A stretch of 64,000 nt of DNA, from positions 1 to 64,000 of the forward strand of contig JAGVAH010000028.1 of NCBI GenBank assembly GCA_020060385.1, given 5' to 3'. The position numbers were made by a program, and so were the translations under genes. Position 1 is the stretch's first letter, and each line of letters opens with the position of its first letter. The stretch comes from Syntrophobacterales bacterium (GTDB taxonomy: Bacteria > Desulfobacterota > Desulfobaccia > Desulfobaccales > 0-14-0-80-60-11). Positions 1-64,000 of this stretch are shown here, one piece after another. The notes under the pieces were generated by a model that was given only the letters and a program-made list of their open reading frames with translations, made no database searches and was not told the origin of the DNA.

Positions 1-147
1 ATCGGCCCGGCGATAATCAAAGAACTTGCTCCCTGGAACGATTTACGTGATACCTACTCCCCCCAATTGAGGAAAGAATTTTCGGCAAGTGCTATAAGAG
101 AACTATGGATCCTGACAGGTTACCGGATATGTCAAGCTCTGTTTTGA
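1..147 (+). CDS. Possible 3' end of a hypothetical gene entering from the left
   Basis: Frame 1 is open from the first base to a TGA at 145-147, giving 48 residues that end in an aromatic and hydrophobic stretch (LWILTGYRICQALF). It would converge on and overlap the end of the minus-strand cyclase gene by 16 bases. I recognise no family. The codons include several ATA, which is unlike the GC-rich neighbours, so this may be a chance open frame. Upstream sequence is needed to tell. Confidence 0.22.
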   Translation: MGPAIIKELAPWNDLRDTYSPQLRKEFSASAIRELWILTGYRICQALF

Positions 148-3098
148 TGAAGTGGACTCACGGCCGGCAACGGTTTTTCCTGCCTGGCGGCAGACTGGCT
201 GGCCGCGGCCACCACCACCCGGTTGCGGCCTGCGGCCTTGGCTTGATACAAGGCGTCATCCGCAGCCCGGAGCAGCTCCTCCCCCTTGGACCCATTATTG
301 GGAAACATGGCCACCCCAATGGATACAGTGGTCCCCTCCAGCAAATGGCTCTGATGGAGCACTTGCAGTTTTGACACCTTGTCCCTGATTTCCTCTGCCC
401 GGGCCCGGACCACTTCCAGGGGGGCTTCCGGCATAATCATGATGAATTCTTCCCCTCCATAGCGGCAGGACACATCTTCCTGGCGCACATGGGCTTGCAA
501 GAACTTCCCCAGGGCCTCCAACAGACGATCGCCGGCTTCATGGCCCAGGGTGTCATTGTAGCGTTTGAAGTGATCCAGATCCAGCATGATGACTCCCAGG
601 GGGGTTCCCTTGCGTTGGCTCCGGTGGATCTCCCGGACCAGGGTTTCTTCCAGGTAGCGACGATTAAACAAACCGGTTAAAGGATCGTGCATCACCTGAT
701 GGCGCAGGGTTTCCCGGAGTCTGATATTGGACAAGGAGAGAGAAATATGGTCGGCCACGGGAACTGCCAGACGCTGGAGCTGGGTGGTGATCGTGGCAGC
801 TGCTCCGGCGGGGGCCTGAAAATGCAACAAGCCCAAAACTTCCCCATGGGCTATCAGGGGCAGACAGGCATAAAAGCCTGTCTGCGGGACCGGAAGATGG
901 TGGCAGGGTAGCTCTTCATCGTGCTTCCCGCAAGAATGGACGCGTCCCTGTCGGAGCCCCCAGCAATCCTGGATAGTAAAAACTTGTTCTCCAGTCAGCG
1001 TGTCCCCCCAGGCGGCGACGGCCTCCAGCAGCTTACTGGTGGGATCCAGGATAAATAAGCCCATGGCCTTGGCCGCGAATAGTTTGCGCATAAATTTGCC
1101 AATGATGGGATAAGCTTCTTCAATCGACTGGCAGGACTGGAGTGATTCCGCCATGTTGTTGATCAGGGTGACTTCCCGGTTGTGTTGATCAGATTCACGC
1201 ACCAAGGCCTGGAGTTTTTCATTGATCAACTGCATTTCCGCCATGTTCTTCTTCGTCTGGGTCAGGTCCCTGGCCACGGTGACACTGCCCACAATTTGGT
1301 CAGCGGCGTTCCGTAACAACCGGATGGACAGGCTGCAGGGGATGATCATGCCATCTTTGCGTTTCATGTGGACTTCGTAGTTTCTGACATAACCATCCAG
1401 GTGCAGCCTCAGCAGCAGTCGTTGGCGTTCACTCTGATCCGCATAAAGATCAGCCGCAGGTTTTCCCAGCAGTTCATTGATGGTGAATCCATAGATTTCT
1501 TCTGCGGCCTTATTCCATTTTTGGAAGTTCCCTTGGGCGTCGACGATGCCGATGCCGTCCGCCGAGTTGGCAAAGATATTCTCCAGGTACTCATAGGCTC
1601 TTTGGAGTTTTTTCTCGATCTGCTTCTGCTCGGTAATGTCCATCATGACGCCCTGCAGATATAATGGCCGCCCCTCCGGATCACGCACTAGCATGGTTTC
1701 AGCCAGGAAGAAGAAGAGGGCGCCGGAGGCCGAGAACATCCGAAATTCCGAGGCCCTGGGGTTCCCGGTGGCTTGCACCTGGTCCAATACCCCCAACGCA
1801 TTTTCCACGTCGTCGGGGTGGATCTGGTTCTTCCAAATATCAGGATGGGCTTGATAATCAGCAGATGAGACCCCCAGGAGGGTTTCCACCTGGGGACTGA
1901 CATAAATGATGGTCCTGGCCTCGTCCAAGGCGATTATATAGGTAATGGCGGGCATCTGTTCCACCAGCGTCCGGTACTTGGCCTCTGATTCCTTAAGCCT
2001 TGCTTGGTGCAGTTCCAGGCCCGCGGCCATGGCGTCAAAAGCCCCGGCCAGTTGGCCTAACTCTCCGGTCTCGTGAGCCAGGCCGGAGCGGACCTCGAAG
2101 TTGCCGGCCGCGAGTTCCTGGGCGGTGTGCACCAGGGCATTGGTTCGCTTCATGATGAAGGCCTGTCCCAATATCAGGGCCATTACCAGAGCCAGAGCCG
2201 CGGTCACCCCTAAAGATATCAAGTTCCGGGTCATGACCCGGTTGGCGTGGGCAAAAACCGTCTTCATGGGCACGCCGGCGTAAACAAAGAGATCCTGGGT
2301 CCTGGCCCCCAGGGGAGTGAAGGCAAAGAGGCAAGGGATTCCCTCGAAGTCTGCGGCTTCAGTTACCCCCTCCTCCTTCGCCAGGACGGTTTTGACAATC
2401 TCCGCCTCCGGCATGCGCTTGCCCACCCATTGCTCCCCCTGGGGCTGCCGCACCAGAATGGTGCCCTCCCGGTCGATGACGCCGAGTATCGAACCCGCCG
2501 GCATTTGGGTCTTGGCCAGCATGGCACTGAGATAATCGAGGATCACGGACGCGGAGACCACTCCCATCACCTCCCCCTTTTCCAGAATCGGGTAAGCGAA
2601 GTGCAGGGAGGGTTTGCCTGTGGCTCGGCTGATGGCGAATATGCCGATGGAGAATTCCTTGGTTTGCAGGACCCGTTCGAAATAACTTTGGCCCGCGGAG
2701 GTCCGTTTGTAGTCGGGTAGCGGCCGGGCGCTGGCGTACACTTTCCCCTGCCGGTCCGCCGCGGCGATATTGCCTAATATCTTCTGTTTCTCCAGTATCT
2801 TGGCAAAAATGGCATTACAGGCCGCGCTATTCTGCTGGCGCACCGCGGGCAGTTCCGCCAGGCTGAGGAGCATGTGCCGCATTCCCTCCACCACCTGCTC
2901 CTGGTATACCGAGGCGTGCATGACCAGATCCAGGACATTCTTTTTGGCCTCAGCCATGGCCGCGCGCCGGTGTTCCAGACTGGAGTAGAGAATCAAGGCG
3001 AGGGCTGGCAGGACTGCCAGAAAGACCAACAGGATCAACCGGGACCTTAAGGTAGTGAAGAAACGGCGCACTAATTTTACCGTGGTCAGCCCTGGCAA
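132..3098 (-). CDS. Membrane sensor diguanylate cyclase (Cache-HAMP-PAS-PAS-GAF-GGDEF)
   Basis: This 988-residue protein should make cyclic di-GMP from two GTP at the inner membrane. Domains in order are: a transmembrane helix near residues 18-38, a periplasmic dCache-like sensor to about 300, a second helix near 303-325, HAMP, two PAS domains, a GAF domain with the DCW...GR...C pattern, and a C-terminal GGDEF domain. The active loop reads GGEEF. It is preceded at the correct distance by RQED, matching the RxxD inhibitory site, so product inhibition is likely. The start used is TTG with a weak ribosome-binding site, so the N-terminus is uncertain. It lies last in a run of same-strand signalling genes. 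A c-di-GMP riboswitch at 59,527 is one possible reader of its product. Confidence 0.9.
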   Translation of the reverse strand: MPGLTTVKLVRRFFTTLRSRLILLVFLAVLPALALILYSSLEHRRAAMAEAKKNVLDLVMHASVYQEQVVEGMRHMLLSLAELPAVRQQNSAACNAIFAKILEKQKILGNIAAADRQGKVYASARPLPDYKRTSAGQSYFERVLQTKEFSIGIFAISRATGKPSLHFAYPILEKGEVMGVVSASVILDYLSAMLAKTQMPAGSILGVIDREGTILVRQPQGEQWVGKRMPEAEIVKTVLAKEEGVTEAADFEGIPCLFAFTPLGARTQDLFVYAGVPMKTVFAHANRVMTRNLISLGVTAALALVMALILGQAFIMKRTNALVHTAQELAAGNFEVRSGLAHETGELGQLAGAFDAMAAGLELHQARLKESEAKYRTLVEQMPAITYIIALDEARTIIYVSPQVETLLGVSSADYQAHPDIWKNQIHPDDVENALGVLDQVQATGNPRASEFRMFSASGALFFFLAETMLVRDPEGRPLYLQGVMMDITEQKQIEKKLQRAYEYLENIFANSADGIGIVDAQGNFQKWNKAAEEIYGFTINELLGKPAADLYADQSERQRLLLRLHLDGYVRNYEVHMKRKDGMIIPCSLSIRLLRNAADQIVGSVTVARDLTQTKKNMAEMQLINEKLQALVRESDQHNREVTLINNMAESLQSCQSIEEAYPIIGKFMRKLFAAKAMGLFILDPTSKLLEAVAAWGDTLTGEQVFTIQDCWGLRQGRVHSCGKHDEELPCHHLPVPQTGFYACLPLIAHGEVLGLLHFQAPAGAAATITTQLQRLAVPVADHISLSLSNIRLRETLRHQVMHDPLTGLFNRRYLEETLVREIHRSQRKGTPLGVIMLDLDHFKRYNDTLGHEAGDRLLEALGKFLQAHVRQEDVSCRYGGEEFIMIMPEAPLEVVRARAEEIRDKVSKLQVLHQSHLLEGTTVSIGVAMFPNNGSKGEELLRAADDALYQAKAAGRNRVVVAAASQSAARQEKPLPAVSPLHQNRA

Positions 3099-3124
3099 CT
3101 GGTTAAAGCATTTGCCAAAAGTTC

Positions 3125-3180
3125 TTTCCTCTTATCCCCTCCCCCCCGGCGGGGGGAGAGGGATAGGGTGAGGGGGGATA
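3125..3180. repeat. GC-rich palindromic intergenic repeat (C-run/G-run)
   Basis: Between the cyclase gene and the MerR-like gene lies a C-rich run mirrored by a G-rich run (TCCCCCCCGGCGGGGGGAGA core). In one frame it encodes the PSPPAGGE-type string seen in dispersed extragenic palindromes of many bacteria. It is probably a dispersed repeat. The 71-residue open frame through it is not a credible gene. The rest of the 231-base gap shows nothing else. Confidence 0.5.
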
Positions 3181-3329
3181 GAAAAGACTTTTGGCAACGA
3201 GTATAAATCCAAAAAGAGTTATCCTCCGGGACGGTTTTTCCCAAGAAGCAGGCCCAGGATAAAGGGTGTTCCCTGCCGCTTTATGGGACCGGTCCTTAAC
3301 GGCAAGGGTTATGGCCACTACTCCGGTCT

Positions 3330-3779
3330 TTACTCTTTCACCCTAGTCCGCAGGAGTTGTTTTTCCTTAAGATTCTGGATTTCTCCCTCCGCGGCCGCCA
3401 ATTTCGCGGTCAGAATCGCCACGTCGGACATCAGGTTCTGAATCATTTCAAAGGTGGACCGCAACAACTGACAAGCCTGATTTTGCAGCATTAACAGGGT
3501 CTTTACTTCCCGTTCCAGTTCACCCATAAGGGACTCTTGGGGGATCTGCTCTTTGCGGTTCAAGATGGCGGTGATCTCCTCGTTGGTGTAGCCTTGCCGG
3601 CAAAGTTCACCGATCAGGGTGATGGCCTCCACCGCCGCCGGGGGGTATTTGATGATATCCCCAAAATTTCTGGGGGCCAGAAATTTGCCGTACTTCTTGA
3701 CGATCCGCCGCGCCTCTATGTCATCAAAATTGGTCTTTTTCACCACTTCGGTTATTGTCAACCAATTGTTGTTGCCCAT
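3330..3779 (-). CDS. MerR-like DNA-binding protein with C-terminal coiled coil
   Basis: This is a 149-residue protein. The N-terminal 65 residues (LTITEVVKKTNFDDIEARRIVKKYGKFL ... GYTNEEITAILN) fit a winged-helix MerR-type domain: helix-turn-helix, then the recognition wing, then the second helix pair. Residues from about 85 on are a heptad-rich helix, likely for dimerisation. There is no cysteine-based metal site, so it is not a classical metal-responsive MerR. The ATG is preceded by AAAGG. It sits between cheW and the diguanylate cyclase on the same strand, so it may regulate local signalling genes; that is inference from position. Confidence 0.65.
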   Translation of the reverse strand: MGNNNWLTITEVVKKTNFDDIEARRIVKKYGKFLAPRNFGDIIKYPPAAVEAITLIGELCRQGYTNEEITAILNRKEQIPQESLMGELEREVKTLLMLQNQACQLLRSTFEMIQNLMSDVAILTAKLAAAEGEIQNLKEKQLLRTRVKE

Positions 3780-4048
3780 ATCCCTAGCCTTTCCCAGCGG
3801 CAGATAAATCCGCCCTATTGTTCAACCCCGAAATAGCCTGGGGTATATTGGTGTCCCCAGCAAAGACTTGATTTTCGAGCCCTTGCTGTTCCCGATGCTG
3901 CGGGATGATCCTGCGCCATTTACCTTGGACTTAACCCGTTCAGTACAGGTTCCGGGTCACCGTTCTTCTCTGGCTCAGGGGAGGCCTTCCCCCGGCCTGG
4001 CATTAGCCCTGCCGGAGGAAAACCATCCTTCTCCCGCGCTTTTAAGTA
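3780..4048. other. Intergenic region, no feature recognised
   Basis: These 269 bases lie between cheW and the MerR-like gene. I see no conserved RNA, no clear terminator and no credible gene; the small open frames have no ribosome-binding site. Confidence 0.5.
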
Positions 4049-4561
4049 TTAATGCAGCGCTTCCAGGCCGGCCTGTTGCTCCCCGGTCAAGATGCAGTCA
4101 ATATCCAGAAGAATCTTGACTCCCCCCGCGATTTTGGCCATGCCTTTGATAAAGCCGGTATGCCCGCCACTTCCGAAATCCGGGGTCCTTTCGATCTCTC
4201 CCCCCTTGATATTGGCCACCTCTTGGACCCCATCCACCACCAGTCCCATGATCATCTGCTGGTTATGGTGCTCGATCTCCACCACAATAATGCAGGTACG
4301 GTCCGTGTAATCCATGGTTTCCAGACCGAATTTCAGCCTGAGGTCCATAACCGGGATGACTTTGCCCCGGAGATTGATGACTCCCTTGATAAATGGGGGC
4401 GTCTGGGGCACGGCCGTAATGGGCATCATGCCGATGATCTCCTTGATTTTGAGAATGCCGATGCCATATTCTTCCTGGTCCAGGGCAAAGGTGAGGTACT
4501 TGCCGGCTTGGTCGACCGACTCTGGGGTTCCCTCCGGGTTAATGGTTTGACGTGCTCCCAT
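4049..4561 (-). CDS. cheW: Chemotaxis coupling protein CheW
   Basis: This is a 170-residue CheW scaffold that links chemoreceptors to the CheA kinase. Recognisable signatures are YLTFALDQEEYGIGILKIKEI, the VPQTPPFIKGVINLRGKVIPVMDLR loop typical of the receptor/CheA contact, and a C-terminal IDCIL end. The length is normal for CheW. It lies 117 bases downstream of a chemoreceptor gene on the same strand, and the pair probably works together. No cheA, cheY, cheR or cheB is in the window, so the rest of the pathway must be elsewhere. Confidence 0.95.
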   Translation of the reverse strand: MGARQTINPEGTPESVDQAGKYLTFALDQEEYGIGILKIKEIIGMMPITAVPQTPPFIKGVINLRGKVIPVMDLRLKFGLETMDYTDRTCIIVVEIEHHNQQMIMGLVVDGVQEVANIKGGEIERTPDFGSGGHTGFIKGMAKIAGGVKILLDIDCILTGEQQAGLEALH

Positions 4562-4601
4562 CGCCGTTATCTCCCTGTGACCGCTATGGTCTAACCTGTG
4601 A

Positions 4602-4617
4602 TAATTCCATGGAATTA
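4602..4617. promoter_or_regulatory. Perfect 16-bp palindrome upstream of cheW
   Basis: TAATTCCATGGAATTA is a perfect palindrome centred about 48 bases ahead of the cheW start, in the 117-base gap after the chemoreceptor gene. It could be an operator. No known regulator signature is recognised. Confidence 0.25.
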
Positions 4618-4678
4618 AGGAAATTGGCCACTTAGCTCAACCAATCCCCCCTTTGCCAGGGAGGGGCCTCAACCAGGC

Positions 4679-6316
4679 TTAAAAGTCCTTAAAATTGCCT
4701 TCGTCCAAGGGAATGATATGTTCCGGGGATAATTGTTTGCCACCCGTCCCTTTGGCCGCGCCACCCCCGGTCCCCAACAGCTTTACGCCTTGCTGCGGCG
4801 CCTTAACTCTGGAGGTTTTGCCCAGGCTGAACACCTTGCGGCTCAAAGCCACATTGCCCTCATGCATCTGCCCGGATCCATTCTTGCCGCCCACCAGTTT
4901 CACCAAATCCTCCACATAGCCCTTCATCTGCTCTGCCTGGGCGTTCAACTCCTCCGAGGCGCTGGCGCTTTCCTCGGCATTGGCGGCCACCTGCTGGGTC
5001 ACCTGGTTCATCTCGTTGATGGCCTTGTTGATCTGCTCCACACCCTGGGACTGTTCTCCGGAGGCCGCGGAAATCTCCCCCACCAGTTCCTTCATCTTGC
5101 CGGAGCTGGAGGCCACCTGGGAAAAGGCCTCCGCGGTCCGGCCCACCAGTTCCGAGCCTTCCTTCACTTTGCTCACCGTGCCTTCGATGAGATTGGCGGT
5201 ATTCTTGGCTGCGTCGGCCGCCCGCATGGCCAGATTGCGCACCTCGTCGGCCACCACCGCGAAACCGGCCCCCGCTTCCCCGGCCCGGGCCGCCTCCACC
5301 GCCGCGTTCAGGGCCAAGAGATTGGTCTGGAAGGCAATCTCGTCAATGGTCTTGATGATCTTGGCGGTCTCTTCGCTGGCTGCGGATACCTCCTTCATGG
5401 ACTGGATCAATTGGGTCATGGACGCGTTGGCCTGGGTAACCACCTGGCCGGACTCGGTCATCAGGCTGTTGGCTTCGTTGGCGTTACTGGCGTTGGTCTT
5501 GGTCATGGAGGCCATCTCTTCCATGGAGGCGGTGGTCTCCTGTATCGACGCGGCCTGCTCCGAGGCTCCCTGGGCCAGGGATTGGCTGGCGGAAGACACC
5601 TGCACCGCGGCCGAGGAGACCTGCTCCGCGCCCTCATTTAAGCTGGCAATGATGCGATTGATGGGCCGGGTAATGGAGACGCTTAAAATGAGTCCCAGGG
5701 CTAGGGCCACTATGGCGCCAATGATCATAATACCGATGGACAAGGACAGAATCCGGCTGGTCTGGGTCGCCGTGGCCTTTGCTACTTCTTTGGCCCTCTG
5801 CTCGGCCTTGGGCCGGATTTGCTCCAGGATTCCTTGGACGATCCCCAACTCTTTAAGGACATTTCCCTGATAAAAAGCGACGGCTTCAGCCCGGTGCTCC
5901 TTGCCTTTCTTCAGTATGGCCTCCAGCCCCTTGGCGGATTCATGCAGCTTCCGGTGGGGTTCATCCACCTGTTGCAGTAAGCCCTTGATCTCCGGAATTC
6001 CCTCTTCCGCTTTTTTCCGGTCGTCGCTGTAATACCACTTACCGAAGGCGCACTTGTGGGGATCCTTTTGCACGTTTAATTCGGTCATGTTTTCGTCCCG
6101 TTGGAACTGCCCCACCTTGCGGGCCCAATTCAGGTGATCGATCTCCCGGCCCATAATATTGGCGGTGACTGAATCGATGAAATTAACCTCTTCACCACCT
6201 TTTAAGGTTTTATTAATGCCGCTCCACCCCATAAACCCCACAGCTAAGGTAATAAGAGCGACAATCACAAAACCGCCGATTAACTTGGTGCTGAGCCGAA
6301 AATTGTTAAATGACAT
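4679..6316 (-). CDS. Methyl-accepting chemotaxis protein with periplasmic CZB zinc-binding domain
   Basis: This is a 545-residue chemoreceptor. Membrane helices lie near residues 12-32 and 191-216. The segment between carries the chemoreceptor zinc-binding (CZB) pattern: His in DHLNW, Cys in [10 protein letters not shown], and the paired His of EPHRKLHES (about residues 61, 89, 121 and 125). HAMP and the signalling domain follow, with the hairpin tip [35 protein letters not shown]. The start is the ATG at 6316, preceded by a near-perfect AAGGAGG at 7-base spacing; the TTG one codon upstream is less likely. The ligand is probably zinc, or an oxidant acting on a zinc-bound Cys; that is family knowledge, not shown here. 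The C-terminal tail lacks a clear CheR-tether pentapeptide. Confidence 0.93.
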
Positions 6317-6370
6317 CAATCCACCTCCTTATAAAGTATCCACCAATTTGGATTCACTTCCTGAGAGAAT

Positions 6371-7537
6371 TTACAAATTACTTAATGGTATAGTTCCCTT
6401 ATGTCTCAATTTATTCGCAGCAATACCTGGTCTTACCAAAGGGATGGTTATTTCCACACTTGTGCTTAGACCAGGTTCGCGTTTAGTGTTTATAGTCGCA
6501 CCGATTGTACGACTCAAAATATCGACAATATGTGATCCCAAGCAGTTGCCAAAGGGCTGGGTAGTGAATCCTTCCATCATTATTTGCTCCAGGATATCAG
6601 GCCCCATGCCCCGACAATTGTCAGCTATCTTGATTTTGACAGCAGCACCTTCTTTATTTACATAAATATTTAATATCTTTCTTCCCGTGTCGTTTTCTCT
6701 TAAGGCTTGGATTGTATTAAATAAAGTATTGTCAATAATATCATATAAATATTCAGAATATGTTGTGACTATATTATCTTGCCCATAATGCTTATGTATA
6801 TTGATATTCTCATTTTTTATAACATCATGATATTTTTTAATGATGTTATCGACTAAAGTTGCAACATTAATTGGCTCTGGTTGTAATGTTATAGATTCGC
6901 AGACAAAAGCTACTTCTTTAGTTAATTTCATCATCTCATCGATTCCGCCAATAATATTGTCAAATCTTTTTGTCAGCTTACTGTTATTCCCCAATTCCAA
7001 AAGGCCCATGTCGGCATTTCCCACCATTCCCTGCAAGATGTTATTCATCTTATGGGTGATTTTTTTCAATAAAGCTTCATGCTTCGCTTTTAAGTGCTGC
7101 TGTATCTCTTCCAGCGTCTTACTGTTCATCTGCAGCGTTGCGGATCGGTTGGGGGTTTTTTCCAGCAAATTTATGAGAGATTGTTCCACCGTGTGGGCAT
7201 TGAATGGCTTCGGAATAAAATCATGGATGCCGGTCTTAATGGCAGAGATGGCCAGTTCCATATCGCCGTGGGCCGTAATGAGAACTTTCAGGACTGGTAA
7301 ATCCAGGCGCTGCAATTCCTGAAACAAGGCGAGACCGTCCATGCCTGGCAGGCGGTAGTCGCACAGGACGATATCGTAGATTTCCGTCCCCAGGTGGTCC
7401 AGTGCTTGTTCCGCGGTTTCCAGGGCCGTAAAGGCACCGACCTTGTTACGAAAAAAATAGGAGAGGGAGAGACGAATGCTCTGGTCATCATCAACCAACA
7501 AGACCCTTTGGTTTTTTAATATTCCTTTGGCAGTCAT
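6371..7537 (-). CDS. Receiver plus histidine-kinase-like protein, sigma54-controlled
   Basis: This protein of about 388 residues has an N-terminal receiver domain (VLLVDDD, phospho-acceptor Asp in IVLCDYRLPGMDG, conserved Thr in LITAHGD, Lys in IPKPFN). A kinase-like half follows: H-box-like ITHKMNNILQGMVGNADM, N-box-like DNTLFNTIQAL, and an ATP-lid region ADNCRGMG...GLSTSVEITIP. The start is placed at the ATG 7537 with AAAGGA upstream. The in-frame TTG at 7579 lies within the predicted sigma54 promoter and cannot be the start of that transcript. The kinase half (about 6371-7130) is strikingly AT-rich compared with the receiver half and all neighbours. The target of the phosphorelay is unknown. 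Confidence 0.8.
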   Translation of the reverse strand: MTAKGILKNQRVLLVDDDQSIRLSLSYFFRNKVGAFTALETAEQALDHLGTEIYDIVLCDYRLPGMDGLALFQELQRLDLPVLKVLITAHGDMELAISAIKTGIHDFIPKPFNAHTVEQSLINLLEKTPNRSATLQMNSKTLEEIQQHLKAKHEALLKKITHKMNNILQGMVGNADMGLLELGNNSKLTKRFDNIIGGIDEMMKLTKEVAFVCESITLQPEPINVATLVDNIIKKYHDVIKNENINIHKHYGQDNIVTTYSEYLYDIIDNTLFNTIQALRENDTGRKILNIYVNKEGAAVKIKIADNCRGMGPDILEQIMMEGFTTQPFGNCLGSHIVDILSRTIGATINTKREPGLSTSVEITIPLVRPGIAANKLRHKGTIPLSNL

Positions 7538-7570
7538 CTTCTTTAGTCCTTTGGCAAACTTGGTGAGCAA

Positions 7571-7597
7571 CTCCCCCAATTGCCAGTCCTGTGCCAG
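7571..7597 (-). promoter_or_regulatory. Sigma54 (-24/-12) promoter of the receiver/kinase gene
   Basis: Read on the minus strand, 7596-7581 is TGGCACAGGACTGGCA. It has the invariant GG and GC separated by exactly 10 bases and differs from the TGGCAC-N5-TTGCA consensus at one position. The predicted transcript start is near 7571, giving a leader of about 34 bases with AAAGGA ahead of the ATG at 7537. An NtrC-type activator gene lies immediately upstream. Confidence 0.75.
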
Positions 7598-7678
7598 GAA
7601 CTATAGAAAATATATTGACGTAATATCAGGGAGTTATAAAATTTCAGACAGAAGGGCGCGCCCATCCATTAGCCATAG

Positions 7679-7718
7679 TGGGCCAAATGGCCAACAGTAG
7701 ATTGGCCAAATGGCCAAC
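7679..7718. promoter_or_regulatory. Twin palindromic sites, candidate upstream activating sequence
   Basis: GGCCAAATGGCCAAC occurs twice, at 7681-7695 and 7704-7718, a 23-base offset close to two helical turns. Each copy contains two TGGCCA-type palindromic units. Their centres lie about 115 and 140 bases upstream of the predicted sigma54 transcript start, where activators of this family usually bind. The likely binder is the adjacent NtrC-type protein; this is inference. Confidence 0.6.
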
Positions 7719-7872
7719 TGGGGGACAATTGGTCCAGCAGGCGGTGAGAGGCTGGGAAGGAAACGGCAGGGGGAAATTTCCGGGAGAGAAGTTCAGGAGA
7801 CCCGGGTAATCAATAATCGCGGGTCCCCGGCTGCATGGCCAGGGGAGTGGGAAAACCGGCAAAGGCGGGGAA

Positions 7873-9261
7873 TCAGGCCAGTTCTTCCAGTTCAGGTAGG
7901 TTCTTGCGCTTGTAACGAAAGCTATAATAACTCATACCCAGGAGGTTGGCGGCCAAGCGGCTATTGCCCCGGGCCTTTTTCAAGGCCTCTTTGATGAAAT
8001 GCCTCTCCAGGGCGGCCAGATCCAGCCCTTCGTCAGGCAGTGGCGGAAAGACGGCCCCGGTGGCGGTCCCGTTAACAGAGGCAGGAGGGGAAGTTTCCAT
8101 GGGGCCCAGATCGGTGAGCTGCAATTGGGGGCCGTCTTCCAGCAGCATGCTCCTTTCGATGATATTTCGCAATTCCCGCACGTTACCTTTCCAAGGATAA
8201 TGTTGCAGCCGGTTTTCCCCTTCCGGGGCGATGCCGGTAAACTCCTTCTGGTATTTGCCACTCAACTCCACCAGAAAGTATTTGGCAATGGGGACAATAT
8301 CTTCGGGGCGTTCATTTAAGGAGGGCACCCGAATTTTGATGACCGCCAGCCGATAATACAGGTCCTCCCGGAAGAGGCCCCTTTCGATCATGGCCCGGAG
8401 ATCCTTGTTAGTGGCGGAGACCACCCGGGTGCGGACCCGGAGTTTCCTGGTCCCCCCCAAACGGTAAAATTCGCCGTTCTCCAGAAAGCGCAGCAGCTTG
8501 GCCTGGGCCTCCAGACTCAGGTCCCCCACCTCATCTAAAAACAGGGTGCCTCCCCCGGCCTGTTCCACCAGACCTTTCTTGCCGTTGGCCGCGGCGCCGC
8601 TAAAGGCCCCCCTTTCATAACCGAACAATTCGCTTTCCAGCAGCTCCCGGGGAATGGCGGCGCAGTTCAAAGTGACAAAGGGCCCCTGGAAGTTGGGACT
8701 CTGATAATGAATGGCGCTGGCCACCAATTCTTTCCCGGTGCCGGATTCCCCCAAAATGATCACCGGGGTGTCCGGGCTTTGGGCCACCCGGGTGACAGTT
8801 TTCATAACATCTTGGATGGCATCGCTCTCCCCGATGAAACAAGGCATATTTTCCCGGAGGCTCCTTTCCTGGAGCGCCTGGATCTCTTTTCTCATCTTGA
8901 TGGTTTTCAGGGCATTCTTGATACTGACCCGCAGCAAATCCAGTTGGATAGGCTTGACGATATAATCATGGGCCCCCATTTTCATGGCCTTGATAACCGT
9001 GTCAATCTCTTCATAAGCGGTAATTATGATTACCAGGACCTCCCGGGAGATCTCCTTGATTTTCCCCAAGGCGTCGATCCCGCTCATGCCGGGCAGGCCG
9101 ATATCCAACAGAATCAAATCCGGTGCAGCTTTCTTAAGAGACCCCAGGGCCTCTTCGGCAGTGGCAAAAGTCTTGACCCGGCAATCCTTCTTCAAGGCAA
9201 AGGACACCCCCAATCTGATACTCTCTTCATCATCCACAATAAAGATGGAAAAAGGTTGCAT
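7873..9261 (-). CDS. NtrC-family sigma54-dependent response regulator
   Basis: This 462-residue protein has a receiver domain (FIVDDEESIR; acceptor Asp in LILLDIGLPGMSG; KPIQ), a sigma54-activating AAA+ ATPase and a Fis-type helix-turn-helix (residues about 415-455, NSRLAANLLGMSYYSFRYKRK). The ATPase has Walker A GESGTGKE, Walker B GGTLFLDEVGD and arginine-finger region REDLYYRL. The sigma54-contacting loop reads GAFSGA instead of the usual GAFTGA. Its start overlaps the stop of the giant kinase gene (TGATG), so the two are translationally coupled and almost certainly a cognate pair. A likely target is the sigma54 promoter just downstream at 7571-7597, which has paired palindromic sites. Confidence 0.93.
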   Translation of the reverse strand: MQPFSIFIVDDEESIRLGVSFALKKDCRVKTFATAEEALGSLKKAAPDLILLDIGLPGMSGIDALGKIKEISREVLVIIITAYEEIDTVIKAMKMGAHDYIVKPIQLDLLRVSIKNALKTIKMRKEIQALQERSLRENMPCFIGESDAIQDVMKTVTRVAQSPDTPVIILGESGTGKELVASAIHYQSPNFQGPFVTLNCAAIPRELLESELFGYERGAFSGAAANGKKGLVEQAGGGTLFLDEVGDLSLEAQAKLLRFLENGEFYRLGGTRKLRVRTRVVSATNKDLRAMIERGLFREDLYYRLAVIKIRVPSLNERPEDIVPIAKYFLVELSGKYQKEFTGIAPEGENRLQHYPWKGNVRELRNIIERSMLLEDGPQLQLTDLGPMETSPPASVNGTATGAVFPPLPDEGLDLAALERHFIKEALKKARGNSRLAANLLGMSYYSFRYKRKNLPELEELA

Positions 9262-12200
9262 CAGGCCGAGCCTCGCTTTCCCCTGGGGAGGCGAATAATA
9301 AACTGGGTGCCTCCCAACTCAGAGGAGGATACCTCTATGTTCCCGCCATGGTCGACAATAATCCTTTGACAGAGGCTCAAGCCGATCCCGGAGCCATCAC
9401 TCTTGGTAGTGAAGAAAGGATCAAAAACCCTATCCCGGATAGCCGGCGGGATCCCCGGTCCGGAATCCTCGATGGTGATGAGGACGGCATCCTGGGCGGC
9501 TTGGGTGGTAATCCGGATGTGACCCGGCTCCCCCGTGCTCCGCAAGGCCTCTGCGGCATTGGTGATCATATTGATGATCGCCTGTTCCAGCAAGGATTGA
9601 TCCGCATGCACCTGGGGCAGGTCTGCGGCCAGGTTGCTGTCAATCCTCACATTTTCTTTTCGTAACTTCGCAGCCGAAAGTTTAATGGCATCATCTACCG
9701 CCAAATTAATGTCTGACCGGGATAGTTTCAATGCCGCGGGCCGGGAAAAGTCCAGCACCCGCTTGATGACTCCTTCAATTTTATTGGACGCGATCTGGGC
9801 GGCATCGATGAGTTCCAGGACATCGCTGGCGTTTTCCGGATCCTGGAAGTTCTCTTTGATGCTTTCCAAAAAGACATTGATCCCGGAAAGGGGATTTCTG
9901 ATTTCATGGGCGATGCCCGCGGCCACCTGACCCAGGGAGGCCATTTTCTCCCTGATGAGCATCAGGAATTCCAGTTCTTTGGTCCGGCTGATGTCCACCA
10001 TGGTGATGAGCGTGGCCTTTTTGCTCCGGTACTCGATGACACTGCTCCGGCAGTTGACCCAGATTAAGGCTTTTTCGGGGGGTGTGGTGCCAAGGGGTTT
10101 CAATCTGAGGGTAATATCGGCCTGGGCGAGATTAGCCGTGATCCCTTGACAAAATTGCTCGGCTTTCCCTAAGTCCTCCGGATGCACGCAGATGAGTAAA
10201 TCGCGGCAACTTTGCAGGGGCAGGTGGCCGAAAAGCCTTTCTTGTTCAGGGTTCTGATAAACCAGGTCGCCATCTTGGATAATCATGATCCCCATGGGCA
10301 CGTTTTCCACCAGGCCCCGGAAACGCCGCTCGCTTTCCTGGATGGCGGCCTCCAATTGCTTCCCCTCGGTAATATCCCAAATCACCCCGTCAATATGGGA
10401 GACTTTGCCGTCTTCCCCGGCAATGGGTTTGCCCCTCTCGGCAAAGTAGCGGATCGATCCGTCCTTATGGCGGAAACGATATTCCACTATAAAGGCCTGA
10501 TCCTTGGCTGTGGCCTGTTTTATCGCCTCCACCACTTTTTCCCTATCTTCGGGTAGAATCATAGGATCCAGGGAACAGACACCATCTGGGGATATTTCCT
10601 GAAGGGTGTATCCCGTCATGGACAACAGCGCATCGTTATAAAACTCCATCCTCAAGTTCTCCCGGAGGAAAACGCGGTAAACCAGCCCCGGCAGGTTTTG
10701 GGCCAGCGTCCGGTAGGAGATTTCGCTTTCCCGGAGTTCTTCTTCCATCCTTTTCCGTTCCGTTATGTCGTCATAGACTCCCAGGACTCCCATGACTGCT
10801 CCATCCGCAGTCAGAAGGGGGATCTTGGTGGCGTCCACCCAAATCTGCTGGCCACCAGCCAATGGGATGGTCTTAATTTTGTTGTAGTCGCCCTGTCTGG
10901 TTTGCATCACCTGCTGGTCTTCGGCCAGGAAGGTTTCGATTTCCTCCTGTTCCCAGGGCAGATCTTGTTCGGTTTTACCCACTATGGCCCCGGGCGTCTC
11001 CAACCCCATAGCTCGGGCGCAATTTAGATTGCAGCCAAGATAGACGGAGTTGAGGTCTTTCCAGAAAATAATCTGGGGCACGGTATTGATGACCAGGGAG
11101 AGCATACTCTCCCGTTCCCGGAGGGCCTCCTCGGACCGCTTTTGCTCGGTGATGTCCCGGCCCACTTCCACTACCCCGGTTATCTGTCCCGAGGCATCAA
11201 TGAGAGGGAAGGTGGACAGATTGATTTGCCTGAGGCCTTCCCGGTCCGCCAGCTCGAAGGGCACAATCTTTTCATTGGGCTGCCCTGTTTCCATTGTCCG
11301 CAGGGCTGAGCAATCCGCGCAAGGCTGATTGGTATGGTGTAGGGCCTCATAACATTTCTTCCCCACCAGGGGCATTTCGTGGGTGGAAGCCCGCTCCCTG
11401 GCGGGATTGACCCGGACAATGTTGAGGTCGCGGTCTAAAATGGTGATATAATCCTGGATGCTGGCGAAGACGCTGGCCAGGAAGCTCTCGCTTTCTTTTA
11501 ACGCCTTCTCAGCCTGTAGGCGCTTGGTAATGTCCGTGTCTGCGCCCCGATAGCCCACCAAGTCGCCCTGTTCATTAAATATGGGCACGCCGCTGGTTAA
11601 TAACCACACCTCCCGACCATCCTTATGGATGTTCCGGTTGATGAATTCCTTAAAAGGCAGTCTTGCCTCAAAGACTTCAAGGGCTTTATGTTTCAGTTCT
11701 TCCTGGTCATCGGGGTGGAAAAATTCATAAAAATCCTGGTTTAAAACTTCCTCCGGCTTATATCCCAGTAGTCTCTCCACCATGGAGCTGCAGTAGGTGT
11801 ATTTTCCCTGGGCGTTCGTTTCCCAGATCCATTCCATGGCATTATCGGCGATATCCCTAAACCTTTGTTCACTATCCCTCAGGGCCTCTTCCATCTGGCG
11901 ACGGGCGGAGATATCCAGGCCCATCCCCACCAAGAAGGGTTTGTCTTCCATGATGACGCGCCGGCCTGTGAAATAATAAGGATTAGTCCTTCCGTCCTTG
12001 GAGACCAACTCCCCCTCAACCCACGTCTCCCCGGCAGCAAAGACAGTTTGTATGGCCTCTTTGATGCGGGCTTTATCTGGGCCGGTAAAGAAATCCAGGG
12101 GATGCATGGCGTCAATCTCCGGGGCTGAGTACTGTGATATTTCCTCCATATTTTTATTCCACCGCGCTATTCTCCCTTCTTCATCAAAAAGGTAAAAAAC

Positions 12201-15200
12201 CCCTGGCAGGCTCTCCATGATGGACAGGGAGAGGTCACGCTCCTGCCGGAGTTCCTCCTCCGCCCTCTTGCGGCCGGTGATGTCGTGGCTCACCACCGCG
12301 GCATAAGCCACGGTTCCGTCTTCATTAAAATAGGGGTTATAGGAAACGTTATAACAACCCAGGCCCCTCTTTCCGAAGGGAAACCACCCCTCGAATTCCA
12401 CCGCCTGGCCCTCAAAGCATTGGTCCAGATGGCCTTTGATGATTCTTTCAAAGGTGTCTTGCCCCCAGATGTCCGCCACACTGGTTCCCACCACTTCTTC
12501 CCGGGTCTTGCCGTGGGCCTGGCAATAGGCGGCGTTGGCCGCTTCATAATGGTAATTGGGGTCTATCAAGGTCATGCAGTCTTTGGCGGTGTTGGCGATG
12601 AACTCATACTTGAGCAAAGCCTCTTCCGCCTTTTTGCGCCCGGTAATGTCAAAAATTACCCCGCTGATATAGTCAATCCTGCCGTTGGCATCCAGGAAGA
12701 TACGGCCCTGGACCTGGACCCAGATAATCTCCCCGGATTTTTTGCGGATGCGGTATTCCCTTTCATAGGTGCCAGTGGCCTTCAGGCCCTCGAGAAATTT
12801 GCCCTTAGCCTGGGGGAGGTCCTCTGCCAGGATCAGATCGGACCATTTCAGGCGGCGGGTGTCGAAATCTTCCTTGGGGTAGCCGGTTAACGTTTCAATT
12901 TTTCGGGCATCAAAAGTATCTATGCTCCAATCCGCGTAACCCCGGAAGACCACCGCCGGGATCTGGCTGACCAACAAGCGGTACTTTTCTTCGCTCTCCC
13001 GGAGGGCCTGTTCCGCGGCCTTGCGGTGGGAAATATCCCGGCACACGCAGAATACCAGCTTCTGCCCCCCCAAGACGACGCCATTGGCACTGATTTCCAC
13101 GTCGAAAACGGTGCCGTCCCGGCGACGGTGGCGGGTCTCGAAATGATCCCCGGTTTCATCGACGGTTCGCAGTATTTCCAATAATTCTTCCCGGTTCCAT
13201 TGCACGTCCCAATCCCAGATGTATAGCTGGCGGACTTCCTCGGTGGAATATCCCAACATCTGGACATAACTTTGGTTGGCCTCGTAGACCTTGCCGGTTT
13301 CATCCAGGACCACGATCCCGTCCCTCGACTGCTCCACCAGGATGCGCCTGCGGATGGCTTCCTCCGCCAGGGCCTCCTCCGCCTGCATACGCGCGGTGAT
13401 ATCTTCATATACTCCCAGGACCCCAAAGACCTCACCATTGGGCCGCCGCAACGGCACTTTGCTGGTATTCAGCCAGATCTTGCCCCCTTCGGGAGTGGTT
13501 TGCGGCTCGATAATGTTCATTTTGGGGAGACCGGACTCCATGACCTGGCGGTCATCCGCCCGGTAAAGCTCCGCCTGTTCCCTCCACCCCAGGGCAAAGT
13601 CGTCCAGGCCCAGAAGCTGGTCTGGGCGGCTCAAGCCGGCATCGCCCGCGAAAAGGGTATTGCAGCCCAAGTAACGGGAATCCTTGTCCTTCCAAAAAAC
13701 CCTGACAGGGATCGATTCCATTATCAGATGCAGCATATTCCTGGATTGCTCAAGCCGCTGGGCGGTTTCCTGCAGCTCCTGGTGACTCTTGGATAATGCC
13801 TCCTCCGCTAGTTTGCGCTCAGTGATATCTTGCACCACCTCTATGAATCCGGTAATCTCGCCATCGGCGCCGAAACTCGGGAAGGCATGATTGTGTACTA
13901 TAAAAGTAGTCCCGTCATCCCGGACGCCCTCAGTTACAGCCTCGGCCAGCTTACCGGTGGCCATCGCGATTCTCCCCGGGCAGTGTGGGCATACGGCATT
14001 TCGTTTTTCAAATTCCCGGAAACACTCCTTACCAATAAGTTCACTGGCAGGTTTGTCAAATTTTTTTCCAAGCGCCTTATTCACCATTTTTATCCGGTAG
14101 TCTGAGCCTATCAAAGTTATGCCCAGATCAATGTTCTCCACCAGGGATCGGTAGCGTTCCTCACTTACGCGCAACGCCTCCTCCGCCTGCTTGCGGGCGG
14201 TAATGTCGATGTGGCAGCCCATCATACGATAGGGCTTTCCTGCAGCGTCCTTGATGACCGCCCCCCGGGCGTTGATCCAGCGATACGTGCCGTCTTTGTG
14301 TCGCAGTCGGAACTCGATATCATATTCCGGCGAACGGTCGTTAAAGTATGCCTGCAAAGCGGCCAGGGCGGTTTCCCGGTCGTCGGGATGCAGGCGCAAC
14401 TCCCATTCTTCGTAACGATGTGAGATTTCGTGATCCGCGTAGCCTAAATGGCCTTTCCATTCCGGCGAGAAATAGACCTGATCCGTGCGCAGGTCCCAGT
14501 CCCAGAGGCCGGTGTTGGACCCTTGAAGGGCCAGCCGCAGCCGTTCTTGGGCTTCCCGCAACGCCTCCTCCGCCTCCTTGCGGGCGGTGATATCCCGGTG
14601 GATAGCCAGGAAGCCCATGGTCTCCCCCTGCTTATCCTTGACCAGGGTGCCCAGGGTTTCACAAGTGACGCGGCTGCCATCCTTGCGCTGGTATTGCCTT
14701 TCAAAGATCGGTTGCCGGGTCTGGGCCCCCACATGGTAGCGGGATTTTCCCAACTCCTCGTATTCGGCCTTGCTGGGGTAAAGAAACTCGGTAGTCTGGC
14801 CGATGATCTCTTCCAGGCTCCAGCCGAACATATCCAGGAAGGCCGGGTTGGCCATGACCACGCGGCGCTGGGTATCCGTGAAGACCGCGCCGTCGCTGAT
14901 GGCATTGAAAATGGCTTCAAACTCCAGGTTCTTGCGGGCCAGATCCTCTTTCACCTGGGTTCGTTCAGTGATGTCCCGAATGTATTCAATTACCCCGGTG
15001 ACTTGTCCCGTGGCCAGGTCCTGTAAAGGGTAGGCAAAGGTCTCCACCCAGTTCGTTCTTCCCTCCCATTCGATCTTTTTTAGTAGATAACCCGTCTTTC
15101 CCGTCTCCATGGCCTCGCGGCAGGGACACTCTTCGCAAGGTTGGGAAAGGCCGTGGCGGAGTTCATAACACTTCCGGCCCACCATGGGCAGGTCGTGACG

Positions 15201-16400
15201 AAATTGATGTTCCTCGGAGGGGTTCACCCGGAGGATGGTGAAATCCCGGTCCATGATGACGATGCCGTCCTGGATGCTGTCGAAGACACTGGCTAAAAAG
15301 TTCTCCCCCTCCTTTAGGGCGGCGTTGGCTTCTTCTACCTCCCTGAGCCGGGCCTGAATGGCGGCCAGCATCACCTCCATGGCCTGGGATAGGGTTTCTA
15401 CTTCGTTGCCCCCCCGGCTTACGGTGACGTCTTCGTTGGAGAATTCCTTGATCACGCTCAAGGCCCGTTCTTGCAGCAGGCGCAAAGGTCTGACAATGGA
15501 GAAGGTCAGCCCGGAACCGACGCCGATAATGCCCAGGACCACCCCGAAAAAGCTCAGGAAGAGTTGCCTTTTCTTCTGCTCTAACAGGTCTTGGATGGGG
15601 GAGGTGTCGGTATTGACGACTAGACAGACGGTCTCATCGCCGATGTCCAGGGGTATTTGGAAAGAACTGGTGTTTGCCTGGGTATCAATGTGAAAAAAAG
15701 ACCTTTTTTCATCCAGGCTGCGGGCGACCCAGGGCAGGCCCACTTTCTGGCGCTGGCCTGGCGGCCAGGAACTGGCAAGGACCTGGTAGGGCGTGCTAAA
15801 AGAAATATTGGTATGGGTAGCCGCGGCGATATTCCGGGCAAAGGCGTCATCCAGGAAGATGCCCAGGATCAGGACTCCATATTGCTTTGTTTCCCGGGAG
15901 AGGGGCGTCAGGCTGCGGATGGCCCAACCCGTGGGACCATAGCCGGTTGCCAGGATGGTTTCTCCCGCTAAAGCCTCCTCCAAGCCCCAGCCCATAGAGA
16001 TGTTGCCGCCATGTTCCGGGTCATAGGCCTGATAAACTGTCTTGCCCTGACTGTCGGTCACCGCCACGAAATCGATCCCCATGGGGGCCAGGGTGGTGTA
16101 TAAAGAATCGACGGTCTCCTGTAACGGTTTTACTTCGCCCTGCGCCTGGTATTGGCTGAGGCTGTCCAACAATTTGTCGTTTTGCTTTAATAGCTGCGAT
16201 AATGTGGATAGGCTTTTAATTGTTTTTTGAATATCAGCATTTACCCAATAAGTTATGTCACGAGCCTCACTGGCCTCCCTGGCTTCCATAGTTTCCCGCA
16301 TGGTGCCCGCGTTTAAGTAAAAGCCGATAAAAAGAGTACTACCTGCAACTATGATGAGAATAGAAATGATGAGATATAAGAGGCTATATTTGAATCGCAT
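9261..16400 (-). CDS. Giant membrane histidine kinase with 14 PAS domains
   Basis: This is a 2,379-residue sensor kinase. A helix near residues 7-27, a periplasmic Cache-like sensor, a second helix near 278-300 and HAMP precede a chain of 14 PAS/PAC modules, most ending in DITERK/DITARK-type linkers. The end is HisKA (phospho-acceptor His in GIAHEIRNPL, about residue 2163) and HATPase (N-box ITNAAEAL, DSGPGI, GSGIGLSLC). PAS 1, 4 and 11 carry a Cys-x(10-11)-Cys-x2-Cys motif. PAS 1/11 and 5/12 look like internal duplicates. The gene starts 3 bases after the stop of a secreted binding-protein gene and overlaps its response regulator. It probably integrates a periplasmic ligand with several cytoplasmic cues; the ligands are unknown. 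Confidence 0.93.
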   Translation of the reverse strand: MRFKYSLLYLIISILIIVAGSTLFIGFYLNAGTMRETMEAREASEARDITYWVNADIQKTIKSLSTLSQLLKQNDKLLDSLSQYQAQGEVKPLQETVDSLYTTLAPMGIDFVAVTDSQGKTVYQAYDPEHGGNISMGWGLEEALAGETILATGYGPTGWAIRSLTPLSRETKQYGVLILGIFLDDAFARNIAAATHTNISFSTPYQVLASSWPPGQRQKVGLPWVARSLDEKRSFFHIDTQANTSSFQIPLDIGDETVCLVVNTDTSPIQDLLEQKKRQLFLSFFGVVLGIIGVGSGLTFSIVRPLRLLQERALSVIKEFSNEDVTVSRGGNEVETLSQAMEVMLAAIQARLREVEEANAALKEGENFLASVFDSIQDGIVIMDRDFTILRVNPSEEHQFRHDLPMVGRKCYELRHGLSQPCEECPCREAMETGKTGYLLKKIEWEGRTNWVETFAYPLQDLATGQVTGVIEYIRDITERTQVKEDLARKNLEFEAIFNAISDGAVFTDTQRRVVMANPAFLDMFGWSLEEIIGQTTEFLYPSKAEYEELGKSRYHVGAQTRQPIFERQYQRKDGSRVTCETLGTLVKDKQGETMGFLAIHRDITARKEAEEALREAQERLRLALQGSNTGLWDWDLRTDQVYFSPEWKGHLGYADHEISHRYEEWELRLHPDDRETALAALQAYFNDRSPEYDIEFRLRHKDGTYRWINARGAVIKDAAGKPYRMMGCHIDITARKQAEEALRVSEERYRSLVENIDLGITLIGSDYRIKMVNKALGKKFDKPASELIGKECFREFEKRNAVCPHCPGRIAMATGKLAEAVTEGVRDDGTTFIVHNHAFPSFGADGEITGFIEVVQDITERKLAEEALSKSHQELQETAQRLEQSRNMLHLIMESIPVRVFWKDKDSRYLGCNTLFAGDAGLSRPDQLLGLDDFALGWREQAELYRADDRQVMESGLPKMNIIEPQTTPEGGKIWLNTSKVPLRRPNGEVFGVLGVYEDITARMQAEEALAEEAIRRRILVEQSRDGIVVLDETGKVYEANQSYVQMLGYSTEEVRQLYIWDWDVQWNREELLEILRTVDETGDHFETRHRRRDGTVFDVEISANGVVLGGQKLVFCVCRDISHRKAAEQALRESEEKYRLLVSQIPAVVFRGYADWSIDTFDARKIETLTGYPKEDFDTRRLKWSDLILAEDLPQAKGKFLEGLKATGTYEREYRIRKKSGEIIWVQVQGRIFLDANGRIDYISGVIFDITGRKKAEEALLKYEFIANTAKDCMTLIDPNYHYEAANAAYCQAHGKTREEVVGTSVADIWGQDTFERIIKGHLDQCFEGQAVEFEGWFPFGKRGLGCYNVSYNPYFNEDGTVAYAAVVSHDITGRKRAEEELRQERDLSLSIMESLPGVFYLFDEEGRIARWNKNMEEISQYSAPEIDAMHPLDFFTGPDKARIKEAIQTVFAAGETWVEGELVSKDGRTNPYYFTGRRVIMEDKPFLVGMGLDISARRQMEEALRDSEQRFRDIADNAMEWIWETNAQGKYTYCSSMVERLLGYKPEEVLNQDFYEFFHPDDQEELKHKALEVFEARLPFKEFINRNIHKDGREVWLLTSGVPIFNEQGDLVGYRGADTDITKRLQAEKALKESESFLASVFASIQDYITILDRDLNIVRVNPARERASTHEMPLVGKKCYEALHHTNQPCADCSALRTMETGQPNEKIVPFELADREGLRQINLSTFPLIDASGQITGVVEVGRDITEQKRSEEALRERESMLSLVINTVPQIIFWKDLNSVYLGCNLNCARAMGLETPGAIVGKTEQDLPWEQEEIETFLAEDQQVMQTRQGDYNKIKTIPLAGGQQIWVDATKIPLLTADGAVMGVLGVYDDITERKRMEEELRESEISYRTLAQNLPGLVYRVFLRENLRMEFYNDALLSMTGYTLQEISPDGVCSLDPMILPEDREKVVEAIKQATAKDQAFIVEYRFRHKDGSIRYFAERGKPIAGEDGKVSHIDGVIWDITEGKQLEAAIQESERRFRGLVENVPMGIMIIQDGDLVYQNPEQERLFGHLPLQSCRDLLICVHPEDLGKAEQFCQGITANLAQADITLRLKPLGTTPPEKALIWVNCRSSVIEYRSKKATLITMVDISRTKELEFLMLIREKMASLGQVAAGIAHEIRNPLSGINVFLESIKENFQDPENASDVLELIDAAQIASNKIEGVIKRVLDFSRPAALKLSRSDINLAVDDAIKLSAAKLRKENVRIDSNLAADLPQVHADQSLLEQAIINMITNAAEALRSTGEPGHIRITTQAAQDAVLITIEDSGPGIPPAIRDRVFDPFFTTKSDGSGIGLSLCQRIIVDHGGNIEVSSSELGGTQFIIRLPRGKRGSA

Positions 16401-16403
16401 AGC

Positions 16404-17267
16404 TTATTCCTTCTCAGCTGGTATTACGCCATATTGTTCCATGAGCTGCTGACATTCTTTGGAAAAAATGAAATCAAGGAAGAGCCTGGCCAAGTTATTT
16501 AATCGCCCTTCTTTGTATACCAGGGCGTAGGGCCCGAGCAGCTTGTATTTATGGGACCGGGCATTTTCCGGAGTGGGGGCGATGCCGTCCAGGGCCAAAG
16601 GATAAACGGGAGTTCGAGCCCCTTTCAGGGCGCTGAAGGTGAGCCAGCCGATGGAATATTTATATTTCTGTAACATCTCCAACATGTTGAAGTCAGTATG
16701 AGTCACCTTGGCGCTCGGGGGAAAGGTAATATTCCGAAATGCCGGCTGATGTTCCTGGATTATCTTCAAACTGGAATCCCCGGGCTGCCGCGCCAACACC
16801 CGGATGGGGCCGGGGTCGCCCCCCAACTCCCGCCAGTCGGTAATCTTGCCCGCGTACACATCTATCAGCTGGGCGCTAGTCAGATTTTTGACCGTCACCT
16901 TGGCGCCCACGGCAAAGATGATCATATCCTGGGCAAAGATCAGATATTTTAGCCCTTCGCTTGTCTGATCCCCTTGCCGAGACTGGGCCACCCTGGCCAG
17001 CAGGGCCTGGTCCTGGCGCACGGCCCGGATGCCGCCGGCGGTGCCCACACTGGCGGGGATTAAAACCTGCTGCCCCGGATATTTGGCGGCAAAAGCCTGC
17101 GCTATGGCCCGGAGCAGCACTTGGCAGGCCCCGGTGCCGGGAATTTCCAGCATGTCCGCCCCGACCGCGACTGGGGAAAAGGCCAGGAACAGGAAAAATG
17201 CTAAGAGGAGACAGGCCGATAGACCGAAAACTTTCCTAACCATCGCCATCATCGTTCCCGAGTGCAT
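16404..17267 (-). CDS. Secreted PstS-like solute-binding protein, probable kinase partner
   Basis: This is a periplasmic binding protein of about 287 residues. The start is placed at the ATG 17267, with AGAGGA upstream; a longer frame to 17360 would run through a possible sigma54 promoter and has no signal. A signal peptide (basic start, LSACLLLAFFLFLAF core, cleavage near VGA/D) precedes a PBP-like fold related to phosphate/tungstate binders: a GTGA-type N-terminal ligand loop, then KNLTSAQLIDVYAGKITDW, which is typical of PstS relatives. No permease or ATPase genes follow; the kinase gene starts 3 bases later. Its job is therefore more likely to present a ligand to the kinase than to feed a transporter. 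Phosphate is only one candidate. Confidence 0.82.
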   Translation of the reverse strand: MHSGTMMAMVRKVFGLSACLLLAFFLFLAFSPVAVGADMLEIPGTGACQVLLRAIAQAFAAKYPGQQVLIPASVGTAGGIRAVRQDQALLARVAQSRQGDQTSEGLKYLIFAQDMIIFAVGAKVTVKNLTSAQLIDVYAGKITDWRELGGDPGPIRVLARQPGDSSLKIIQEHQPAFRNITFPPSAKVTHTDFNMLEMLQKYKYSIGWLTFSALKGARTPVYPLALDGIAPTPENARSHKYKLLGPYALVYKEGRLNNLARLFLDFIFSKECQQLMEQYGVIPAEKE

Positions 17268-17345
17268 AAAATTTTTCCTCTGGCTGGGAAGGGAGTGATG
17301 AAAATTTACAATATGATACGATAAATATCGGCATTTCTGCCAATA

Positions 17346-17371
17346 TTCTAAGAAAGGCAATTTCTAGACCA
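17346..17371 (-). promoter_or_regulatory. Candidate sigma54 promoter for the binding protein-kinase-regulator operon
   Basis: On the minus strand 17371-17356 reads TGGTCTAGAAATTGCC. GG and GC are 10 bases apart and the -12 box is the canonical TTGC, but the -24 box keeps only TGG. The transcript start would be near 17346, about 79 bases ahead of the chosen ATG. This would allow the encoded NtrC-type regulator to control its own operon. Confidence 0.38.
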
Positions 17372-17391
17372 CCTGCGAAATTGACATTTTC

Positions 17392-17463
17392 TGTCATTCT
17401 GAGTGGGCAACGGGCCCCAAGAATCTTGTAAATATAAAGATTCTTTCCTTGGCCCGGGATGAC
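17392..17463. repeat. MITE-like palindromic element
   Basis: A nested inverted repeat: outer GTCATTC/GGATGAC ends, middle GGGCC (17412-17416) with GGCCC (17451-17455), and inner AAGAATCTT (17419-17427) with AAGATTCTT (17437-17445). It has no coding capacity. It resembles short mobile or dispersed palindromes, though only one copy is seen here. Confidence 0.45.
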
Positions 17464-17522
17464 GCAGCGGGACTTCTACAGAGGGTGCAGGCGTTCTTGC
17501 CAGGCTATCAACGCCAATAGGG

Positions 17523-18346
17523 TCAGGACCGGAGCAAGGCCAGGGGGGCGCCCAGCCCCAGCCCCAGGCGCCGGGCTGCGTGCCCCTGGTTGCAGGCGAC
17601 CTCCAGATACCCGTGACTGCCGATCAGGGCCAGGAATTCCCCGGGAGCCGCGTCTTCATAAGTGGCGGAGAGGCCGGAGATGGCGCGGGAGCCGATATGG
17701 ACCAGGAGTCTCCGCTTTTGGAGCCAGGACCGGAGTTCGGAACCAGAGACATTGCTCACCAGATTGCCGAAGTGATCCACATAAATGATCTGCCCTTGAA
17801 TCATTTGGGAGTCCCGGACCTGGGCCGGGAAGGGCAGGGGGAGGGGGTCGGTGAGGGGGGGGCCGAATTGGGAGAGGTCCACTCCCCGGGAGAGATGCGC
17901 GGCCACGGCCCCGAAGAGGTCCCGGCCATGGAAGGTGGCGGCGACCTGGGGCCGGAAATAGGCGGCCACGGTTAGGGAGACGATGGCCAGGTCGGGGCTG
18001 CCGGCCCAGGCCCATTGAAAGAGACCGTTGTCCGGTCCCACCCAAAACTGGCCCCTGGCGGAAGCCGCCAGGCCCCGGCGGCCCGCGCCCACTCCTGGGT
18101 CCACCACCGCCAGATGAATGGCGCCCGGAGGGAAATAGGGAGCCGCCTGGGCCAGAAGGAAAGCCCCGTGAGGATATCCTGGGCCGGGACCTCGTGGGTC
18201 ACATCCACCAGCACCGCCCGGGGGTTGAGCCCCAGGATCACCCCCTTCATGGCCGCCACATAGGCGTCCCGGGTGCCGAAATCAGTGAGCAGGGTGATGA
18301 TGGGCAAAGGAAGCTTGGGAGCCTGTATGGCTGTGGGAGTCATCAA
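17523..18346 (-). pseudogene. SAM hydrolase / SAM hydroxide adenosyltransferase (DUF62), frameshifted
   Basis: Two overlapping frames together make one SAM-hydrolase-family protein of about 270 residues. The first begins with ITLLTDFGTRDAYVAAMKGVI and runs to DVTHEVPAQDILTG. The second picks up as AFLLAQAAPYFPPGAIHLAVVDPGVG and continues through the C-terminal domain (YVDHFGNLVSNV). The switch lies at a run of four C on the plus strand (18164-18167); a fifth C would restore one continuous frame. Members of the family cleave S-adenosylmethionine to adenosine and methionine. Either the gene is newly broken or one base was lost in a homopolymer during sequencing. The likely start is the ATG at 18343. 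Confidence 0.85.
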
Positions 18347-18402
18347 GGTTACTTTTCCTTAAAACTTTAGTTATATTAATGACATTGACCAAAGATAATG
18401 AG

Positions 18403-18436
18403 AACCTAATCTTAAAACATTTTAACAGATTAGGTT
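18403..18436. repeat. 10-bp inverted repeat in AT-rich gap
   Basis: AACCTAATCT (18403-18412) and AGATTAGGTT (18427-18436) are perfect inverse copies with a 14-base loop, in the AT-rich gap between the Kelch protein gene and the SAM hydrolase gene. There is no T-run, so it is a weak terminator candidate. It may act downstream of the Kelch gene or upstream of the hydrolase gene. Confidence 0.35.
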
Positions 18437-18558
18437 TATTCATTGGTCTGCTCTGTTGTCCTGTATGGGTAAGGCTTTTAGGCATCCCAAAAGTTCTTGG
18501 AAAACTTTACTTTATTGAGAGCATTGGGCAGGGCTTATCTTCTGTAATTCGGGAGCAA

Positions 18559-20874
18559 TCAATCACCCCAAAGAAAAAATAAGGCGAGTGCAGGGTTAAA
18601 AGCTGAAACCTTGACCGCGGTTACCTGCTTGGTGTTCAGGCCAGCGCTGGAGAGTTGAAAAGTAGCCGTCTTTTTGAGATCAGTTTTATCTGGGGTGGCC
18701 ACCAGGGTGAAGGTTTGGTAGGTGTTCCAGTTCGCTGAAGAGAAGGTCAGTCTTGTTACTCCCTGAATACTGATGGCCGGGGTGCCGCCGCTTCTGGCGG
18801 CGGTGACGACCACCTTGCCCCCCGGTGGCGCATTGAGTTTTACCTGGAATGAGGCACTCCTTCCTTGATGCACCAACACCGTGTTCCGGTCGGTTATCAT
18901 CTCCAGAGATACGAATTTAAAAGTGGCAGTAATTGAATGATCCCCAGTAATGTTGTTAAAGGTATAAGATGCCACCTGTCCCACGGAAGTGCCGTCCACC
19001 AAAACAGAATTAATCTGGTAACCGGCGATAGGCGTAATCGTAAAAGTGCAGCTGCTGCCGTCAGTTACTTGTATCGCACCTGCAGGGGAGATAGAGCCGC
19101 CGGCTCCGGCGCTGGAGGTTATAGTATGAACTGAAGGCCCGATTACCGTTAGATAGACGGCGATAGTTTTGGTCTGATATGCCCCTTCTGGCCCTACTGC
19201 TCCTCTTATGGTGATGGTGGCGTTATACGTCCCCACGGCCAGGCCGCTGGTGGCATAGTTTACGGTGATGGCATCGTGCTCCCCGGTGGAGGTGCCGCTT
19301 GCCGGGGTGCAGGAAAGCCAGGCCGCGTCCCGGGAGATTGTGTAGGTCAAGGTGCTGCCCCCGGAGTTCCACACTTCAAAGGTCTGGCTGGCGGCATTCT
19401 GGCCCTGCTGGCACGAGGGGCTGAGGCTGGTGCGTGATACTGACAGAACCGGCGCGACGTTTACCGTCAAGGAGACTTTGATGGTTTTGGTCTGAGAGGC
19501 CCCGCTTATAGTGATGGTGGTGTTATACGTCCCTACGGCTAGGCCGCTGGTGGCATAGTTTACGGTGATGGCATCGTGCTCCCCGGTGGAGGTGCCGCTT
19601 GCCGGGGTGCAGGAAAGCCAGGCCGCGTCCTGGGAGATTGTGTAGGTTAAGGTGCCGCCCCCGGAGTTCCACACTTCAAAGGTCTGGCTGGCGGCATTCT
19701 GGCCCTGCGTGCTGGATGCGCTCAGGCTGGTGATCGATACTGACAGGTCAGGGGCAGCCGGGTCGAACAGTTCCGCAGTAGCACCACCTACAGGCTGGTT
19801 TCCCCCCGTCACCATCACCTTGCCGTTGGGGAGAAGGGTGGCCGTATGCCAACTGCGGCCTTCGTGCATATAGCCGGTTAAAGTCCAGACTTCAGTGGCC
19901 GGATCGTAGAGTTCCGCACTATTGACACCAGAATAATTGTACCCTCCTGTCACCAGCACTTCGCCGCTTGGAAGCAGGGTGGCCGTGTGGTACTCGCGGG
20001 CCGTTTGCATGGAGCCAGTTGCAGTCCAGGTTTCGGTGGCCGGGTCGTAGAGTTCCGCACTCGGAAGGATACTTCCTTGGTATTTCCCTTGGTATCCGTA
20101 TCCCCCTGCCACCAGCACCTTGCCGTTGGGAAGCAGGGTGGCCGTGTGGTAATAGCGGGCCGTTTGCATGGAGCCAGTTGCAGTCCAGGTTTCGGTGGCC
20201 GGGTCGTAGAGTTCCGCACTATCTATACCATACGTTCCCCCTGCCACCAATACTTTGCCATTAGATAGAAGAGTGGCTGTGTGTCCATATCGAACCTCTC
20301 GCAGTGGTTCTGTCCCTGTCCAGGTCCCGGTGCCCGGGTCGTAGAGCTCCACACTTCGAAGGGAACCGGCTGTTTGGTTAAATCCCCCTGCTACCAGCAC
20401 CTTGCCGTTGTGAAGAAGGGTGGCCGTGTGGGAATTGCGGGCCGTTTGCATGGGGGTGATGGTAGTCCAATCCCCGGTGCCGGGGTCGAAGAGTTCCGCA
20501 CTTTGACGACATGCAAGACTGTTACCATATCTTCCCCCCGTCACCAGCACCTTGCCGTTGGGGAGAAGGGTGGCCGTATGGTAACAGCGGCTTTCGTGCA
20601 TAGAGCCGGTTACAGTCCATACTTCAGCGGCCGGGTCGTAGAGTTCCGCACTATCGACACCATAAAAATTGTCCCCTGTTCCCCCTGCCGCCAGCACCTC
20701 GCCGCTTGGAAGCAGGGTGGCAGTGTGAGCATTCCGCCATACATGTGTATTACCGGTATAGATCCAACTGGCAGCCGTGGCTGTTTGGGGAATAACGAGG
20801 CTCAAGGCCAGGGCCAGGAAGATCAACCCTACTGAAATACGGCGTCTTTTTCCACAATCTTTGCGCTCGTTCAA
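18559..20874 (-). CDS. Secreted Kelch-propeller protein with duplicated BACON-type domains
   Basis: This is a 771-residue exported protein. A signal peptide (RRRISVGLIFLALALSLVIP) is followed by seven Kelch-type units of the form HTATLLPNGKVLVAGG...SAELYDPATETW (about residues 45-365), enough for one seven-bladed propeller. Next come two nearly identical BACON/Ig-like domains of 100 residues each, then an InlB-type B-repeat-like domain (GGSISPAG...GYQINSVLVDG...HSITATF), then a final beta domain. The BACON copies repeat at exactly 300-base offset in the DNA, pointing to recent duplication. The start is TTG with a poorly placed AGGAGGAGG upstream, so the exact N-terminus is uncertain. The role is probably cell-surface adhesion or glycan binding; the substrate is unknown. 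Confidence 0.8.
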   Translation of the reverse strand: MNERKDCGKRRRISVGLIFLALALSLVIPQTATAASWIYTGNTHVWRNAHTATLLPSGEVLAAGGTGDNFYGVDSAELYDPAAEVWTVTGSMHESRCYHTATLLPNGKVLVTGGRYGNSLACRQSAELFDPGTGDWTTITPMQTARNSHTATLLHNGKVLVAGGFNQTAGSLRSVELYDPGTGTWTGTEPLREVRYGHTATLLSNGKVLVAGGTYGIDSAELYDPATETWTATGSMQTARYYHTATLLPNGKVLVAGGYGYQGKYQGSILPSAELYDPATETWTATGSMQTAREYHTATLLPSGEVLVTGGYNYSGVNSAELYDPATEVWTLTGYMHEGRSWHTATLLPNGKVMVTGGNQPVGGATAELFDPAAPDLSVSITSLSASSTQGQNAASQTFEVWNSGGGTLTYTISQDAAWLSCTPASGTSTGEHDAITVNYATSGLAVGTYNTTITISGASQTKTIKVSLTVNVAPVLSVSRTSLSPSCQQGQNAASQTFEVWNSGGSTLTYTISRDAAWLSCTPASGTSTGEHDAITVNYATSGLAVGTYNATITIRGAVGPEGAYQTKTIAVYLTVIGPSVHTITSSAGAGGSISPAGAIQVTDGSSCTFTITPIAGYQINSVLVDGTSVGQVASYTFNNITGDHSITATFKFVSLEMITDRNTVLVHQGRSASFQVKLNAPPGGKVVVTAARSGGTPAISIQGVTRLTFSSANWNTYQTFTLVATPDKTDLKKTATFQLSSAGLNTKQVTAVKVSAFNPALALFFLWGD

Positions 20875-21044
20875 TCTGGGTACCGTAACCCCTCCTCCTG
20901 CCGAGGCAAATGGCGGACTTTGATTCAGATTGCGGGCGTCATTGGCTGGCTCTGTTCACCATGGGGTTGTTGCAGCACCTTTTGAAGACTAACACTATGT
21001 TTTTTATTAATGTAAACATTCTCTTATATTTTTTCTACCATTAT

Positions 21045-21410
21045 TCAGCTATCCAAAATTTTCTTCACTTCCTCCCGGACGCGTTCCGCGGGCAGGGCCC
21101 CGGCAAAGCGGCCCTGGCCGTTGATATACACCAGGGGAGTGGGATAAGCCAGGGAGCAGAGCAGGGGGGTCTGGGGCAACTGGGGGCCCCGGGGGTCCTT
21201 GAGGACATTGATGTATTCCACTGCTACTTGTCCGGGAAATGCAGCTTCCAGGGTCAAGGCCAGGGCCTGGGTCTGAAATTCCATGTTGGCCGTGGCCAGG
21301 GGATCGCCTCCCTCCTGGTGGTGATGGCCGCCACAGCCGCAGCCGCAATCCCCGGCCCGGGCCTGGGGCGCGTCGTAAATCACCACCTCCACTTTTGCCG
21401 GAGAAGTCAT
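21045..21410 (-). CDS. Small protein with Cys/His cluster and thioredoxin-like C-terminal half
   Basis: This is a 121-residue cytoplasmic protein. Near residues 22-31 it has CGCGCGGHHH, a dense potential metal site. The rest (VEVVIYDAP start, ALTLEAAFPGQVAVEYINVL, TPLVYINGQGRFAGALPAERVREEVKKIL) has the strand-helix order and the Pro-containing turn of a thioredoxin-like fold, but no CxxC at the usual active-site position. The start has GAGGG upstream. I do not recognise a named family; a redox or metal-handling role is a guess from composition. Confidence 0.6.
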   Translation of the reverse strand: MTSPAKVEVVIYDAPQARAGDCGCGCGGHHHQEGGDPLATANMEFQTQALALTLEAAFPGQVAVEYINVLKDPRGPQLPQTPLLCSLAYPTPLVYINGQGRFAGALPAERVREEVKKILDS

Positions 21411-21613
21411 AAATCAGCCCTCACGATTCTTTGCCAAATTATCAAAAGATAATGAAGCCTTAATCATCCTCATTCTCGCGCCGAATGCCGCAGAACCCAA
21501 CAATTTTTCCCCAGGCCGGATATAATAAAAACTTCCTCAGCCAAAGAGGGTGCACTTCGAACCCCGGATGCTTAGCATATGGACATTCTGTAAACAGATC
21601 AGGAGTGGAACAA

Positions 21614-22450
21614 ATGGAATCGGAAATTATCAAGGCCATTGAGCTGGCCATCGCCCATGAGTTAGAGGCCCGGAAGAGCTATCTGGCCCTGGCCCAGGAG
21701 AGCGAAGATCCGGAGCTCCAAAGCCTGCTCCGGGAAATCGCCGCGGAGGAGGCGGGGCACGAGGCTACTTTACGCAGCCGCCTTCGTCTCTACGAAGAGA
21801 AGCATCTCCTCCGGGATACCATCTCCCGCTACGTCAGCCCCCAGATGTGCAGCGAGATTTTAAGCAACCCCGACCTGTTGCAACTGGGGGGAGAACGCCG
21901 CAAGGTCACCGTCCTTTTTGCGGATATCAAGGGGTTTACCTCTCTTTCGGAAAAGATGGAGCCGGAGAAGGTGGTGGATGTGCTCAACACCTTTTTCACG
22001 GAAATGGTGGAACTGGTCTTTCAACACCAGGGAACTTTGGATAAATTCCTGGGGGACGCGCTGATGGTGGAGTTCGGGGTGCCGGTGGCCATCCCCGAGG
22101 CCCCGGCCCGGGCCGTGGCCTGCGCCCTGGCCATGCATCGGCGCCTGCAAGAGATGCGGTACTTGGAACTTACTCCCATCCGGGGGATGCGTATCGGCAT
22201 CAGCACCGGCGAAGCCATCGTCGGCAATATCGGCTCCGATAAGCGCATGGATTTCACGGTAATCGGCGATGTGGTCAATGTGGCCGCGCGGTTGCTGGAA
22301 CATGCCAAAGAATCGGAGGTAGACATCCTGCTCACTGAGGCCACCTTCCGGGAAGTGGAGGGCCTGTACCGGTTTCAGACCTTGCCGCCGGTGGTGCTCC
22401 GGGGACGGAGAGAACCCACCGCAGTCTATCAATTACTGTCCGAAACATAG
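21614..22450 (+). CDS. Ferritin-like half-domain fused to class III nucleotide cyclase
   Basis: This is a 278-residue soluble protein. Residues 1-60 form two helices matching one half of a rubrerythrin/ferritin-like site: EARKSY around Glu18, and EEAGH giving Glu46-x-x-His49. A linker (LRDTISRYVSPQMCSEIL) leads into a class III cyclase domain with metal Asp in VLFADIKGFTSLSE, substrate Lys and second Asp in TLDKFLGDALMVEFG, and DFTVIGDVVNVAARL. All determinants expected for cAMP synthesis are present. The start is the ATG at 21614 with AGGAG upstream; the longer frame to 21485 is unlikely. Because these cyclases work as dimers, two half-sites could build one diiron centre, suggesting control by oxygen, peroxide or iron. 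That is inference. Confidence 0.85.
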   Translation: MESEIIKAIELAIAHELEARKSYLALAQESEDPELQSLLREIAAEEAGHEATLRSRLRLYEEKHLLRDTISRYVSPQMCSEILSNPDLLQLGGERRKVTVLFADIKGFTSLSEKMEPEKVVDVLNTFFTEMVELVFQHQGTLDKFLGDALMVEFGVPVAIPEAPARAVACALAMHRRLQEMRYLELTPIRGMRIGISTGEAIVGNIGSDKRMDFTVIGDVVNVAARLLEHAKESEVDILLTEATFREVEGLYRFQTLPPVVLRGRREPTAVYQLLSET

Positions 22451-22505
22451 GAATGATCAGGGTATCAGGGTATAGTCGAGAATAATAAAATTTGTGAAAA
22501 ATTTA

Positions 22506-22534
22506 TTGACAAGCTTTTAGATATGTATTAATTT
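22506..22534 (+). promoter_or_regulatory. Candidate sigma70 promoter of sat
   Basis: A perfect TTGACA (22506-22511) is followed after 17 bases by a weak TAATTT (22529-22534), in an AT-rich stretch upstream of sat. The transcript would start near 22541 with a leader of about 80 bases. The weak -10 makes this a moderate call. Confidence 0.4.
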
Positions 22535-22550
22535 GAGAATCTGAATGACA

Positions 22551-22566
22551 TGTGAAATTTTTCACA
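22551..22566. promoter_or_regulatory. CRP/FNR-family operator upstream of sat (HcpR-like)
   Basis: TGTGAAATTTTTCACA is a perfect palindrome with the CRP/FNR spacing TGTGA-N6-TCACA, 56 bases upstream of the sat start codon. In sulfate reducers the CRP/FNR regulator HcpR is reported to bind TTGTGA-N6-TCACAA sites, including ones near sulfate-reduction genes. The present site differs from that by one base per half. Its position just after the candidate -10 would suit repression from that promoter. Which regulator binds is not shown. Confidence 0.65.
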
Positions 22567-22621
22567 TTTTTCCAATCAACTAGCTTTAGACATAAAGTCT
22601 TAAACCCGAGGAGGAAGATAG

Positions 22622-23851
22622 ATGGCTTTAGTAAATCCGCTTGGAAAAGAAAAGAAATTAAAACCCTTACTGCTTTCCCCGGCCGAAATCGCTGAGGAGA
22701 AAAAGCGGGCCAAGGAACTCACCGTGGTCACTCTGACCTCCCGGGAAACAGCCGACCTGATCATGATGGGTATCGGCGGTTTTACCCCCCTGGACGGTTT
22801 CATGGGCCAAGCCGACTGGAAAGGTTCCGTAGGCGACATGAAACTCACGGACGGCACCTTCTGGCCCATCCCCGTCACCATGTCCGTCAACAAGGGCAAG
22901 GCCGATGCCATCAAGATCGGCCAGGAAGTGCTCCTGGTGGATGAAGAGACGGAAGAGATGATGGGGACCATGAAGGTCACCGATAAGTACGAGATCGACA
23001 AAGCCTGGGAGTGCAAAGAGGTTTTCACTACCAATGATATGGAGCACCCGGGCGTGCAGATGGTCATGAACCAGGAGGCAGTCAACCTGGGCGGCACCGT
23101 TAAAGTCTGGAGTGAAGGCCCCTTCCCGAAACAGTATCCCGGCCTCTACATGCGGCCCTGGGAAACCCGGAAGATGTTTGAGGACAAGGGTTGGAACACC
23201 ATCGCCGCCCTGCAGCTCCGGAACCCCATGCACCGCTCCCACGAGTACCTGGCCAAGATCGCCATCGAGGTCTGCGACGGCTTGCTCATCCACCAGCTCC
23301 TGGGCAAACTGAAACCCGGGGACATCCCCGCGGAAGTGCGCACCGACGCCATCAACGTCCTCACCCAGTATTACTTTGTGAAGGACACCTGCATCCAGTC
23401 CGGCTATCCTTTGGATATGCGTTACGCCGGCCCCCGGGAAGCCCTGTTCCACGCGGTCTTCCGCCAAAACTTCGGCTGCTCCCACCTCATCGTCGGCCGG
23501 GACCATGCGGGCGTCGGCGAGTACTACGGCCCCTTCGACGCCCAGAAGATCTTCACCCAGATCCCCAAGGACGCCCTGGAGCTCAAACCCCTGAACATCG
23601 ACTGGACCTTCTTCTGCCACAAGTGCCGGGGCATGGCCTCCATGCGCACCTGCCCCCACGGCAAGGAAGACCGCCTCATGCTCTCCGGCACCATGCTCCG
23701 GAAGCTCCTCTCCGAAGGCGGGGAAGTGCCCGCGGACTTCAGCCGTCCGGAAGTCCTGGCGGTGCTCCGCAAGTACTACGCCGGCCTCACCGAGAAGGTG
23801 GAGGTCAAAGTCCACGGGTTCGCCACCGGCGACATCCCGGCCAAGAAGTAA
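22622..23851 (+). CDS. sat: Sulfate adenylyltransferase (ATP sulfurylase)
   Basis: This is a 409-residue dissimilatory-type Sat. It converts sulfate and ATP to adenosine 5'-phosphosulfate and pyrophosphate, the entry step of sulfate respiration in the cytoplasm. Key motifs are [14 protein letters not shown] (the nucleotide-binding RNPxHxxH motif), [18 protein letters not shown], and [16 protein letters not shown], the Cys cluster near the C-terminus seen in zinc-containing Sat enzymes. A strong ribosome-binding site (GAGGAGG) precedes the ATG. It is followed 95 bases later by aprB and aprA and preceded by a CRP/FNR-type palindrome. There is no APS kinase domain, as expected for a respiratory enzyme. 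Confidence 0.98.
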
Positions 23852-23862
23852 GGCGTCAAGCT

Positions 23863-23896
23863 GGGAGGAGGCGGAACCTGTCCCTAGCCTCCTCCC
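23863..23896 (+). promoter_or_regulatory. Strong hairpin between sat and aprB
   Basis: GGGAGGAGGC (23863-23872) pairs perfectly with GCCTCCTCCC (23887-23896) over a 14-base loop. There is no T-run, so full termination is unlikely. It may stabilise or separate the sat and aprBA messages so their protein ratios differ. Confidence 0.4.
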
Positions 23897-23946
23897 ATGT
23901 AAGTATAAAGTTAACCGCTTTAACCCTAATGAGGAGGTTTTAAGTT

Positions 23947-24369
23947 ATGCCGAGTTTCGTAATCGTGGAAAAATGTGATGGCTGCAAAGCCCTGGACAAG
24001 ACCGCTTGCCAGTACATTTGTCCCAATGACCTGATGGTCCTGGAGCCCGAACAGAAAAAGGCTTACAACCAGGAACCGGAACAGTGCTGGGAATGCTACA
24101 ACTGCGTGAAGATTTGCCCCGTGCAGGCCATCGAAGTCCGGCACTATGCGGACATCATGCCCCTGGGCTCCAGCACCATCCCCATGCGGTCAAGCGACAG
24201 CATCACCTGGACCATTAAGTTCCGGAATCAGAAGACCATCAAGCGGTTCAAATTCCCGGTCCGCACCACGCCGGAAGGCTCCATTGACTGCTTCAAGGGC
24301 AAAACCATGCCCACGGCGGATGATCTGAAGAAACCCGGTTTCTTCACCGGCGCGGCCCGCACCGAGTAG
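23947..24369 (+). CDS. aprB: Adenylylsulfate (APS) reductase beta subunit
   Basis: This is a 140-residue iron-sulfur subunit. It carries two [4Fe-4S] clusters: VEKCDGCKALDKTACQYICP and QCWECYNCVKICPVQAIEV. The C-terminal tail (TTPEGSIDCFKGKTMPTADDLKKPGFFTG) is typical of AprB, where it wraps around the alpha subunit. It passes electrons from the quinone-linked donor, probably QmoABC, to the FAD of AprA. The ribosome-binding site is GAGGAGG. aprA begins 37 bases downstream, and the length matches the family. Confidence 0.97.
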   Translation: MPSFVIVEKCDGCKALDKTACQYICPNDLMVLEPEQKKAYNQEPEQCWECYNCVKICPVQAIEVRHYADIMPLGSSTIPMRSSDSITWTIKFRNQKTIKRFKFPVRTTPEGSIDCFKGKTMPTADDLKKPGFFTGAARTE

Positions 24370-24406
24370 TCCAGCAGCAGCGAAAATTCAAGGAGGTTAA
24401 TGAGAT

Positions 24407-26368
24407 ATGGCTCTGGAAAGAGAATTTTGTAAATGGTCTTTTTGTGCGAAACCGGCGGTAGAAACCATTGAGACCGACCTGCTGTTGGTGGGCGGCGGCA
24501 TGGCCTGCACCGGCGCCGCAGTTGAAGCTATGGCTTATGCCAAAGGCCTTGGATTAAAAGTCACCTTGGTGGACAAAGCTGCTCTGGACCGTTCCGGCGC
24601 GGTGGCCATGGGTCTGTCGGCCATCAACACTTACGTGGGCGCGGAAAACAAGGTCGCCGATTACGTGGGCATGGTGCGCACCGACCTCATGGGCATCATC
24701 CGGGAAGATTTGGTCCACTCCCTGGGCTGCCACGTTGACCAGTCCGTGCACGACTTCCAGGATTGGGGCCTCCCCATCTGGCAGAAAGACGCGGAAAACC
24801 ACACCGTGGACGGCCAGGTGGCCCGGGACGAAGGCCTGCCCCTCCTGAAAGACGGCGGCATCTGCTGCCGCTCCGGCCGCTGGCAGTGCATGATCAACGG
24901 TGAATCTTACAAGGTGATCGTGGCCGAAGCCGCCAAGAACGCCCTGGGGATGGAAAACATCTACGAGCGCGTCTTCATCGTCAAGTTGTTGACCGACAAG
25001 AACAACAGCAACCGGGTCTGCGGCGCCGTGGGTTTCAGCGTTCGGGAGCACAAGACCTACGTCTTCAAATGCAAAGCCATGATCGTGGCCTGCGGCGGCG
25101 TGGTCAACGTCTTCCGGCCCCGGTCCGTGGGTGAAGGCCAGGGCCGCGCCTGGTATCCCGTCTGGAACGCCGGCTCCACCTATGCCATGCCCGCCGAAAT
25201 CGGCGCCAAGATGGTCCTCATGGAAAACCGTTTCGTCCCCGCCCGCTTTAAGGACGGTTACGGCCCGGTGGGCGCCTGGTTCCTGTTCTTTAAAGCCCAG
25301 GCCACCAATGCCTATAACGAAGACTACATGGCCAAGAACTGGGATAAGGTCAAGGAAGAGTATCCCGGCTACGCCGACTCCCCGGGCACCTGCCTCCGGA
25401 ACCATGCGGCCATGATGGAAATGCGGGCTGGCCGCGGCCCCATCATGATGCACACCGACAAGGCCATGCAGGCCCTGGCCGAGGTTCTGAGCAAGAAAGA
25501 GCTCAAACATCTGGAAGCGGAAGCCTGGGAAGACTTCCTGGATATGTCCATTTCCGCCGCCTGTCTGTGGGCCTCCTTCAACATGGAGCCCGACAAGGTG
25601 CCGTCGGAAATCATCCCCTCCGAGCCTTATCTGCTGGGTTCCCATGCCGGCTGCGCCGGTCTGTGGGTTTCCGGTCCGTCCAAGGGTTACCTGGGCGCGC
25701 CCGATAGCTGGTTCTGGGGCTATGACCGCATGACCACCGTGGAAGGTCTGTTCACCGCGGGTGACGGCGTGGGCGCCTCCGGGCACAAGTTCTCCTCCGG
25801 CTCCCATGCTGAGGGCCGCATGGCCGCCAAGGGCGCCATCGCCTTCATCCTGGACCACAAGGACGACAAGCTGGAAGCCGCACAGAACATCGACGACGTC
25901 ATCGCCGAGATCTACCTGCCCTTCGAGATTTACGAGAAGTACAAGGGCTTCACCACCGCTCCGGAGATCAACCCCAACTACCTGATGCCCAAGCAGGTGC
26001 AGACCCGCTTGCAGAAGCTGATGGACGAGTATGTCGCCGGTTGCGCCACCATGTACCAGACCAACAAGCCGATGCTGGAAGAAGGCCTGAAGCGGCTCAC
26101 CCTGCTGAAGGAAGACGCCACCCGGTTGGCCGCTCGGGACCTGCACGAACTGATGCGGGCCTGGGAGCAGTATCACCGCATCCTCTCCGGTGAGGCCCAC
26201 CTGCGGCACATCCTCTTCCGGGAAGAGACCCGTTACCCCGGTTACTACTACCGCTCCGACTTCCTGAAGATCGACGACAGCAAATGGAAGGTCTTCACCA
26301 TCTCCCAGTACAACAAGGACACCAACGAGTGGAAGTTTGAGACCGAGCCTTACAAGAAACTTTGCTAA
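24407..26368 (+). CDS. aprA: Adenylylsulfate (APS) reductase alpha subunit
   Basis: This is the 653-residue FAD subunit that reduces APS to sulfite and AMP in the cytoplasm. The N-terminal FAD motif is LLLVGGGMACTGAAVEAM. Characteristic AprA stretches include DKAALDRSGAVAMGLSAINTYVG, the RSGRWQCMINGESYK region and GDGVGASGHKFSSGSHAEGRMAAKGA. The C-terminus (YNKDTNEWKFETEPYKKLC) is typical. It is preceded by AAGGAGG and ends shortly before a strong terminator, closing the sat-aprBA unit. Codon use is strongly biased to C-ending codons, consistent with high expression. Confidence 0.98.
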   Translation: MALEREFCKWSFCAKPAVETIETDLLLVGGGMACTGAAVEAMAYAKGLGLKVTLVDKAALDRSGAVAMGLSAINTYVGAENKVADYVGMVRTDLMGIIREDLVHSLGCHVDQSVHDFQDWGLPIWQKDAENHTVDGQVARDEGLPLLKDGGICCRSGRWQCMINGESYKVIVAEAAKNALGMENIYERVFIVKLLTDKNNSNRVCGAVGFSVREHKTYVFKCKAMIVACGGVVNVFRPRSVGEGQGRAWYPVWNAGSTYAMPAEIGAKMVLMENRFVPARFKDGYGPVGAWFLFFKAQATNAYNEDYMAKNWDKVKEEYPGYADSPGTCLRNHAAMMEMRAGRGPIMMHTDKAMQALAEVLSKKELKHLEAEAWEDFLDMSISAACLWASFNMEPDKVPSEIIPSEPYLLGSHAGCAGLWVSGPSKGYLGAPDSWFWGYDRMTTVEGLFTAGDGVGASGHKFSSGSHAEGRMAAKGAIAFILDHKDDKLEAAQNIDDVIAEIYLPFEIYEKYKGFTTAPEINPNYLMPKQVQTRLQKLMDEYVAGCATMYQTNKPMLEEGLKRLTLLKEDATRLAARDLHELMRAWEQYHRILSGEAHLRHILFREETRYPGYYYRSDFLKIDDSKWKVFTISQYNKDTNEWKFETEPYKKLC

Positions 26369-26423
26369 CCTCTGAGCGTCTCCGGGGCTCCGGATTTTCC
26401 GGGGCCCCGGGCCGCTTTGGGCC

Positions 26424-26459
26424 TGGCCGTGGCCGCAAGCCAGCCACGGCCATTTTTTT
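26424..26459 (+). terminator. Rho-independent terminator after aprA
   Basis: TGGCCGTGGC (26424-26433) pairs perfectly with GCCACGGCCA (26443-26452), followed by seven T. It closes the sat-aprBA unit and separates it from qmoABC. Confidence 0.92.
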
Positions 26460-26618
26460 AGGGGGAAGTTAACAATCCACGGCCCCTGCCCAGAGAAGAA
26501 ATTTCGCTTGCACTTCTATTCACAATGTTATAGGTTAGCTGGTGTGCCCGAATATAGGGCCTGGGCCGGATTATGCCTGAAAGCTCTGGCTCGGGAAATG
26601 TCCTGAAGGAGGACTGGT
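26460..26618 (+). promoter_or_regulatory. Intergenic region expected to hold the qmo promoter
   Basis: Since a strong terminator lies upstream, qmoABC needs its own promoter here. A TTGCAC (26508) and TATAGG (26529) pair has only 15 bases between boxes, so the call is weak. A TTCACAA half-site lies at 26519-26525, resembling half of the sat palindrome. The partner half is degenerate. Confidence 0.25.
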
Positions 26619-27881
26619 GTGAACGCCGAAAATCGTAAGGTTCTGGTAATCGGGGGAGGCATAAGCGGCCTCACCGCCGCCCTGGAAGCGGCGGAAGCCG
26701 GGGCCCAGGTCATCATTACCGAAAAGGCTCCCTACCTGGGCGGCCGGGTGGCCCAACTCCACCGGTATTTTCCCAAACTCTGCCCGCCCACCTGCGGCCT
26801 GGAGATCAACTTTCGCCGCATTAAAGAAAACCCCAGGGTCGTCTTTTACACCATGGCGGAAGTCACCCAGATCAGCGGCAGCGCCGGTGATTTTGAGGTC
26901 ACCGTAAAGGTCAATCCCCGCTATGTCAATGACCGTTGCACCGGCTGCGACGCTTGCGCGGCGGCTTGTCCCCAATGGCGGGTCAATGACTTCAACTACG
27001 GTCTGGATAAGACCAAAGCGGCCTATCTCCCCTTTGATATGGCCTTTCCCCAAAAGTACGTCATCGATGCCTCAGCCTGCACCGGCGACTGCGGGAAAAA
27101 GTGTCTGGAGGCCTGTAAGTACGAGGCCATCGATCTGAACATGAAGCCGGAAACCCTGAAGTTTAACGTGGGCTCCATTATCATGGCCGGCGGCTGGGAA
27201 CCCTACGACATCGCCAAGGCGGACAATCTGGGGTTCGGGAAGGTGGCCAACGTCATCACCAACATGCAGATGGAGCGCCTGGCGGCAGTCAACGGTCCCA
27301 CCGGCGGCCAGATTATCCGGCCTTCGGATCAGGCTCCGGCCAAAAAAGTGGCCTTTGTGCAGTGCGCCGGCTCCCGGGATGAAAATCATCTCCCCTATTG
27401 TTCCTACATTTGCTGCATGGCGTCCCTGAAGCAGGCCACTTATCTCCGGGAAAAAGACCCGGAGGCCGAAGCATACATCTTTTATATCGATATCCGCTCC
27501 CCGGGCCGTTATGAGCAGTTTTTCTGGAAGGTGCGGGATGACGAGGGCGTCCACCTCATCCGGGGCAAAGTGGCCAAGGTGGAGCAGGAGCCCGGAACCG
27601 GCAACGTCATGATCGTGGCGGAAGATACCGCCACCGGCGACAAGGTGCGCATGACCTTCGACCTGGTGGTCCTGGCCGCAGGCATGGTGCCTTCCACCAA
27701 GGCCTCTCCCTTCCCTCTGCCGCTGTCCTATACCCCGGACGGCTTCATCATCCAGGAGCTCTTGCCCCCTGGAGTTTTCGCCGTGGGTACGATGAAGGGC
27801 CCCCTGGACGTGATGAAATCCAATGAGGACGCCACCGGGGCTGCGCTTAAGAGTCTCATCAGCGCGGGTGGGAGGTCATGA
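26619..27881 (+). CDS. qmoA: Quinone-modifying oxidoreductase subunit QmoA
   Basis: This is a 420-residue HdrA-like flavoprotein. It has an N-terminal FAD motif VLVIGGGISGLTAALEAAEAG and the HdrA-type CPPTCGLEINFRRI region. A Cys-rich segment follows (DRCTGCDACAAACPQWRV, then CTGDCGKKCLEACKYEAIDL), then the QCAGSRDENHLPYCSYICCMASLKQA stretch shared by Hdr/Qmo proteins. It acts in the Qmo complex, which links the quinone pool to AprBA. The start is GTG 26619 with AAGGAGG upstream. It overlaps qmoB by ATGA, so translation is coupled. Confidence 0.96.
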   Translation: MNAENRKVLVIGGGISGLTAALEAAEAGAQVIITEKAPYLGGRVAQLHRYFPKLCPPTCGLEINFRRIKENPRVVFYTMAEVTQISGSAGDFEVTVKVNPRYVNDRCTGCDACAAACPQWRVNDFNYGLDKTKAAYLPFDMAFPQKYVIDASACTGDCGKKCLEACKYEAIDLNMKPETLKFNVGSIIMAGGWEPYDIAKADNLGFGKVANVITNMQMERLAAVNGPTGGQIIRPSDQAPAKKVAFVQCAGSRDENHLPYCSYICCMASLKQATYLREKDPEAEAYIFYIDIRSPGRYEQFFWKVRDDEGVHLIRGKVAKVEQEPGTGNVMIVAEDTATGDKVRMTFDLVVLAAGMVPSTKASPFPLPLSYTPDGFIIQELLPPGVFAVGTMKGPLDVMKSNEDATGAALKSLISAGGRS

Positions 27882-30046
27882 TGGAAAAGAAATTCGGAGT
27901 CTATCTGTGTAAGGGCTGTGGCATCGCCGATGCCATAGATTTTGAGAGTCTTACCAAGGTGATCAAAAAAGAGGGTAAGATTCAACATATCAAAGAACAT
28001 GACATCCTCTGCAGCCCCGACGGCCGGGCCATGGTCCTGGAAGACCTGAAGCCGGAAGGGGAGGGCATCAATGCCCTGGTCATCGCCGCCTGTTCCCCCC
28101 GGGTGAAATACGAGGAGCTGGATTTCCCCAACTGCCTGGTGGAACGCTGCAATATCCGGGAGCTGGTGGCCTGGACCCAGGAGCCCAAGGGGGAAGATAC
28201 CCAGGCCCTGGCGGAAGATTATCTGCGCATGTACTGCGCCCGGGTGAAGAAATCCGAGCTGCCGGAGCCTTACGAGACCGAGTGCGATAAGACCATCCTG
28301 GTCATCGGCGGCGGGGCCGCGGGCTTAAGCGCGGCTTTGGAAGCGGCCAATGACGGCTACCAGGTGTTGTTGGTGGAAAAAGAGGCTGAACTGGGCGGTT
28401 ACGGCGCCAAGATGTACCGGCAGACCCCCTCCAGTTACCCCTTCACCACCCTCCAGGAGCCCACGGTTATTAAGAAGATCAAAGAGGTCCAGAGCCATCC
28501 CAATATCCGGGTGATGACCTCTGCGGCCATCGAGAAGATCGAAGGCCAACCCGGCCTCCTGGACGCCCACATCCAGACCAACGGCAATCTGGAGACCATC
28601 CGGGTAGGTTCTGTTGTCCTGGCCGCGGGCTCCAAGCCCTATGACGCCACCAAGCTCGCCCATTTGGGTTATGGCGTCTCCCAGGATGTGATCACCAACC
28701 TGGAAATGGAAGAACTGGCCAAAAAGGGCCGGATCGTGCGGCCCTCGGATGGTAAAGCCCCCCAGACGGTGGCCTTCATCCAGTGCGCCGGTTCCCGGGA
28801 CCCGGAACATCTGCCCTATTGCTCCGATTTCTGCTGCTTGACCTCCCTGAAGCAAGCCCTCTATGTGCGGCAGCAGAACCCGGAGGCGGTGGCTTATATC
28901 CTCTATAAAGATATCCGCACTCCGGGTCAGTCGGAGTTGTTCTACAAAGAAGCGCAAAGCGACCCCGGGGTGATGCTCACCAAGGCGGAAGTCACCGGGG
29001 TGACCCAGGGCGCTGGCGGCAAGCTGCTGGTTAATGCCTCGGAGTCTCTCCTGGGTGAAAACGTGGCCTTCGAGGCCGATCTGGTGGTGCTGGCCACCGG
29101 GTTGGTCCCCGTCACCCTGGACGCGCCGGTCATCAACCTGGAGTACCGCCAGGGGCCGGGTCTGCCGGAGACCGAAGTCTACAACGGCTTTGCCGACTCC
29201 AACTTCATCTGCTTTCCCTATGAAACCCGCCGCACCGCCATCTACGCCGCCGGCGGCGTGCGCCAGGCCATGACCACCCCCATGGCCATGGAAGACGGCG
29301 TGGGCGCAGCCTGCAAGGCCATCCAGGCGGTGGAGCATGTGGCCGCGGGCATGGCCGTGCATCCCCGGGCCTGGGACGAGACCTTCCCGGACCCCTTCAT
29401 GCAGCGCTGCACCTCTTGTAAACGCTGCACCGAGGAATGTCCCTTCGGGGCCATTGAAGAAGACGAGAAAGGCACGCCTTTCTTCAAGATCAACCGCTGC
29501 CGCCGCTGCGGCACCTGCATGGGGGCCTGCCCCGAACGCATCGTCTTCTTCAAAGACTTAAACGTGGACCTCATCGGCTCCATGATTAAGGCCGTGGATG
29601 TGCCCGAAATAGAGGACGAGGATGATCCGGTGTTTCCGGTCCGGATCATCGGCCTGATCTGCGAAAACGACGCCATGCCGGCCCTGGATGCCGCTGCCTT
29701 GCATCGCCTCAAGATAGACCCCACGATTCGGTTCATTTCGTTACGCTGCATGGGTTCCTTCGCCATGGAGTGGATTAAAATCGCCCTGAACAATGGGATA
29801 GACGGCATGATCCTCCTGGGCTGCAAGTATGGCGATGACTACCAGTGCCACTTTGCCAAGGGCAGCGAGCTCTGCGCCTACAGGCTCACCAAGCTCTCGG
29901 AAACCCTGGACAAACTGGGACTGGAAGCAGACCGGGTGCAGCAGTTCCAGATCGCTATCTCCGATTTCAACGAACTCCCCCAAATGCTGAGCGACTTTGT
30001 GGCCCGGGTGAGAGAAATCGGCCCCAACCCCTTCAAGGGTTTATAG
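27878..30046 (+). CDS. qmoB: Quinone-modifying oxidoreductase subunit QmoB
   Basis: This is a 722-residue protein. It combines an HdrA-like flavin part (TILVIGGGAAGLSAALEAANDG; QCAGSRDPEHLPYCSDFCCLTSLKQA), two [4Fe-4S] clusters (QRCTSCKRCTEECPFGAIEE and NRCRRCGTCMGACPERIV), and a C-terminal MvhD/FrhD-like domain (about residues 585-715) with ISLRCMGSF and LLGCKYGDDYQCHF cysteines. It forms the cytoplasmic electron-transfer core of Qmo with QmoA. It is translationally coupled to qmoA and followed by qmoC after 13 bases. Confidence 0.96.
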   Translation: MMEKKFGVYLCKGCGIADAIDFESLTKVIKKEGKIQHIKEHDILCSPDGRAMVLEDLKPEGEGINALVIAACSPRVKYEELDFPNCLVERCNIRELVAWTQEPKGEDTQALAEDYLRMYCARVKKSELPEPYETECDKTILVIGGGAAGLSAALEAANDGYQVLLVEKEAELGGYGAKMYRQTPSSYPFTTLQEPTVIKKIKEVQSHPNIRVMTSAAIEKIEGQPGLLDAHIQTNGNLETIRVGSVVLAAGSKPYDATKLAHLGYGVSQDVITNLEMEELAKKGRIVRPSDGKAPQTVAFIQCAGSRDPEHLPYCSDFCCLTSLKQALYVRQQNPEAVAYILYKDIRTPGQSELFYKEAQSDPGVMLTKAEVTGVTQGAGGKLLVNASESLLGENVAFEADLVVLATGLVPVTLDAPVINLEYRQGPGLPETEVYNGFADSNFICFPYETRRTAIYAAGGVRQAMTTPMAMEDGVGAACKAIQAVEHVAAGMAVHPRAWDETFPDPFMQRCTSCKRCTEECPFGAIEEDEKGTPFFKINRCRRCGTCMGACPERIVFFKDLNVDLIGSMIKAVDVPEIEDEDDPVFPVRIIGLICENDAMPALDAAALHRLKIDPTIRFISLRCMGSFAMEWIKIALNNGIDGMILLGCKYGDDYQCHFAKGSELCAYRLTKLSETLDKLGLEADRVQQFQIAISDFNELPQMLSDFVARVREIGPNPFKGL

Positions 30047-30059
30047 GAGGTAATGTTCC

Positions 30060-31178
30060 ATGGCTGGCGAAACTACCATCATCAAACCGGACCTGCAATT
30101 CGTCAATCAGGTCATTGCCTCCGGGGGGGACACCTTAAAGAAATGCTATCAGTGTGACACCTGCTCGGTGGTCTGTAACCCCACCCCGGACGCCAAACCC
30201 TTTCCCCGGAAAGAGATGCTGCAGGCCCAATGGGGCATGAAAAGCGTCCTGAAATCCCCGGACATCTGGCTGTGCCATCAGTGCAGCGATTGCACGGTCT
30301 ATTGTCCCCGGGGGGCCAAACCTGGGGAGGTGATGAACTCCCTCAGAAAAATGTGTATCCAGGAGTATGCCACCCCGCCCCTGTTGGCCAAGATGGTGGG
30401 GGATCCCAAGTTCCTCCTGGCCCTCATTGCTTTCCCGGTGTTGCTGCTGCTGGCGGCCCTGAAGGTCACCGGCCACCTGGCTCTGCCCACCGGCACCATT
30501 GTTTACGCCAAACTCTTCCCCACCCTGCTGGTGGACGCCATCTTCGTGCCCGCGTTCTTCTTTGCCGCGGCCGTGCTGGCCAAGGGGGTGCTGGCTTACT
30601 GGAAGGATATCAACGAGGCCAACCCTTGGAAGGTCAAGGTGGAGGGCAACCTGGTGATCAATCTCATCGCCACCCTCAAAGATATCTTAATGCATAACAA
30701 GTTCCGGCTGTGCGAAACTACTTATCCCCGTTCCACCAACCACCTGTTCGTACTGTTCGGATTCATCTTCCTGGCCATAGTCACCGGCTGGGGTTTCCTC
30801 AACGAATGGGTGTTGCACGTGGAAGCGCCATATTTCCTGCTGTCGCCCATCAAATTGTTGGCCATGGCCGGCACCGCGGCTTTGCTCTACGGGATCTTCA
30901 ACATCATCAAATCCCGGCAGGCCAATGCCGAACAGGCCGGTCTGGGCGGCTACTATGACTGGTTTTTCATCTACGTGGTCTTTGCCGTAGGCGCCACCGG
31001 CCTGCTGTCCTGGCTCTTCCGCCTGGTGGGCATCAGGATCCTGGCTTACCCCACCTACTTCCTGCACCTGACCTCGGTGTTCTGCCTGTTCTTCTATGCG
31101 CCCTACACCAAGATGGCCCATATGGTGTACCGCACCGCGGCCATGCTCTATGCCCGGATGTCAGGACGGGGATTCTAA
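30060..31178 (+). CDS. qmoC: Quinone-modifying oxidoreductase membrane subunit QmoC
   Basis: This 372-residue subunit anchors Qmo and exchanges electrons with menaquinol. The N-terminal third is HdrC-like with two [4Fe-4S] motifs (CYQCDTCSVVCNP and CHQCSDCTVYCPRG). From about residue 115 it becomes a multi-helix membrane domain of the HdrE/NarI cytochrome b type, including NHLFVLFGFIFLAIVTGWG and YFLHLTSVFCLFFYAPYTKMAHMVYR, whose histidines may bind haem b. It ends 31 bases before a strong terminator. With QmoA and QmoB it completes the Qmo complex. Confidence 0.96.
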   Translation: MAGETTIIKPDLQFVNQVIASGGDTLKKCYQCDTCSVVCNPTPDAKPFPRKEMLQAQWGMKSVLKSPDIWLCHQCSDCTVYCPRGAKPGEVMNSLRKMCIQEYATPPLLAKMVGDPKFLLALIAFPVLLLLAALKVTGHLALPTGTIVYAKLFPTLLVDAIFVPAFFFAAAVLAKGVLAYWKDINEANPWKVKVEGNLVINLIATLKDILMHNKFRLCETTYPRSTNHLFVLFGFIFLAIVTGWGFLNEWVLHVEAPYFLLSPIKLLAMAGTAALLYGIFNIIKSRQANAEQAGLGGYYDWFFIYVVFAVGATGLLSWLFRLVGIRILAYPTYFLHLTSVFCLFFYAPYTKMAHMVYRTAAMLYARMSGRGF

Positions 31179-31209
31179 CACTTTACATCTTGGCAGGTAG
31201 ACCTTACAG

Positions 31210-31239
31210 CCGGCCCCCCTGGGGGGGCCGGTTTTTTTT
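31210..31239 (+). terminator. Rho-independent terminator after qmoC
   Basis: CCGGCCCCCC (31210-31219) pairs with GGGGGGCCGG (31222-31231) around a 2-base centre, followed by eight T. It ends the qmoABC unit. Confidence 0.93.
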
Positions 31240-31362
31240 GAAGGAGCAAGCATCAGAGAACATTTGCAGATGAAAAAAACTTTACTTTCAAATGGATTAA
31301 TTGTAAACAAAAGCACTTCTTAACCAGATACCTGCCCAGCATTGATTAAAGGAGGGCGTGCC

Positions 31363-33132
31363 GTGAGTAAATTTATCGGCTTACTCCTTGCCTTTGCTTT
31401 ATGGTGTCTTGCCCCTCCCCTGGTAGGTGCTGAGGAAATCACTGCCACCCTCCATTATATCGCCGGTTCTCCTCCTGCCTCCCCGGTCCTCGTGAGCTTC
31501 GGTATGCCTTTTCCTAAGGGGTTCATCACTGCGCCCAACTTGATCCGGGTAAAGGATGCGGCCGGTAATGAAATCCCGGCCCACGTGCGCCAGCTTGTGC
31601 CCTGGCGGAATTTGGCTACCGGACTCGACCTGCCGTCCATCCGTTCGGTCCTGATTCAGGTAAGCGTTACTTTCGATAGTGGGGCCACTAAGAACCTCAA
31701 GGTGGAGACCGGGGCCGCCAGAGCCAAAAATGTGGCCACCGAGCAACCGGTCCGGAGCAATTGGGTGCTGGTGAATGATGCCCAATATCCCGGCAAATTC
31801 GGGGTGTACGAACCGCCAGTGTATGTCACCCTCCCACCGGCATGGTTGGGCCGGTGCGCTGTTAAAACTCCGGTGGTCCCTTACTTCACCCATAATGCCT
31901 TCAACTGGTTCGATGACTGCTTGACCAATGATACCCCTGATAAGAACGATGGCCAGAATTTTTTTAAAACCGCAATTAATGATGATTCCCGGGTGGTGGA
32001 GGCAGAAAAGATTCATTATCTGGAGCAGAACCCCATTTGCGCCCCTAATTGCGATGACGGTTCCCCTTACGAGCCCTGGCTTTACGATCGGTCAATGACT
32101 ATGTTCGCTATCTACCTGCGTTCCGGCAACCTCAATGTCCTTCAGGAAGCGCACCGGGCCTCATATTTTTATGCCCTGCAATTGAACAGCGATGGTTTTT
32201 TTACTTTAAAGCCAGATGAAGGTGATGGGTACGACCTGAAATATTCCTATAATGAATCCTTATTCACCGATTTATTGCTGTTGGGAGACGAGGGGCACCT
32301 GAATCATATCAACAACATCACCAAAGCCGCCGCCACCTTTAACTATGTCTATCAAGGCGATCAGGGGTACGAAAGACTGTGGACCGAACGGCATCTGGCT
32401 TATTGCTGGCTGCCCTTTATCGTCGCCTTTGAAGCCAACGGCAATGCCAGTCATGCCCAACAAGCCCGGCTTCGGGCCGACTATGTTTTCTACCACCAAA
32501 ATCATCCCCCCGCCAATGCGGCACATGGCCAAGCGCCTAACGACGGTGGCCTCATGCATGGCTTCGACTCCCATGAAGGGTATTGGGAGAGTGGTCCCTA
32601 CTGGATTTTTTCTCCCTGGATGACGGCCCTGCTGGTAGATGTCATGCAGCGCTACTACCTGCATAGCGGCGACACCAGGGTGTTGGCTGCGGCCCAAAGG
32701 TTTGGCGACGCCATCATTGACGTGGGGGACACCGTGCGAAACTTAATCGATTGGCCGGGTTATGAATTCCCGGGGGTGCCCATTCCCAGCTACCTGGCCG
32801 GATCCCAAGGAAGCGTAAGGGAATGGGAAGACTACGAACATTGCCTGGACGTGGCCAAGATTACCGCCTTTGCCTATTATTGTTCTATCCTGCAAAGGCA
32901 TCCAAAGACCAAATATTTGCAGGAAACGGAAAAACTTTTTGACGCCGGTCGGCAGGTCACCGCCTACTGGATCAGACCGGAGGCCCCTGCTTATGGTAAG
33001 AGCATCTACCGCCTCTCCCCGCCGCGGAAGTTCAGCTGGTGGTTCAGGACTACCTCAGACCTAGACTATCTGGTTAATTTTGTTAATTTGCGGAAGCCTT
33101 CCATCTCCATATTTAATTTGTTATTAACATAA
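31363..33132 (+). CDS. Secreted protein with YetA/PcRGLX-like N-terminal domain, carbohydrate-type
   Basis: This is a 589-residue exported protein. The GTG at 31363 follows AAAGGAGGG at a good distance; the TTG at 31342 precedes that site and is unlikely. A signal peptide (FIGLLLAFALWCLAPPLVGA) leads to a beta domain with VSFGMPFPKGFITAPNLIRVKDAAGNEIPAHVRQL. This resembles the RIFT-barrel N-terminal domain of exo-rhamnogalacturonan-lyase/YetA-type proteins. The remainder is rich in aromatics and helical repeats (YEPWLYDRSMTMFAIYLRSG, HGFDSHEGYWESGPYWIFSPWM), consistent with an (alpha/alpha) toroid. No neighbour is a sugar-use gene. The substrate is unknown and the assignment is by general resemblance. 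Confidence 0.6.
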   Translation: MSKFIGLLLAFALWCLAPPLVGAEEITATLHYIAGSPPASPVLVSFGMPFPKGFITAPNLIRVKDAAGNEIPAHVRQLVPWRNLATGLDLPSIRSVLIQVSVTFDSGATKNLKVETGAARAKNVATEQPVRSNWVLVNDAQYPGKFGVYEPPVYVTLPPAWLGRCAVKTPVVPYFTHNAFNWFDDCLTNDTPDKNDGQNFFKTAINDDSRVVEAEKIHYLEQNPICAPNCDDGSPYEPWLYDRSMTMFAIYLRSGNLNVLQEAHRASYFYALQLNSDGFFTLKPDEGDGYDLKYSYNESLFTDLLLLGDEGHLNHINNITKAAATFNYVYQGDQGYERLWTERHLAYCWLPFIVAFEANGNASHAQQARLRADYVFYHQNHPPANAAHGQAPNDGGLMHGFDSHEGYWESGPYWIFSPWMTALLVDVMQRYYLHSGDTRVLAAAQRFGDAIIDVGDTVRNLIDWPGYEFPGVPIPSYLAGSQGSVREWEDYEHCLDVAKITAFAYYCSILQRHPKTKYLQETEKLFDAGRQVTAYWIRPEAPAYGKSIYRLSPPRKFSWWFRTTSDLDYLVNFVNLRKPSISIFNLLLT

Positions 33133-33167
33133 ATTCAGCCTGCATTTAAAAAATGCCGCAGATCACC

Positions 33168-33195
33168 GCTGGCCCCTTGGGGGCCGGCTTTTTTT
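33168..33195 (+). terminator. Rho-independent terminator
   Basis: GCTGGCCCC (33168-33176) pairs with GGGGCCGGC (33180-33188) with one G-T pair, followed by seven T. It ends the secreted-protein gene. Confidence 0.88.
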
Positions 33196-33367
33196 ATAGG
33201 GGAGCCCGCTAAAGAGCATAATATTGGAGGGGTGTAGGCGCTTACTCCCGGAGAGGTGGAAAATAGGTCCAGGGGAGTCACTGGCAGAAACCTTTGAAAG
33301 GAATTTCGCTTAAGAGGTATTTCTGATAAGGTATAGTTTAACAGAAGAATATTTAAGGAGTATCCCC

Positions 33368-34165
33368 ATGGTTGATTTGAACATGCAGGTGGTGGAGCCC
33401 ACTCAACTTACCAAAGACAGCCGGTTCAAATTCCGGTGCTATCCGGGCATCTCTTGCTTTACCGAGTGTTGCGGCAAAACCACCATTATTCTCACCCCTT
33501 ACGATATCTTACGGCTGAAGAACCGCCTGCGCATCACCTCCGGAGAGTTTTTGGCCAAGTACACCCGCACGGAAGCCCATGACAAGTCGGGCTTGCCCAT
33601 GGTGATTATGGATATGCCCCGTTTTGAGGGCAAATGCCCCTTTGTGCGGCCGGTCACCGGCTGCGAGGTCTACAGCGACCGCCCCGCCACCTGCCGCTAC
33701 TACCCCATCGGCCAGGGCACCCTGATCACCGAGGAAGGGGTGGAGGAGTTTTATTTCTTCGTCCGGGAGCCCCACTGCCGGGGCTATGAAGAGGACGCGG
33801 AATGGTCTGTTGCCTCCTGGCGGCAGGACCAGGGCGTGGACTTGTATGATGAAATGAATCTGCCCTGGAAGACCCTGATGCTCCGCCGGGGCCAGGATGG
33901 CGGACCGTTTACGGACGAGCGGGGCAATAAGCTCTTTGCCATGGTCATGTACGACCTGGACCAGTTCCGGAAATTTGTCTTCAAAAGCCGCTTTCTGCAA
34001 ATCTTTGACGTGGACGATGACCTCAGAGAGAAGATCTGGGATGACGACGAGGAGCTTTTAAAGTTCGGCTATGAATACGTGCGCATGGCGCTGAAAATCA
34101 AGGAAAGCGAGGTCATTCAGCCGCGGATGGGCCCGGGCCCCGGGGCTACGACCATGACTTTTTAA
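33368..34165 (+). CDS. YkgJ-type cysteine-cluster protein
   Basis: This is a 265-residue cytoplasmic protein. The N-terminal half has the YkgJ/CxxxCxxC pattern: FRCYPGISCFTECCGKTT, FEGKCPFV, GCEVYSDRPATCRYYPIG and REPHCRGYEED. The cysteines probably bind zinc or an iron-sulfur cluster. The C-terminal half is acidic and helical without a known domain. The start has AAGGAG. The next gene begins about 90 bases on, after a purine-rich repeat. The biochemical role of this family is not established. Confidence 0.8.
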   Translation: MVDLNMQVVEPTQLTKDSRFKFRCYPGISCFTECCGKTTIILTPYDILRLKNRLRITSGEFLAKYTRTEAHDKSGLPMVIMDMPRFEGKCPFVRPVTGCEVYSDRPATCRYYPIGQGTLITEEGVEEFYFFVREPHCRGYEEDAEWSVASWRQDQGVDLYDEMNLPWKTLMLRRGQDGGPFTDERGNKLFAMVMYDLDQFRKFVFKSRFLQIFDVDDDLREKIWDDDEELLKFGYEYVRMALKIKESEVIQPRMGPGPGATTMTF

Positions 34166-34250
34166 AGGGAAACAGGGAAAAAGGGGAAAGGGGTAAAAGG
34201 GAAAAGATAGCGGCAGTTAATTTTCCTTTTCCCCTCTCCCTGCCCAGGAG
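34165..34250. repeat. Purine-run/pyrimidine-run repeat, copy 1
   Basis: GGGAAAAAGGGGAAAGGGG-type runs are followed by TTTTCCTTTTCCCCTCTCCC, making an imperfect large hairpin. A closely similar block lies at 54523-54592. It is probably a dispersed extragenic element. Confidence 0.5.
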
Positions 34251-34256
34251 GAACAG

Positions 34257-34682
34257 ATGAGCGGCGGCGCGGCCCCGGCCGATCCCCAGGTGATCACCGC
34301 GATCCTCAAAAACTACCGGATAGTGGCGGTGGTGGGGTTGTCCTCCGACCCCGCCCGGCCCAGTTATCAGGTGGCTGCCTACCTTAAGGAACACGGCTAC
34401 CGCATCATCCCCGTCAATCCTGGTTGTCAGGAGATTCTCGGGGAGAAGTGCTACCCCACCCTGAAGGACATTCCCTTTCCCGTGGAGGTGGTGGATATCT
34501 TCCGCAAGGTGGAGGCCATTCCCGCCATTGTGGAGGAGGCCATCCAGGTGGGGGCCAAGGCGGTATGGATGCAACTGGGGCTGGTGGAGCCGGAGTCGGC
34601 CCGCCAGGCCAGGGAGGCCGGACTGCAGGTGGTCATGGACCATTGCCTGAAAGTGGAGCACACCAGGTTATTCAAGGACTGA
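34257..34682 (+). CDS. CoA-binding protein (YccU/CoA_binding_2 family)
   Basis: This is a 141-residue Rossmann-fold protein. The nucleotide loop is VAVVGLSSDPARPSYQVAAYLKEHGYRIIPVNP; GEKCYPTLKDIP, KAVWMQLGLVEPESARQAREAGLQVVMDHCLKVEH match the single-domain CoA-binding family. Family members bind CoA, but no general function is settled. The start has AGGAGGAACAG. It lies between the cysteine-cluster protein and a small membrane protein on the same strand. Confidence 0.9.
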   Translation: MSGGAAPADPQVITAILKNYRIVAVVGLSSDPARPSYQVAAYLKEHGYRIIPVNPGCQEILGEKCYPTLKDIPFPVEVVDIFRKVEAIPAIVEEAIQVGAKAVWMQLGLVEPESARQAREAGLQVVMDHCLKVEHTRLFKD

Positions 34683-34732
34683 GATTTTACGCGAGGAAAG
34701 GAAGCCCCAGCCGTAACTTAGTGAGGGTAAGA

Positions 34733-35344
34733 ATGGAGAGCCTCGTTGTCAGTCTTGTCGTGGCCCTGCTGGCCGGGTTCATCGGCGCCATCATTGGCAG
34801 TAAAGCAGTGTCCTACGGGCATTACCGCTATGCCCAAAAGCGGGACCTGGCGGTAAAAAGCAGCCAGTTGATCAACCTCTTCCAGGCCCTGAATGCGGAA
34901 CTGACCGCACTCTGGGAAAGATACATGGCCGTGGTGGGCGGTGGCCTGGAGAAGGCTATTAAGGGGGAGGATCTGCCCATTGCCGTGATTTTTACCGCCA
35001 CCCACAACTATTTCAGCGTCTATGACAACTCCGCCCAGTTATTGGGAACCCTGGACCCCGAATCGGCCAAGAGGATTATCGAGACCTACATCAACCTCAA
35101 GGCCCTGCTGGACGAACTCCATAACTACAACCAGATCGCCCAGAAGCACCGGGACGTGCGCCTGGGCGCCAATCTCAATCTATACGAGGTTAATCAGGTT
35201 CGGGAAGAGATGGAAGACTACTTCCGTTTGCTGAAAAAAAGGCACGCCCAGGTGAAGGGGCAGGTCCTGCTGACCCTGGAGATGTTGAAAGAGTTCCTCT
35301 CACTGGCCGAGCAGAGCCGGACCTCAGTACAAATAAAGATCTGA
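34733..35344 (+). CDS. Single-pass membrane protein, hypothetical
   Basis: This is a 203-residue protein of unknown family. The ATG at 34733 has GAGGGT upstream; the longer frame lacks support and overlaps the CoA-binding gene. One N-terminal helix (LVVSLVVALLAGFIGAIIG) is followed by a mainly helical body. That body includes a coiled-coil-like stretch (NLYEVNQVREEMEDYFRLLKKRHAQVKGQVLLTLEMLKEFL). The topology suggests an inner-membrane anchor with a cytoplasmic domain. Confidence 0.65.
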   Translation: MESLVVSLVVALLAGFIGAIIGSKAVSYGHYRYAQKRDLAVKSSQLINLFQALNAELTALWERYMAVVGGGLEKAIKGEDLPIAVIFTATHNYFSVYDNSAQLLGTLDPESAKRIIETYINLKALLDELHNYNQIAQKHRDVRLGANLNLYEVNQVREEMEDYFRLLKKRHAQVKGQVLLTLEMLKEFLSLAEQSRTSVQIKI

Positions 35345-35520
35345 TTAGCACCAGTTGAGTATCAATAACGAGTTGTGCATCCCTATTTGTTGAGTTGCTA
35401 TTTGGTTCCTAAATAGTATTGGCAATTTGTTTACATATATTTCCCCCCCGCCTTTTATTTTTCCCTGTTTTATCCAGATTTCCACCTCTTACACCATTTC
35501 GCAATCAAAAGACATTGAAC

Positions 35521-35581
35521 TGTAGGGGCGAATCTTGTATTCGCCCTATGCGGGCGGGTGAACACAGGGTTCGCCCCTACA
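35521..35581. repeat. MITE-like element with 12-bp terminal inverted repeats
   Basis: TGTAGGGGCGAA (35521-35532) and TTCGCCCCTACA (35570-35581) are perfect inverse copies enclosing 37 bases with a further internal palindrome (ATTCGCCC...GGGCGGGTGAA). This form is common as a dispersed non-coding element in many bacterial genomes. There is no transposase. Confidence 0.75.
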
Positions 35582-35752
35582 AGAAAGTTGCCGTTAGACT
35601 GCAACTTGGTATTACACTATTATTCAGGCATCTCTGCGCCTAAGTCTTTTGAGGATTTCTTCTGGAGGGGAAGGTCTGGTCCGGGCTGACCCGCCCCTGG
35701 AAAAAAGGCCCTAAGGGCCACTTTTTTCTTTACTTCAGGCAGCTTTGTCTGT

Positions 35753-35773
35753 ACTATACGATATCAGTATAGT
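35753..35773. promoter_or_regulatory. Inverted repeat, candidate operator upstream of response regulator
   Basis: ACTATAC (35753-35759) and GTATAGT (35767-35773) flank GATATCA. It lies 42 bases before the start of the receiver gene at 35815, in AT-rich promoter-like sequence. It could also form a short hairpin. Confidence 0.4.
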
Positions 35774-35814
35774 TTTATTATGGTACGATTTATTTTTACT
35801 TAAAGAAATAAACA

Positions 35815-36252
35815 ATGAAAAAGAAATCCATCTTATTAGTGGAAGATAATCCCCATGAGGAAATGCTGACCACACTTCTTCTGGAACAGCAAGGGATCTT
35901 TGCGGAGATAATGGTGGCTCGCGATGGGGAAGAAGCCTTGAATCTTTTGCCTGGCGAAGATCAAATCAATAGGGCCGAAGTGGAACTGCCGGCGGTCATC
36001 TTGTTGGATTTGAATCTGCCCAAGATCCACGGTCTGGAGGTGCTGCGCCGGGTGCGCGCCCATCCCCTGACCAGGGTATTGCCGGTGGTGATTTTTACTT
36101 CCTCCCTGGAAGAGAGCGATCTGACCACCGCCTATCAATTGGGCGCCAATAGTTATATCCAGAAGGCCATCGATTTTGACGAGTTTTCCGAGTCCCTGAG
36201 ACTGGTAAGCAAGTATTGGGGGTTATTGAACACCTACCTGCCGGCATCCTAA
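35815..36252 (+). CDS. Single-domain response regulator (Rcp1-like)
   Basis: This 145-residue protein consists of a receiver domain only: acidic pair in ILLVEDNPHEE, acceptor Asp in VILLDLNLPKIHG, Thr/Ser in VIFTSS, and Lys in SYIQKAIDF. The long insert before the acceptor strand and the C-terminal YWGLLNTYLP end match the Rcp1-type regulators that partner phytochrome-like kinases. There is no output domain, so it should act by phosphotransfer or protein contact. It converges on the receiver-cyclase gene at 36309. Confidence 0.9.
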   Translation: MKKKSILLVEDNPHEEMLTTLLLEQQGIFAEIMVARDGEEALNLLPGEDQINRAEVELPAVILLDLNLPKIHGLEVLRRVRAHPLTRVLPVVIFTSSLEESDLTTAYQLGANSYIQKAIDFDEFSESLRLVSKYWGLLNTYLPAS

Positions 36253-36287
36253 ACTCCCCGGGCATCTGCTCCATAATCGCCAGATGG

Positions 36288-36320
36288 GCCGCCGTGGCGG
36301 CTCTCTTCTCAATTCTTTTT
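36288..36320. terminator. Weak hairpin between convergent genes
   Basis: GCCGCC (36288-36293) and GGCGGC (36296-36301) form a short hairpin followed by a T-rich stretch between the convergent receiver and receiver-cyclase genes. The tight loop makes this a low-confidence terminator. Confidence 0.3.
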
Positions 36321-37388
36321 CACCGGCACCGAAAATACCTTCACCGCTTGGGTCTTGCCTTTAAACTTCAATTTTCCCTGGGGCAGGAGGTGGATATCCT
36401 CGTCTAGACCCTGGCGCACATTTTCCTCGATTAAGATAGGTTCCCCGGTTACCTTGGTGTGCGCCTCCAGACGGGCGGCGAGATTGACCGTATCTCCCAC
36501 ACAGGTGTAAGTGGCCCGGCGTTGCGTGCCCACATAGCCGGCAATGACCGTCCCGGAGGCGATGCCGATGCCGATTTGAATCTGCACCCGCTCCATTGCG
36601 GCTTGCCTTTGATTGAACAGGTCGATGAGTTTGATCATTTGCCGGGCGGCGCGCACTGCCCGTTGGCGGTGATCTTGCAGCGCCAGCGGCGCCCCGAAGA
36701 TGCACATTAGGCCATCGCCCATCATTTGATTGACAATACCCCCCTCGTTGGCGATGGCCTCGAACATCGAAGAAAAGTAGGCATTCAACAACTCAATGGT
36801 ATCTTCCGGGGATTGGGATTCGGCGATGGTGGTGAAGGAGCGGATGTCGCTGAAGAGCACCGTGGCCTCCACCAGCTTGCCACCCAGGGAAAAGCCGGAG
36901 CTCAGCAGCTCCTCCGCCACTTCATCGGTGGCAAATTTGCGGAACAGGGCCCGCTGTTCATCCTGCAGGCGTTTTTTCTCCAGGCAGGCGTCCACCCGGG
37001 CCTTCAGCAAGACGGGATTGAAAGGCTTGTTCAGGTAATCCGCGGCCCCCATCTCGATGCATTTGACGACACTGTCAATCTCCTCCACCCCGGAGATCAT
37101 GATCACCGGAATTTGGCGCCAGTGAACGTCCGCAGCCAGGCGTGCCAATACCTGATAACCGTTCATTTCTGGCATTTCGATATCCAGCAGGATCAAATCA
37201 AAGTCTTGATTACCCAGCATCTCCAAGGCCTGCCGGCCGTTTTCGGCGAAGGTCACCTTATGTCCCTGCTGTTCCAGGCCCCGGGCCAGCATCAAGCGGT
37301 TCATGCGATTATCATCCACCACCAGGATGGAGCCCGTGATCTTCTGCTTTTCTCCGGGAGTGGGTGGGGCGAAGCCTTGGCCAGTCAT
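36309..37388 (-). CDS. Response regulator with class III nucleotide cyclase output
   Basis: This 359-residue protein has an N-terminal receiver ([11 protein letters not shown], acceptor Asp in [13 protein letters not shown], Lys in YLNKPFNP). A helical linker and a class III cyclase domain follow, with metal aspartates in [11 protein letters not shown] and [13 protein letters not shown], and the catalytic [12 protein letters not shown]. The usual substrate-selecting Lys is Asn/Gln here (IVNQMMGD), and the usual Asp before VGD is absent (TYTCVGD), so activity or nucleotide choice is uncertain. Its start overlaps the stop of the hybrid kinase gene by ATGA, making it the likely output of that kinase. 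Confidence 0.9.
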
Positions 37389-40300
37389 GATGGCATCATC
37401 TCTTTCAGGGCTCGCTGCACCCGCTGGTATTCGGCTGCCGCCCTGGTCACTTTTTCTGTGGCCCCGGTCAATTTGCCCTCTTTGCCCATCATCTCCAATT
37501 CCCGGGCCAGCTCCGCCAAGATTACCGCCCCGAAAGAGGCGCTGTTGGATTTGAGGCTATGGGCCGCGCGGCGAAACAGTTCCGCATCATTGACGGCTAA
37601 GGCCTGCTCCATATTCCGGAGCAATTCCGGGGCATCTTCGGTGAACACGGCAATGACCTCGCCGATGAAATCCGCGCCCATGGTTTCCTGAAATTCTGCA
37701 AACTTCTGGGGGTCGATGGCCGCCGCGGCCTGGGCTTGGGAGCCTTGGGCCCCGGACTGGGGCTGTGTCTGGCCCAGGGCGGCCACCAGGGCTTCGACGC
37801 GTATCGGCTTGGTGAGGTAATCGTCCATGCCCGCGGCCAGGCACCTTTCCCGGTCGCCTTGCAAGGCGTCGGCCGTCAGGGCGATGATCCGTGGGCTGGA
37901 GGAGGCCGCACCCCCCTGCTTAATCCGCCGGGACGCCTCCAGGCCGTCCATCTCCGGCATTTGCACGTCCATCAATACCACGTCGTAAGGTTGCCGCTGC
38001 ACCGCCTCCAGGGCCTCCAAACCGTTCGCCGCCACATCGGCCCGATAGCCCAGGCGTTCCAACAGCCGCAAGGCCACCTTCTGATTAACCACATTGTCTT
38101 CAGCCAACAGGATCCTGAGGGGCTGCCGTTTGGCCATCTCGGGGTCCAGTTGACTCTGGACCGCTTCCTCCTCCTTGCGCACGGATATGGGCTGCGTTGC
38201 AAAGATGGTCATCAAGGCGTCGTACAACTGGGAGGGTTTCATGGGTTTGCTGATCTGGGCCGCGAACAGCTCCGGGCTGGCGCCGGCTTCCCGCCGCCCC
38301 AGGGAAGTGAACAATACCAAGGGCAGGGCCGGACATAGGGCCCGGATTTCTTGGGCCAGCATCAAGCCGTCCATCTCGGGCATCTGCATGTCCAAAATGG
38401 CCACGTCGAAGGGATCGCCCCTTTTCACCCATTCCAGGGCTTCCTGGGGCCGCCGCGTATCCCGCACCAACATCCCCCAGGATTGCCCCTGGAGCACGAG
38501 GATGCGGCGATTGGTGTCATTATCGTCCACCGCCAATAAACGCCGGCCGGTCAATTCGGGTTGCTGGCGGCGCAATTCCTGCCGGGTGACCACCGGCAGG
38601 GCCACCGGTTCGGCCTGGAGGGTCAAATGGAAGGTGGCCCCCTTACCCGGCACCCCTTCGCTTTCCACCCACAGCCGGCCCCCCATCATCTCGCTGAGAC
38701 GTTTGCAGATGGCCAGTCCCAGGCCGGTGCCCCCGTATTTCCTGGTGGTGGAGGCGTCCACCTGGCTGAAGGAGCGGAACATGCGGTCCAGGCGATCCGG
38801 GGGAATGCCGATGCCGGTGTCCGCCACGGAAAACAGCAGCATCACCGCGGCTGGAGGCAGGTCTCCAGCTTCCCGGCCCTTTTCCACCCGGACCGTCAGG
38901 GAGACTTCTCCTTTTTCGGTGAATTTAATGGCATTATTGAGCAAATTGAGCAAAATCTGGCGCAGGCGGGTGACATCCCCGGCAATGGTGGCCGGCACCT
39001 GCTCCTCCACCCGATAGGCTAATTCCAGCCCCTTGTGCACCGCCGCGGTGGCCACCAGGTCCAGGGCGCTTTCGAGGCACTCCCGCAAGTCGAAGGGCTG
39101 ATGCTCGAATTCCATCTTCCCGGCTTCGATCTTGGAGAAGTCCAGGATATCATTAATGATGGACAGGAGGGTCTCGCCGCTGCCGCGGATGGTCTCGGAG
39201 AATTCCTTCTGCTCCCCGGTGAGGGGGGTATCCAGCAGCAGATTGGTCATGCCGATGATGCCGTTCATGGGGGTGCGGATTTCATGGCTCATGGTGGCCA
39301 GAAAGATGCTTTTCGCTTCATTGGCCGCTTCCGCCGCTTCCCGGGCCTCCCGGGTTTCGGCATAGAGGCGGGCATTGTCCAGGGCCACGGAGGCCAGTTC
39401 CCCGAAGCTCTCCAGCAGGCCCTTTTCTTCGTCGCTAAAGGTCTGGCCGGTCTCCCGGTGGCAGGCCAGACCCAGGACCCCGGTGACCTGGGACCCGGAT
39501 TTCAGGGGTACTCCCATCACCACCCGGATGGCTTCATAATCCAGTTCCAGGTTTCCGGCCCGGTCGCCCCAATCCTGGTAATCTTCCACGAGCAATGACT
39601 GGCCGCTTTCCCAGACCTTCCCGGACAGGCCCTGTCCCAGCCCCAAAGTGCTGCCGATAACCCCCTGGAACATGCCCACTCCCACCTGGCATTCCAGGAG
39701 GCTTTGCTCCGGGTTCACCAGATAGATGAAGCCATGCTCCGTGCCCAACAGCTGGCCGGCCCGGCTGATCAGGGCCTGTAGCAAATCTTGCAGATTCAAG
39801 CGATTGATCAGCCCCAGGGTGGTTTCGTGCAAGGCCTCCAGATATTCTTTTTGCCGGTGCAGGGATTCGGCCATGCGTTTCCGGTCGCTGACATCCCGGA
39901 TGATCTCGATGGCCCCCGTCAGGTTCCCGGCGGCATCGTAGAGGCCGCCGGCCGTAGCCATCAGGTAGGCCCCCCCGTCCCCCAGCCGCGGGACGTGGGC
40001 TTCGCCGCAGAGGGTTTCTCCCCGCCAGGATACGTGCGCGTATCTGCTTTTAAACTCTTCTTCTTTGGTAAAAACGTAATCGATGAGAATGGGCCTTCTC
40101 TCCCCGTAAAAAGGCAAGGCGTATTCGTAGTTCCCCTTTCCCAGCATGTCTTCAGCCTTGACCCCGGTCATGGTCTCCATGGCCCGGTTCCAGGCAATGA
40201 CCGTCCCCCGGCGGTCAATGACCAGGGTGGCGTCCGGCAGGAAGTTAATGATATCCAGCAGCCGTTGGCTGGATTCCCGCAGGGCTTGTTCGGCCTCTTT

Positions 40301-40780
40301 CCGCTTCGTAATGTCTATAAAGGCCCCATAAATGAAATCAATGTCCCCTTGGGGGCTGCAAATAATCTGGCTGCCCTCCTGGATCCAGAGGATGTTGCCA
40401 TTTTTGTGGCGGATGCGGTACTCCCGGACGTAAGACTTATCGCCCTTAAGGGCCGCCACCACTTTTTCCCGCATCCCCCCCAGGTCTTCGCTGATCACCA
40501 GGTCCAGCCATTTCCTCCTCCGGGCGTCAAATTCCCCCTTGGCATAGCCGGTCAAGGCTTCGATCTTGTCATCGATGAAATCCACGGACCAGTCCCGGTA
40601 ACCTTTAAAGACCACATTGGGGAGATTCTTGACCAGCAGCCGGTAATGGGCCCCGTTTTCCTGCAAGGCCTGATCCACCGGCAGGGGGGCGCCCTGGACT
40701 GTCCCCATCCGGGCCACTTCCTGGCGCAACTCCTCCAATTCTTTAATCAATTGTTTCTTAGTCTTGGATTCGTCCTTCAT
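37385..40780 (-). CDS. Hybrid histidine kinase (PAS-PAS-GAF-HisKA-HATPase-REC-REC-Hpt)
   Basis: This soluble hybrid kinase has about 1,131 residues. The start is placed at ATG 40780 with GAGGT upstream. Order: N-terminal coiled coil, PAS of the [13 protein letters not shown] subtype, second PAS, GAF, HisKA ([18 protein letters not shown]), HATPase ([24 protein letters not shown]), and two receivers (acceptor Asp in [12 protein letters not shown] and [12 protein letters not shown]). A C-terminal Hpt domain has His in [13 protein letters not shown]. The first receiver keeps the acceptor but is otherwise more divergent. The full set allows an internal His-Asp-His relay. It is translationally coupled to the receiver-cyclase gene. 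The sensed signals are unknown. Confidence 0.95.
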
Positions 40781-40943
40781 TGCTGACCTCGCGCTTCTGA
40801 CTATCTTCAATTCTTCCTGAAGCCCCTGTTTTTTGCAAGCCGAATGATGCATGGGGGGCCAACGCCATCTGGCCCGGTAACCTGGAGTTATCCCTCAAAT
40901 TTTTAGTGGAAAATATCCAGGTATCGGTGTTAAGTAGAAAATT

Positions 40944-42521
40944 ATGCTGGCCAAGGTGACAAGCGGGGCGCTCCGGGGGGTGGACGCCTATCTGGTGGAG
41001 GTGGAGGTGGATCTCTCCCCGGGGCTCACGGCCTTCAACACCGTGGGCCTGCCGGAGGCCGCGGTCAAAGAGAGCCGGGAGCGGGTGCGCGCTGCCCTGA
41101 AGAACTCCGGCTATAAATTTCCCGGGGGCCGCGTGACCATCAATCTCGCGCCCGCGGACGTGCGCAAAGAGGGCACCGGTTTCGACCTGCCCGCGGCCCT
41201 CGGCATCCTGGCGGCCCAGGGGATCATCCCCCAGGAGGGTCTGGAAAAATACCTGATCTTCGGGGAGTTGTCCCTGGATGGCCGCTTGAAGCCCACCCGG
41301 GGGGTCTTGTCCATGGCCCTGGCCAGCCGCCAGGCCCGGATGGCCCTGGTCATTCCCCGGGAGAATGCCCCGGAGGCCGGGGTGGTCCAGGATATCGAGG
41401 TCTTTCCCGCGGAGAGCCTGACCCAACTGGTGGAGTTTTTGGCGGGCCGGGAGCAATTGACGCCCCTCTCCCCCCAACCCCTCCAGGCCTTGGACCATGA
41501 CCTGGGGTTGGACCTGGATTTTCAGGAAGTCAAGGGCCAGGAACCCGTCAAACGGGCCTTGCTGCTGGCCGCCGCGGGCGGCCACAATGTCCTGATGATC
41601 GGCGCGCCGGGCGCGGGCAAGACCATGCTGGCCCAACGCCTGCCCAGCATTCTGCCCCCTTTGAATTTTGAAGAGGCCCTGGAGACCTCCAAGATCTACA
41701 GCGTGGTGGGTCTGCTGCAGCCCGGCCAGGGGCTCCTGGCCCAGCGGCCCTTCCGCTCTCCCCATCACACCATCTCCGACGCCGGCCTCATCGGCGGCGG
41801 CAACATCCCCCGGCCCGGAGAAGTGAGTTTGGCCCACAACGGTGTGCTTTTCCTGGACGAGCTGCCGGAGTTCAAGCGCTCCACTCTGGAAGTGCTGCGC
41901 CAGCCCCTGGAAGACGGGGTGGTCACCATCTCCCGGGCCGCCACTTCCATCACCTATCCGGCCCAGTTTATGCTGGTGGGCTCCATGAATCCCTGTTTCT
42001 GCGGCTTCCATGGGGATGCCCGCCGCGGTTGCACCTGCACGCCCCAGCAGATCAAGAATTACCGCTCCCGCATCTCCGGGCCGCTCCTGGACCGCATCGA
42101 TATTCAGATCACGGTGGCCGCGGTGCCCTTCCGGGATTTGTCCGGGGAAGCTCCGGGGACCGGTTCCCGGGCAATGCGGGCCCAGGTGCTGGCAGCCAGG
42201 GATAGGCAGGAACAACGCTTTGCCCGGGCTCGCATCTTTGCCAACGCCCGCATGACCCCCCGCCTCCTCAAAGAGTTTTGCCCCCTGGGACCGGAGGCCC
42301 GCGGCTTGCTGGAGACCGCGGTGGAGCGCCTGGGGCTGTCGGCCCGGGCCTACTCCCGGGTCCTGAAGATCGCCCGCACCATCGCCGACCTGGAAGGGGA
42401 GACCGAACTGGCCCTGTCCCACGTGGCGGAAGCCATCCAATACCGCACCCTGGATCGGCAATTCAGCAGCGACAGGGGCGTCATGTTTCTTCATGAAGTA
42501 AAACAAAAATATTTAATTTAG
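40944..42521 (+). CDS. comM: YifB/ComM-type Mg-chelatase-like AAA+ ATPase
   Basis: This is a 525-residue protein of the ComM/YifB family, a hexameric helicase-like ATPase that aids branch migration during natural transformation in some bacteria. It has the N-terminal ChlI-like domain (GLTAFNTVGLPEAAVKESRERVRAALKNSGYKFP), Walker A GAPGAGKTMLAQRLPSILPP, Walker B GVLFLDELPEF, and the SMNPCFCGFHGD...CTCTPQQIKNYRSRISGPLLDRIDIQ block. The C-terminal helical domain is complete. The start has only a weak ribosome-binding site. It is divergent from the hybrid kinase. Confidence 0.95.
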   Translation: MLAKVTSGALRGVDAYLVEVEVDLSPGLTAFNTVGLPEAAVKESRERVRAALKNSGYKFPGGRVTINLAPADVRKEGTGFDLPAALGILAAQGIIPQEGLEKYLIFGELSLDGRLKPTRGVLSMALASRQARMALVIPRENAPEAGVVQDIEVFPAESLTQLVEFLAGREQLTPLSPQPLQALDHDLGLDLDFQEVKGQEPVKRALLLAAAGGHNVLMIGAPGAGKTMLAQRLPSILPPLNFEEALETSKIYSVVGLLQPGQGLLAQRPFRSPHHTISDAGLIGGGNIPRPGEVSLAHNGVLFLDELPEFKRSTLEVLRQPLEDGVVTISRAATSITYPAQFMLVGSMNPCFCGFHGDARRGCTCTPQQIKNYRSRISGPLLDRIDIQITVAAVPFRDLSGEAPGTGSRAMRAQVLAARDRQEQRFARARIFANARMTPRLLKEFCPLGPEARGLLETAVERLGLSARAYSRVLKIARTIADLEGETELALSHVAEAIQYRTLDRQFSSDRGVMFLHEVKQKYLI

Positions 42522-42810
42522 CCCTCCAATATTCTTGGAAATAGTTCAAAGTTTCTGTCATAACTTAAATATTAGGGCGAAACTTTTCTTTTGCCGGCAA
42601 GGGCCCCCTATTTCTTTACAATAATTGTTGTGAGTCTATCTATTACGCTCAGGAAATATCGTCTCCCTATTTCCTGATCAGGATCACCCATGCGCCCATT
42701 TTGCTGCGGCTTGAGGCCGCGGCCAGACTCAAAGGATATTAGTTATGAAAACAGATAGTAGGAACCAAAGCGATTTGAGCCAAAAAATTGAGCAGGAGTG
42801 AGAAAAAGTT
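42522..42810 (+). other. Intergenic region with short upstream ORF in frame with the kinase
   Basis: AT-rich, promoter-like in its middle. At 42745 an ATG with AAAGGA at 8-base spacing opens an 18-codon frame (MKTDSRNQSDLSQKIEQE) ending in TGA at 42799-42801. The same frame then continues EKV into the annotated kinase start at 42811. It may be a leader peptide or an interrupted original N-terminus. Confidence 0.5.
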
Positions 42811-44292
42811 ATGGAATATCAGCAGCGAGGGGAGACATGGCAGGAAATGGTAGCTACATATGATGCCATTTTTGAAGTATTTGACGATCTTATTTATATC
42901 TGTTCCCAGGATTATGAAATCGAGTATATGAACCGGCATCTCATCGAACGCACCGGCAATTACCCTCTTGGCCAGAAATGTTATCAGGCTGTTTATAATC
43001 GAGAGGAGAAATGCCCTTGGTGCGTGAGTGAACGGGTGTTCCGAGGGGAGAAGATCCGCCGGGAATGGTTTTACCCCCAAGACGGTCGCTGGTATTCCGC
43101 GGTCAATACGTTGTTGAGGCTTCCGGACGGGCGTAAGCTGAAGATGGCCTTGATCACCGACGTCACCGCCAACAAGCAGACGGAGGAAGCCTTCAATAAC
43201 TTAATCTTACATTCCCCCATAGGCATTTATATTATTCAGGATCGGGTATTTAAACTGGTCAATCCTGGTTTTCTCAAGATAACCGGTTATAGTGAGGAGG
43301 ATCTTTTAGGTAAAGATATTTTTTTCTTGGTATCCCCTGAATACAGAGAGCCGGTCAGGAAAAATGCCGTCCAGTTGTTGAAGGGAGAAAGGCCCGCACC
43401 TTATGAATACCAGTTCATTGCCAAAAATGGGGAGACCAGGTGGGTCGTAGAGACGGTGGTCTCCACCGATTATCAAGGGAGAAAGGCAACCTTGGGGTTT
43501 TTCCTGGAAATCACCGAGCGCAGGCGGGCCGAGGAATTACTGGAACGTCAGGCCCAGGAATTGGCCCGCTCTAACCATGAATTGCAGAGTTTTGCTTATA
43601 TTGCTTCCCACGACTTGCAGGAACCGTTGCGCAAGGTCATTGCCTTCGGCGACCGCTTGCGGACCAAAGAAACTAACAATTTGAGCGAGATGGGCAAGGA
43701 TTATTTGTCCCGGATGCAGAACGCGGCCATAAGAATGCGCAACCTCATAGAAGACCTCCTGGCTTTTTCCCGGGTGACCACCAAGGCTCAACCGTTCCAA
43801 AGGGTATATCTCGATAAAGTGGTTAACGAGGTATTGGTTGATTTGGAAGAACGGATCACCCGATTGGGCGCGCATATTGACGTGGACCCTTTGCCGGTGG
43901 TGGAAGCCGAACCGACCCAAATGCGCCAATTGTTCCAAAATCTCATTGCCAATGCCATGAAATTCCACAAGGAGAATATTTCCCCCGTTATTGCCATAAA
44001 TTATCGCCGCGTTGATAATGACACCTGTGAAATTAAAGTTGTGGACAACGGCATTGGCATGGACCCTAAATATTCTGATCGCATCTTCAAGCCATTTCAA
44101 CGTCTTCACGGCAAAGGGGTTTATGAAGGCACCGGTATTGGCCTGGCTATTTGTCATAAGATAATTGTGCGCCATGGAGGAACTATCGAAGTGGAAAGCG
44201 CTCCTGGAAATGGCGCCACTTTTATTATAACCCTGCCTCTTTTTCAGCCCAAAAAGGAGAACGGCAATGATGGAAAACAGGAAGCCCATTGA
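42811..44292 (+). CDS. Soluble PAS-PAS histidine kinase (phytochrome-kinase type)
   Basis: This is a 493-residue kinase without membrane helices. PAS 1 holds a Cys motif (GQKCYQAVYNREEKCPWCV); PAS 2 starts LILHSPIGIYIIQD. HisKA reads FAYIASHDLQEPLRKVIAFGDRL, the form found in bacteriophytochrome-like kinases. HATPase has NLIANAMKFH, DNGIGM and GTGIGLAICHKI. It overlaps the start of an Rcp1-like receiver gene by 26 bases, and that protein is the likely phosphate acceptor. There is no chromophore GAF/PHY domain. The ribosome-binding site for 42811 is far away (12 bases), whereas an in-frame ATG at 42745 has a good one but is cut off by TGA. Confidence 0.92.
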   Translation: MEYQQRGETWQEMVATYDAIFEVFDDLIYICSQDYEIEYMNRHLIERTGNYPLGQKCYQAVYNREEKCPWCVSERVFRGEKIRREWFYPQDGRWYSAVNTLLRLPDGRKLKMALITDVTANKQTEEAFNNLILHSPIGIYIIQDRVFKLVNPGFLKITGYSEEDLLGKDIFFLVSPEYREPVRKNAVQLLKGERPAPYEYQFIAKNGETRWVVETVVSTDYQGRKATLGFFLEITERRRAEELLERQAQELARSNHELQSFAYIASHDLQEPLRKVIAFGDRLRTKETNNLSEMGKDYLSRMQNAAIRMRNLIEDLLAFSRVTTKAQPFQRVYLDKVVNEVLVDLEERITRLGAHIDVDPLPVVEAEPTQMRQLFQNLIANAMKFHKENISPVIAINYRRVDNDTCEIKVVDNGIGMDPKYSDRIFKPFQRLHGKGVYEGTGIGLAICHKIIVRHGGTIEVESAPGNGATFIITLPLFQPKKENGNDGKQEAH

Positions 44293-44719
44293 TATCTTGC
44301 TGGCTGAGGATGATGAAGACGATTATCTGCTGATTGCCGAGGCCTTGGAGGAATCCCGTCTTGCCAACAAGGTGCATTGGGTCAAAGATGGCGAAGAACT
44401 GCTGGATTATCTTTGCCGCCGCGGGAATTACGCCAACCCCGAGGAATCGCCACGCCCCGGCATCATTTTGCTGGACCTGAATATGCCCCGGAAGGATGGC
44501 CGGGAGGCCCTGCAAGAGATTAAATCCGATCCGGCCTTGCGGAAGATTCCCATCATCGTCTTGACTACCTCCAAGACGGAAGAAGATATCCTGCGTTCTT
44601 ATGACCTGGGGGTGAACTCCTTCATCAGAAAGCCGGTCCAGTTCGAGGACTTCGTGGAGGTAATCAAAGTCTTGGGTAAGTATTGGTTTGAAATAGTTGA
44701 ACTCCCTGGAGGGTTTTGA
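44267..44719 (+). CDS. Single-domain response regulator (Rcp1-like)
   Basis: This 150-residue protein consists of a receiver domain only: DILLAEDDEDDYLLIAEAL, acceptor Asp in IILLDLNMPRKDG, Thr in IIVLTTSKTEEDI, Lys in SFIRKPVQFEDF, and the YWFEIVELP end of the Rcp1 type. Its start overlaps the kinase gene and has AAGGAG upstream. With the preceding kinase and the following receiver-PAS protein it forms a three-gene signalling operon. Confidence 0.93.
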   Translation: MMENRKPIDILLAEDDEDDYLLIAEALEESRLANKVHWVKDGEELLDYLCRRGNYANPEESPRPGIILLDLNMPRKDGREALQEIKSDPALRKIPIIVLTTSKTEEDILRSYDLGVNSFIRKPVQFEDFVEVIKVLGKYWFEIVELPGGF

Positions 44720-44720
44720 G

Positions 44721-45767
44721 ATGTCCGAATCTCGGCCAGATGAATTAAGAGTGCTTATCGTCGATGACGATGAAGACGATATCCTCTTAATCAAGGACTA
44801 TCTCCTTGAAGGAACCACCAGAAGCCGCATCTTGGTGGATGCGGCCACGAATTTCCAGGAGGCCCAGGATAGAGTTATCAACTCCTCCTACGATGTCCTG
44901 CTGCTGGATTATCTGCTCGGTGAAGAGAACGGCTTGGAGTTTATTCGCATTATCAAGGAAGCAGGCGCTAAAACGCCGATTATCTTTCTTACCGGCAAGG
45001 GAGATGAAGAAGTGGCGGTGGCAGCCCTGAAGTCCGGGGCGTCTGATTATCTGGTAAAGACCAACCTGTCCACCGAGTTTCTGGACCACAGTATCAGGTA
45101 CGTTCAGGAATTAGCCCGCAAGGAAGAGGAGCGCCAGGCCGCGTTAACCGCGCTTCAGAAGAGCGAAGAGAATTTCCGCTTGCTGGTGAATAATCTCCCG
45201 GGCGTGGTTTTCAAAGGATACCTGGATTGGAGTATTGATTTTTATGATAATAAGATCGAGGAATTGGCTGGTTATAAAAGAGAGGATTTTGATTCCCGAC
45301 GGCTGAAGTGGTGCGATGTCATCCTGCCGGAAGATCTGCAGAAGGTAAAAAAGAGATTCATCAAGGCCTTAAAAACCAATAAGTTATATAAAAGGGAATA
45401 TAGAATAAGAACTCCTAAAGGCAAGATAGTGTGGATTCATTCCAAAGGGCAGATAATTATTGATCAAGCCGGAGCCATAGACCATGTTGCCGGCGTTTTT
45501 TTCAATATTACCGAACTGAAGGAAGCCAAGGAAGAACGCAAGAAGGCAGAGAAAGAACGGGAAAAGGTAATCCTTGAGCTTCAAGACGCCCTGGCCCAGG
45601 TCAAGACCTTGAAGGGGCTTTTGCCCATCTGTGCTCATTGCAAAAAAATCCGGGACGATGAAGGTTATTGGCAAACGCTGGAGAAATATCTTCGTGAACA
45701 TTCCGAGGCAGAATTCAGTCATGGTATTTGCCCGGATTGCTTAAAAAAACATTATCAAGATCTTTAA
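44721..45767 (+). CDS. Receiver-PAS protein with C-terminal zinc-ribbon-like module
   Basis: This is a 348-residue protein starting at ATG 44721 (GGAGGG upstream). It has a receiver (VLIVDDDEDDILL, acceptor Asp in VLLLDYLLGEENG, IIFLTGKGDE, SDYLVKTN), then a PAS domain of the VVFKGYLDWSIDF subtype, and a basic coiled coil. It ends in LLPICAHCKKIRDDEGYWQTLEKYL...FSHGICPDCLKKHY, whose two CxxC pairs suggest a zinc-bound tail. The tail is common at the ends of sensor proteins in this group, but its role is not established. It is 1 base after the stop of the Rcp1-like gene. Confidence 0.88.
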   Translation: MSESRPDELRVLIVDDDEDDILLIKDYLLEGTTRSRILVDAATNFQEAQDRVINSSYDVLLLDYLLGEENGLEFIRIIKEAGAKTPIIFLTGKGDEEVAVAALKSGASDYLVKTNLSTEFLDHSIRYVQELARKEEERQAALTALQKSEENFRLLVNNLPGVVFKGYLDWSIDFYDNKIEELAGYKREDFDSRRLKWCDVILPEDLQKVKKRFIKALKTNKLYKREYRIRTPKGKIVWIHSKGQIIIDQAGAIDHVAGVFFNITELKEAKEERKKAEKEREKVILELQDALAQVKTLKGLLPICAHCKKIRDDEGYWQTLEKYLREHSEAEFSHGICPDCLKKHYQDL

Positions 45768-45834
45768 AAGGGATAATAAGGAGATTTATTTCCCGCCATC
45801 CATGTCCATGGGGTGCATCATTATTTCCATATTT

Positions 45835-45852
45835 CCACCGCAGAAGCGGTGG
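45835..45852. other. Short perfect hairpin
   Basis: CCACCGC-AGAA-GCGGTGG, upstream of the cytidine deaminase gene. There is no T-run on the plus strand, so its role is unclear. Confidence 0.3.
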
Positions 45853-45899
45853 GAACGAAAATAGTGCTCATTATTCATCAGTTAAACCGCGGGTAGATC

Positions 45900-46301
45900 A
45901 TGAAGAAGGACCTGGACCGATTGGTTGATGCAGCCAGAGACGCGGTCTGCCGCGCCTACGCCCCTTATTCCCGCCTGGGGGTGGGTGCCGCGGTATTGAC
46001 CACCAAAGGCAATATCTACACCGGCGTCAACGTGGAGAACGCCTCCTACGGCCTGACGGTGTGCGCGGAGCGGGTGGCTATTTGCACCGCAGTGGCCAGG
46101 GAAGGCCCGGCGATGCGCCTTAAGGCCCTGGCGGTGGTCAGCGATCAGCCGGGGCCCTGCCCCCCCTGCGGCGCCTGCCGCCAGGTGATCTGCGAGTTCG
46201 GGCCGGAGGCAACTGTCATCTTCCAGGGTCCGGACGGCCTGGAGGAAACGCCCATTACCCAGCTTCTTCCCGCCTCCTTTAGCCTGCCGTCACCAAGTTA
46301 A
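45900..46301 (+). CDS. cdd: Cytidine deaminase
   Basis: This is a 133-residue homotetrameric-type cytidine deaminase, converting cytidine or deoxycytidine to uridine forms in pyrimidine salvage. The zinc site is intact: TVCAERVAICTAVA (Cys and catalytic Glu) and PCPPCGACRQVICEF (two Cys). The substrate-side NVENASYGLT motif is present. The start is ATG 45900 with no strong ribosome-binding site. It stands alone between the signalling operon and a frameshifted small gene. Confidence 0.96.
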   Translation: MKKDLDRLVDAARDAVCRAYAPYSRLGVGAAVLTTKGNIYTGVNVENASYGLTVCAERVAICTAVAREGPAMRLKALAVVSDQPGPCPPCGACRQVICEFGPEATVIFQGPDGLEETPITQLLPASFSLPSPS

Positions 46302-46420
46302 AGTCACCGGATAATAGTCTTAGCAGACCACCACTCCTTGCGGCAGAAAATTCGCGTTCTTATTTTTATAAACAGGACTTAAGTCCACTAGAGCCATTTT
46401 ATCACCAGGGAGGGCAGCCC

Positions 46421-46677
46421 ATGGGCTATACAATTGCGGGTTTAAAGGATAAGATTATGAAAATGTACCCGGAGATCGCCAAATATGGGGTAGTCTCCGA
46501 TCTGACCTTTGACGAAGGGAAAAAACCTACGTCTTCAAGTTAACCAAAGGGCCCCATGAATTATCCACCTATATTGACCAGGTGGACGCGGACGCCTGTA
46601 TGGGCGGCAAGGAATGTATCCATCTGGGGGTGCAGATCAGCGAATTTTTGGATATCTTCAAAGAAGGCGAAAAATAA
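46421..46677 (+). pseudogene. Small conserved-looking protein, frameshifted in an A-run
   Basis: An ATG at 46421 with AGGGAGG upstream opens MGYTIAGLKDKIMKMYPEIAKYGVVSDLTFDEGK. The frame shifts at a run of six A (46520-46525); with seven A it continues as KTYVFKLTKGPHELSTYIDQVDADACMGGKECIHLGVQISEFLDIFKEGEK and stops at 46677. The joined protein is 85 residues with a Cys-MGGKE-Cys pair that may bind metal. Both halves have sensible codon use, so the gene was functional recently, or still is and one base is missing from the assembly. The family is not recognised. Confidence 0.72.
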
Positions 46678-46760
46678 CATATAATTATTCTTTAACCAGA
46701 GGGTGGCGGCGCCGGTTCCCCGGCGCGGCCGCCCCCTAACTTCATGGGCAGCGGGAAAAT

Positions 46761-49118
46761 ATGAGGCTCTTTAAATCCAGCCCCGACCGGTTGGAGAAGT
46801 ATCATCAGCGGCGGCGCTGGGCCCGGCGTTTCACCTATCTGTTCTATGGCCTGTTCACCACCTGTCTGCTGGCGGGCGCAGGAGTGGCCGGGTATATCTA
46901 TTTTCATTTTATCCGGGACCTTCCTGACTTCACCGCCATCAAGGAATTCCGGCCCCCGGTGGTCACCCAGGTCTTTGCCCGGGATGGCCGTTTGATCGGC
47001 GCTTTTTACGCGGAGAAGCGCATCGAGGTGCCTTACAGCCGCTTGCCCCGGCATCTGGTCATGGCCTTTGTGGCCGCGGAAGACGCCCGCTTCTTCGAAC
47101 ATCCCGGGGTGGATATCACCGGCATCATCCGCGCCTTTATCCGTAATGTGGAAGCCGGGCAGGTGGTGGAGGGGGGCAGCACCATCACCCAACAGGTGGT
47201 GAAAAGGATTCTGCTTTCTTCCGAGAAGAGCTTCGCCCGTAAAATCCGGGAAGCGGTGCTGGCCTACCGCATCGACAACTACCTGACCAAGGAAGAGATT
47301 CTCACCCTTTATCTGAATCATATCTTTCTGGGGCATGGGGCCTACGGGGTGGAGGCCGCGGCCCAGGAGTTTTTTTCCAAGCACGTGGAGGACCTGTCCC
47401 TGGCCGAATCCGCCATCCTGGCCGGGATCCCCAAAGCCCCCAGCCGTTATTCCCCCTATCTCAATCCCAAGCGGTCCAAGGAACGCCAGGCCTACGTCTT
47501 GCGGCGTATGGCCGAAGTGGGGTTCATCAGCAGGAAAGAAGAGGCCGCGGCCCTGTCCCAGCCCATCAAACTGAAACCCTGGCGGCCGGATTGGATCAAG
47601 GAATGCGGTTATTTCACGGAGTACGTGCGTTCCTTGTTGGAAGACCGCTTTGGCCGGGATCAGGTCTTCAACATGGGTCTGAAGGTCTATACCACCGCGG
47701 ACGTGGGGTTGCACCAGGAGGCCCAAGAGGCGGTCAATCAGGGGATTGCCGGCCTGGTGAAGCGCAACGGCTACCGGGGCCCCCTGCGCCACCTCCAGGG
47801 CAAGGATCTGGCCGCATTCCAGGTCCGCCAGGTCCGTTATTACCGTAAATATCCCCCCCGGAAGAAACAACTGGCCACGGTCCTGATTTCCCAGCGGGAC
47901 CGCCGCAGCCATGCCCTCTCCTTTCGCATGGGCGATTACCAGGGGGTGATCGTGGAGGCAGTTGGGGCCAAGGGCCAGTCCGCCAGCCAGATGGCGGCCT
48001 TGAGGCCCGGAGACGTGGTCCAGGTGCGCCTGGTGGAGAAGGACCGCCGTCAGGGCAAATGGTCGGCCACTCTGGTGTCCGCACCCATGGTGCAGGCGGC
48101 CCTGCTCTCCATGGAACTGGATACCGGCAAGGTCCGGGTCATGTTGGGAGGCAAGAATTACGGGGACAGCACTTTCAACCGGGCGGTGCAAGCCCGGAGG
48201 CAGCCGGGGTCCGCATTCAAACCCATCATTTACGCGGCAGCCATAGAAAAGGGCTTCCGGCCGGATTCCACCTTGATGGACAGCCCCATCTCCCTGCCGG
48301 GAGGGAAGCGGGGCCAGGCCTGGGAACCGCAGAACTATGACCATACCTTCGACGGCCCCATCAGTCTGGCCACAGCCTTGGCCCGCTCCCGGAATGTGCC
48401 CACCGTCAGGCTGATGATGGCCATTGGCGTGCCCGCCACTGTGAAGATGGCCCACATTCTGGGGATCGCCTCTCCCATCTTCCCCAATTATGCCTCGGCC
48501 CTGGGAGCCTCGGAGGTCACCCTTCTGGAGCTGACCCGGGCTTACTCGGTCTTTCCCAATCATGGCTTCCTGGTGGAACCCGCGTTCATCGACCGGGTTG
48601 AAGACCGGGACGGTCGCGTCCTGTTGGAGTATCATACCCAGCGGCGCCTGGTGATCAGTCCCCAGACGGCCAACACTATGGTCCAACTCTTACAGGGAGT
48701 GGTGCAGCGGGGCACCGCCACCCGGGTCCAGGTCTTGGGGCGGCCCATGGGCGGCAAGACCGGCACCACCAACAAGACCCGGGACGCCTGGTTCATCGGC
48801 TTCACCCCCTCTCTGATCACCGGGACCTGGGTGGGCATGGATGACGAGCGCAGCCTGGGGGGCAAGGAGACCGGTTCCCAGGCCGCGGCTCCGATTTTTA
48901 TCGCCTACATGCGGGAAGCTTTGAAAAACCAGCCGGTGGAGGCCTTTGGGGGCGCGGGCACGATCCTGGCGCAAAAGGACATTGCCGAAGCCATAAAAGA
49001 TGATGAAGAAGCGGCGGGCCCTGAGGATACATTTTATCCGGAAGATAACGCCCTCCAGGAGAGGGCTCCCTCCAGCTCGGCTTCCAGCCAGCAATTTTTC
49101 AAAGAAGACATGGAATAG
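46761..49118 (+). CDS. mrcA: Penicillin-binding protein 1A, bifunctional transglycosylase/transpeptidase
   Basis: This is a 785-residue class A PBP building cell-wall peptidoglycan. It has a cytoplasmic basic start, one membrane helix (FTYLFYGLFTTCLLAGAGVAGYIYFHF), and a family 51 glycosyltransferase (catalytic Glu in FVAAEDARFFEHPGVD; GGSTITQQVVKRILL; RKIREAVLAYRI). An OB-like insert follows, then the transpeptidase with Ser-x-x-Lys in QPGSAFKPIIYAAA, Ser-x-Asn in ARSRNVPTV and the KTGTTNKTRDAWFIG box. The C-terminal tail is low complexity and acidic. It is followed 9 bases later by the fumarase alpha gene. Confidence 0.97.
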   Translation: MRLFKSSPDRLEKYHQRRRWARRFTYLFYGLFTTCLLAGAGVAGYIYFHFIRDLPDFTAIKEFRPPVVTQVFARDGRLIGAFYAEKRIEVPYSRLPRHLVMAFVAAEDARFFEHPGVDITGIIRAFIRNVEAGQVVEGGSTITQQVVKRILLSSEKSFARKIREAVLAYRIDNYLTKEEILTLYLNHIFLGHGAYGVEAAAQEFFSKHVEDLSLAESAILAGIPKAPSRYSPYLNPKRSKERQAYVLRRMAEVGFISRKEEAAALSQPIKLKPWRPDWIKECGYFTEYVRSLLEDRFGRDQVFNMGLKVYTTADVGLHQEAQEAVNQGIAGLVKRNGYRGPLRHLQGKDLAAFQVRQVRYYRKYPPRKKQLATVLISQRDRRSHALSFRMGDYQGVIVEAVGAKGQSASQMAALRPGDVVQVRLVEKDRRQGKWSATLVSAPMVQAALLSMELDTGKVRVMLGGKNYGDSTFNRAVQARRQPGSAFKPIIYAAAIEKGFRPDSTLMDSPISLPGGKRGQAWEPQNYDHTFDGPISLATALARSRNVPTVRLMMAIGVPATVKMAHILGIASPIFPNYASALGASEVTLLELTRAYSVFPNHGFLVEPAFIDRVEDRDGRVLLEYHTQRRLVISPQTANTMVQLLQGVVQRGTATRVQVLGRPMGGKTGTTNKTRDAWFIGFTPSLITGTWVGMDDERSLGGKETGSQAAAPIFIAYMREALKNQPVEAFGGAGTILAQKDIAEAIKDDEEAAGPEDTFYPEDNALQERAPSSSASSQQFFKEDME

Positions 49119-49127
49119 CGAGGATAA

Positions 49128-49967
49128 ATGCGGCAGATTGAGACAGGGGAGATCACCCGGGCAGTAAAAGAAGCGGCCATTGCCGCCAACTATGATTTGG
49201 GAGAGGATTTGCTGGCCGCGCTGCAGCGGGGGGAACAAGAGGAGGAATCCCCCAGCGGCCGGGAAATCTTCCGGCAGCTTTTGGAAAACGCCAGTATCGC
49301 CGGCCAGGAACGGGTGCCCCTCTGCCAGGACTGCGGCCTGGCCGTGGTCTTCGTGGAGTTGGGCCAGGAAGTGCACATCGTCGGCGGAGACTTTCAGGAA
49401 GCCATCCAGGAGGGTGTGCGCCAGGGCTACGGCGAGGGTTTCCTCCGCAAGTCCCTGTGCCACCCTTTAACCCGGGCCAATACCGGGGATAACACCCCGG
49501 CGGTGATTCACACCGAAATCGTCCCCGGGGACCGGCTGAAGATTACGGTGGTTCCTAAGGGCGGCGGCAGTGAGAACATGAGCCGCGTCTTTATGCTCAA
49601 GCCCGCGGAAGGACGGGCCGGGATCATCGACCGGGTGGTGACTACGGTCAGGGAGGCGGGACCCAACCCCTGCCCCCCCATTATTGTGGGGGTGGGAATC
49701 GGCGGCACCTTTGAGCGGGCCGCTCTCCTGGCCAAGAAGGCCCTGCTCCGGGAAGTGGGCAGTCCCAACCCTGATCCGGAACTGGCGGCCCTGGAGCAGG
49801 AGTTGCTCCAGGCGGTCAACGACCTGGGCATCGGCCCCCAGGGGCTGGGAGGCAGGATCACCGCCATGGCGGTGCACGTGGTCATGCAGCCCAGCCATAT
49901 CGCCTCCTTGCCGGTGGCCGTGAATATCCAGTGCCATGCCTCCCGCCATAAAGAGGCGGTGTTGTGA
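49128..49967 (+). CDS. Class I fumarate hydratase alpha subunit
   Basis: This is a 279-residue subunit of the two-part, oxygen-sensitive [4Fe-4S] fumarase/L-tartrate dehydratase family. It includes VPLCQDCGLAVVFVELGQEV, a cluster Cys region, TGDNTPAVIHTEIVPGD, the GGGSENMSRVFMLKPAEG loop, and GVGIGGTFERAALLAKKALLR. The beta subunit follows 68 bases later. Fumarase is expected to act in the citric acid cycle, interconverting fumarate and malate; tartrate dehydratase is the alternative. The start has GAGGA upstream. Confidence 0.94.
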   Translation: MRQIETGEITRAVKEAAIAANYDLGEDLLAALQRGEQEEESPSGREIFRQLLENASIAGQERVPLCQDCGLAVVFVELGQEVHIVGGDFQEAIQEGVRQGYGEGFLRKSLCHPLTRANTGDNTPAVIHTEIVPGDRLKITVVPKGGGSENMSRVFMLKPAEGRAGIIDRVVTTVREAGPNPCPPIIVGVGIGGTFERAALLAKKALLREVGSPNPDPELAALEQELLQAVNDLGIGPQGLGGRITAMAVHVVMQPSHIASLPVAVNIQCHASRHKEAVL

Positions 49968-50035
49968 AAGTAAGCATTAAGCAGTAAGCAGTTAAATCAA
50001 CTTCTGATTGCCAAGTAATTACAGGGGCAGGTTAG

Positions 50036-50626
50036 ATGTCCAAAACGGTGCAATTGACTCCGCCTTTGACTGATAAGGACGTGGAAATTCTGGAGATCGG
50101 CGACCGGGTACTGGTCAGCGGGGTCATCTATACGGCCCGGGACGCGGCCCATAAACGCCTGGTGGATCTTCTGGCCGCAGGCCAGGAATTGCCGGTGGAC
50201 TTTAAGGGTCAGATACTTTATTATGTGGGTCCCAGCCCCGCCCGGCCCGGCCGGGTCATCGGCGCCGCAGGGCCCACCACCAGCTACCGCATGGATTCTT
50301 ATACCCCCACCATGCTGCAACTGGGCCTGAAGGCCATGATCGGCAAAGGCAAACGCAGCCCCGAGGTTATCACCGCGCTGCAGCAATATAAGGCCGTATA
50401 CCTGGGGGCCACGGGGGGAGCGGGGGCCTTGATCTCCCAATGCATCAAGAAGGCTGAAGTAGTGGCCTTCCCGGAGTTGGGGCCGGAGGCCGTCCATCGC
50501 CTGGAAGTGGAGAATTTGCCCGCCATCGTCATCAATGATTGCCAGGGCCGGGATCTCTATGAGGTGGGTACCAGGATGTATCGGCGTTCTTCTGAGACTG
50601 GGGTGGAACCGGCTGCCTGCCGTTGA
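50036..50626 (+). CDS. Class I fumarate hydratase beta subunit
   Basis: This is a 196-residue partner of the alpha subunit. It has GDRVLVSGVIYTARDAAHKRLVDLLAAGQELPVDFKGQILYYVGPSPARPGRVIGAAGPTTSYRMD, which holds the substrate-binding and catalytic residues of the fumarase beta domain. GATGGAGALISQCIKKAEVVAFPELGPEAVHRLEVENLPAIV then follows. The C-terminus is normal. The 68-base gap to the alpha gene contains a short AAGCAGTAAGCAGT-type direct repeat (about 49969-49992). Confidence 0.94.
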   Translation: MSKTVQLTPPLTDKDVEILEIGDRVLVSGVIYTARDAAHKRLVDLLAAGQELPVDFKGQILYYVGPSPARPGRVIGAAGPTTSYRMDSYTPTMLQLGLKAMIGKGKRSPEVITALQQYKAVYLGATGGAGALISQCIKKAEVVAFPELGPEAVHRLEVENLPAIVINDCQGRDLYEVGTRMYRRSSETGVEPAACR

Positions 50627-50685
50627 ATCGAAGACACTGGGAACGAATCAAGTTTTCTCGCGGGTAATCTCTGCAGGAGGCCAAA

Positions 50686-52059
50686 ATGACAGTGCCGCCG
50701 GACCTGGAAATCGTTGCGGCCAGGGTAAAGGAGAAACGGCAGAACTTCCTGGATTACAATTTTGGCACCCTCAGAGACGATTTCCTGAAGACCTTCTTTG
50801 ACCTGGCCCAGGAATATGAAACCCTGGAAAACTTTTACCGGATCTGTGTCAGCGTCGTCAAAGAATTCTTCGACCTGGATTGCCGCCTCTATCTCCTGTG
50901 CCAGGAAAGCGCTCTGGAGCTGGTGTGCGACAGCCTCCAGGGGCTGCGCTTGGAAAAACCCAAGGCCCCCTCTTATATCCAGCTCTCCAACCAGGCCTAC
51001 CTGGCCGCGGATGCCTGGGTGATCCCCATCCGGGGCAATCAACTCCTGGTGGACCGCCTTCCCTTTTACACCAAGGACCAGGTAATCGGCATGCTGGAAT
51101 TCTTTCCGGGGAACCGGCTCACGGAAAAGGACCGCTTCTTCTTTGAGAAATACGCCAATCGGGTGGGCTATAATCTCCATGTCAAGATCATTGGCTGGCA
51201 AAACATTCAGCGTATTCGTTTTATCAACAGCCTGGTGGCCGATATCGAACACAACGTCATCATTCCCAATATCAGCCTCAGCCTCTATCTGCGGCACCTG
51301 CGCCAGAAGATCAACACCCTGAAAGACTTGCATTGCCTCTGTGAATTCAAGGATGAAAAATGTCCGGAGCTCCCCGCGGCCCAGGAGAAATTCCGGGCCC
51401 TGGTTCAGGATATGGAAACGGATTATCAGACCCTGGAGCGGCACTATAAAGGGGTCAGCCTCTTTCTGGAATCACTATTTCGGCCCTCCCATTTCCAGAA
51501 GGGGCAGCTGGTGCTAAGACGGCGCACCTGCCGGGTGCAGAGCGAGATCATCCACCCCCAGTTGCAGCTCTTTCTCCCCAAGCTCAGGGAGCGCAGCATC
51601 CAGATTGACGACAGCATGGGGGTGATGCCGGATGAGGACCTCACCTTGTCGGTGGACAAAGGCTTGATGGCCCAGGTCTATGCCAACCTGTTTTCCAACG
51701 CGGTGAAATACACCCGCCGCAATTACGAAGGCCGCAAGTATGTGGCTTACGGCCGGGATGTGGTCCCGGATTATTTCGGCCCCGGCAAGGATGGTATCAA
51801 GTTCAATATGTTCACCACCGGCCCCCATATTCCTCCGGAAGACCGGGGCCATATCTTTGACGAGGGTTACCGGGGGAGCAATGTGGACGGCGAAGTGGGC
51901 ACCGGCCGCGGTCTCTATTTTGTCCGCAATGTCATCGAGACCCACGGCGGGGAAGTGGGCTATGAGCCCACCCCGGGAGGCAATAATTTCTACTTTGTCC
52001 TGCCCCTGGTAGTGAGCCCCGAACCTCCCCTGGCCGCCGAACTGGTAGCCATGCACTGA
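50686..52059 (+). CDS. Soluble sensor histidine kinase, GAF-like sensor with atypical H-box
   Basis: This is a 457-residue cytoplasmic kinase. Residues about 40-185 look like a GAF domain (YRICVSVVKEFFDLDCRLYLLCQE...VIGMLEFFPGNRLTEKDRFFFEKYANRVGYNL). A phospho-acceptor candidate is His in VADIEHNVIIPNISLSLYLRHL, which departs from the common HE[IL]R form. HATPase has N-box VYANLFSNAVKYT and GTGRGLYFVRNVIETHGG. The usual DxGxG box reads FTTGPHIPPED, with Asn and Thr-Thr in place of the Asp motif. The start has AGGAGG. A tiny coiled-coil gene follows. No cognate regulator is adjacent. Confidence 0.85.
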   Translation: MTVPPDLEIVAARVKEKRQNFLDYNFGTLRDDFLKTFFDLAQEYETLENFYRICVSVVKEFFDLDCRLYLLCQESALELVCDSLQGLRLEKPKAPSYIQLSNQAYLAADAWVIPIRGNQLLVDRLPFYTKDQVIGMLEFFPGNRLTEKDRFFFEKYANRVGYNLHVKIIGWQNIQRIRFINSLVADIEHNVIIPNISLSLYLRHLRQKINTLKDLHCLCEFKDEKCPELPAAQEKFRALVQDMETDYQTLERHYKGVSLFLESLFRPSHFQKGQLVLRRRTCRVQSEIIHPQLQLFLPKLRERSIQIDDSMGVMPDEDLTLSVDKGLMAQVYANLFSNAVKYTRRNYEGRKYVAYGRDVVPDYFGPGKDGIKFNMFTTGPHIPPEDRGHIFDEGYRGSNVDGEVGTGRGLYFVRNVIETHGGEVGYEPTPGGNNFYFVLPLVVSPEPPLAAELVAMH

Positions 52060-52076
52060 AGGAGACGGGGGGCCCA

Positions 52077-52268
52077 GTGAGCACCATCCGTTTCCTGGCC
52101 CAGGAACTCTACCGTCTGACCCGGCGGGTGGAGGAATTGGAAAACGCGCTTAAAGGCGCCCCCTTTGCGGATCGGGCCCGCCTGGAAGCCGAGCTGCGTC
52201 AGACCCGCCAGGAACTGGAACACTACCGCCAGCTCCTGGCAGCCAAGAAAGAGAAACCAGCAGTTTAA
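52077..52268 (+). CDS. Small coiled-coil protein
   Basis: This 63-residue, entirely helical, charged protein reads RFLAQELYRLTRRVEELENALKGAP and then RLEAELRQTRQELEHYRQLLAAKKE. It starts at GTG 52077, with GAAGGAG at some distance, 17 bases after the kinase stop. It is probably co-transcribed and may bind the kinase or dimerise; the family is unrecognised. Confidence 0.65.
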   Translation: MSTIRFLAQELYRLTRRVEELENALKGAPFADRARLEAELRQTRQELEHYRQLLAAKKEKPAV

Positions 52269-52373
52269 TATTGGTTTTCCGTGTTCAATTACCAAAGATA
52301 ATGCAAATGGAGAGTTGTGCCGATCACCATAAGTGAATCAAAATCACCATGTTGCTTATTGATGACCTGAACT

Positions 52374-53669
52374 ATGTTGTCCAAAGTGGCGCATGTCCTC
52401 GGGCTTACGGTGAACACTTGGCTGTGGTTGTTAATCATCTGGTTGTCCCCCTGTATTGCCGTTTCCCCTGCCAAACCCAAGAACTTCACTTTTAATGGCA
52501 GTATCAGCCGGGAAGTGCTGGAGAACTATCTGTCCCGGTCCATCACTTTTTATGATCTGCTGGAAGGCTCGGGCAATTTTGACGACCACCTGAGAATGAT
52601 CCGCAATATTGGCGCCAAATTTATCGGCTTGACCCTGTTCATCTGGGGGGAGGAACTCAAACTGGAGGAGTCCCTGGCCAGGGCGGCCACTTCGGTGCCG
52701 CGGGTCCATCAGGTGGACCCTGAGATCATCATGCAGGCCGGAATCTTCGAAATTGTCACCGTGCAAGTGAATCAGATTCCCATGCCGGCCTGGCTCTTCG
52801 AGGAGTTCGGCTTGGTTCCCCAAAACCGCAACTTCCGCTACCAGGACATGCTTTATACTGACACCCTGGTGGATTATCACCGGCCCGATTATTGGGGGCC
52901 CGGGGCTTCGGTGCCCGACATGAGCCGCTTGGAGACGCGCATGTGGTTTGTCTATCTGGCCCGGCGCTATATCGATGCGGGTTATGAGGCCATCCATTTC
53001 GGCCAGGTGCACATCATGGACGATAATGATCCGGGATACCTCCATTGGCTGGATATGCTGAGACATGTACGCAACTATGCCGCCAAGCAGGCGCGGCGCC
53101 ACTTCGTCCTCTGTGACGCCCATATTTACACCGCGGTAACCGATGATGGCAGACTATTATTCGACTTCCATTCTTATCCCCTGCGTATCGAAGAGGTAAC
53201 GGCGTCACCGGAGCAGGGCATCCTCCAAATGGGGTATCTGGACAGTATTTACGGCAACAGCGCCGGCGGCGTCACGCCTAGTGGCTGGACCTGCGAACAC
53301 CTGCCCTATGTGGTGGCCTTTGATAATTGGGGCGCCAGCGGCCAGGAAGGGCAGAATATCGGCGGCTGCTGGATCTGGGGATATGATGAAATCTGCTGGT
53401 TTGCCAATCAGGAGGAAGCCTACCGCAACTATTGGCTGGAATATGCCTGGCACTGGGTGCGGCAACACGATCCCAATGGTTTTCTGCAAATGCCGGCCAG
53501 CAAATGCCTGGCCGCTCCCCCCAACGCATTTGCCTGGTACTATGCGCACACCGCCAGTCCGGCCACGCCCCAAGGTTTTAACCAGGAAGAAACCATCAAA
53601 TCCATTTGGCTCTCAGACCAGCCCCCGGTGGGGATTACTCCGGCTTTGAACCTGCTCTTGGGTAACTAG
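52374..53669 (+). CDS. Secreted glycosidase-like protein, family unknown
   Basis: This is a 431-residue protein with an N-terminal hydrophobic segment (NTWLWLLIIWLSPCIAV) likely to be a signal peptide. The body has the features of a TIM-barrel glycosidase-like fold: repeated aromatic acidic segments (FIGLTLFIWGEE, EAIHFGQVHIMDDNDPGYLHWLDMLRHVRNYAAK, FVLCDAHIYTAV, YVVAFDNWGASGQEG, GGCWIWGYDEICWF). No catalytic pair can be named with confidence. It has weak translation signals. It may work outside the cell on polysaccharide, as may the secreted protein at 31363; neither has a sugar-transport neighbour. Confidence 0.55.
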   Translation: MLSKVAHVLGLTVNTWLWLLIIWLSPCIAVSPAKPKNFTFNGSISREVLENYLSRSITFYDLLEGSGNFDDHLRMIRNIGAKFIGLTLFIWGEELKLEESLARAATSVPRVHQVDPEIIMQAGIFEIVTVQVNQIPMPAWLFEEFGLVPQNRNFRYQDMLYTDTLVDYHRPDYWGPGASVPDMSRLETRMWFVYLARRYIDAGYEAIHFGQVHIMDDNDPGYLHWLDMLRHVRNYAAKQARRHFVLCDAHIYTAVTDDGRLLFDFHSYPLRIEEVTASPEQGILQMGYLDSIYGNSAGGVTPSGWTCEHLPYVVAFDNWGASGQEGQNIGGCWIWGYDEICWFANQEEAYRNYWLEYAWHWVRQHDPNGFLQMPASKCLAAPPNAFAWYYAHTASPATPQGFNQEETIKSIWLSDQPPVGITPALNLLLGN

Positions 53670-53711
53670 CGGGGCGGCCAGCCTCCAGCAATCATCTAAA
53701 TTCTTAAGCGT

Positions 53712-54470
53712 TTAGACGTACTTGTCCACCAAATCGTCATCCACCGGGGGAGGCGAGTGGCCCTCCTCTTTCTCCATTTCTTCCCGCCAATAATTATTGG
53801 CCATCTGGATAAGGGTCTCCTGGGGGGCCAGGTCCCGGGTCAGGGCGTGCATGGTATCCGGGCTTATCTTTCCCTGGCGCACCAGCTCTGCGCCGGCTTG
53901 GACCACCGCAGCCAGCACTTTTTCCACCTGGGGCTGTAATTCAGGGATGGTTAGAAACTCGGAAGAATGGCGGTAGATCTCGGCCACCAGGTTGGTGCCG
54001 AAGAGCATGCGCATATTCAGGGACAGGGCCTGGAAGTTGTAATTCTCCGGAAAGGCGCACACACTAAGGGCCACGATTTGGGGCGGACGGGCCACCCGGA
54101 AGGGATGGCCGGTGCGCCCCCCATTATGAGTGGAGGAGGGCTCCAACATGGGTGAGGTGCGCTCCAGAAAAGACTTCATGCGGGCGTTCATGTTGAAGTG
54201 ATATAGGGGGGAGGCCAGCACCGCCAAGTCGGCCTCCAGGAAGTGGGTGAGCAATTCCCCGGTCATGTCGTCCTGCTGCAGGCACTGGCCTTTATTATGA
54301 AGCCAGCAAGCGAAGCACCCCAGGCAATACTTGATCCGGTACTCTCGCAGATAAAGGGTCTCCGTGGCTGCCCCCGCCTGCCTGGCTCCTGCCAGGAACT
54401 TTTGCAGGAGGAGCTCGGTCTTACTGGTCTGGTTATCCCGGGGACTGCTGTTGAAAGCCACGATATTCAT
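53712..54470 (-). CDS. NADPH-dependent FMN reductase / iron-sulfur flavoprotein-like
   Basis: This is a 252-residue flavodoxin-fold protein. The FMN phosphate loop is IVAFNSSPRDNQTSKTELLL; a Cys group, IKYCLGCFACWLHNKGQCLQQDDM, is typical of iron-sulfur flavoproteins and related reductases; ASPLYHFNMNARMKSFLERT is the second flavin-binding loop. The C-terminal extension of about 70 residues is helical and acidic. The start has AGGAG. It likely transfers electrons to small acceptors; the donor and acceptor are unknown. Confidence 0.85.
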   Translation of the reverse strand: MNIVAFNSSPRDNQTSKTELLLQKFLAGARQAGAATETLYLREYRIKYCLGCFACWLHNKGQCLQQDDMTGELLTHFLEADLAVLASPLYHFNMNARMKSFLERTSPMLEPSSTHNGGRTGHPFRVARPPQIVALSVCAFPENYNFQALSLNMRMLFGTNLVAEIYRHSSEFLTIPELQPQVEKVLAAVVQAGAELVRQGKISPDTMHALTRDLAPQETLIQMANNYWREEMEKEEGHSPPPVDDDLVDKYV

Positions 54471-54522
54471 AGGGACTCCTGTTTAAATTAGCAAGGGAGG
54501 TTAACGGGAAGTCAGGGTTAAA

Positions 54523-54592
54523 AATGGGGGAAAAAGGGAAAAAGGGGAAAGGGGAAAAAGGAAAAGACGAACCCTTTTCCCCTCTTCGTCCC
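54523..54592. repeat. Purine-run/pyrimidine-run repeat, copy 2
   Basis: GGGGAAAAAGGGAAAAAGGGG-type runs ending in CCCTTTTCCCCTC, similar in content and order to 34165-34250. It lies between the flavoprotein and larB starts and ends. Confidence 0.5.
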
Positions 54593-54605
54593 ATGGTCAA
54601 GCGTC

Positions 54606-55358
54606 TCAGTCTTTCCTATTAATTAGCGCGGCTAAGCACCCGGCCCCAAAGCCGTTGTCGATGTTCACCACCGCTACGCCGGTGGCGCAGGAATTGAGCA
54701 TGGTGAGCAACGCGGCCACCCCCCCGAAGGAGGCGCCGTAGCCTACGCTGGTGGGCACCGCGATCACCGGCCGGTCCACCAGCCCCCCCACCACGCTGGG
54801 AAGGGCTCCGTCCATGCCCGCCACCACAATGAGGCAGGTGGCCTGGCTCAACAGTTCATGGTGGGCCAGCAAGCGGTGCAATCCGGCCACGCCCACGTCG
54901 TAGAGGGCTTCCACCCGGTGCCCCATGATTTGGGCGGTGAGGAGGGCCTCTTCCGCCACCGGGATATCGGAGGTGCCCGCGGACATGACCACGATCACTC
55001 CCCGGCCCTGGTCCATAATCTCCCCCTGGATGATGGTCAGCACCTGGGAATCGGGGTGGTAGCGCGCCTGCGGGAACTCCGGGAGCAGGACTTCGGCCTT
55101 CTCCGGGGCCAGGCGGGTCACTAAGATATTGGTGGTTCTGGGCTGCAAGGCGGTGAGAATGCCCCGGATTTGGGCCACGCTTTTGCCCGCGGCAAAGATC
55201 ACTTCCGGGAAGCCCTGGCGCAACTGGCGGTGGTGGTCCACCCGGGCAAAACCCAGGTTTTCAAAGGGCAGGGTGCGCAGGCGGTCCAAGGCCCCGGCCA
55301 CCGTCAGATTGCCGTCCCGCACCTCTGCCAACAACTGCTCCAGGACCTTGATATCCAT
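54606..55358 (-). CDS. larB: LarB, pyridinium-3,5-biscarboxylic acid mononucleotide synthase
   Basis: This protein of about 250 residues is PurE-related and matches LarB, the first enzyme of nickel-pincer nucleotide cofactor synthesis. LarB carboxylates and hydrolyses nicotinic acid adenine dinucleotide. Signatures are ENLGFARVDHHRQLRQGFPEVIFAAGKS, VIVVMSAGTSDIPVAEEALLTA, YDVGVAGLHRLL, VVAGMDGALPSVVGGLVDRPVIAVPTSVGYGASFGGVAALLTMLNSCA. The start is placed at ATG 55358 after AAGGA; a GTG at 55376 is the alternative. larC, larE and larA are not in the window, so the rest of the pathway must be elsewhere if functional. Confidence 0.93.
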   Translation of the reverse strand: MDIKVLEQLLAEVRDGNLTVAGALDRLRTLPFENLGFARVDHHRQLRQGFPEVIFAAGKSVAQIRGILTALQPRTTNILVTRLAPEKAEVLLPEFPQARYHPDSQVLTIIQGEIMDQGRGVIVVMSAGTSDIPVAEEALLTAQIMGHRVEALYDVGVAGLHRLLAHHELLSQATCLIVVAGMDGALPSVVGGLVDRPVIAVPTSVGYGASFGGVAALLTMLNSCATGVAVVNIDNGFGAGCLAALINRKD

Positions 55359-55430
55359 GGGGGCATCCTTTTTCACAGGGGATTGAAGATAATCCGGATC
55401 AATACCAGGCGCGCCCGGCGCACCAAGATC

Positions 55431-56564
55431 TTATTCCTCGGCTAATTTCCCTTCCCGGCTGACGCGGTATGCGCGGCCGCCCCAGGTGACCCGGTCGCCT
55501 AGAAAGCTCAACAACCAGATAATACCGGATAAGAAATCTTTCAAGGGAAGCAGGAGAAAAAAATACCAGGGGAGACTTCCCTTAAGGGCCCGGCGCTCGG
55601 AAAAATAGGCCAGCGTTCCCCGGATCGCCAGGGTGGCCCCCAGCAGGCCCAGGGCCCAGGGGGCCAACCCGGAGGCCAGGAAGAGGACGGCGCCGAATAG
55701 CAGGGCGTGGGTGGTGCCGTAGGCCAGGTAGCCCCCGGGGCGGCAGACCCGGTAAGTCCTGGACCAGCGCAGTTGATGGGCCAGGTATTCTTTGAAGTGC
55801 ATCCGGGGGGTCCAGGTCTCCACCACATAGGGCAGGAGCCCCACCTTGAACCCTGCCTGGGCCACCCCCCAGCCCAGCTGGTAGTCATCGGCCAGAAAGT
55901 CGGCCAGGGCCGCAAATCCCCCGCTGGCGGCCAACGCCTGCCGGGAAAGCCCCATGGTGGCCCCCAGTGCGAACCGGATGCCTTCCACATAAAAGGCCGT
56001 GGCCACGGAAGGGATGAAATCCCCGCTGATGGTCAGGGCCTCCAGACCCGCACCCAGGGTGACCACCGGTCCGGCCCGGTAGATACAGGAGACCAGGCCC
56101 ATCTCGGGTTCCTGGAGCACGGTCGCGATCCGGGAAAGAAAATCCGGCCCCACCTTCACATCCGCGTCGGCGATCACCAGGAGGTCGTAGCGGGCGTGGG
56201 ACTCCAACTGCCGCAAGGCGCTCACTTTGGGGTTCAAGCCCAGGTTTTCCGGACAGATGACGATCTCCAGCCCCGGCCGGGGAAAGGAGCGCTGCAATTC
56301 CTGGAGCAGGGGTAGAAGGGGATCATCGGCTTTTTTCACCCCGCAGATCACCTGGTAAGGATGATAGTCCTGGGAGAGAAAGCTTTCCAGGCATTCCCGG
56401 GTGGTTTCGTCCAAACCCTTTAGGGGTTTAAATACGGTAATGCCGGGTAGGGGCGGGGCGGGGCGGGGGGCAAGGGGCTGGCTGCAAAAGCGCCACAAGC
56501 AGCACAAAGCCAGGACCTGGTACCCCAGGGCGGCCAAAAGCAGAAAAAAGAACAGATAAGTCAC
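55431..56564 (-). CDS. hpnI: Family 21 membrane glycosyltransferase, HpnI-like
   Basis: This is a 377-residue membrane glycosyltransferase with an N-terminal helix (YLFFFLLLAALGYQVLALCCLW) and several C-terminal helices. The GT-A domain has ITVFKPLKGLDETTRECLESFLSQDYHPYQVICGVKKADDP, DADV, the FLADDYQLGWGVAQAG segment and QLRWSR, the family 21 catalytic set. Bacterial members include HpnI of hopanoid side-chain synthesis, which adds N-acetylglucosamine to bacteriohopanetetrol; ceramide glucosyltransferases are the relatives. No other hpn gene is adjacent, so the symbol is tentative. The start is GTG 56564 with AGGT upstream. Confidence 0.75.
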   Translation of the reverse strand: MTYLFFFLLLAALGYQVLALCCLWRFCSQPLAPRPAPPLPGITVFKPLKGLDETTRECLESFLSQDYHPYQVICGVKKADDPLLPLLQELQRSFPRPGLEIVICPENLGLNPKVSALRQLESHARYDLLVIADADVKVGPDFLSRIATVLQEPEMGLVSCIYRAGPVVTLGAGLEALTISGDFIPSVATAFYVEGIRFALGATMGLSRQALAASGGFAALADFLADDYQLGWGVAQAGFKVGLLPYVVETWTPRMHFKEYLAHQLRWSRTYRVCRPGGYLAYGTTHALLFGAVLFLASGLAPWALGLLGATLAIRGTLAYFSERRALKGSLPWYFFLLLPLKDFLSGIIWLLSFLGDRVTWGGRAYRVSREGKLAEE

Positions 56565-56698
56565 CGGATTACCTAAAAAAGATTTTACTTTATCATATCA
56601 TCTCCCGATAAAAATAGTAGCTAATACAGGGATTAAATCCCGGGAAAGAGCCGCGGCTGCCTCAGTTGGGCCCCAGCCTCTTTCAGGGGAGGCTCATA

Positions 56699-57409
56699 AT
56701 GTTGCAGGCGGTTCTCTTTGACCTCTACGGCACCTTGGTGGACATCTTGACGGATGAATGGGATTTGTCCACCTACCGCATCCTCAGCCGGTTCCTGAGC
56801 TATTTCGAGATCTACATCGATCCTGAAGAGTTGGCCGCCAAGTATCAGCAGAAGACCGCAGAGAAAATGATGGCCTATGAGGAAGGTCCCTACGGGGAGA
56901 TCGACGTCTTCCAGGTCTTCGAGGAATTTCTCCAGGAAGGATGGCACAAGCAGCCGGAGCGGTCCATGGTGGTTTGGCTGGCCCGCCTCTTCCGCTCCCT
57001 CACCCGGCGTCGCTTCGGTCTCTTCGAAGACACCTTCCCGGTTTTGGAGGAGCTGGAGGGGGAATACCAATTGGGGATTGTCTCCGACGCCCAGTGGGTG
57101 TTCAGCGAACCGGAAATACGGATGCTGGGGTTAGCCAAATTTTTCGACCCCATTGTTCTCTCCTCCCGCTATTTTGTCCGCAAACCCGATCCCCAAATCT
57201 ATGCACACGCCCTCAAGGCCATGCGCATTAAACCCGCGGAGGCCTTGTATGTGGGTAACGATCCGGAAACAGATGTGCTCGGTCCCCAGACCATTGGCAT
57301 GCCGGTGATCCTCATCGACCGTGGGGATTGCCTCCGTAACTCGCCGGTGCCCCGCATCCGGGACTTGAGGGAACTGCCGGGAATTATAAAGAAAATATTC
57401 CATGCTTGA
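56699..57409 (+). CDS. HAD-superfamily hydrolase (DxYGT type)
   Basis: This is a 236-residue HAD protein starting at ATG 56699 (GGGGAGG upstream). Motif I is VLFDLYGTLVDI: the nucleophile Asp is present but the usual second Asp is Tyr, as in haloacid dehalogenase-type members. Motif II is LGIVSDAQW, motif III Lys is in FVRKPDPQIY, and motif IV is YVGNDPETDVLGPQTIGM. The alpha-helical cap lies between residues 15 and 115. The substrate cannot be predicted; phosphatase and dehalogenase roles remain open. Confidence 0.9.
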   Translation: MLQAVLFDLYGTLVDILTDEWDLSTYRILSRFLSYFEIYIDPEELAAKYQQKTAEKMMAYEEGPYGEIDVFQVFEEFLQEGWHKQPERSMVVWLARLFRSLTRRRFGLFEDTFPVLEELEGEYQLGIVSDAQWVFSEPEIRMLGLAKFFDPIVLSSRYFVRKPDPQIYAHALKAMRIKPAEALYVGNDPETDVLGPQTIGMPVILIDRGDCLRNSPVPRIRDLRELPGIIKKIFHA

Positions 57410-57624
57410 GTTCCCTGCTGAAGGGAGCAGTGGGCACCAGGCACTGCGCGGTTTCCGAGAAGGGCCCTGATGGAGCTTCCGCCTCCTGGATAAATGGCCA
57501 TTCTTGCCCTTGCTGCCGGGGCTATTCCCCAGGGGCTGCGGCCCTGGATTTTTCTGCCATTCCCCCCCTTTATTTCCGCCGGAAGATGCTTAGGATATGA
57601 GGAATTAAGGACAAAGGAGGGGCT
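57410..57624 (+). other. Intergenic region, no feature recognised
   Basis: This is a 215-base gap between the HAD and thioredoxin-like genes. A weak TCCCT/AGGGA pair follows the HAD stop. The 64-residue open frame here lacks translation signals and family resemblance. Confidence 0.4.
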
Positions 57625-57966
57625 ATGACGGCGACTATACAATGGCGTGGAAATTGGGAAGAGGCGGCGGCTGAGGCCAAGAAGGCCAATCTGCCCTTGT
57701 TGTTGGAGCTTTATTTGGAAGGCTGCCCCCACTGCCAGCGGCTGGACCGGGAAACCCATGGGGATGCGGCCGTGGCTATGGCCCTCAATGCCCGCTTCAT
57801 TCCCGTGCGCCTGGAAGGTCGCAGCCACATGGAACTGGTGCAAAAACTGGGAGTCCGGGGCGCGCCCACTACCCTCATCTTTACCCCGGAGGGCAAGGAA
57901 CTGCGGCGTTTTGCCGGCTTTTTGCCCCCCCAGGAATATCTCCAGGAAATAGAAAAAGCCCCTTGA
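57625..57966 (+). CDS. Thioredoxin-like protein with CPHC motif
   Basis: This is a 113-residue cytoplasmic thioredoxin-fold protein. WRGNWEEAAAEAKKANLPLLLELYLEGCPHCQRLDRETHGD holds the redox pair CPHC after a strand, followed by FIPVRLEGRSHMELVQKLGVRGAPTTLIFTPEGKELRRFAGFLPPQEYL with the cis-Pro. It resembles the thioredoxin_7/DsbD-gamma type. There is no signal peptide, so it acts in the cytoplasm. It is preceded by AAAGGAGGGG. Confidence 0.92.
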   Translation: MTATIQWRGNWEEAAAEAKKANLPLLLELYLEGCPHCQRLDRETHGDAAVAMALNARFIPVRLEGRSHMELVQKLGVRGAPTTLIFTPEGKELRRFAGFLPPQEYLQEIEKAP

Positions 57967-58104
57967 AGGGAGCCTCTCCATCCCGCTCTTTTCTCTTTCC
58001 GGGGCCATTTCTGGTTTGCTAATCCCGGCGATTTTGCATAAGATTAAGACGTCGGCCTGCAGGGCTTCCGGAGCCCCGGCTTAAATCCAGAAACAGGGTA
58101 TTGC

Positions 58105-59100
58105 ATGAGATTGAGCCTGAAGCCACAGCTTTGGGCCTGGGCTTTGGCCCTTCTGGTTTTGGCTTCGCCCCTGGCGGCCAAGACGGAAGAAGGCCTGGAC
58201 CTCACGGCCCGTTCCTTCGTGATCATGGACGCCAATACCGGCGATATTCTGCTGTCCTATAACCCCCAGCTCTTTTGGCCCCCTGCCAGCACCCTCAAGG
58301 TGATGACCGCCATGTATGTGGTGGAACACCTGAAAATGGATGATAAGGTCACGGTGAGCCCCCACGCGGCTGCGGCCCCCCCCTCCAAGATCGGCATCAA
58401 ACCCGGGGAAGTCTACACCGTGAAAGAGCTGCTCTATGCCTTGCTGCTCAATTCCGCCAATGACGCGGCCCGGGCCCTGGCCGAGCGGGTGAGCGGCAGC
58501 GAGGAGGCCTTTGCCCGGGATCTTACCCGGCAGGTGCGGCAGTGGGGAGCCTATCGCACCACCCTGGCCACCGCCAACGGCTTGCCCGCGGACAACCAGT
58601 ACTCCACGGCCCAGGACCTGGCTTTGATGCTGAAAAAGGCCATGGAGAACCCGGAATTGGCGAAGATCATGGCTACCAAGTATTACCACATCCAGGGTGA
58701 GCGGGAGCTGCGCAATCACAACCGTTTCTTGTTTACCACCCCCCTGGCGGTGGGGGGTAAGACCGGCTTTACCCGGGCCTCCAGGCACACCTACGTGGGC
58801 ATGTTTCGCAAGGATGACCGGGCCATCATCATCTCCCTGATGGGGAGCAAGCAGAAATGGGCGGATTTGCGCCCTCTGATTGAGAAGGGCTTTGAGTTGG
58901 AGGGCGCTCCCATCGCCAAGCTGCCCCCTCAGGAGGAAAAACTCCGGTTCCCCAAGAGACATACCGGTAAATATGCGGCGACCAGCGGCAAATCCAAACT
59001 GCGGCGGGCCCCCAAGGTGGCCATGGGTTCCGCCACCGCCTTGCCCGGAAAAAAAAGAAGCCGCCTCAATAAAAAGAAATCCAAAGGCCACGAGCATTAA
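58105..59100 (+). CDS. D-alanyl-D-alanine carboxypeptidase (PBP5/DacA family)
   Basis: This is a 331-residue serine carboxypeptidase trimming peptidoglycan side chains. A signal peptide (LWAWALALLVLASPLAAK) is followed by the S11 catalytic set: Ser-x-x-Lys in PPASTLKVMTAMYV, Ser-x-Asn in LLNSANDAARALAE, and Lys-Thr-Gly in VGGKTGFTRAS. The C-terminus lacks the usual PBP5 beta domain and amphipathic anchor, ending instead in a very basic tail (KKRSRLNKKKSKGHEH), so it may bind the wall or membrane electrostatically. Confidence 0.94.
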   Translation: MRLSLKPQLWAWALALLVLASPLAAKTEEGLDLTARSFVIMDANTGDILLSYNPQLFWPPASTLKVMTAMYVVEHLKMDDKVTVSPHAAAAPPSKIGIKPGEVYTVKELLYALLLNSANDAARALAERVSGSEEAFARDLTRQVRQWGAYRTTLATANGLPADNQYSTAQDLALMLKKAMENPELAKIMATKYYHIQGERELRNHNRFLFTTPLAVGGKTGFTRASRHTYVGMFRKDDRAIIISLMGSKQKWADLRPLIEKGFELEGAPIAKLPPQEEKLRFPKRHTGKYAATSGKSKLRRAPKVAMGSATALPGKKRSRLNKKKSKGHEH

Positions 59101-59114
59101 CTTTTCCGGTTAGA

Positions 59115-59381
59115 GTGCCCCTGTTAATGAAGGGTCTATTCAATAAAATAAAGAACTTGCCTACCCGCCGACGTTTTGTGGTCTCCACCATTCGCAAAGG
59201 CGACAACGCCTTTGAGACCGCGGTTTTTGAGGCCAATTTTTTCTATCTGCCCCGGAGCTGGTCCCGGCCGGTACTGGTGGTGCCTGCCACTACGAAGGAT
59301 GAGGCTTGGGAGACCCATTACCTGCTGACGGACAGGCTGACCAAGGAATATCCCCTCCGTATTTTTCAGGAATATTCTTGA
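59115..59381 (+). CDS. Small hypothetical protein
   Basis: This 88-residue protein begins KGLFNKIKNLPTRRRFVVSTIRKGDNAFETAVFEANFFYLP and continues with a TTKDEAWETHYLLTDRLTKEYPLRIFQEYS end. It is basic at the N-terminus and soluble. Neither the GTG at 59115 nor the ATG at 59127 has a good ribosome-binding site. It lies 14 bases after the carboxypeptidase stop and may be co-transcribed. No family is recognised. Confidence 0.5.
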   Translation: MPLLMKGLFNKIKNLPTRRRFVVSTIRKGDNAFETAVFEANFFYLPRSWSRPVLVVPATTKDEAWETHYLLTDRLTKEYPLRIFQEYS

Positions 59382-59526
59382 TTTTTTTCTTGGGGGAAGA
59401 GGTTCTCTATCCACCTCTGTGAGGCCTCCCATGCCCACCAGTTGCGGCTTTTACGAGAAACGCGCCAGATTAAAGATTTAAGAAAGGAATACCGATATAA
59501 GATCAAAATAGCTTGGTTTTTTACTA

Positions 59527-59620
59527 GGCATCGAAAGGGCAAACTACTCCGAAAGGGTAGGACGCAAAGTCTCCGACCTACAGCCCCCGGGCCATGGTAG
59601 CGGGATTGCCGAAATGCAGA
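59527..59620 (+). ncRNA. Cyclic di-GMP-I riboswitch (GEMM-I)
   Basis: The segment follows the GEMM-I aptamer in order. It has AGGGCAAAC, a hairpin with a GAAA tetraloop (CTACTCCGAAAGGGTAG), then GACGCAAAGTCTCCGACCTA, a second hairpin, and the TAGCGGGATTGCCGAA closing segment. The tetraloop, the GACGCAAAG joint and the GCGGG...CCGA strand match the known ligand-binding core. A terminator hairpin follows 17 bases later, ahead of tadE/tadG-like genes, so c-di-GMP level should set their transcription. Whether ligand turns the genes on or off cannot be read safely. Confidence 0.93.
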
Positions 59621-59636
59621 GGCGATCTATGTTGCT

Positions 59637-59670
59637 AGGGGCTCGACTTTGGTCGGCCCCTTTCATTTTT
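59637..59670 (+). terminator. Riboswitch-linked intrinsic terminator
   Basis: AGGGGC-T-CGAC (59637-59647) pairs with GTCG-GCCCCT (59652-59661) over a TTTG loop, followed by TTCATTTTT. Placed directly after the c-di-GMP aptamer, it is the likely expression platform. Confidence 0.82.
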
Positions 59671-59772
59671 CTCGGATATGGCGCCACTTGGGATAACAAA
59701 GCATAGACTCCCCGGCAGCAGGGCGGATGCCCTCCCGGGAAGTTTATCTCCTGCAGGCGGATGAGGCTGATC

Positions 59773-60273
59773 ATGCCGGTTAAGAAGAGGTCATTGAAAC
59801 CAAGGCGGGAACGGGGCAGCGTCGTCATGGAGATGGCTCTTACCTTGCCCGTCTTGCTGATGATGGTGGCCGGAACCATCGATATCGGCCTCCTTTTTTG
59901 GGAAAAGGAGGTCCTCACCAACGCCTCCCGGGAGGGCGCCCGGGCAGGGGCCAGGGCCACGATTAGCGGCAAGCCGGAACAAACGACGGTGGAAGGGGTC
60001 AGGTCCATAGTCCAGGCTTACCTGGATAATTACAACTTGCGGGATGATTCAGGCGCCCCCATCACCTTGGTGAATGGCACGAATTTTACCTATGAATGGG
60101 ACTTTGGCCATAATCCTCCCATATTGTCGGTGGAACTCAAGAATATACCGGTAAAGATGCTGATGCTCCCCAATATCGACCGGCTGTTTGGGGGGACATT
60201 CAGTAATGTCGTTTATTTAAACGCCAAGACCACCATGGCGCCGCAGTGGTTAAGCACTTATCCCCCGTCTTAA
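59773..60273 (+). CDS. TadE-like pilus assembly protein
   Basis: This protein of about 166 residues starts at ATG 59773 with GAGG at 6-base spacing (ATG 59761 is the alternative). A basic leader (KKRSLKPRRERG) precedes SVVMEMALTLPVLLMMVAGTIDIGLLFWEKEVLTNASREGARAGARA, the TadE domain: Glu at the fifth position of the pseudopilin-like helix and the NASREGAR signature. The rest is periplasmic. Tad pseudopilins help assemble Flp-type adhesive pili. No Tad ATPase, secretin or flp gene is in the window. Confidence 0.88.
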   Translation: MPVKKRSLKPRRERGSVVMEMALTLPVLLMMVAGTIDIGLLFWEKEVLTNASREGARAGARATISGKPEQTTVEGVRSIVQAYLDNYNLRDDSGAPITLVNGTNFTYEWDFGHNPPILSVELKNIPVKMLMLPNIDRLFGGTFSNVVYLNAKTTMAPQWLSTYPPS

Positions 60274-60336
60274 GGTTTATGCATTTCCCCCATTACTGGC
60301 CCAAGCCTGGGGGCAGAAAAAAAGGAGGACATGTTG

Positions 60337-61722
60337 ATGAAAAGGTTTAGGTTTTTTAACGGTCCCCCAGGGGAACGGGGCTCCATTACCCCGATCGTCG
60401 CCTTGGGCCTGCTGGCCTTTGCTGGGTTTATGGCTCTGTCCATCGACCTGGGCCAGCTTTACATGGTGAAGAACGAGGTGCAAAACGTGGCGGATGCCGC
60501 GGCCCTGGCGGCCGCCAAGAAGCTGATCCAGGACAAAAACAGCGACGGAGTGGCGGAAGTCTACTGCGCGGAGGCCATCCAGACCGCCATTGACTATGCC
60601 AAAGAAAATTGCTCTTTCGGAGTCACGTCACCCATCACCATCACCGCCGCGGATGTCACCATCGGCAAATGGAATCTGGTCACCAAGCAGTTCGATGCCA
60701 CCGGCTGCACCGACGGCACCACCACCCCCATCCAGGTTAATGCCGTGCGGGTGAACGTCAACCGGGGCGGAGGGGAAGGGGGCAACGACAAGGTTTCCAC
60801 CTTTTTCGGCAGTGTGCTGGGCGTGGGCGAGAAGGATAAGGATGAAGAGGGAAAGCTGATAGAAAGCAGCCCCAACAAACTGAGCGTCGCCGCTTCCTCG
60901 GTGGCCATGCTGGGGCTGGCGGGCACCAGCGCCCTGGATCTCCCCTTCGCGGTGTCCACCAATTGGCCCGCGGGAGGAACGCCCCTGACCTATAACGGCA
61001 TCCAGCGCATCCTGGAGAAGTTCGCTCCCACCCCGGCCTATGCCAGTGATCCCCAAACGTACACCTGGAAGGATCTGGGAGGCAGCAACCTGGACACCAC
61101 CCGGGCCACCTTTGTCATGCCCCTATACTCGGAGCGCACCAGCCTGACCAAACTGCAGCAGTACATTAAGGGGCCGAACACTTCTGGAGGACTGCAGTAC
61201 CCCCAGGTGACGGTGGGTCAGAAGGTCTATCCCATCAGCGAATATCTCTGGGGGTCTAATATCAAAAACAATTTCACCTACTGGAAAACCCGGTTCAACG
61301 CCGTGGATAAATCCAAGACGAACGGCAAGTGGCGGGTGACTGCGGCGGTCTATAGCACTACCCCGGTAACCTCGGCCCTGCCCCAGAATTCCTGGTTTAA
61401 GCTGGCCTCCAGGCTCTTGCCCGGAGTCTCCCAGGCCCATGCCTGCATGTCTTACACCGTGCCCGCGGTCTATGTCCAGGGTTTCATCGAATTGGATGTG
61501 ACGAATATTGTGTGTCCTTCCAACTGCACCACCGGCGATCAATCATATTCCTCCAGCTGCCGGAACCAATGCTATGCCACCGTTGAGGTGCCGTTGAATC
61601 AGAACACCGTCAGCACGGATGCGGGGAGCAACCCCATTCCTTATCAAAAGGACTACAAGGACATGAATAGCTCGGCCAACAAGGTGGGAGTCTTTGCCTC
61701 GGTGCCGCGGCTGGTAAAATGA
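60337..61722 (+). CDS. TadG-like pilus assembly / surface protein
   Basis: This protein of about 461 residues starts at ATG 60337, 8 bases after GGAGG; ATG 60331 is too close to it. The N-terminus GERGSITPIVALGLLAFAGFMALSIDLGQLYMVKNEVQNVADAAALAAAKKL is the Tad (TadG) signature: one membrane helix followed by the DAAALAAA helix. The periplasmic part has beta-rich and Cys-containing segments (CPSNCTTGDQSYSSSCRNQC) and no von Willebrand domain that I can see. It follows tadE by 63 bases under the same c-di-GMP riboswitch. Confidence 0.87.
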   Translation: MKRFRFFNGPPGERGSITPIVALGLLAFAGFMALSIDLGQLYMVKNEVQNVADAAALAAAKKLIQDKNSDGVAEVYCAEAIQTAIDYAKENCSFGVTSPITITAADVTIGKWNLVTKQFDATGCTDGTTTPIQVNAVRVNVNRGGGEGGNDKVSTFFGSVLGVGEKDKDEEGKLIESSPNKLSVAASSVAMLGLAGTSALDLPFAVSTNWPAGGTPLTYNGIQRILEKFAPTPAYASDPQTYTWKDLGGSNLDTTRATFVMPLYSERTSLTKLQQYIKGPNTSGGLQYPQVTVGQKVYPISEYLWGSNIKNNFTYWKTRFNAVDKSKTNGKWRVTAAVYSTTPVTSALPQNSWFKLASRLLPGVSQAHACMSYTVPAVYVQGFIELDVTNIVCPSNCTTGDQSYSSSCRNQCYATVEVPLNQNTVSTDAGSNPIPYQKDYKDMNSSANKVGVFASVPRLVK

Positions 61723-61808
61723 TGATTTGAGGTCATCGAGTTTGCCGGTGAGAGACTTACCCACTCTCACCATTTTCTCCCTCCGGGCGGGGGCGGGAGA
61801 AGGCAAGC

Positions 61809-61848
61809 GGGGGAGACAGCCTTGGGGCTGCCTCCCCCGGGTTTTTTT
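61809..61848 (+). terminator. Rho-independent terminator after tadG-like gene
   Basis: GGGGGAGACAGCC (61809-61821) pairs with GGCTGCCTCCCCC (61826-61838) with one mismatch, followed by GGG and seven T. It also separates the convergent MgtC-like gene. Confidence 0.9.
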
Positions 61849-61850
61849 CT

Positions 61851-62528
61851 TTAACTGACGTCCACCCGTTTGATGCCCTCCAAGGTAAAGACTTCCTGCA
61901 CGGCCTGGCGCTGGGGGTGTACGGCCCGCTGCCTGAGGAGGAAGGTCATGGTCACTTCCTCCTTTTCCCGGTCCTTGCCCATACCGGAATTGACCACCTT
62001 GAAGCCGTGGAGGTCAATGATCTCCTGGACGCGTTCCACCTGCCCGGGCAGGTCTTGGGAAACCACGACCAACTCCTGATACCAATCCCGGCGCAATCTT
62101 TTCTCCACCGGCTTCAACCCTACAAGGGCAAGCACGGTAATAGCCGCCACCGCGCCGCCATAGAAATAGAAGCCGGCGCCCACGGTCAGGCCCACGGCGC
62201 AGACCACCCAGACGCAGGCCGCGGTGGTCAAACCCCGGATGGTGTCTTTACTGCGGATGATCACCCCGGCCCCCAGGAAGCCGATGCCGGTGATGGCCTG
62301 GGCGGCGATGCGCCCCGGATCCACCTGCAGGTTGATCCCTGGAACCCCGCCCTGATATTTGTGGAAAAGGTACTCGGAGACCAGCATGATCAAGGCGGAG
62401 CCCAAGGAGAGGAGGAGATAGGTGCGCACCCCCGCAGGCCGGCCGTGCATTTCCCTCTCCAGGCCCACGGCCCCTCCCAGGAAGGACGCCAGGAGCAGCC
62501 GAAAGATGACTTCCAGGTCAGTGATCAT
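61851..62528 (-). CDS. MgtC/SapB-family membrane protein
   Basis: This is a 225-residue inner-membrane protein. The N-terminal MgtC domain has LLLASFLGGAVGLEREMHGRPAGVRTYLLLSLGSALIMLVSEY, QAITGIGFLGAGVIIR and IRGLTTAACVWVVCAVGLTVGAGFYF, about five helices. The C-terminal 75 residues form an ACT-like cytoplasmic domain. Relatives affect growth at low magnesium and inhibit ATP synthase in pathogens; the role in environmental bacteria is unclear. Its start overlaps the lpxI stop (ATGA). Confidence 0.93.
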   Translation of the reverse strand: MITDLEVIFRLLLASFLGGAVGLEREMHGRPAGVRTYLLLSLGSALIMLVSEYLFHKYQGGVPGINLQVDPGRIAAQAITGIGFLGAGVIIRSKDTIRGLTTAACVWVVCAVGLTVGAGFYFYGGAVAAITVLALVGLKPVEKRLRRDWYQELVVVSQDLPGQVERVQEIIDLHGFKVVNSGMGKDREKEEVTMTFLLRQRAVHPQRQAVQEVFTLEGIKRVDVS

Positions 62529-63337
62529 GTGGCTTCAACCCCCCAGACGGCTATGCCGGCCCGGTCAGCCTCCTGAAGCATCTCGGCCCGGTCGAACATC
62601 AGGCTCTTGCCCGCTTCCACGGCCAAGACCGCGGCCCGCACTGCCGCCATGGTCTGGATGGTCTCCCGGCCCACCGCGGGGACATCAAACCGCAGATCCT
62701 GGTCGGGCTTGCTCACCTTGACCACCACCGCGCCGGGCCCGGCCAGCAGCCCGCCCCGGCGGATGGCCTCATCCGTGCCTTCAATGGCCTCCAGGGCCAC
62801 TACCACCTGGCGGCGCACCACCACGCACTGGCCGATATCCAGGCGGCCGATCTCCTTGGCCGCCTTAAACCCGTAATCGATGTCCCGGCGTTCTTCGGGA
62901 TTAGGGGCGCGGCGGCTCAATTGGCCCGGAGAGGCCAGAATTTCTTCCATGAACAGGGTGGAAGGCGCGATCTGGATGCCTTCTCCCTCCAGTTCCGCGG
63001 CCACGGCCCGGAGCAGCCGGTCGTCTTTGCCCGCGCCCACCCGGCGGATGAGGCTGAGGGCCCGAAGATCCGGGCGGAAGTGGCGGAAGAGGCGGCCCCG
63101 GGTGATGCCGCCCACCATCACGGCTTGGCTCACCCCCTCTTTTTTAAAGATGCGGATGATCTTGCCCAGCTGGCCCACGTAAATCCAATGGCAGCGATGC
63201 ACCAGAGACGCCAACGCCGGGTCAGTCTCACCCTGATGCGCCACGGCAATGACCTGGAAGCCTTGATTTCTGGCGGCTTCCGCAAAGAGGAGGGGGAACT
63301 GGCCCTTACCCGCGATTAAGCCGATGTTCTCGGACAT
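62525..63337 (-). CDS. lpxI: UDP-2,3-diacylglucosamine diphosphatase LpxI
   Basis: This is a 270-residue enzyme of lipid A synthesis, hydrolysing UDP-2,3-diacylglucosamine to lipid X and UMP. It is the LpxI type, unrelated to LpxH. Signatures are IGLIAGKGQFPLLFAEAARNQGFQVIAVAHQGETDP, VSQAVMVGGITRGRLF, GAGKDDRLLRAVAAELEGEGIQI, IGQCVVVRRQVVVALEAIEGTDEAIRRGG, and the C-terminal KPDQDLRFDVPAVGRETI. It overlaps the end of lpxA by 32 bases and the start of the MgtC-like gene by 4, so the three form one operon. Confidence 0.95.
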   Translation of the reverse strand: MSENIGLIAGKGQFPLLFAEAARNQGFQVIAVAHQGETDPALASLVHRCHWIYVGQLGKIIRIFKKEGVSQAVMVGGITRGRLFRHFRPDLRALSLIRRVGAGKDDRLLRAVAAELEGEGIQIAPSTLFMEEILASPGQLSRRAPNPEERRDIDYGFKAAKEIGRLDIGQCVVVRRQVVVALEAIEGTDEAIRRGGLLAGPGAVVVKVSKPDQDLRFDVPAVGRETIQTMAAVRAAVLAVEAGKSLMFDRAEMLQEADRAGIAVWGVEAT

Positions 63338-64000
63338 CCGCTGGCAACAGCCCCCGTTCTGAGGATTCCAGGAAACGGAGCAAATGTTGAACTTCCGGAG
63401 TTTGGGGAATTTCTTGTTGAATCCGGGCCATAGCCTCTTTCTGTTTCAGTTCCGAGAGGAACAAGAACTCATAGGCCCGCTTTAGATTCTGGATGGTGGC
63501 GTCGCCAAAGCCCAGACGCTTCAGTCCCACCAGGTTCAGGCCCACTATTTTGGCGCGGTTGCCCACGGCCATGGCATAAGGGGGGACATCCCGGTGCACT
63601 GCCGAGCACCCGCCGATGAAGGCATGGCGGCCGATACGGCAGAACTGGTGCACCGCGGAGAGGCCACCCAGATTGGCGTGGTCTTCCACGGTTATATGCC
63701 CGCCCAGGGTGGCGACGTTGGACATGATGATCCCATTGCCCACCTGGCAGTCGTGGGCGATATGGGTGTAAGCCAGAAACAGGTTGCCGTTGCCGACGCT
63801 GGTGACGCCGCCGCCCCCCGCGGTGCCCCGGTGCATGGTGGCGAATTCCCGGATGGTGTTGTCATCGCCGATGACCAGCCGGGATTCTTCCCCCTTGAAC
63901 TTCAGGTCTTGGGGGATCTCCCCCAACACCGCGAACTGGAAAATGCGGCACCGGGCCCCGATGGTGGTAAAATCACGGATTACCACGTGGGGGCCGATTT
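63306..64000 (-). CDS. lpxA: UDP-N-acetylglucosamine acyltransferase LpxA (5' end cut off)
   Basis: The gene runs off the right edge; about 231 codons are visible of an expected 255-270. It is a left-handed beta-helix hexapeptide-repeat enzyme adding the first acyl chain in lipid A synthesis. Visible motifs are IGPHVVIRDFTTIG, AVLGEIPQDLKFKGEESRLVIGDDNTIREFATMHRGT, the catalytic His in YTHIAHDCQVGNGIIMSN, and GGLSAVHQFCRIGRHAFIGGCSAVHRDVPPYAMAVGN. The C-terminal helical domain is complete. It is the first visible gene of the lpxA-lpxI-mgtC-like operon. Confidence 0.96.
   Translation of the reverse strand, partial: IGPHVVIRDFTTIGARCRIFQFAVLGEIPQDLKFKGEESRLVIGDDNTIREFATMHRGTAGGGGVTSVGNGNLFLAYTHIAHDCQVGNGIIMSNVATLGGHITVEDHANLGGLSAVHQFCRIGRHAFIGGCSAVHRDVPPYAMAVGNRAKIVGLNLVGLKRLGFGDATIQNLKRAYEFLFLSELKQKEAMARIQQEIPQTPEVQHLLRFLESSERGLLPADVREHRLNRG

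Follow-up and report, generated by a model that had tools for sequence, protein, structure and literature searches.

A probable sigma54 promoter with paired palindromic activator sites beside an NtrC-type regulator gene in a Syntrophobacterales bacterium

Results

Genes and features of the locus

The locus lies in a 64,000-nucleotide stretch of a Syntrophobacterales genome, hereafter the window, and all its features are on the minus strand (Table 1). The C-terminal part of the large sensor kinase has a homologue at the equivalent place in the sister species G006 (46% over 909 aa). Many repeated PAS-like modules can be named in the kinase from reading its sequence; it is 956 aa long in the sister species versus 2379 aa here, so that modules have been gained or lost. 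Directly upstream of the kinase gene is a gene for a PstS-like substrate-binding protein (16404-17360), also named from its sequence, which may be part of the sensing side.

The neighbouring activator has three domains, each scoring above its curated Pfam cut-off, and is thus an NtrC-type bacterial enhancer-binding protein (EBP). Scored against NtrC, AtoC, ZraR and other named equivalogs, it stayed below the curated cut-offs, the best scores being 408 of 714 bits for AtoC and 405 of 558.6 for NtrC. Its AAA+ loop reads GAFSGA, and the recognition helix of its Fis-type HTH, as read from the sequence, is MSYYSFRY. The 335 nt between the activator gene and the receiver/kinase gene hold two palindromes and a putative promoter. 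The receiver/kinase gene begins with an ATG behind an AAAGGA ribosome site, and the chemoreceptor gene starts after a further 51-nt gap.

Table 1. Features of the locus in window coordinates
Feature	Position	Strand	Basis
Sensor histidine kinase of 2379 aa with multiple PAS modules; presumed activator partner	9261..16400	minus	ORF; sister-species homologue
NtrC-type sigma54 activator (receiver, AAA+, Fis-type HTH)	7873..9261	minus	Pfam Response_reg, Sigma54_activat, HTH_8
Distal activator site (predicted), perfect palindrome TTGGCCATTTGGCCAA	7702..7717	minus	sequence; conserved in sister species
Proximal activator site (predicted), TTGGCCATTTGGCCCA, one mismatch	7679..7694	minus	sequence; conserved in sister species
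Spacer between activator sites and promoter	7598..7678	minus	three-way alignment
Predicted sigma54 -24/-12 promoter TGGCACAGGACTGGCA	7581..7596	minus	consensus match; conserved core
Predicted transcription start	~7570	minus	12 nt past the C of the -12 GC
Receiver/kinase gene (predicted target), 388 aa (receiver, H-box stretch, HATPase)	6371..7537	minus	Pfam Response_reg, HATPase_c; H-box by eye
Methyl-accepting chemotaxis protein, CZB-containing; probably on the same transcript	4679..6319	minus	Pfam
CheW, possibly on the same transcript	4049..4561	minus	Pfam

Promoter and paired palindromes

The promoter word TGGCACAGGACTGGCA has the correct GG-N10-GC spacing and matches TGGCACN5TTGCA at 10 of the 11 scored positions, the -12 box reading TGGCA instead of TTGCA; promoter scores were obtained with a weight table based on the sigma54 consensus. 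From the predicted start the leader to the ATG would be 33 nt long, and a TTG at 7579 sits upstream of that start. The host genome has rpoN (one Sigma54_DBD match, 204 bits). Sigma54-like words with at most 2 mismatches are as frequent in the window as in shuffled sequence (57 versus 60.9), and the promoter word by itself therefore proves nothing. Exact matches to TGGCAYN5TKGCA number 6 in the 4.15 Mb genome, against 2 for a reversed control.

The earlier note had described two copies of the 15-mer GGCCAAATGGCCAAC upstream of this promoter. They are present where it placed them, at 7681-7695 and 7704-7718, 23 bp from start to start, although the unit is better drawn as a 16-bp palindrome, TTGGCCA-NN-TGGCCAA, than as a 15-mer. 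Measured from the predicted start, the palindrome centres are ~140 and ~117 bp upstream. No other palindrome with 0 or 1 mismatch occurs in the 4.15 Mb genome. Allowing up to 3 mismatches, the window contains 5 copies of the 15-mer where chance predicts 4.7, and we rejected both these near copies and the matches to the promoter word as evidence. Since match counts alone are unconvincing, conservation between species becomes the decisive support. In the spacer, an AATATAT stretch is partly retained in two relatives in a three-way alignment, and the spacer may serve as a bend or loop.

Conservation in the sister species

At an E-value of 1e-120 the activator was found in 2 of the 22 genomes of the family, the second being G006, whose activator is 80% identical to that of the window. 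When the gaps behind the two activator genes are aligned, the palindromes keep 28 of 32 letters and the promoter core 16 of 18 (44 of 50 together), against 137 of 285 in the rest (Fisher p 4e-8). The 23-bp spacing of the palindromes is also preserved, and so is the ATG at 7537, in agreement with the earlier proposal to move the start of the receiver/kinase gene there. The proposed sigma54 promoter and the two spaced palindromes also gain support from this alignment. A CheW homologue with 67% identity follows the receiver gene in G006 as well; no chemoreceptor homologue was found at the G006 locus.

The G006 target protein (L040:6124-6789) consists of a receiver plus H-box stretch, with no HATPase domain, and could be either a truncated gene or a phosphotransfer protein.

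Recurrence across the phylum

Activators of the same clade were present in 42 of 395 genomes at an E-value of 1e-125. We compared 56 loci, namely 54 fetched ones, G006 and the window, after dropping one partial match (G230:C181) of the 55 found outside the window. Among the 52 loci with enough sequence, which are related and so do not give independent counts, 22 show a sigma54 site scoring 13.5 bits or more within 360 nt past the activator stop, compared with 0 of 52 on the opposite strand and 21 of 2828 in other stretches of the same loci.

Palindromic repeats were then scanned at lags of 17-44 in 36 loci, those whose sigma54 site scored 10.5 bits or more (the promoter search range of L171 was set by hand); the other 20 of the 56 had no promoter at this threshold. 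The best lag was 21-23 in 25 of the 36 promoters, against 15.7% in shuffles and 15.9% in other stretches; a first scan, which used a shorter stretch for some loci, had given fewer (21 of 36). In 24 of the 25 loci with this lag, a distance of 87-110 nt separates the start of the proximal site from the -24 box downstream. The paired-site geometry stays constant while the operator letters change.

A receiver gene comes next after the activator in 17 of the 36 loci with a promoter versus 1 of the 20 without, some loci ending within 500 nt. This downstream receiver mostly stands alone; in the window it is fused to an H-box stretch and a HATPase domain. The loop reads GAFTGA in 17 of the 56 activator homologues and GAFSGA in the window.

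In six loci of one family (f7: L192, L197, L200, L203, L205, L206), ~150-270 nt without a clear gene follow the sigma54 promoter, possibly a small RNA or a long leader.

Operator sequence and recognition helix

Where the recognition helix of the neighbouring activator differs, the operator letters tend to differ with it. Six loci of five families (the window, L040, L163, L164, L167 and L171) encode a helix in which SYY or TYY precedes FRY or YRY, and each of them has GGCCATTTGGCC-like sites. Loci with an NHH-FRY helix mostly have TTCG-A sites, with several poor fits such as L194 and L179; two RD-FRY loci from two families have GGGG sites, and the NYY- or NYH-RH loci, also from two families, have TGTGCA or TGCGCA sites. 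Between families, the best shared operator letters averaged 12.80 of 16 within a helix class versus 10.94 otherwise, with classes named after the operators seen and L190 left as 'other'. This difference was reached in 0 of 5000 block shuffles; a control on the stretch between operator and promoter gave no signal (1389 of 5000).

Because the classes had been defined post hoc, the test was redone with plain helix identity. Operator similarity between families correlated with helix identity at a rho of 0.386, and of 0.385 when allowing for the rest of the protein, a value reached in 0 of 2000 permutations, whereas the control stretch gave a rho of -0.07. The earlier note had connected the palindromes with the neighbouring NtrC-type gene, and this covariation, absent from the adjacent stretch, strengthens that connection; of all the findings it speaks most strongly, if indirectly, for binding of the palindromes by the neighbouring activator, which is very probable.

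Reverse search and possible regulon

Searching the 395 genomes for the site followed by a sigma54 core at 65-92 nt gave 6 matches in 5 genomes, and 0 with a reversed pattern. Four of the 6 sit behind activators with the SYY/TYY helix. A new match in G159 precedes a paralogue 68% identical to the gene behind the first site of that genome, which makes the paralogue a predicted second target of the site. In G003, of the same genus as the window and 98% complete, a perfect site pair 23 bp apart is followed by a promoter alignable to that of the window, and no activator with a matching DNA-binding domain was found in the assembly (best E-value 0.002). The G003 activator may have been lost or be absent from the assembly, or another protein may bind such sites; the case counts against a simple activator-operator picture. 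The G003 pair (L282:9943-10193) precedes an asparagine-synthase-like gene that adjoins glycosyltransferase-like genes.

Within the genome of the window, palindromes with at most 2 mismatches number 43, against 29 for a reversed control. Forty-one of the 43 lie outside the locus, and for 3 of them a sigma54-like site scoring at least 12 bits is present within 300 nt (C16:168919, C57:34000 and C125:14830), with ~0.8 expected from the background of the clade comparison, and all three are single weak sites for which we claim no regulation. Thus, the genome-wide search near -24/-12 promoters that the earlier note had suggested gave no second strong target among these 41, and for this reason the site seems to act locally and not to govern a large regulon. 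For the target protein, matches in the named genomes were confined to the shared receiver domain.

Discussion

The layout, the conservation, the fixed geometry and the link between helix and operator can be read directly from the sequence, and the circuit proposed here is a local one. We estimate a probability of about 0.86 that the activator binds both palindromes, fires the promoter at 7596-7581 and drives the receiver/kinase gene. The sensor kinase would phosphorylate the activator, which would then bind as dimers to the two TTGGCCA-NN-TGGCCAA palindromes, form an AAA+ ring and loop to the sigma54 polymerase at the promoter. Transcription would begin at the predicted start and probably continue through the chemoreceptor and CheW genes. 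By this route a two-component pair would switch on a further signalling protein next door, whose receiver may have a feedback or phosphate-sink role. Weighing against this account are the departure of the -12 box from TTGCA, the 20 of 56 loci in which no promoter reached the threshold, the occurrence of the receiver in no more than 17 of 36 loci, and the G003 case.

Some of the evidence could be taken to mean that the promoter is real and that a different regulator, another activator or a repressor, binds the palindromes, the neighbouring activator working elsewhere. The genome of the window has 29 sigma54-activator matches, and in G003 the site pair and the promoter occur although no orthologous activator could be recognised. 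However, a helix of the MSYYSFRY type was found in 0 of the 22 other parsed activators, and a regular-expression look found none in the 6 of the 29 that were unparsed. Moreover, it is the recognition helix of the adjacent activator with which the operators covary between families, so we regard binding by another regulator as unlikely.

That covariation also bears on whether the palindromes act in RNA, as a terminator or a processed hairpin at the end of the activator transcript. The two palindromes are able to pair with each other and the read-through RNA is more stable than shuffles (z -2.37), but no terminator-like site was found at the palindromes, a terminator is not expected to change with a recognition helix, and the distance to the promoter and the 21-23 bp spacing stay fixed across differing sequences. 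We therefore rejected the RNA reading, to which we give very little credence. Equally improbable, in our opinion, is that the promoter-like word arose by chance and that transcription of the target gene comes from the activator operon or a sigma70 promoter. A weak sigma70-like site (9/12) does lie at 7629-7600 and sigma54-like words are at chance level in the window; against this stand the conservation of the promoter core in both G006 and G003 and the excess of sigma54 sites past the activator over other stretches. The word at 7581-7596 is thus very probably a sigma54 promoter fired by the adjacent activator.

It is tempting to extend this picture to the whole clade, whose code-bearing activators would be spread over many families of the phylum. 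Under a simple code, a few helix residues would dictate the half-site of the operator (SYY-FRY with GGCCA, NHH-FRY with TTCG-A, RD-FRY with GGGG, NYY/NYH-RH with TGTGCA or TGCGCA). The frame itself would be invariant, the two palindromes being spaced by 21-23 bp and sitting ~100 bp behind the promoter. The circuit would most often drive a stand-alone receiver feeding back on the same kinase, and in the genus of the window this three-part circuit would have expanded to include a receiver-kinase linked with a chemosensory operon. We offer this broader reading tentatively, judging its chances as a whole to be slightly below even.

For an uncharacterised regulator, these results provide a concrete and testable prediction of operator, target and start site. 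With about 30 naturally occurring pairs of activator and operator that share a fixed frame, the wider set is suited to studying how Fis-type activators read DNA. It also suggests a circuit type that recurs, with a two-component pair switching on an additional receiver. In the text covered by the literature search we found no description of this operator, of its fixed pairing and geometry, of the link between helix and operator, or of a receiver gene as a frequent target.

An adjacent target as such is not special, and we dropped it as a distinguishing feature: 6 of the 22 other parsed activators in the genome have a sigma54 site of at least 12 bits within 360 nt downstream. Two palindromic sites ~110-140 bp upstream of a sigma54 promoter also occur at glnAp2, a target of NtrC, with wider spacing and another operator sequence; the locus in the window shares the paired layout with that system, and its activator scores below the NtrC cut-off. 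According to the parts of the Desulfovibrio vulgaris studies covered here, EBP genes are co-localised with their sigma54 targets (PMC4641369; PMC3333781), regulons are mostly small, of one to four operons, sites are palindromic, and GAFSGA is among the loop variants accepted as functional (PMC4641369). The window shares all four features, an adjacent predicted sigma54 target, an apparently small regulon, palindromic sites and the GAFSGA loop. One of the 33 motifs reported there may coincide with the operator of the window, and the covered text of the two papers does not describe a conserved 21-23 bp pairing or a link between helix and operator (PMC4641369, PMC3333781); it does report that motif similarity between EBPs does not always track similarity of their DNA-binding domains (PMC4641369).

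Similar by description, in the parts covered, is the DVU3305/DVU3304/DVU3303 system, in which an NtrC-type activator with GAFSGA occurs together with a kinase and controls a second response regulator (PMC3333781; PMC4641369). There, however, the second regulator lies with a lon protease inside the activator's own operon (PMC3333781), while at the loci compared here it is, where present, a receiver with or without kinase domains that has its own predicted promoter downstream of the activator gene. In the covered part of PMC12316311, the classes of genes with sigma54 promoters, Desulfobacteria included, comprise histidine kinases and CheY-like receivers. In summary, the arrangement of activator, operator and sigma54 promoter is of an already known kind, and this locus is a well-supported case of it.

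Follow-up and report, generated by a model that had tools for sequence, protein, structure and literature searches.

The window analyzed here is the whole 64,000-nucleotide stretch from the start of a contig of a Syntrophobacterales bacterium, and near its 3' end a cyclic di-GMP riboswitch leader stands in front of two genes related to Tad pilus assembly. The first gene (59761 to 60273, forward strand) encodes a pseudopilin-like TadE protein (PF07811, E value of 1.4e-14, 54.3 bits against a cutoff of 22.9) and has a second possible start at 59773 behind a GAGG. The second (60331 to 61722, forward strand) encodes a protein of 463 amino acids with matches to PF13400 (E value of 1.5e-13, 51.2 bits against 22.3) and to Tad_C, PF09977 (E value of 5.8e-7, 30.9 bits against 22.1). 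The initial annotation had called the two genes TadE- and TadG-like, and both names agree with the Pfam results, but the second product should not be taken for a full TadG: no Pfam match to a vWA domain was found in it, and "TadG-like" is therefore a fair description. A terminator-like hairpin with a T-run, found by the terminator scan at 61821 to 61851 (forward strand), closes the two-gene tadE-tad unit at about 61850, and the gene 3' of this hairpin, of the MgtC type, lies on the other strand. Upstream of the leader, a carboxypeptidase gene and a small open reading frame (58105 to 59381) run in the same direction as tadE.

At the far end of the window (132 to 3098, reverse strand) we found the membrane diguanylate cyclase with an inhibitory site that had also been reported there, a dCache-HAMP-PAS-PAS-GAF-GGDEF protein with an RQED I-site five residues before its GGEEF motif. 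Its gene is 56 kb from the riboswitch, to which nothing connects it, and a role in the switch was dropped on account of this distance.

A cmscan search of the whole window gave a single Rfam match above threshold, to the c-di-GMP-I model RF01051 at 59528 to 59613 on the forward strand. The match covers the full model (1 to 87) with 73.8 bits and an E value of 1.3e-12, the gathering score being 35 bits, and all 22 pairs of the consensus helices are standard. Four more base pairs close P1 (GCAU/AUGC, 59528 to 59531 with 59614 to 59617), so that cmscan and pairing together place the aptamer at 59528 to 59617. The near-canonical GEMM-I aptamer of the initial annotation was thus borne out by the Infernal search, as was the intrinsic terminator described behind it, and the coordinates given for them were right almost to the base.

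The terminator (59637 to 59670, forward strand) was recognized by folding. It consists of the hairpin AGGGGCUCGAC-UUU-GGUCGGCCCCU at 59637 to 59661, followed by UUUCAUUUUU, with the U-tract at 59661 to 59670. The segment from 59628 to 59680 folds with -19.5 kcal/mol (z score of -3.6), and none of 200 shuffled sequences was equally stable. A simple pattern scan for terminators in the window did not pick up this hairpin, probably owing to its bulged stem. Aptamer and terminator hairpin do not overlap, and a fold of the leader constrained to contain the aptamer retains the terminator.

Folding also predicts an antiterminator. Its 5' strand is the 23-nt 3' strand of the aptamer (CGGGCCAUGGUAGCGGGAUUGCC, 59588 to 59610, forward strand), which folding and the comparison of leaders both point to, and its 3' strand is the sequence at 59621 to 59645 (forward strand), whose last six bases (59640 to 59645) are part of the 5' arm of the terminator. 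The predicted hairpin has -30.5 kcal/mol and, compared with hairpins made from shuffled downstream sequence, a z score of -4.9; across 10 leaders these z scores run from -1.4 to -4.9, the natural hairpin being the more stable. With pairing partners taken from predicted folds, the topology is kept in 12 of 12 related leaders, these 10 and two from metagenome-assembled genomes (MAGs) of Desulfobacca. Pair 6 (C-G to U-A), pair 11 (U-A to C-G), pair 21 (G-C to A-U), and, more weakly, pair 8 have changed on both sides. Such compensatory changes are few because the aptamer leaves the antiterminator 5' strand almost no room to vary.

In the minimum-energy fold of the free transcript, the terminator is absent. 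Used as an equilibrium proxy, its predicted probability rises from 0.00 for the full-length RNA left free to 1.00 with the aptamer sequestered. When transcription was followed stepwise, the alternative fold gained on the aptamer from about position 59627 and was 22 kcal/mol ahead by 59648, a figure that excludes ligand and tertiary contacts. Since the alternative fold overtakes the aptamer during transcription, the ligand would have to bind early, as described for the Cd1 riboswitch of Clostridioides difficile. In four other leaders (the two copies in genome G013, that in G016, and partly that in G018), the equilibrium calculation yields the terminator with or without ligand, so the prediction there hangs on folding kinetics.

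We compared the leader with those of its Desulfobacca-like family, in which 21 of 22 genomes have c-di-GMP-I copies. The 81 aptamer sites that were compared, together with their surroundings, fall into two groups by sequence. Type A, with 44 sites, has the form ..AAAGCCAAACC..ACGGAAAGCC and usually a GUGA- or GCGA-like P2 loop; in type B, of the form ..AAAGGCAAAC..GACGCAAAGTC, this loop is usually GAAA. The 37 sites counted as type B, including that of the window, were assigned by rule, and two of them resemble type A by eye. The aptamer's own 3' strand forms the 5' arm of the terminator at 39 of the 44 type A sites versus 6 of the 37 type B sites.

Two published systems illustrate what these layouts may mean. 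In the Cd1 OFF switch, the aptamer and the terminator can coexist and an antiterminator competes with them, while in the ON switch of Geobacter pilM the aptamer and the terminator are mutually exclusive (PMC9262584). The type A layout in the family is that of pilM. The window leader has the OFF-type layout, with a terminator that does not overlap the aptamer and an antiterminator made of the aptamer 3' strand and the terminator 5' arm; a terminator of the pilM type, built from the aptamer 3' strand, was not found in it. Because this topology is that published for Cd1, c-di-GMP should cause termination, and we infer from the folding models that the ligand would turn the tad genes off. The opposite direction, an ON switch in which c-di-GMP frees the post-aptamer strand, the terminator is somehow weakened, and pili are made at high c-di-GMP, would suit the biological expectation for biofilm genes. 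It would also be in keeping with the other riboswitch type of the same genomes, which is clearly of the ON type (39 of 44 terminators from the aptamer 3' strand), and the alternative hairpin of some relatives has an inner part that is compatible with the terminator. Against it stand the lack of overlap between aptamer and terminator in the window, where we saw no downstream-only partner for the terminator 5' arm; the predicted probability of 1.00 with which the downstream RNA goes into the terminator once the aptamer is sequestered; and the scarcity of ON-type terminators among sites of the window's own aptamer type (6 of 37). We therefore consider an ON switch unlikely here.

Upstream of the aptamer, a pattern match revealed a FliA/sigma28-like promoter, TTAAAG-N16-CCGATA (59470 to 59497, forward strand), with the -35 element TTAAAG at 59470 to 59475 and the -10 element CCGATA at 59492 to 59497. 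Transcription would start near 59504. In Escherichia coli, FliA recognizes TAAAGTTT-N11-GCCGATAA, and the mapped FliA consensus of Bdellovibrio is TTAAG-N16-CCGATA (PMC3627812). The window site fits TTAAG/TAAAG-N15/16-(G)CCGATA, but an A replaces the G before CCGATA. A FliA-like motif was found upstream of 29 of the 37 type B aptamers versus none of the 44 of type A (Fisher test, 5e-15), although many of these 37 sites are orthologous and do not count as separate events; the background rate in shuffled upstream DNA is about 1%. The motif mostly ends 19 to 32 nt 5' of the aptamer. The type A sites have instead a sigma70-like -35 box, TTGAC, upstream of 34 of 44, compared with 1 of 37 type B sites.

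FliA is encoded in the genome (TIGR02479, 267 bits, cutoff of 189.6), one flagellin gene has TTAAAGTTTTAGTGCCAAGTGCCGATA upstream, and a motA gene is preceded by a similar FliA-like site. A strict motif, TTAAAG-N14-16-GCCGATA, had 76 matches in the family versus 9 for the reversed control, and 7 versus 0 in the genome itself, and in relatives it also lies 5' of flagellin and motA genes. The window site falls outside this motif because its -10 element reads ACCGATA. A looser pattern was not enriched genome-wide over the reversed control (24 versus 27), so we rely on position, the contrast between the aptamer types, and the stricter motif. The strict motif further precedes 12 other tadE genes of the family, five of which have no riboswitch, so the linkage of FliA and tad genes is independent of the RNA, and tad genes may have been under FliA before the riboswitch was added. 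These five lie at G006 C25:1390, G007 C7:1313, G009 C8:82778, G010 C37:25846, and G012 C169:14598.

We infer that FliA uses the window promoter in vivo. If CCGATA were not a FliA promoter, a real riboswitch could still be transcribed by sigma70 or by read-through from the open reading frames at 58105 to 59381, and the ACCGATA form of the -10 element, the lack of genome-wide enrichment of the loose pattern, and the absence of a clear terminator between the codirectional carboxypeptidase gene and small open reading frame and the leader are in line with this. The position of the motif 19 to 32 nt before most type B aptamers and its absence from type A argue against this, as do the strong enrichment of the strict form and its place upstream of flagellin and motA genes, and a sigma70 scan returned no site in the leader. 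Transcription without FliA is thus quite improbable.

The ligand was judged from the specificity position. The window aptamer has a G at column 11 of the RF01051 model, which we take to be position 20 of the Vibrio cholerae aptamer Vc2, where we presume a G to denote the c-di-GMP type. An A at the equivalent position is the mark of cGAMP-selective GEMM-Ib aptamers. The GAAA P2 loop and GACGCAAAG of the window aptamer also match the c-di-GMP consensus, and the guanine suggests that c-di-GMP is its ligand. That it is a GEMM-Ib sensor of 3',3'-cGAMP, as are many Geobacter GEMM-I riboswitches including those 5' of pilus genes (PMC6456294), is very improbable given this base, a G in 79 of the 81 family sites, and the agreement of loop and GACGCAAAG with the c-di-GMP consensus. 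The two family sites with an A, G003 C123 and G020 C112, may sense cGAMP. In the window's own genome, two other loci (G000 C16:19395, L036; C99:7689, L037), like their relatives, have GEMM-I riboswitches of the ON type, with TTGAC promoters, upstream of genes for secreted-looking proteins; these aptamers are GEMM-Ib-like in sequence except for the G at the specificity position.

We next considered how firmly the leader is tied to tad genes. The genome (4.15 Mb in 175 contigs) has six RF01051 matches and exactly two TadE matches, and both tadE genes lie behind c-di-GMP-I riboswitches. The second is part of a riboswitch-flp-tadE-cpaB operon on contig C77, after which CpaE- and CpaF-like open reading frames were recognized by eye; a search for further copies in front of other tad genes, proposed with the initial annotation, was thus rewarded within the same genome. 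Of the 12 tadE genes in the genus, 11 follow a riboswitch at a distance of no more than 1 kb, and the remaining one is near the end of its contig; for the other genera of the family the count is 6 of 42. The arrangement of riboswitch, terminator, and tad genes is kept in the genus, and two Desulfobacca MAGs (L228 and L235) repeat the full order of FliA motif, riboswitch, terminator, and tadE. Outside the family, where loci were found by an aptamer DNA pattern, the aptamers of this sequence type in Betaproteobacteria (Gallionella/Nitrosomonadales) had no FliA motif and no tad genes beside them, and none of the few loci of other Desulfobacterota that the pattern could parse had the FliA motif. 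From these loci, the link of FliA, riboswitch, and tad genes looks lineage-specific.

One relative (G013 C26:28116-28439, L056) carries a tandem pair of type B riboswitches before tadE-tad, both complete and each with its own antiterminator and terminator. In the leader of the main flp operon, of the C77 type, a clear difference between free and bound RNA was not found for the terminator. The main flp operon leaders (L035 on C77 and relatives) have a conserved CUUUGGUG-NN-CUCGGUG element about 27 to 80 nt after the aptamer, which is complementary to the conserved 5' start of the aptamer, CACCGAG(AAAG), and CUCGGUG was found in 13 of the 16 leaders whose aptamer starts with CACCGA. It is a possible switching element. 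About 95 to 105 nt after the aptamer, L035 and its relatives also have AGGAGGUGA, a strong Shine-Dalgarno-like sequence to which no obvious start codon belongs; in several genera it lies about 90 nt 5' of the flp start codon.

Type B riboswitches were also seen before other kinds of genes. One (G011 C19:36177-36261, L044) has the same OFF topology and precedes a gene for a membrane PAS-GGDEF-like protein, possibly a negative feedback on c-di-GMP synthesis, and another (G016 C82:4176-4261, L088), with CCGATA upstream, precedes a gene for a FliD_C-domain protein. The riboswitches of the family may be split into two packages, type A with sigma70-like promoters, ON terminators, and secreted proteins, and type B with FliA promoters, an OFF topology wherever the terminator is resolved, and Tad pilus genes plus some motility and signaling genes; on this division as a whole our judgment is evenly balanced. 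If it is true, a rise in c-di-GMP would turn on a sessile set and silence the pilus set of the motile phase, and the flagellar regulon would include Tad pili.

The aptamer, the terminator, the conserved antiterminator, the promoter motif, the presence of FliA, and the conserved linkage to tad genes are all computed features of these genomes. They are probably best explained by a terminating, OFF-type c-di-GMP-I riboswitch that leads the two-gene operon tadE-tad and has a FliA (sigma28) promoter. FliA-RNA polymerase would start the transcript near 59504 in motile cells. At low c-di-GMP, the sequence after the aptamer would capture the aptamer 3' strand in a long hairpin, which would sequester the terminator 5' arm and let RNA polymerase read through into tadE-tad. 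At high c-di-GMP, the aptamer would be locked closed, the terminator would form, and tadE-tad would be off. The Tad parts would then serve the swimming, surface-searching stage, their production ending when a cell becomes committed to a surface, and the gene products are presumably parts of a motile-phase or surface-sensing pilus. Surface pili would, on this view, be controlled by two keys.

Generally, c-di-GMP is viewed as promoting pili and attachment. The RNA anatomy of the window predicts the reverse for these tad genes, namely, their repression by c-di-GMP while they are driven by a sigma factor of swimming cells. The initial annotation had given no direction of control and had overlooked both the antiterminator and the FliA-like promoter; with these two elements, the reading shifts from c-di-GMP promoting pili to c-di-GMP probably stopping motile-phase expression. 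If this is true, Tad parts would be equipment of a motile, surface-searching cell, and it would become understandable how a single second messenger can increase some surface proteins and decrease others by way of one class of aptamer.

Neither the aptamer class nor the OFF mechanism is new, and GEMM-I riboswitches before pilus genes are likewise known (PMC9262584, PMC6456294). In the open-access literature, we found no earlier report of GEMM/c-di-GMP riboswitches with tadE, Flp, or Tad pili, nor of FliA with Tad pili or of a FliA promoter combined with an OFF topology and Tad genes. The closest mechanistic likeness is to Cd1 of C. difficile, in which aptamer and terminator coexist and the antiterminator is formed from the aptamer 3' strand and downstream sequence (PMC9262584); the window leader, a predicted switch, differs in having a FliA-like promoter and tadE-tad genes. 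The pilM GEMM-Ib riboswitch of Geobacter metallireducens is similar in that a GEMM-I fold precedes pilus-related genes in a former deltaproteobacterium (PMC9262584), and other Geobacter GEMM-I riboswitches precede pilus, cytochrome, and polysaccharide genes (PMC9262584, PMC6456294). However, pilM and others of these are cGAMP sensors, whereas the specificity base of the window aptamer is that of the c-di-GMP type, and the terminator of pilM, an ON switch, incorporates an aptamer strand, unlike the OFF topology of the window. In Bdellovibrio, FliA controls many surface genes beyond flagella, and a c-di-GMP riboswitch RNA (merRNA) is present in the motile phase (PMC3627812). The merRNA has no conserved downstream gene, and no FliA promoter is listed for it (PMC3627812), whereas the riboswitch of the window leads tad genes.
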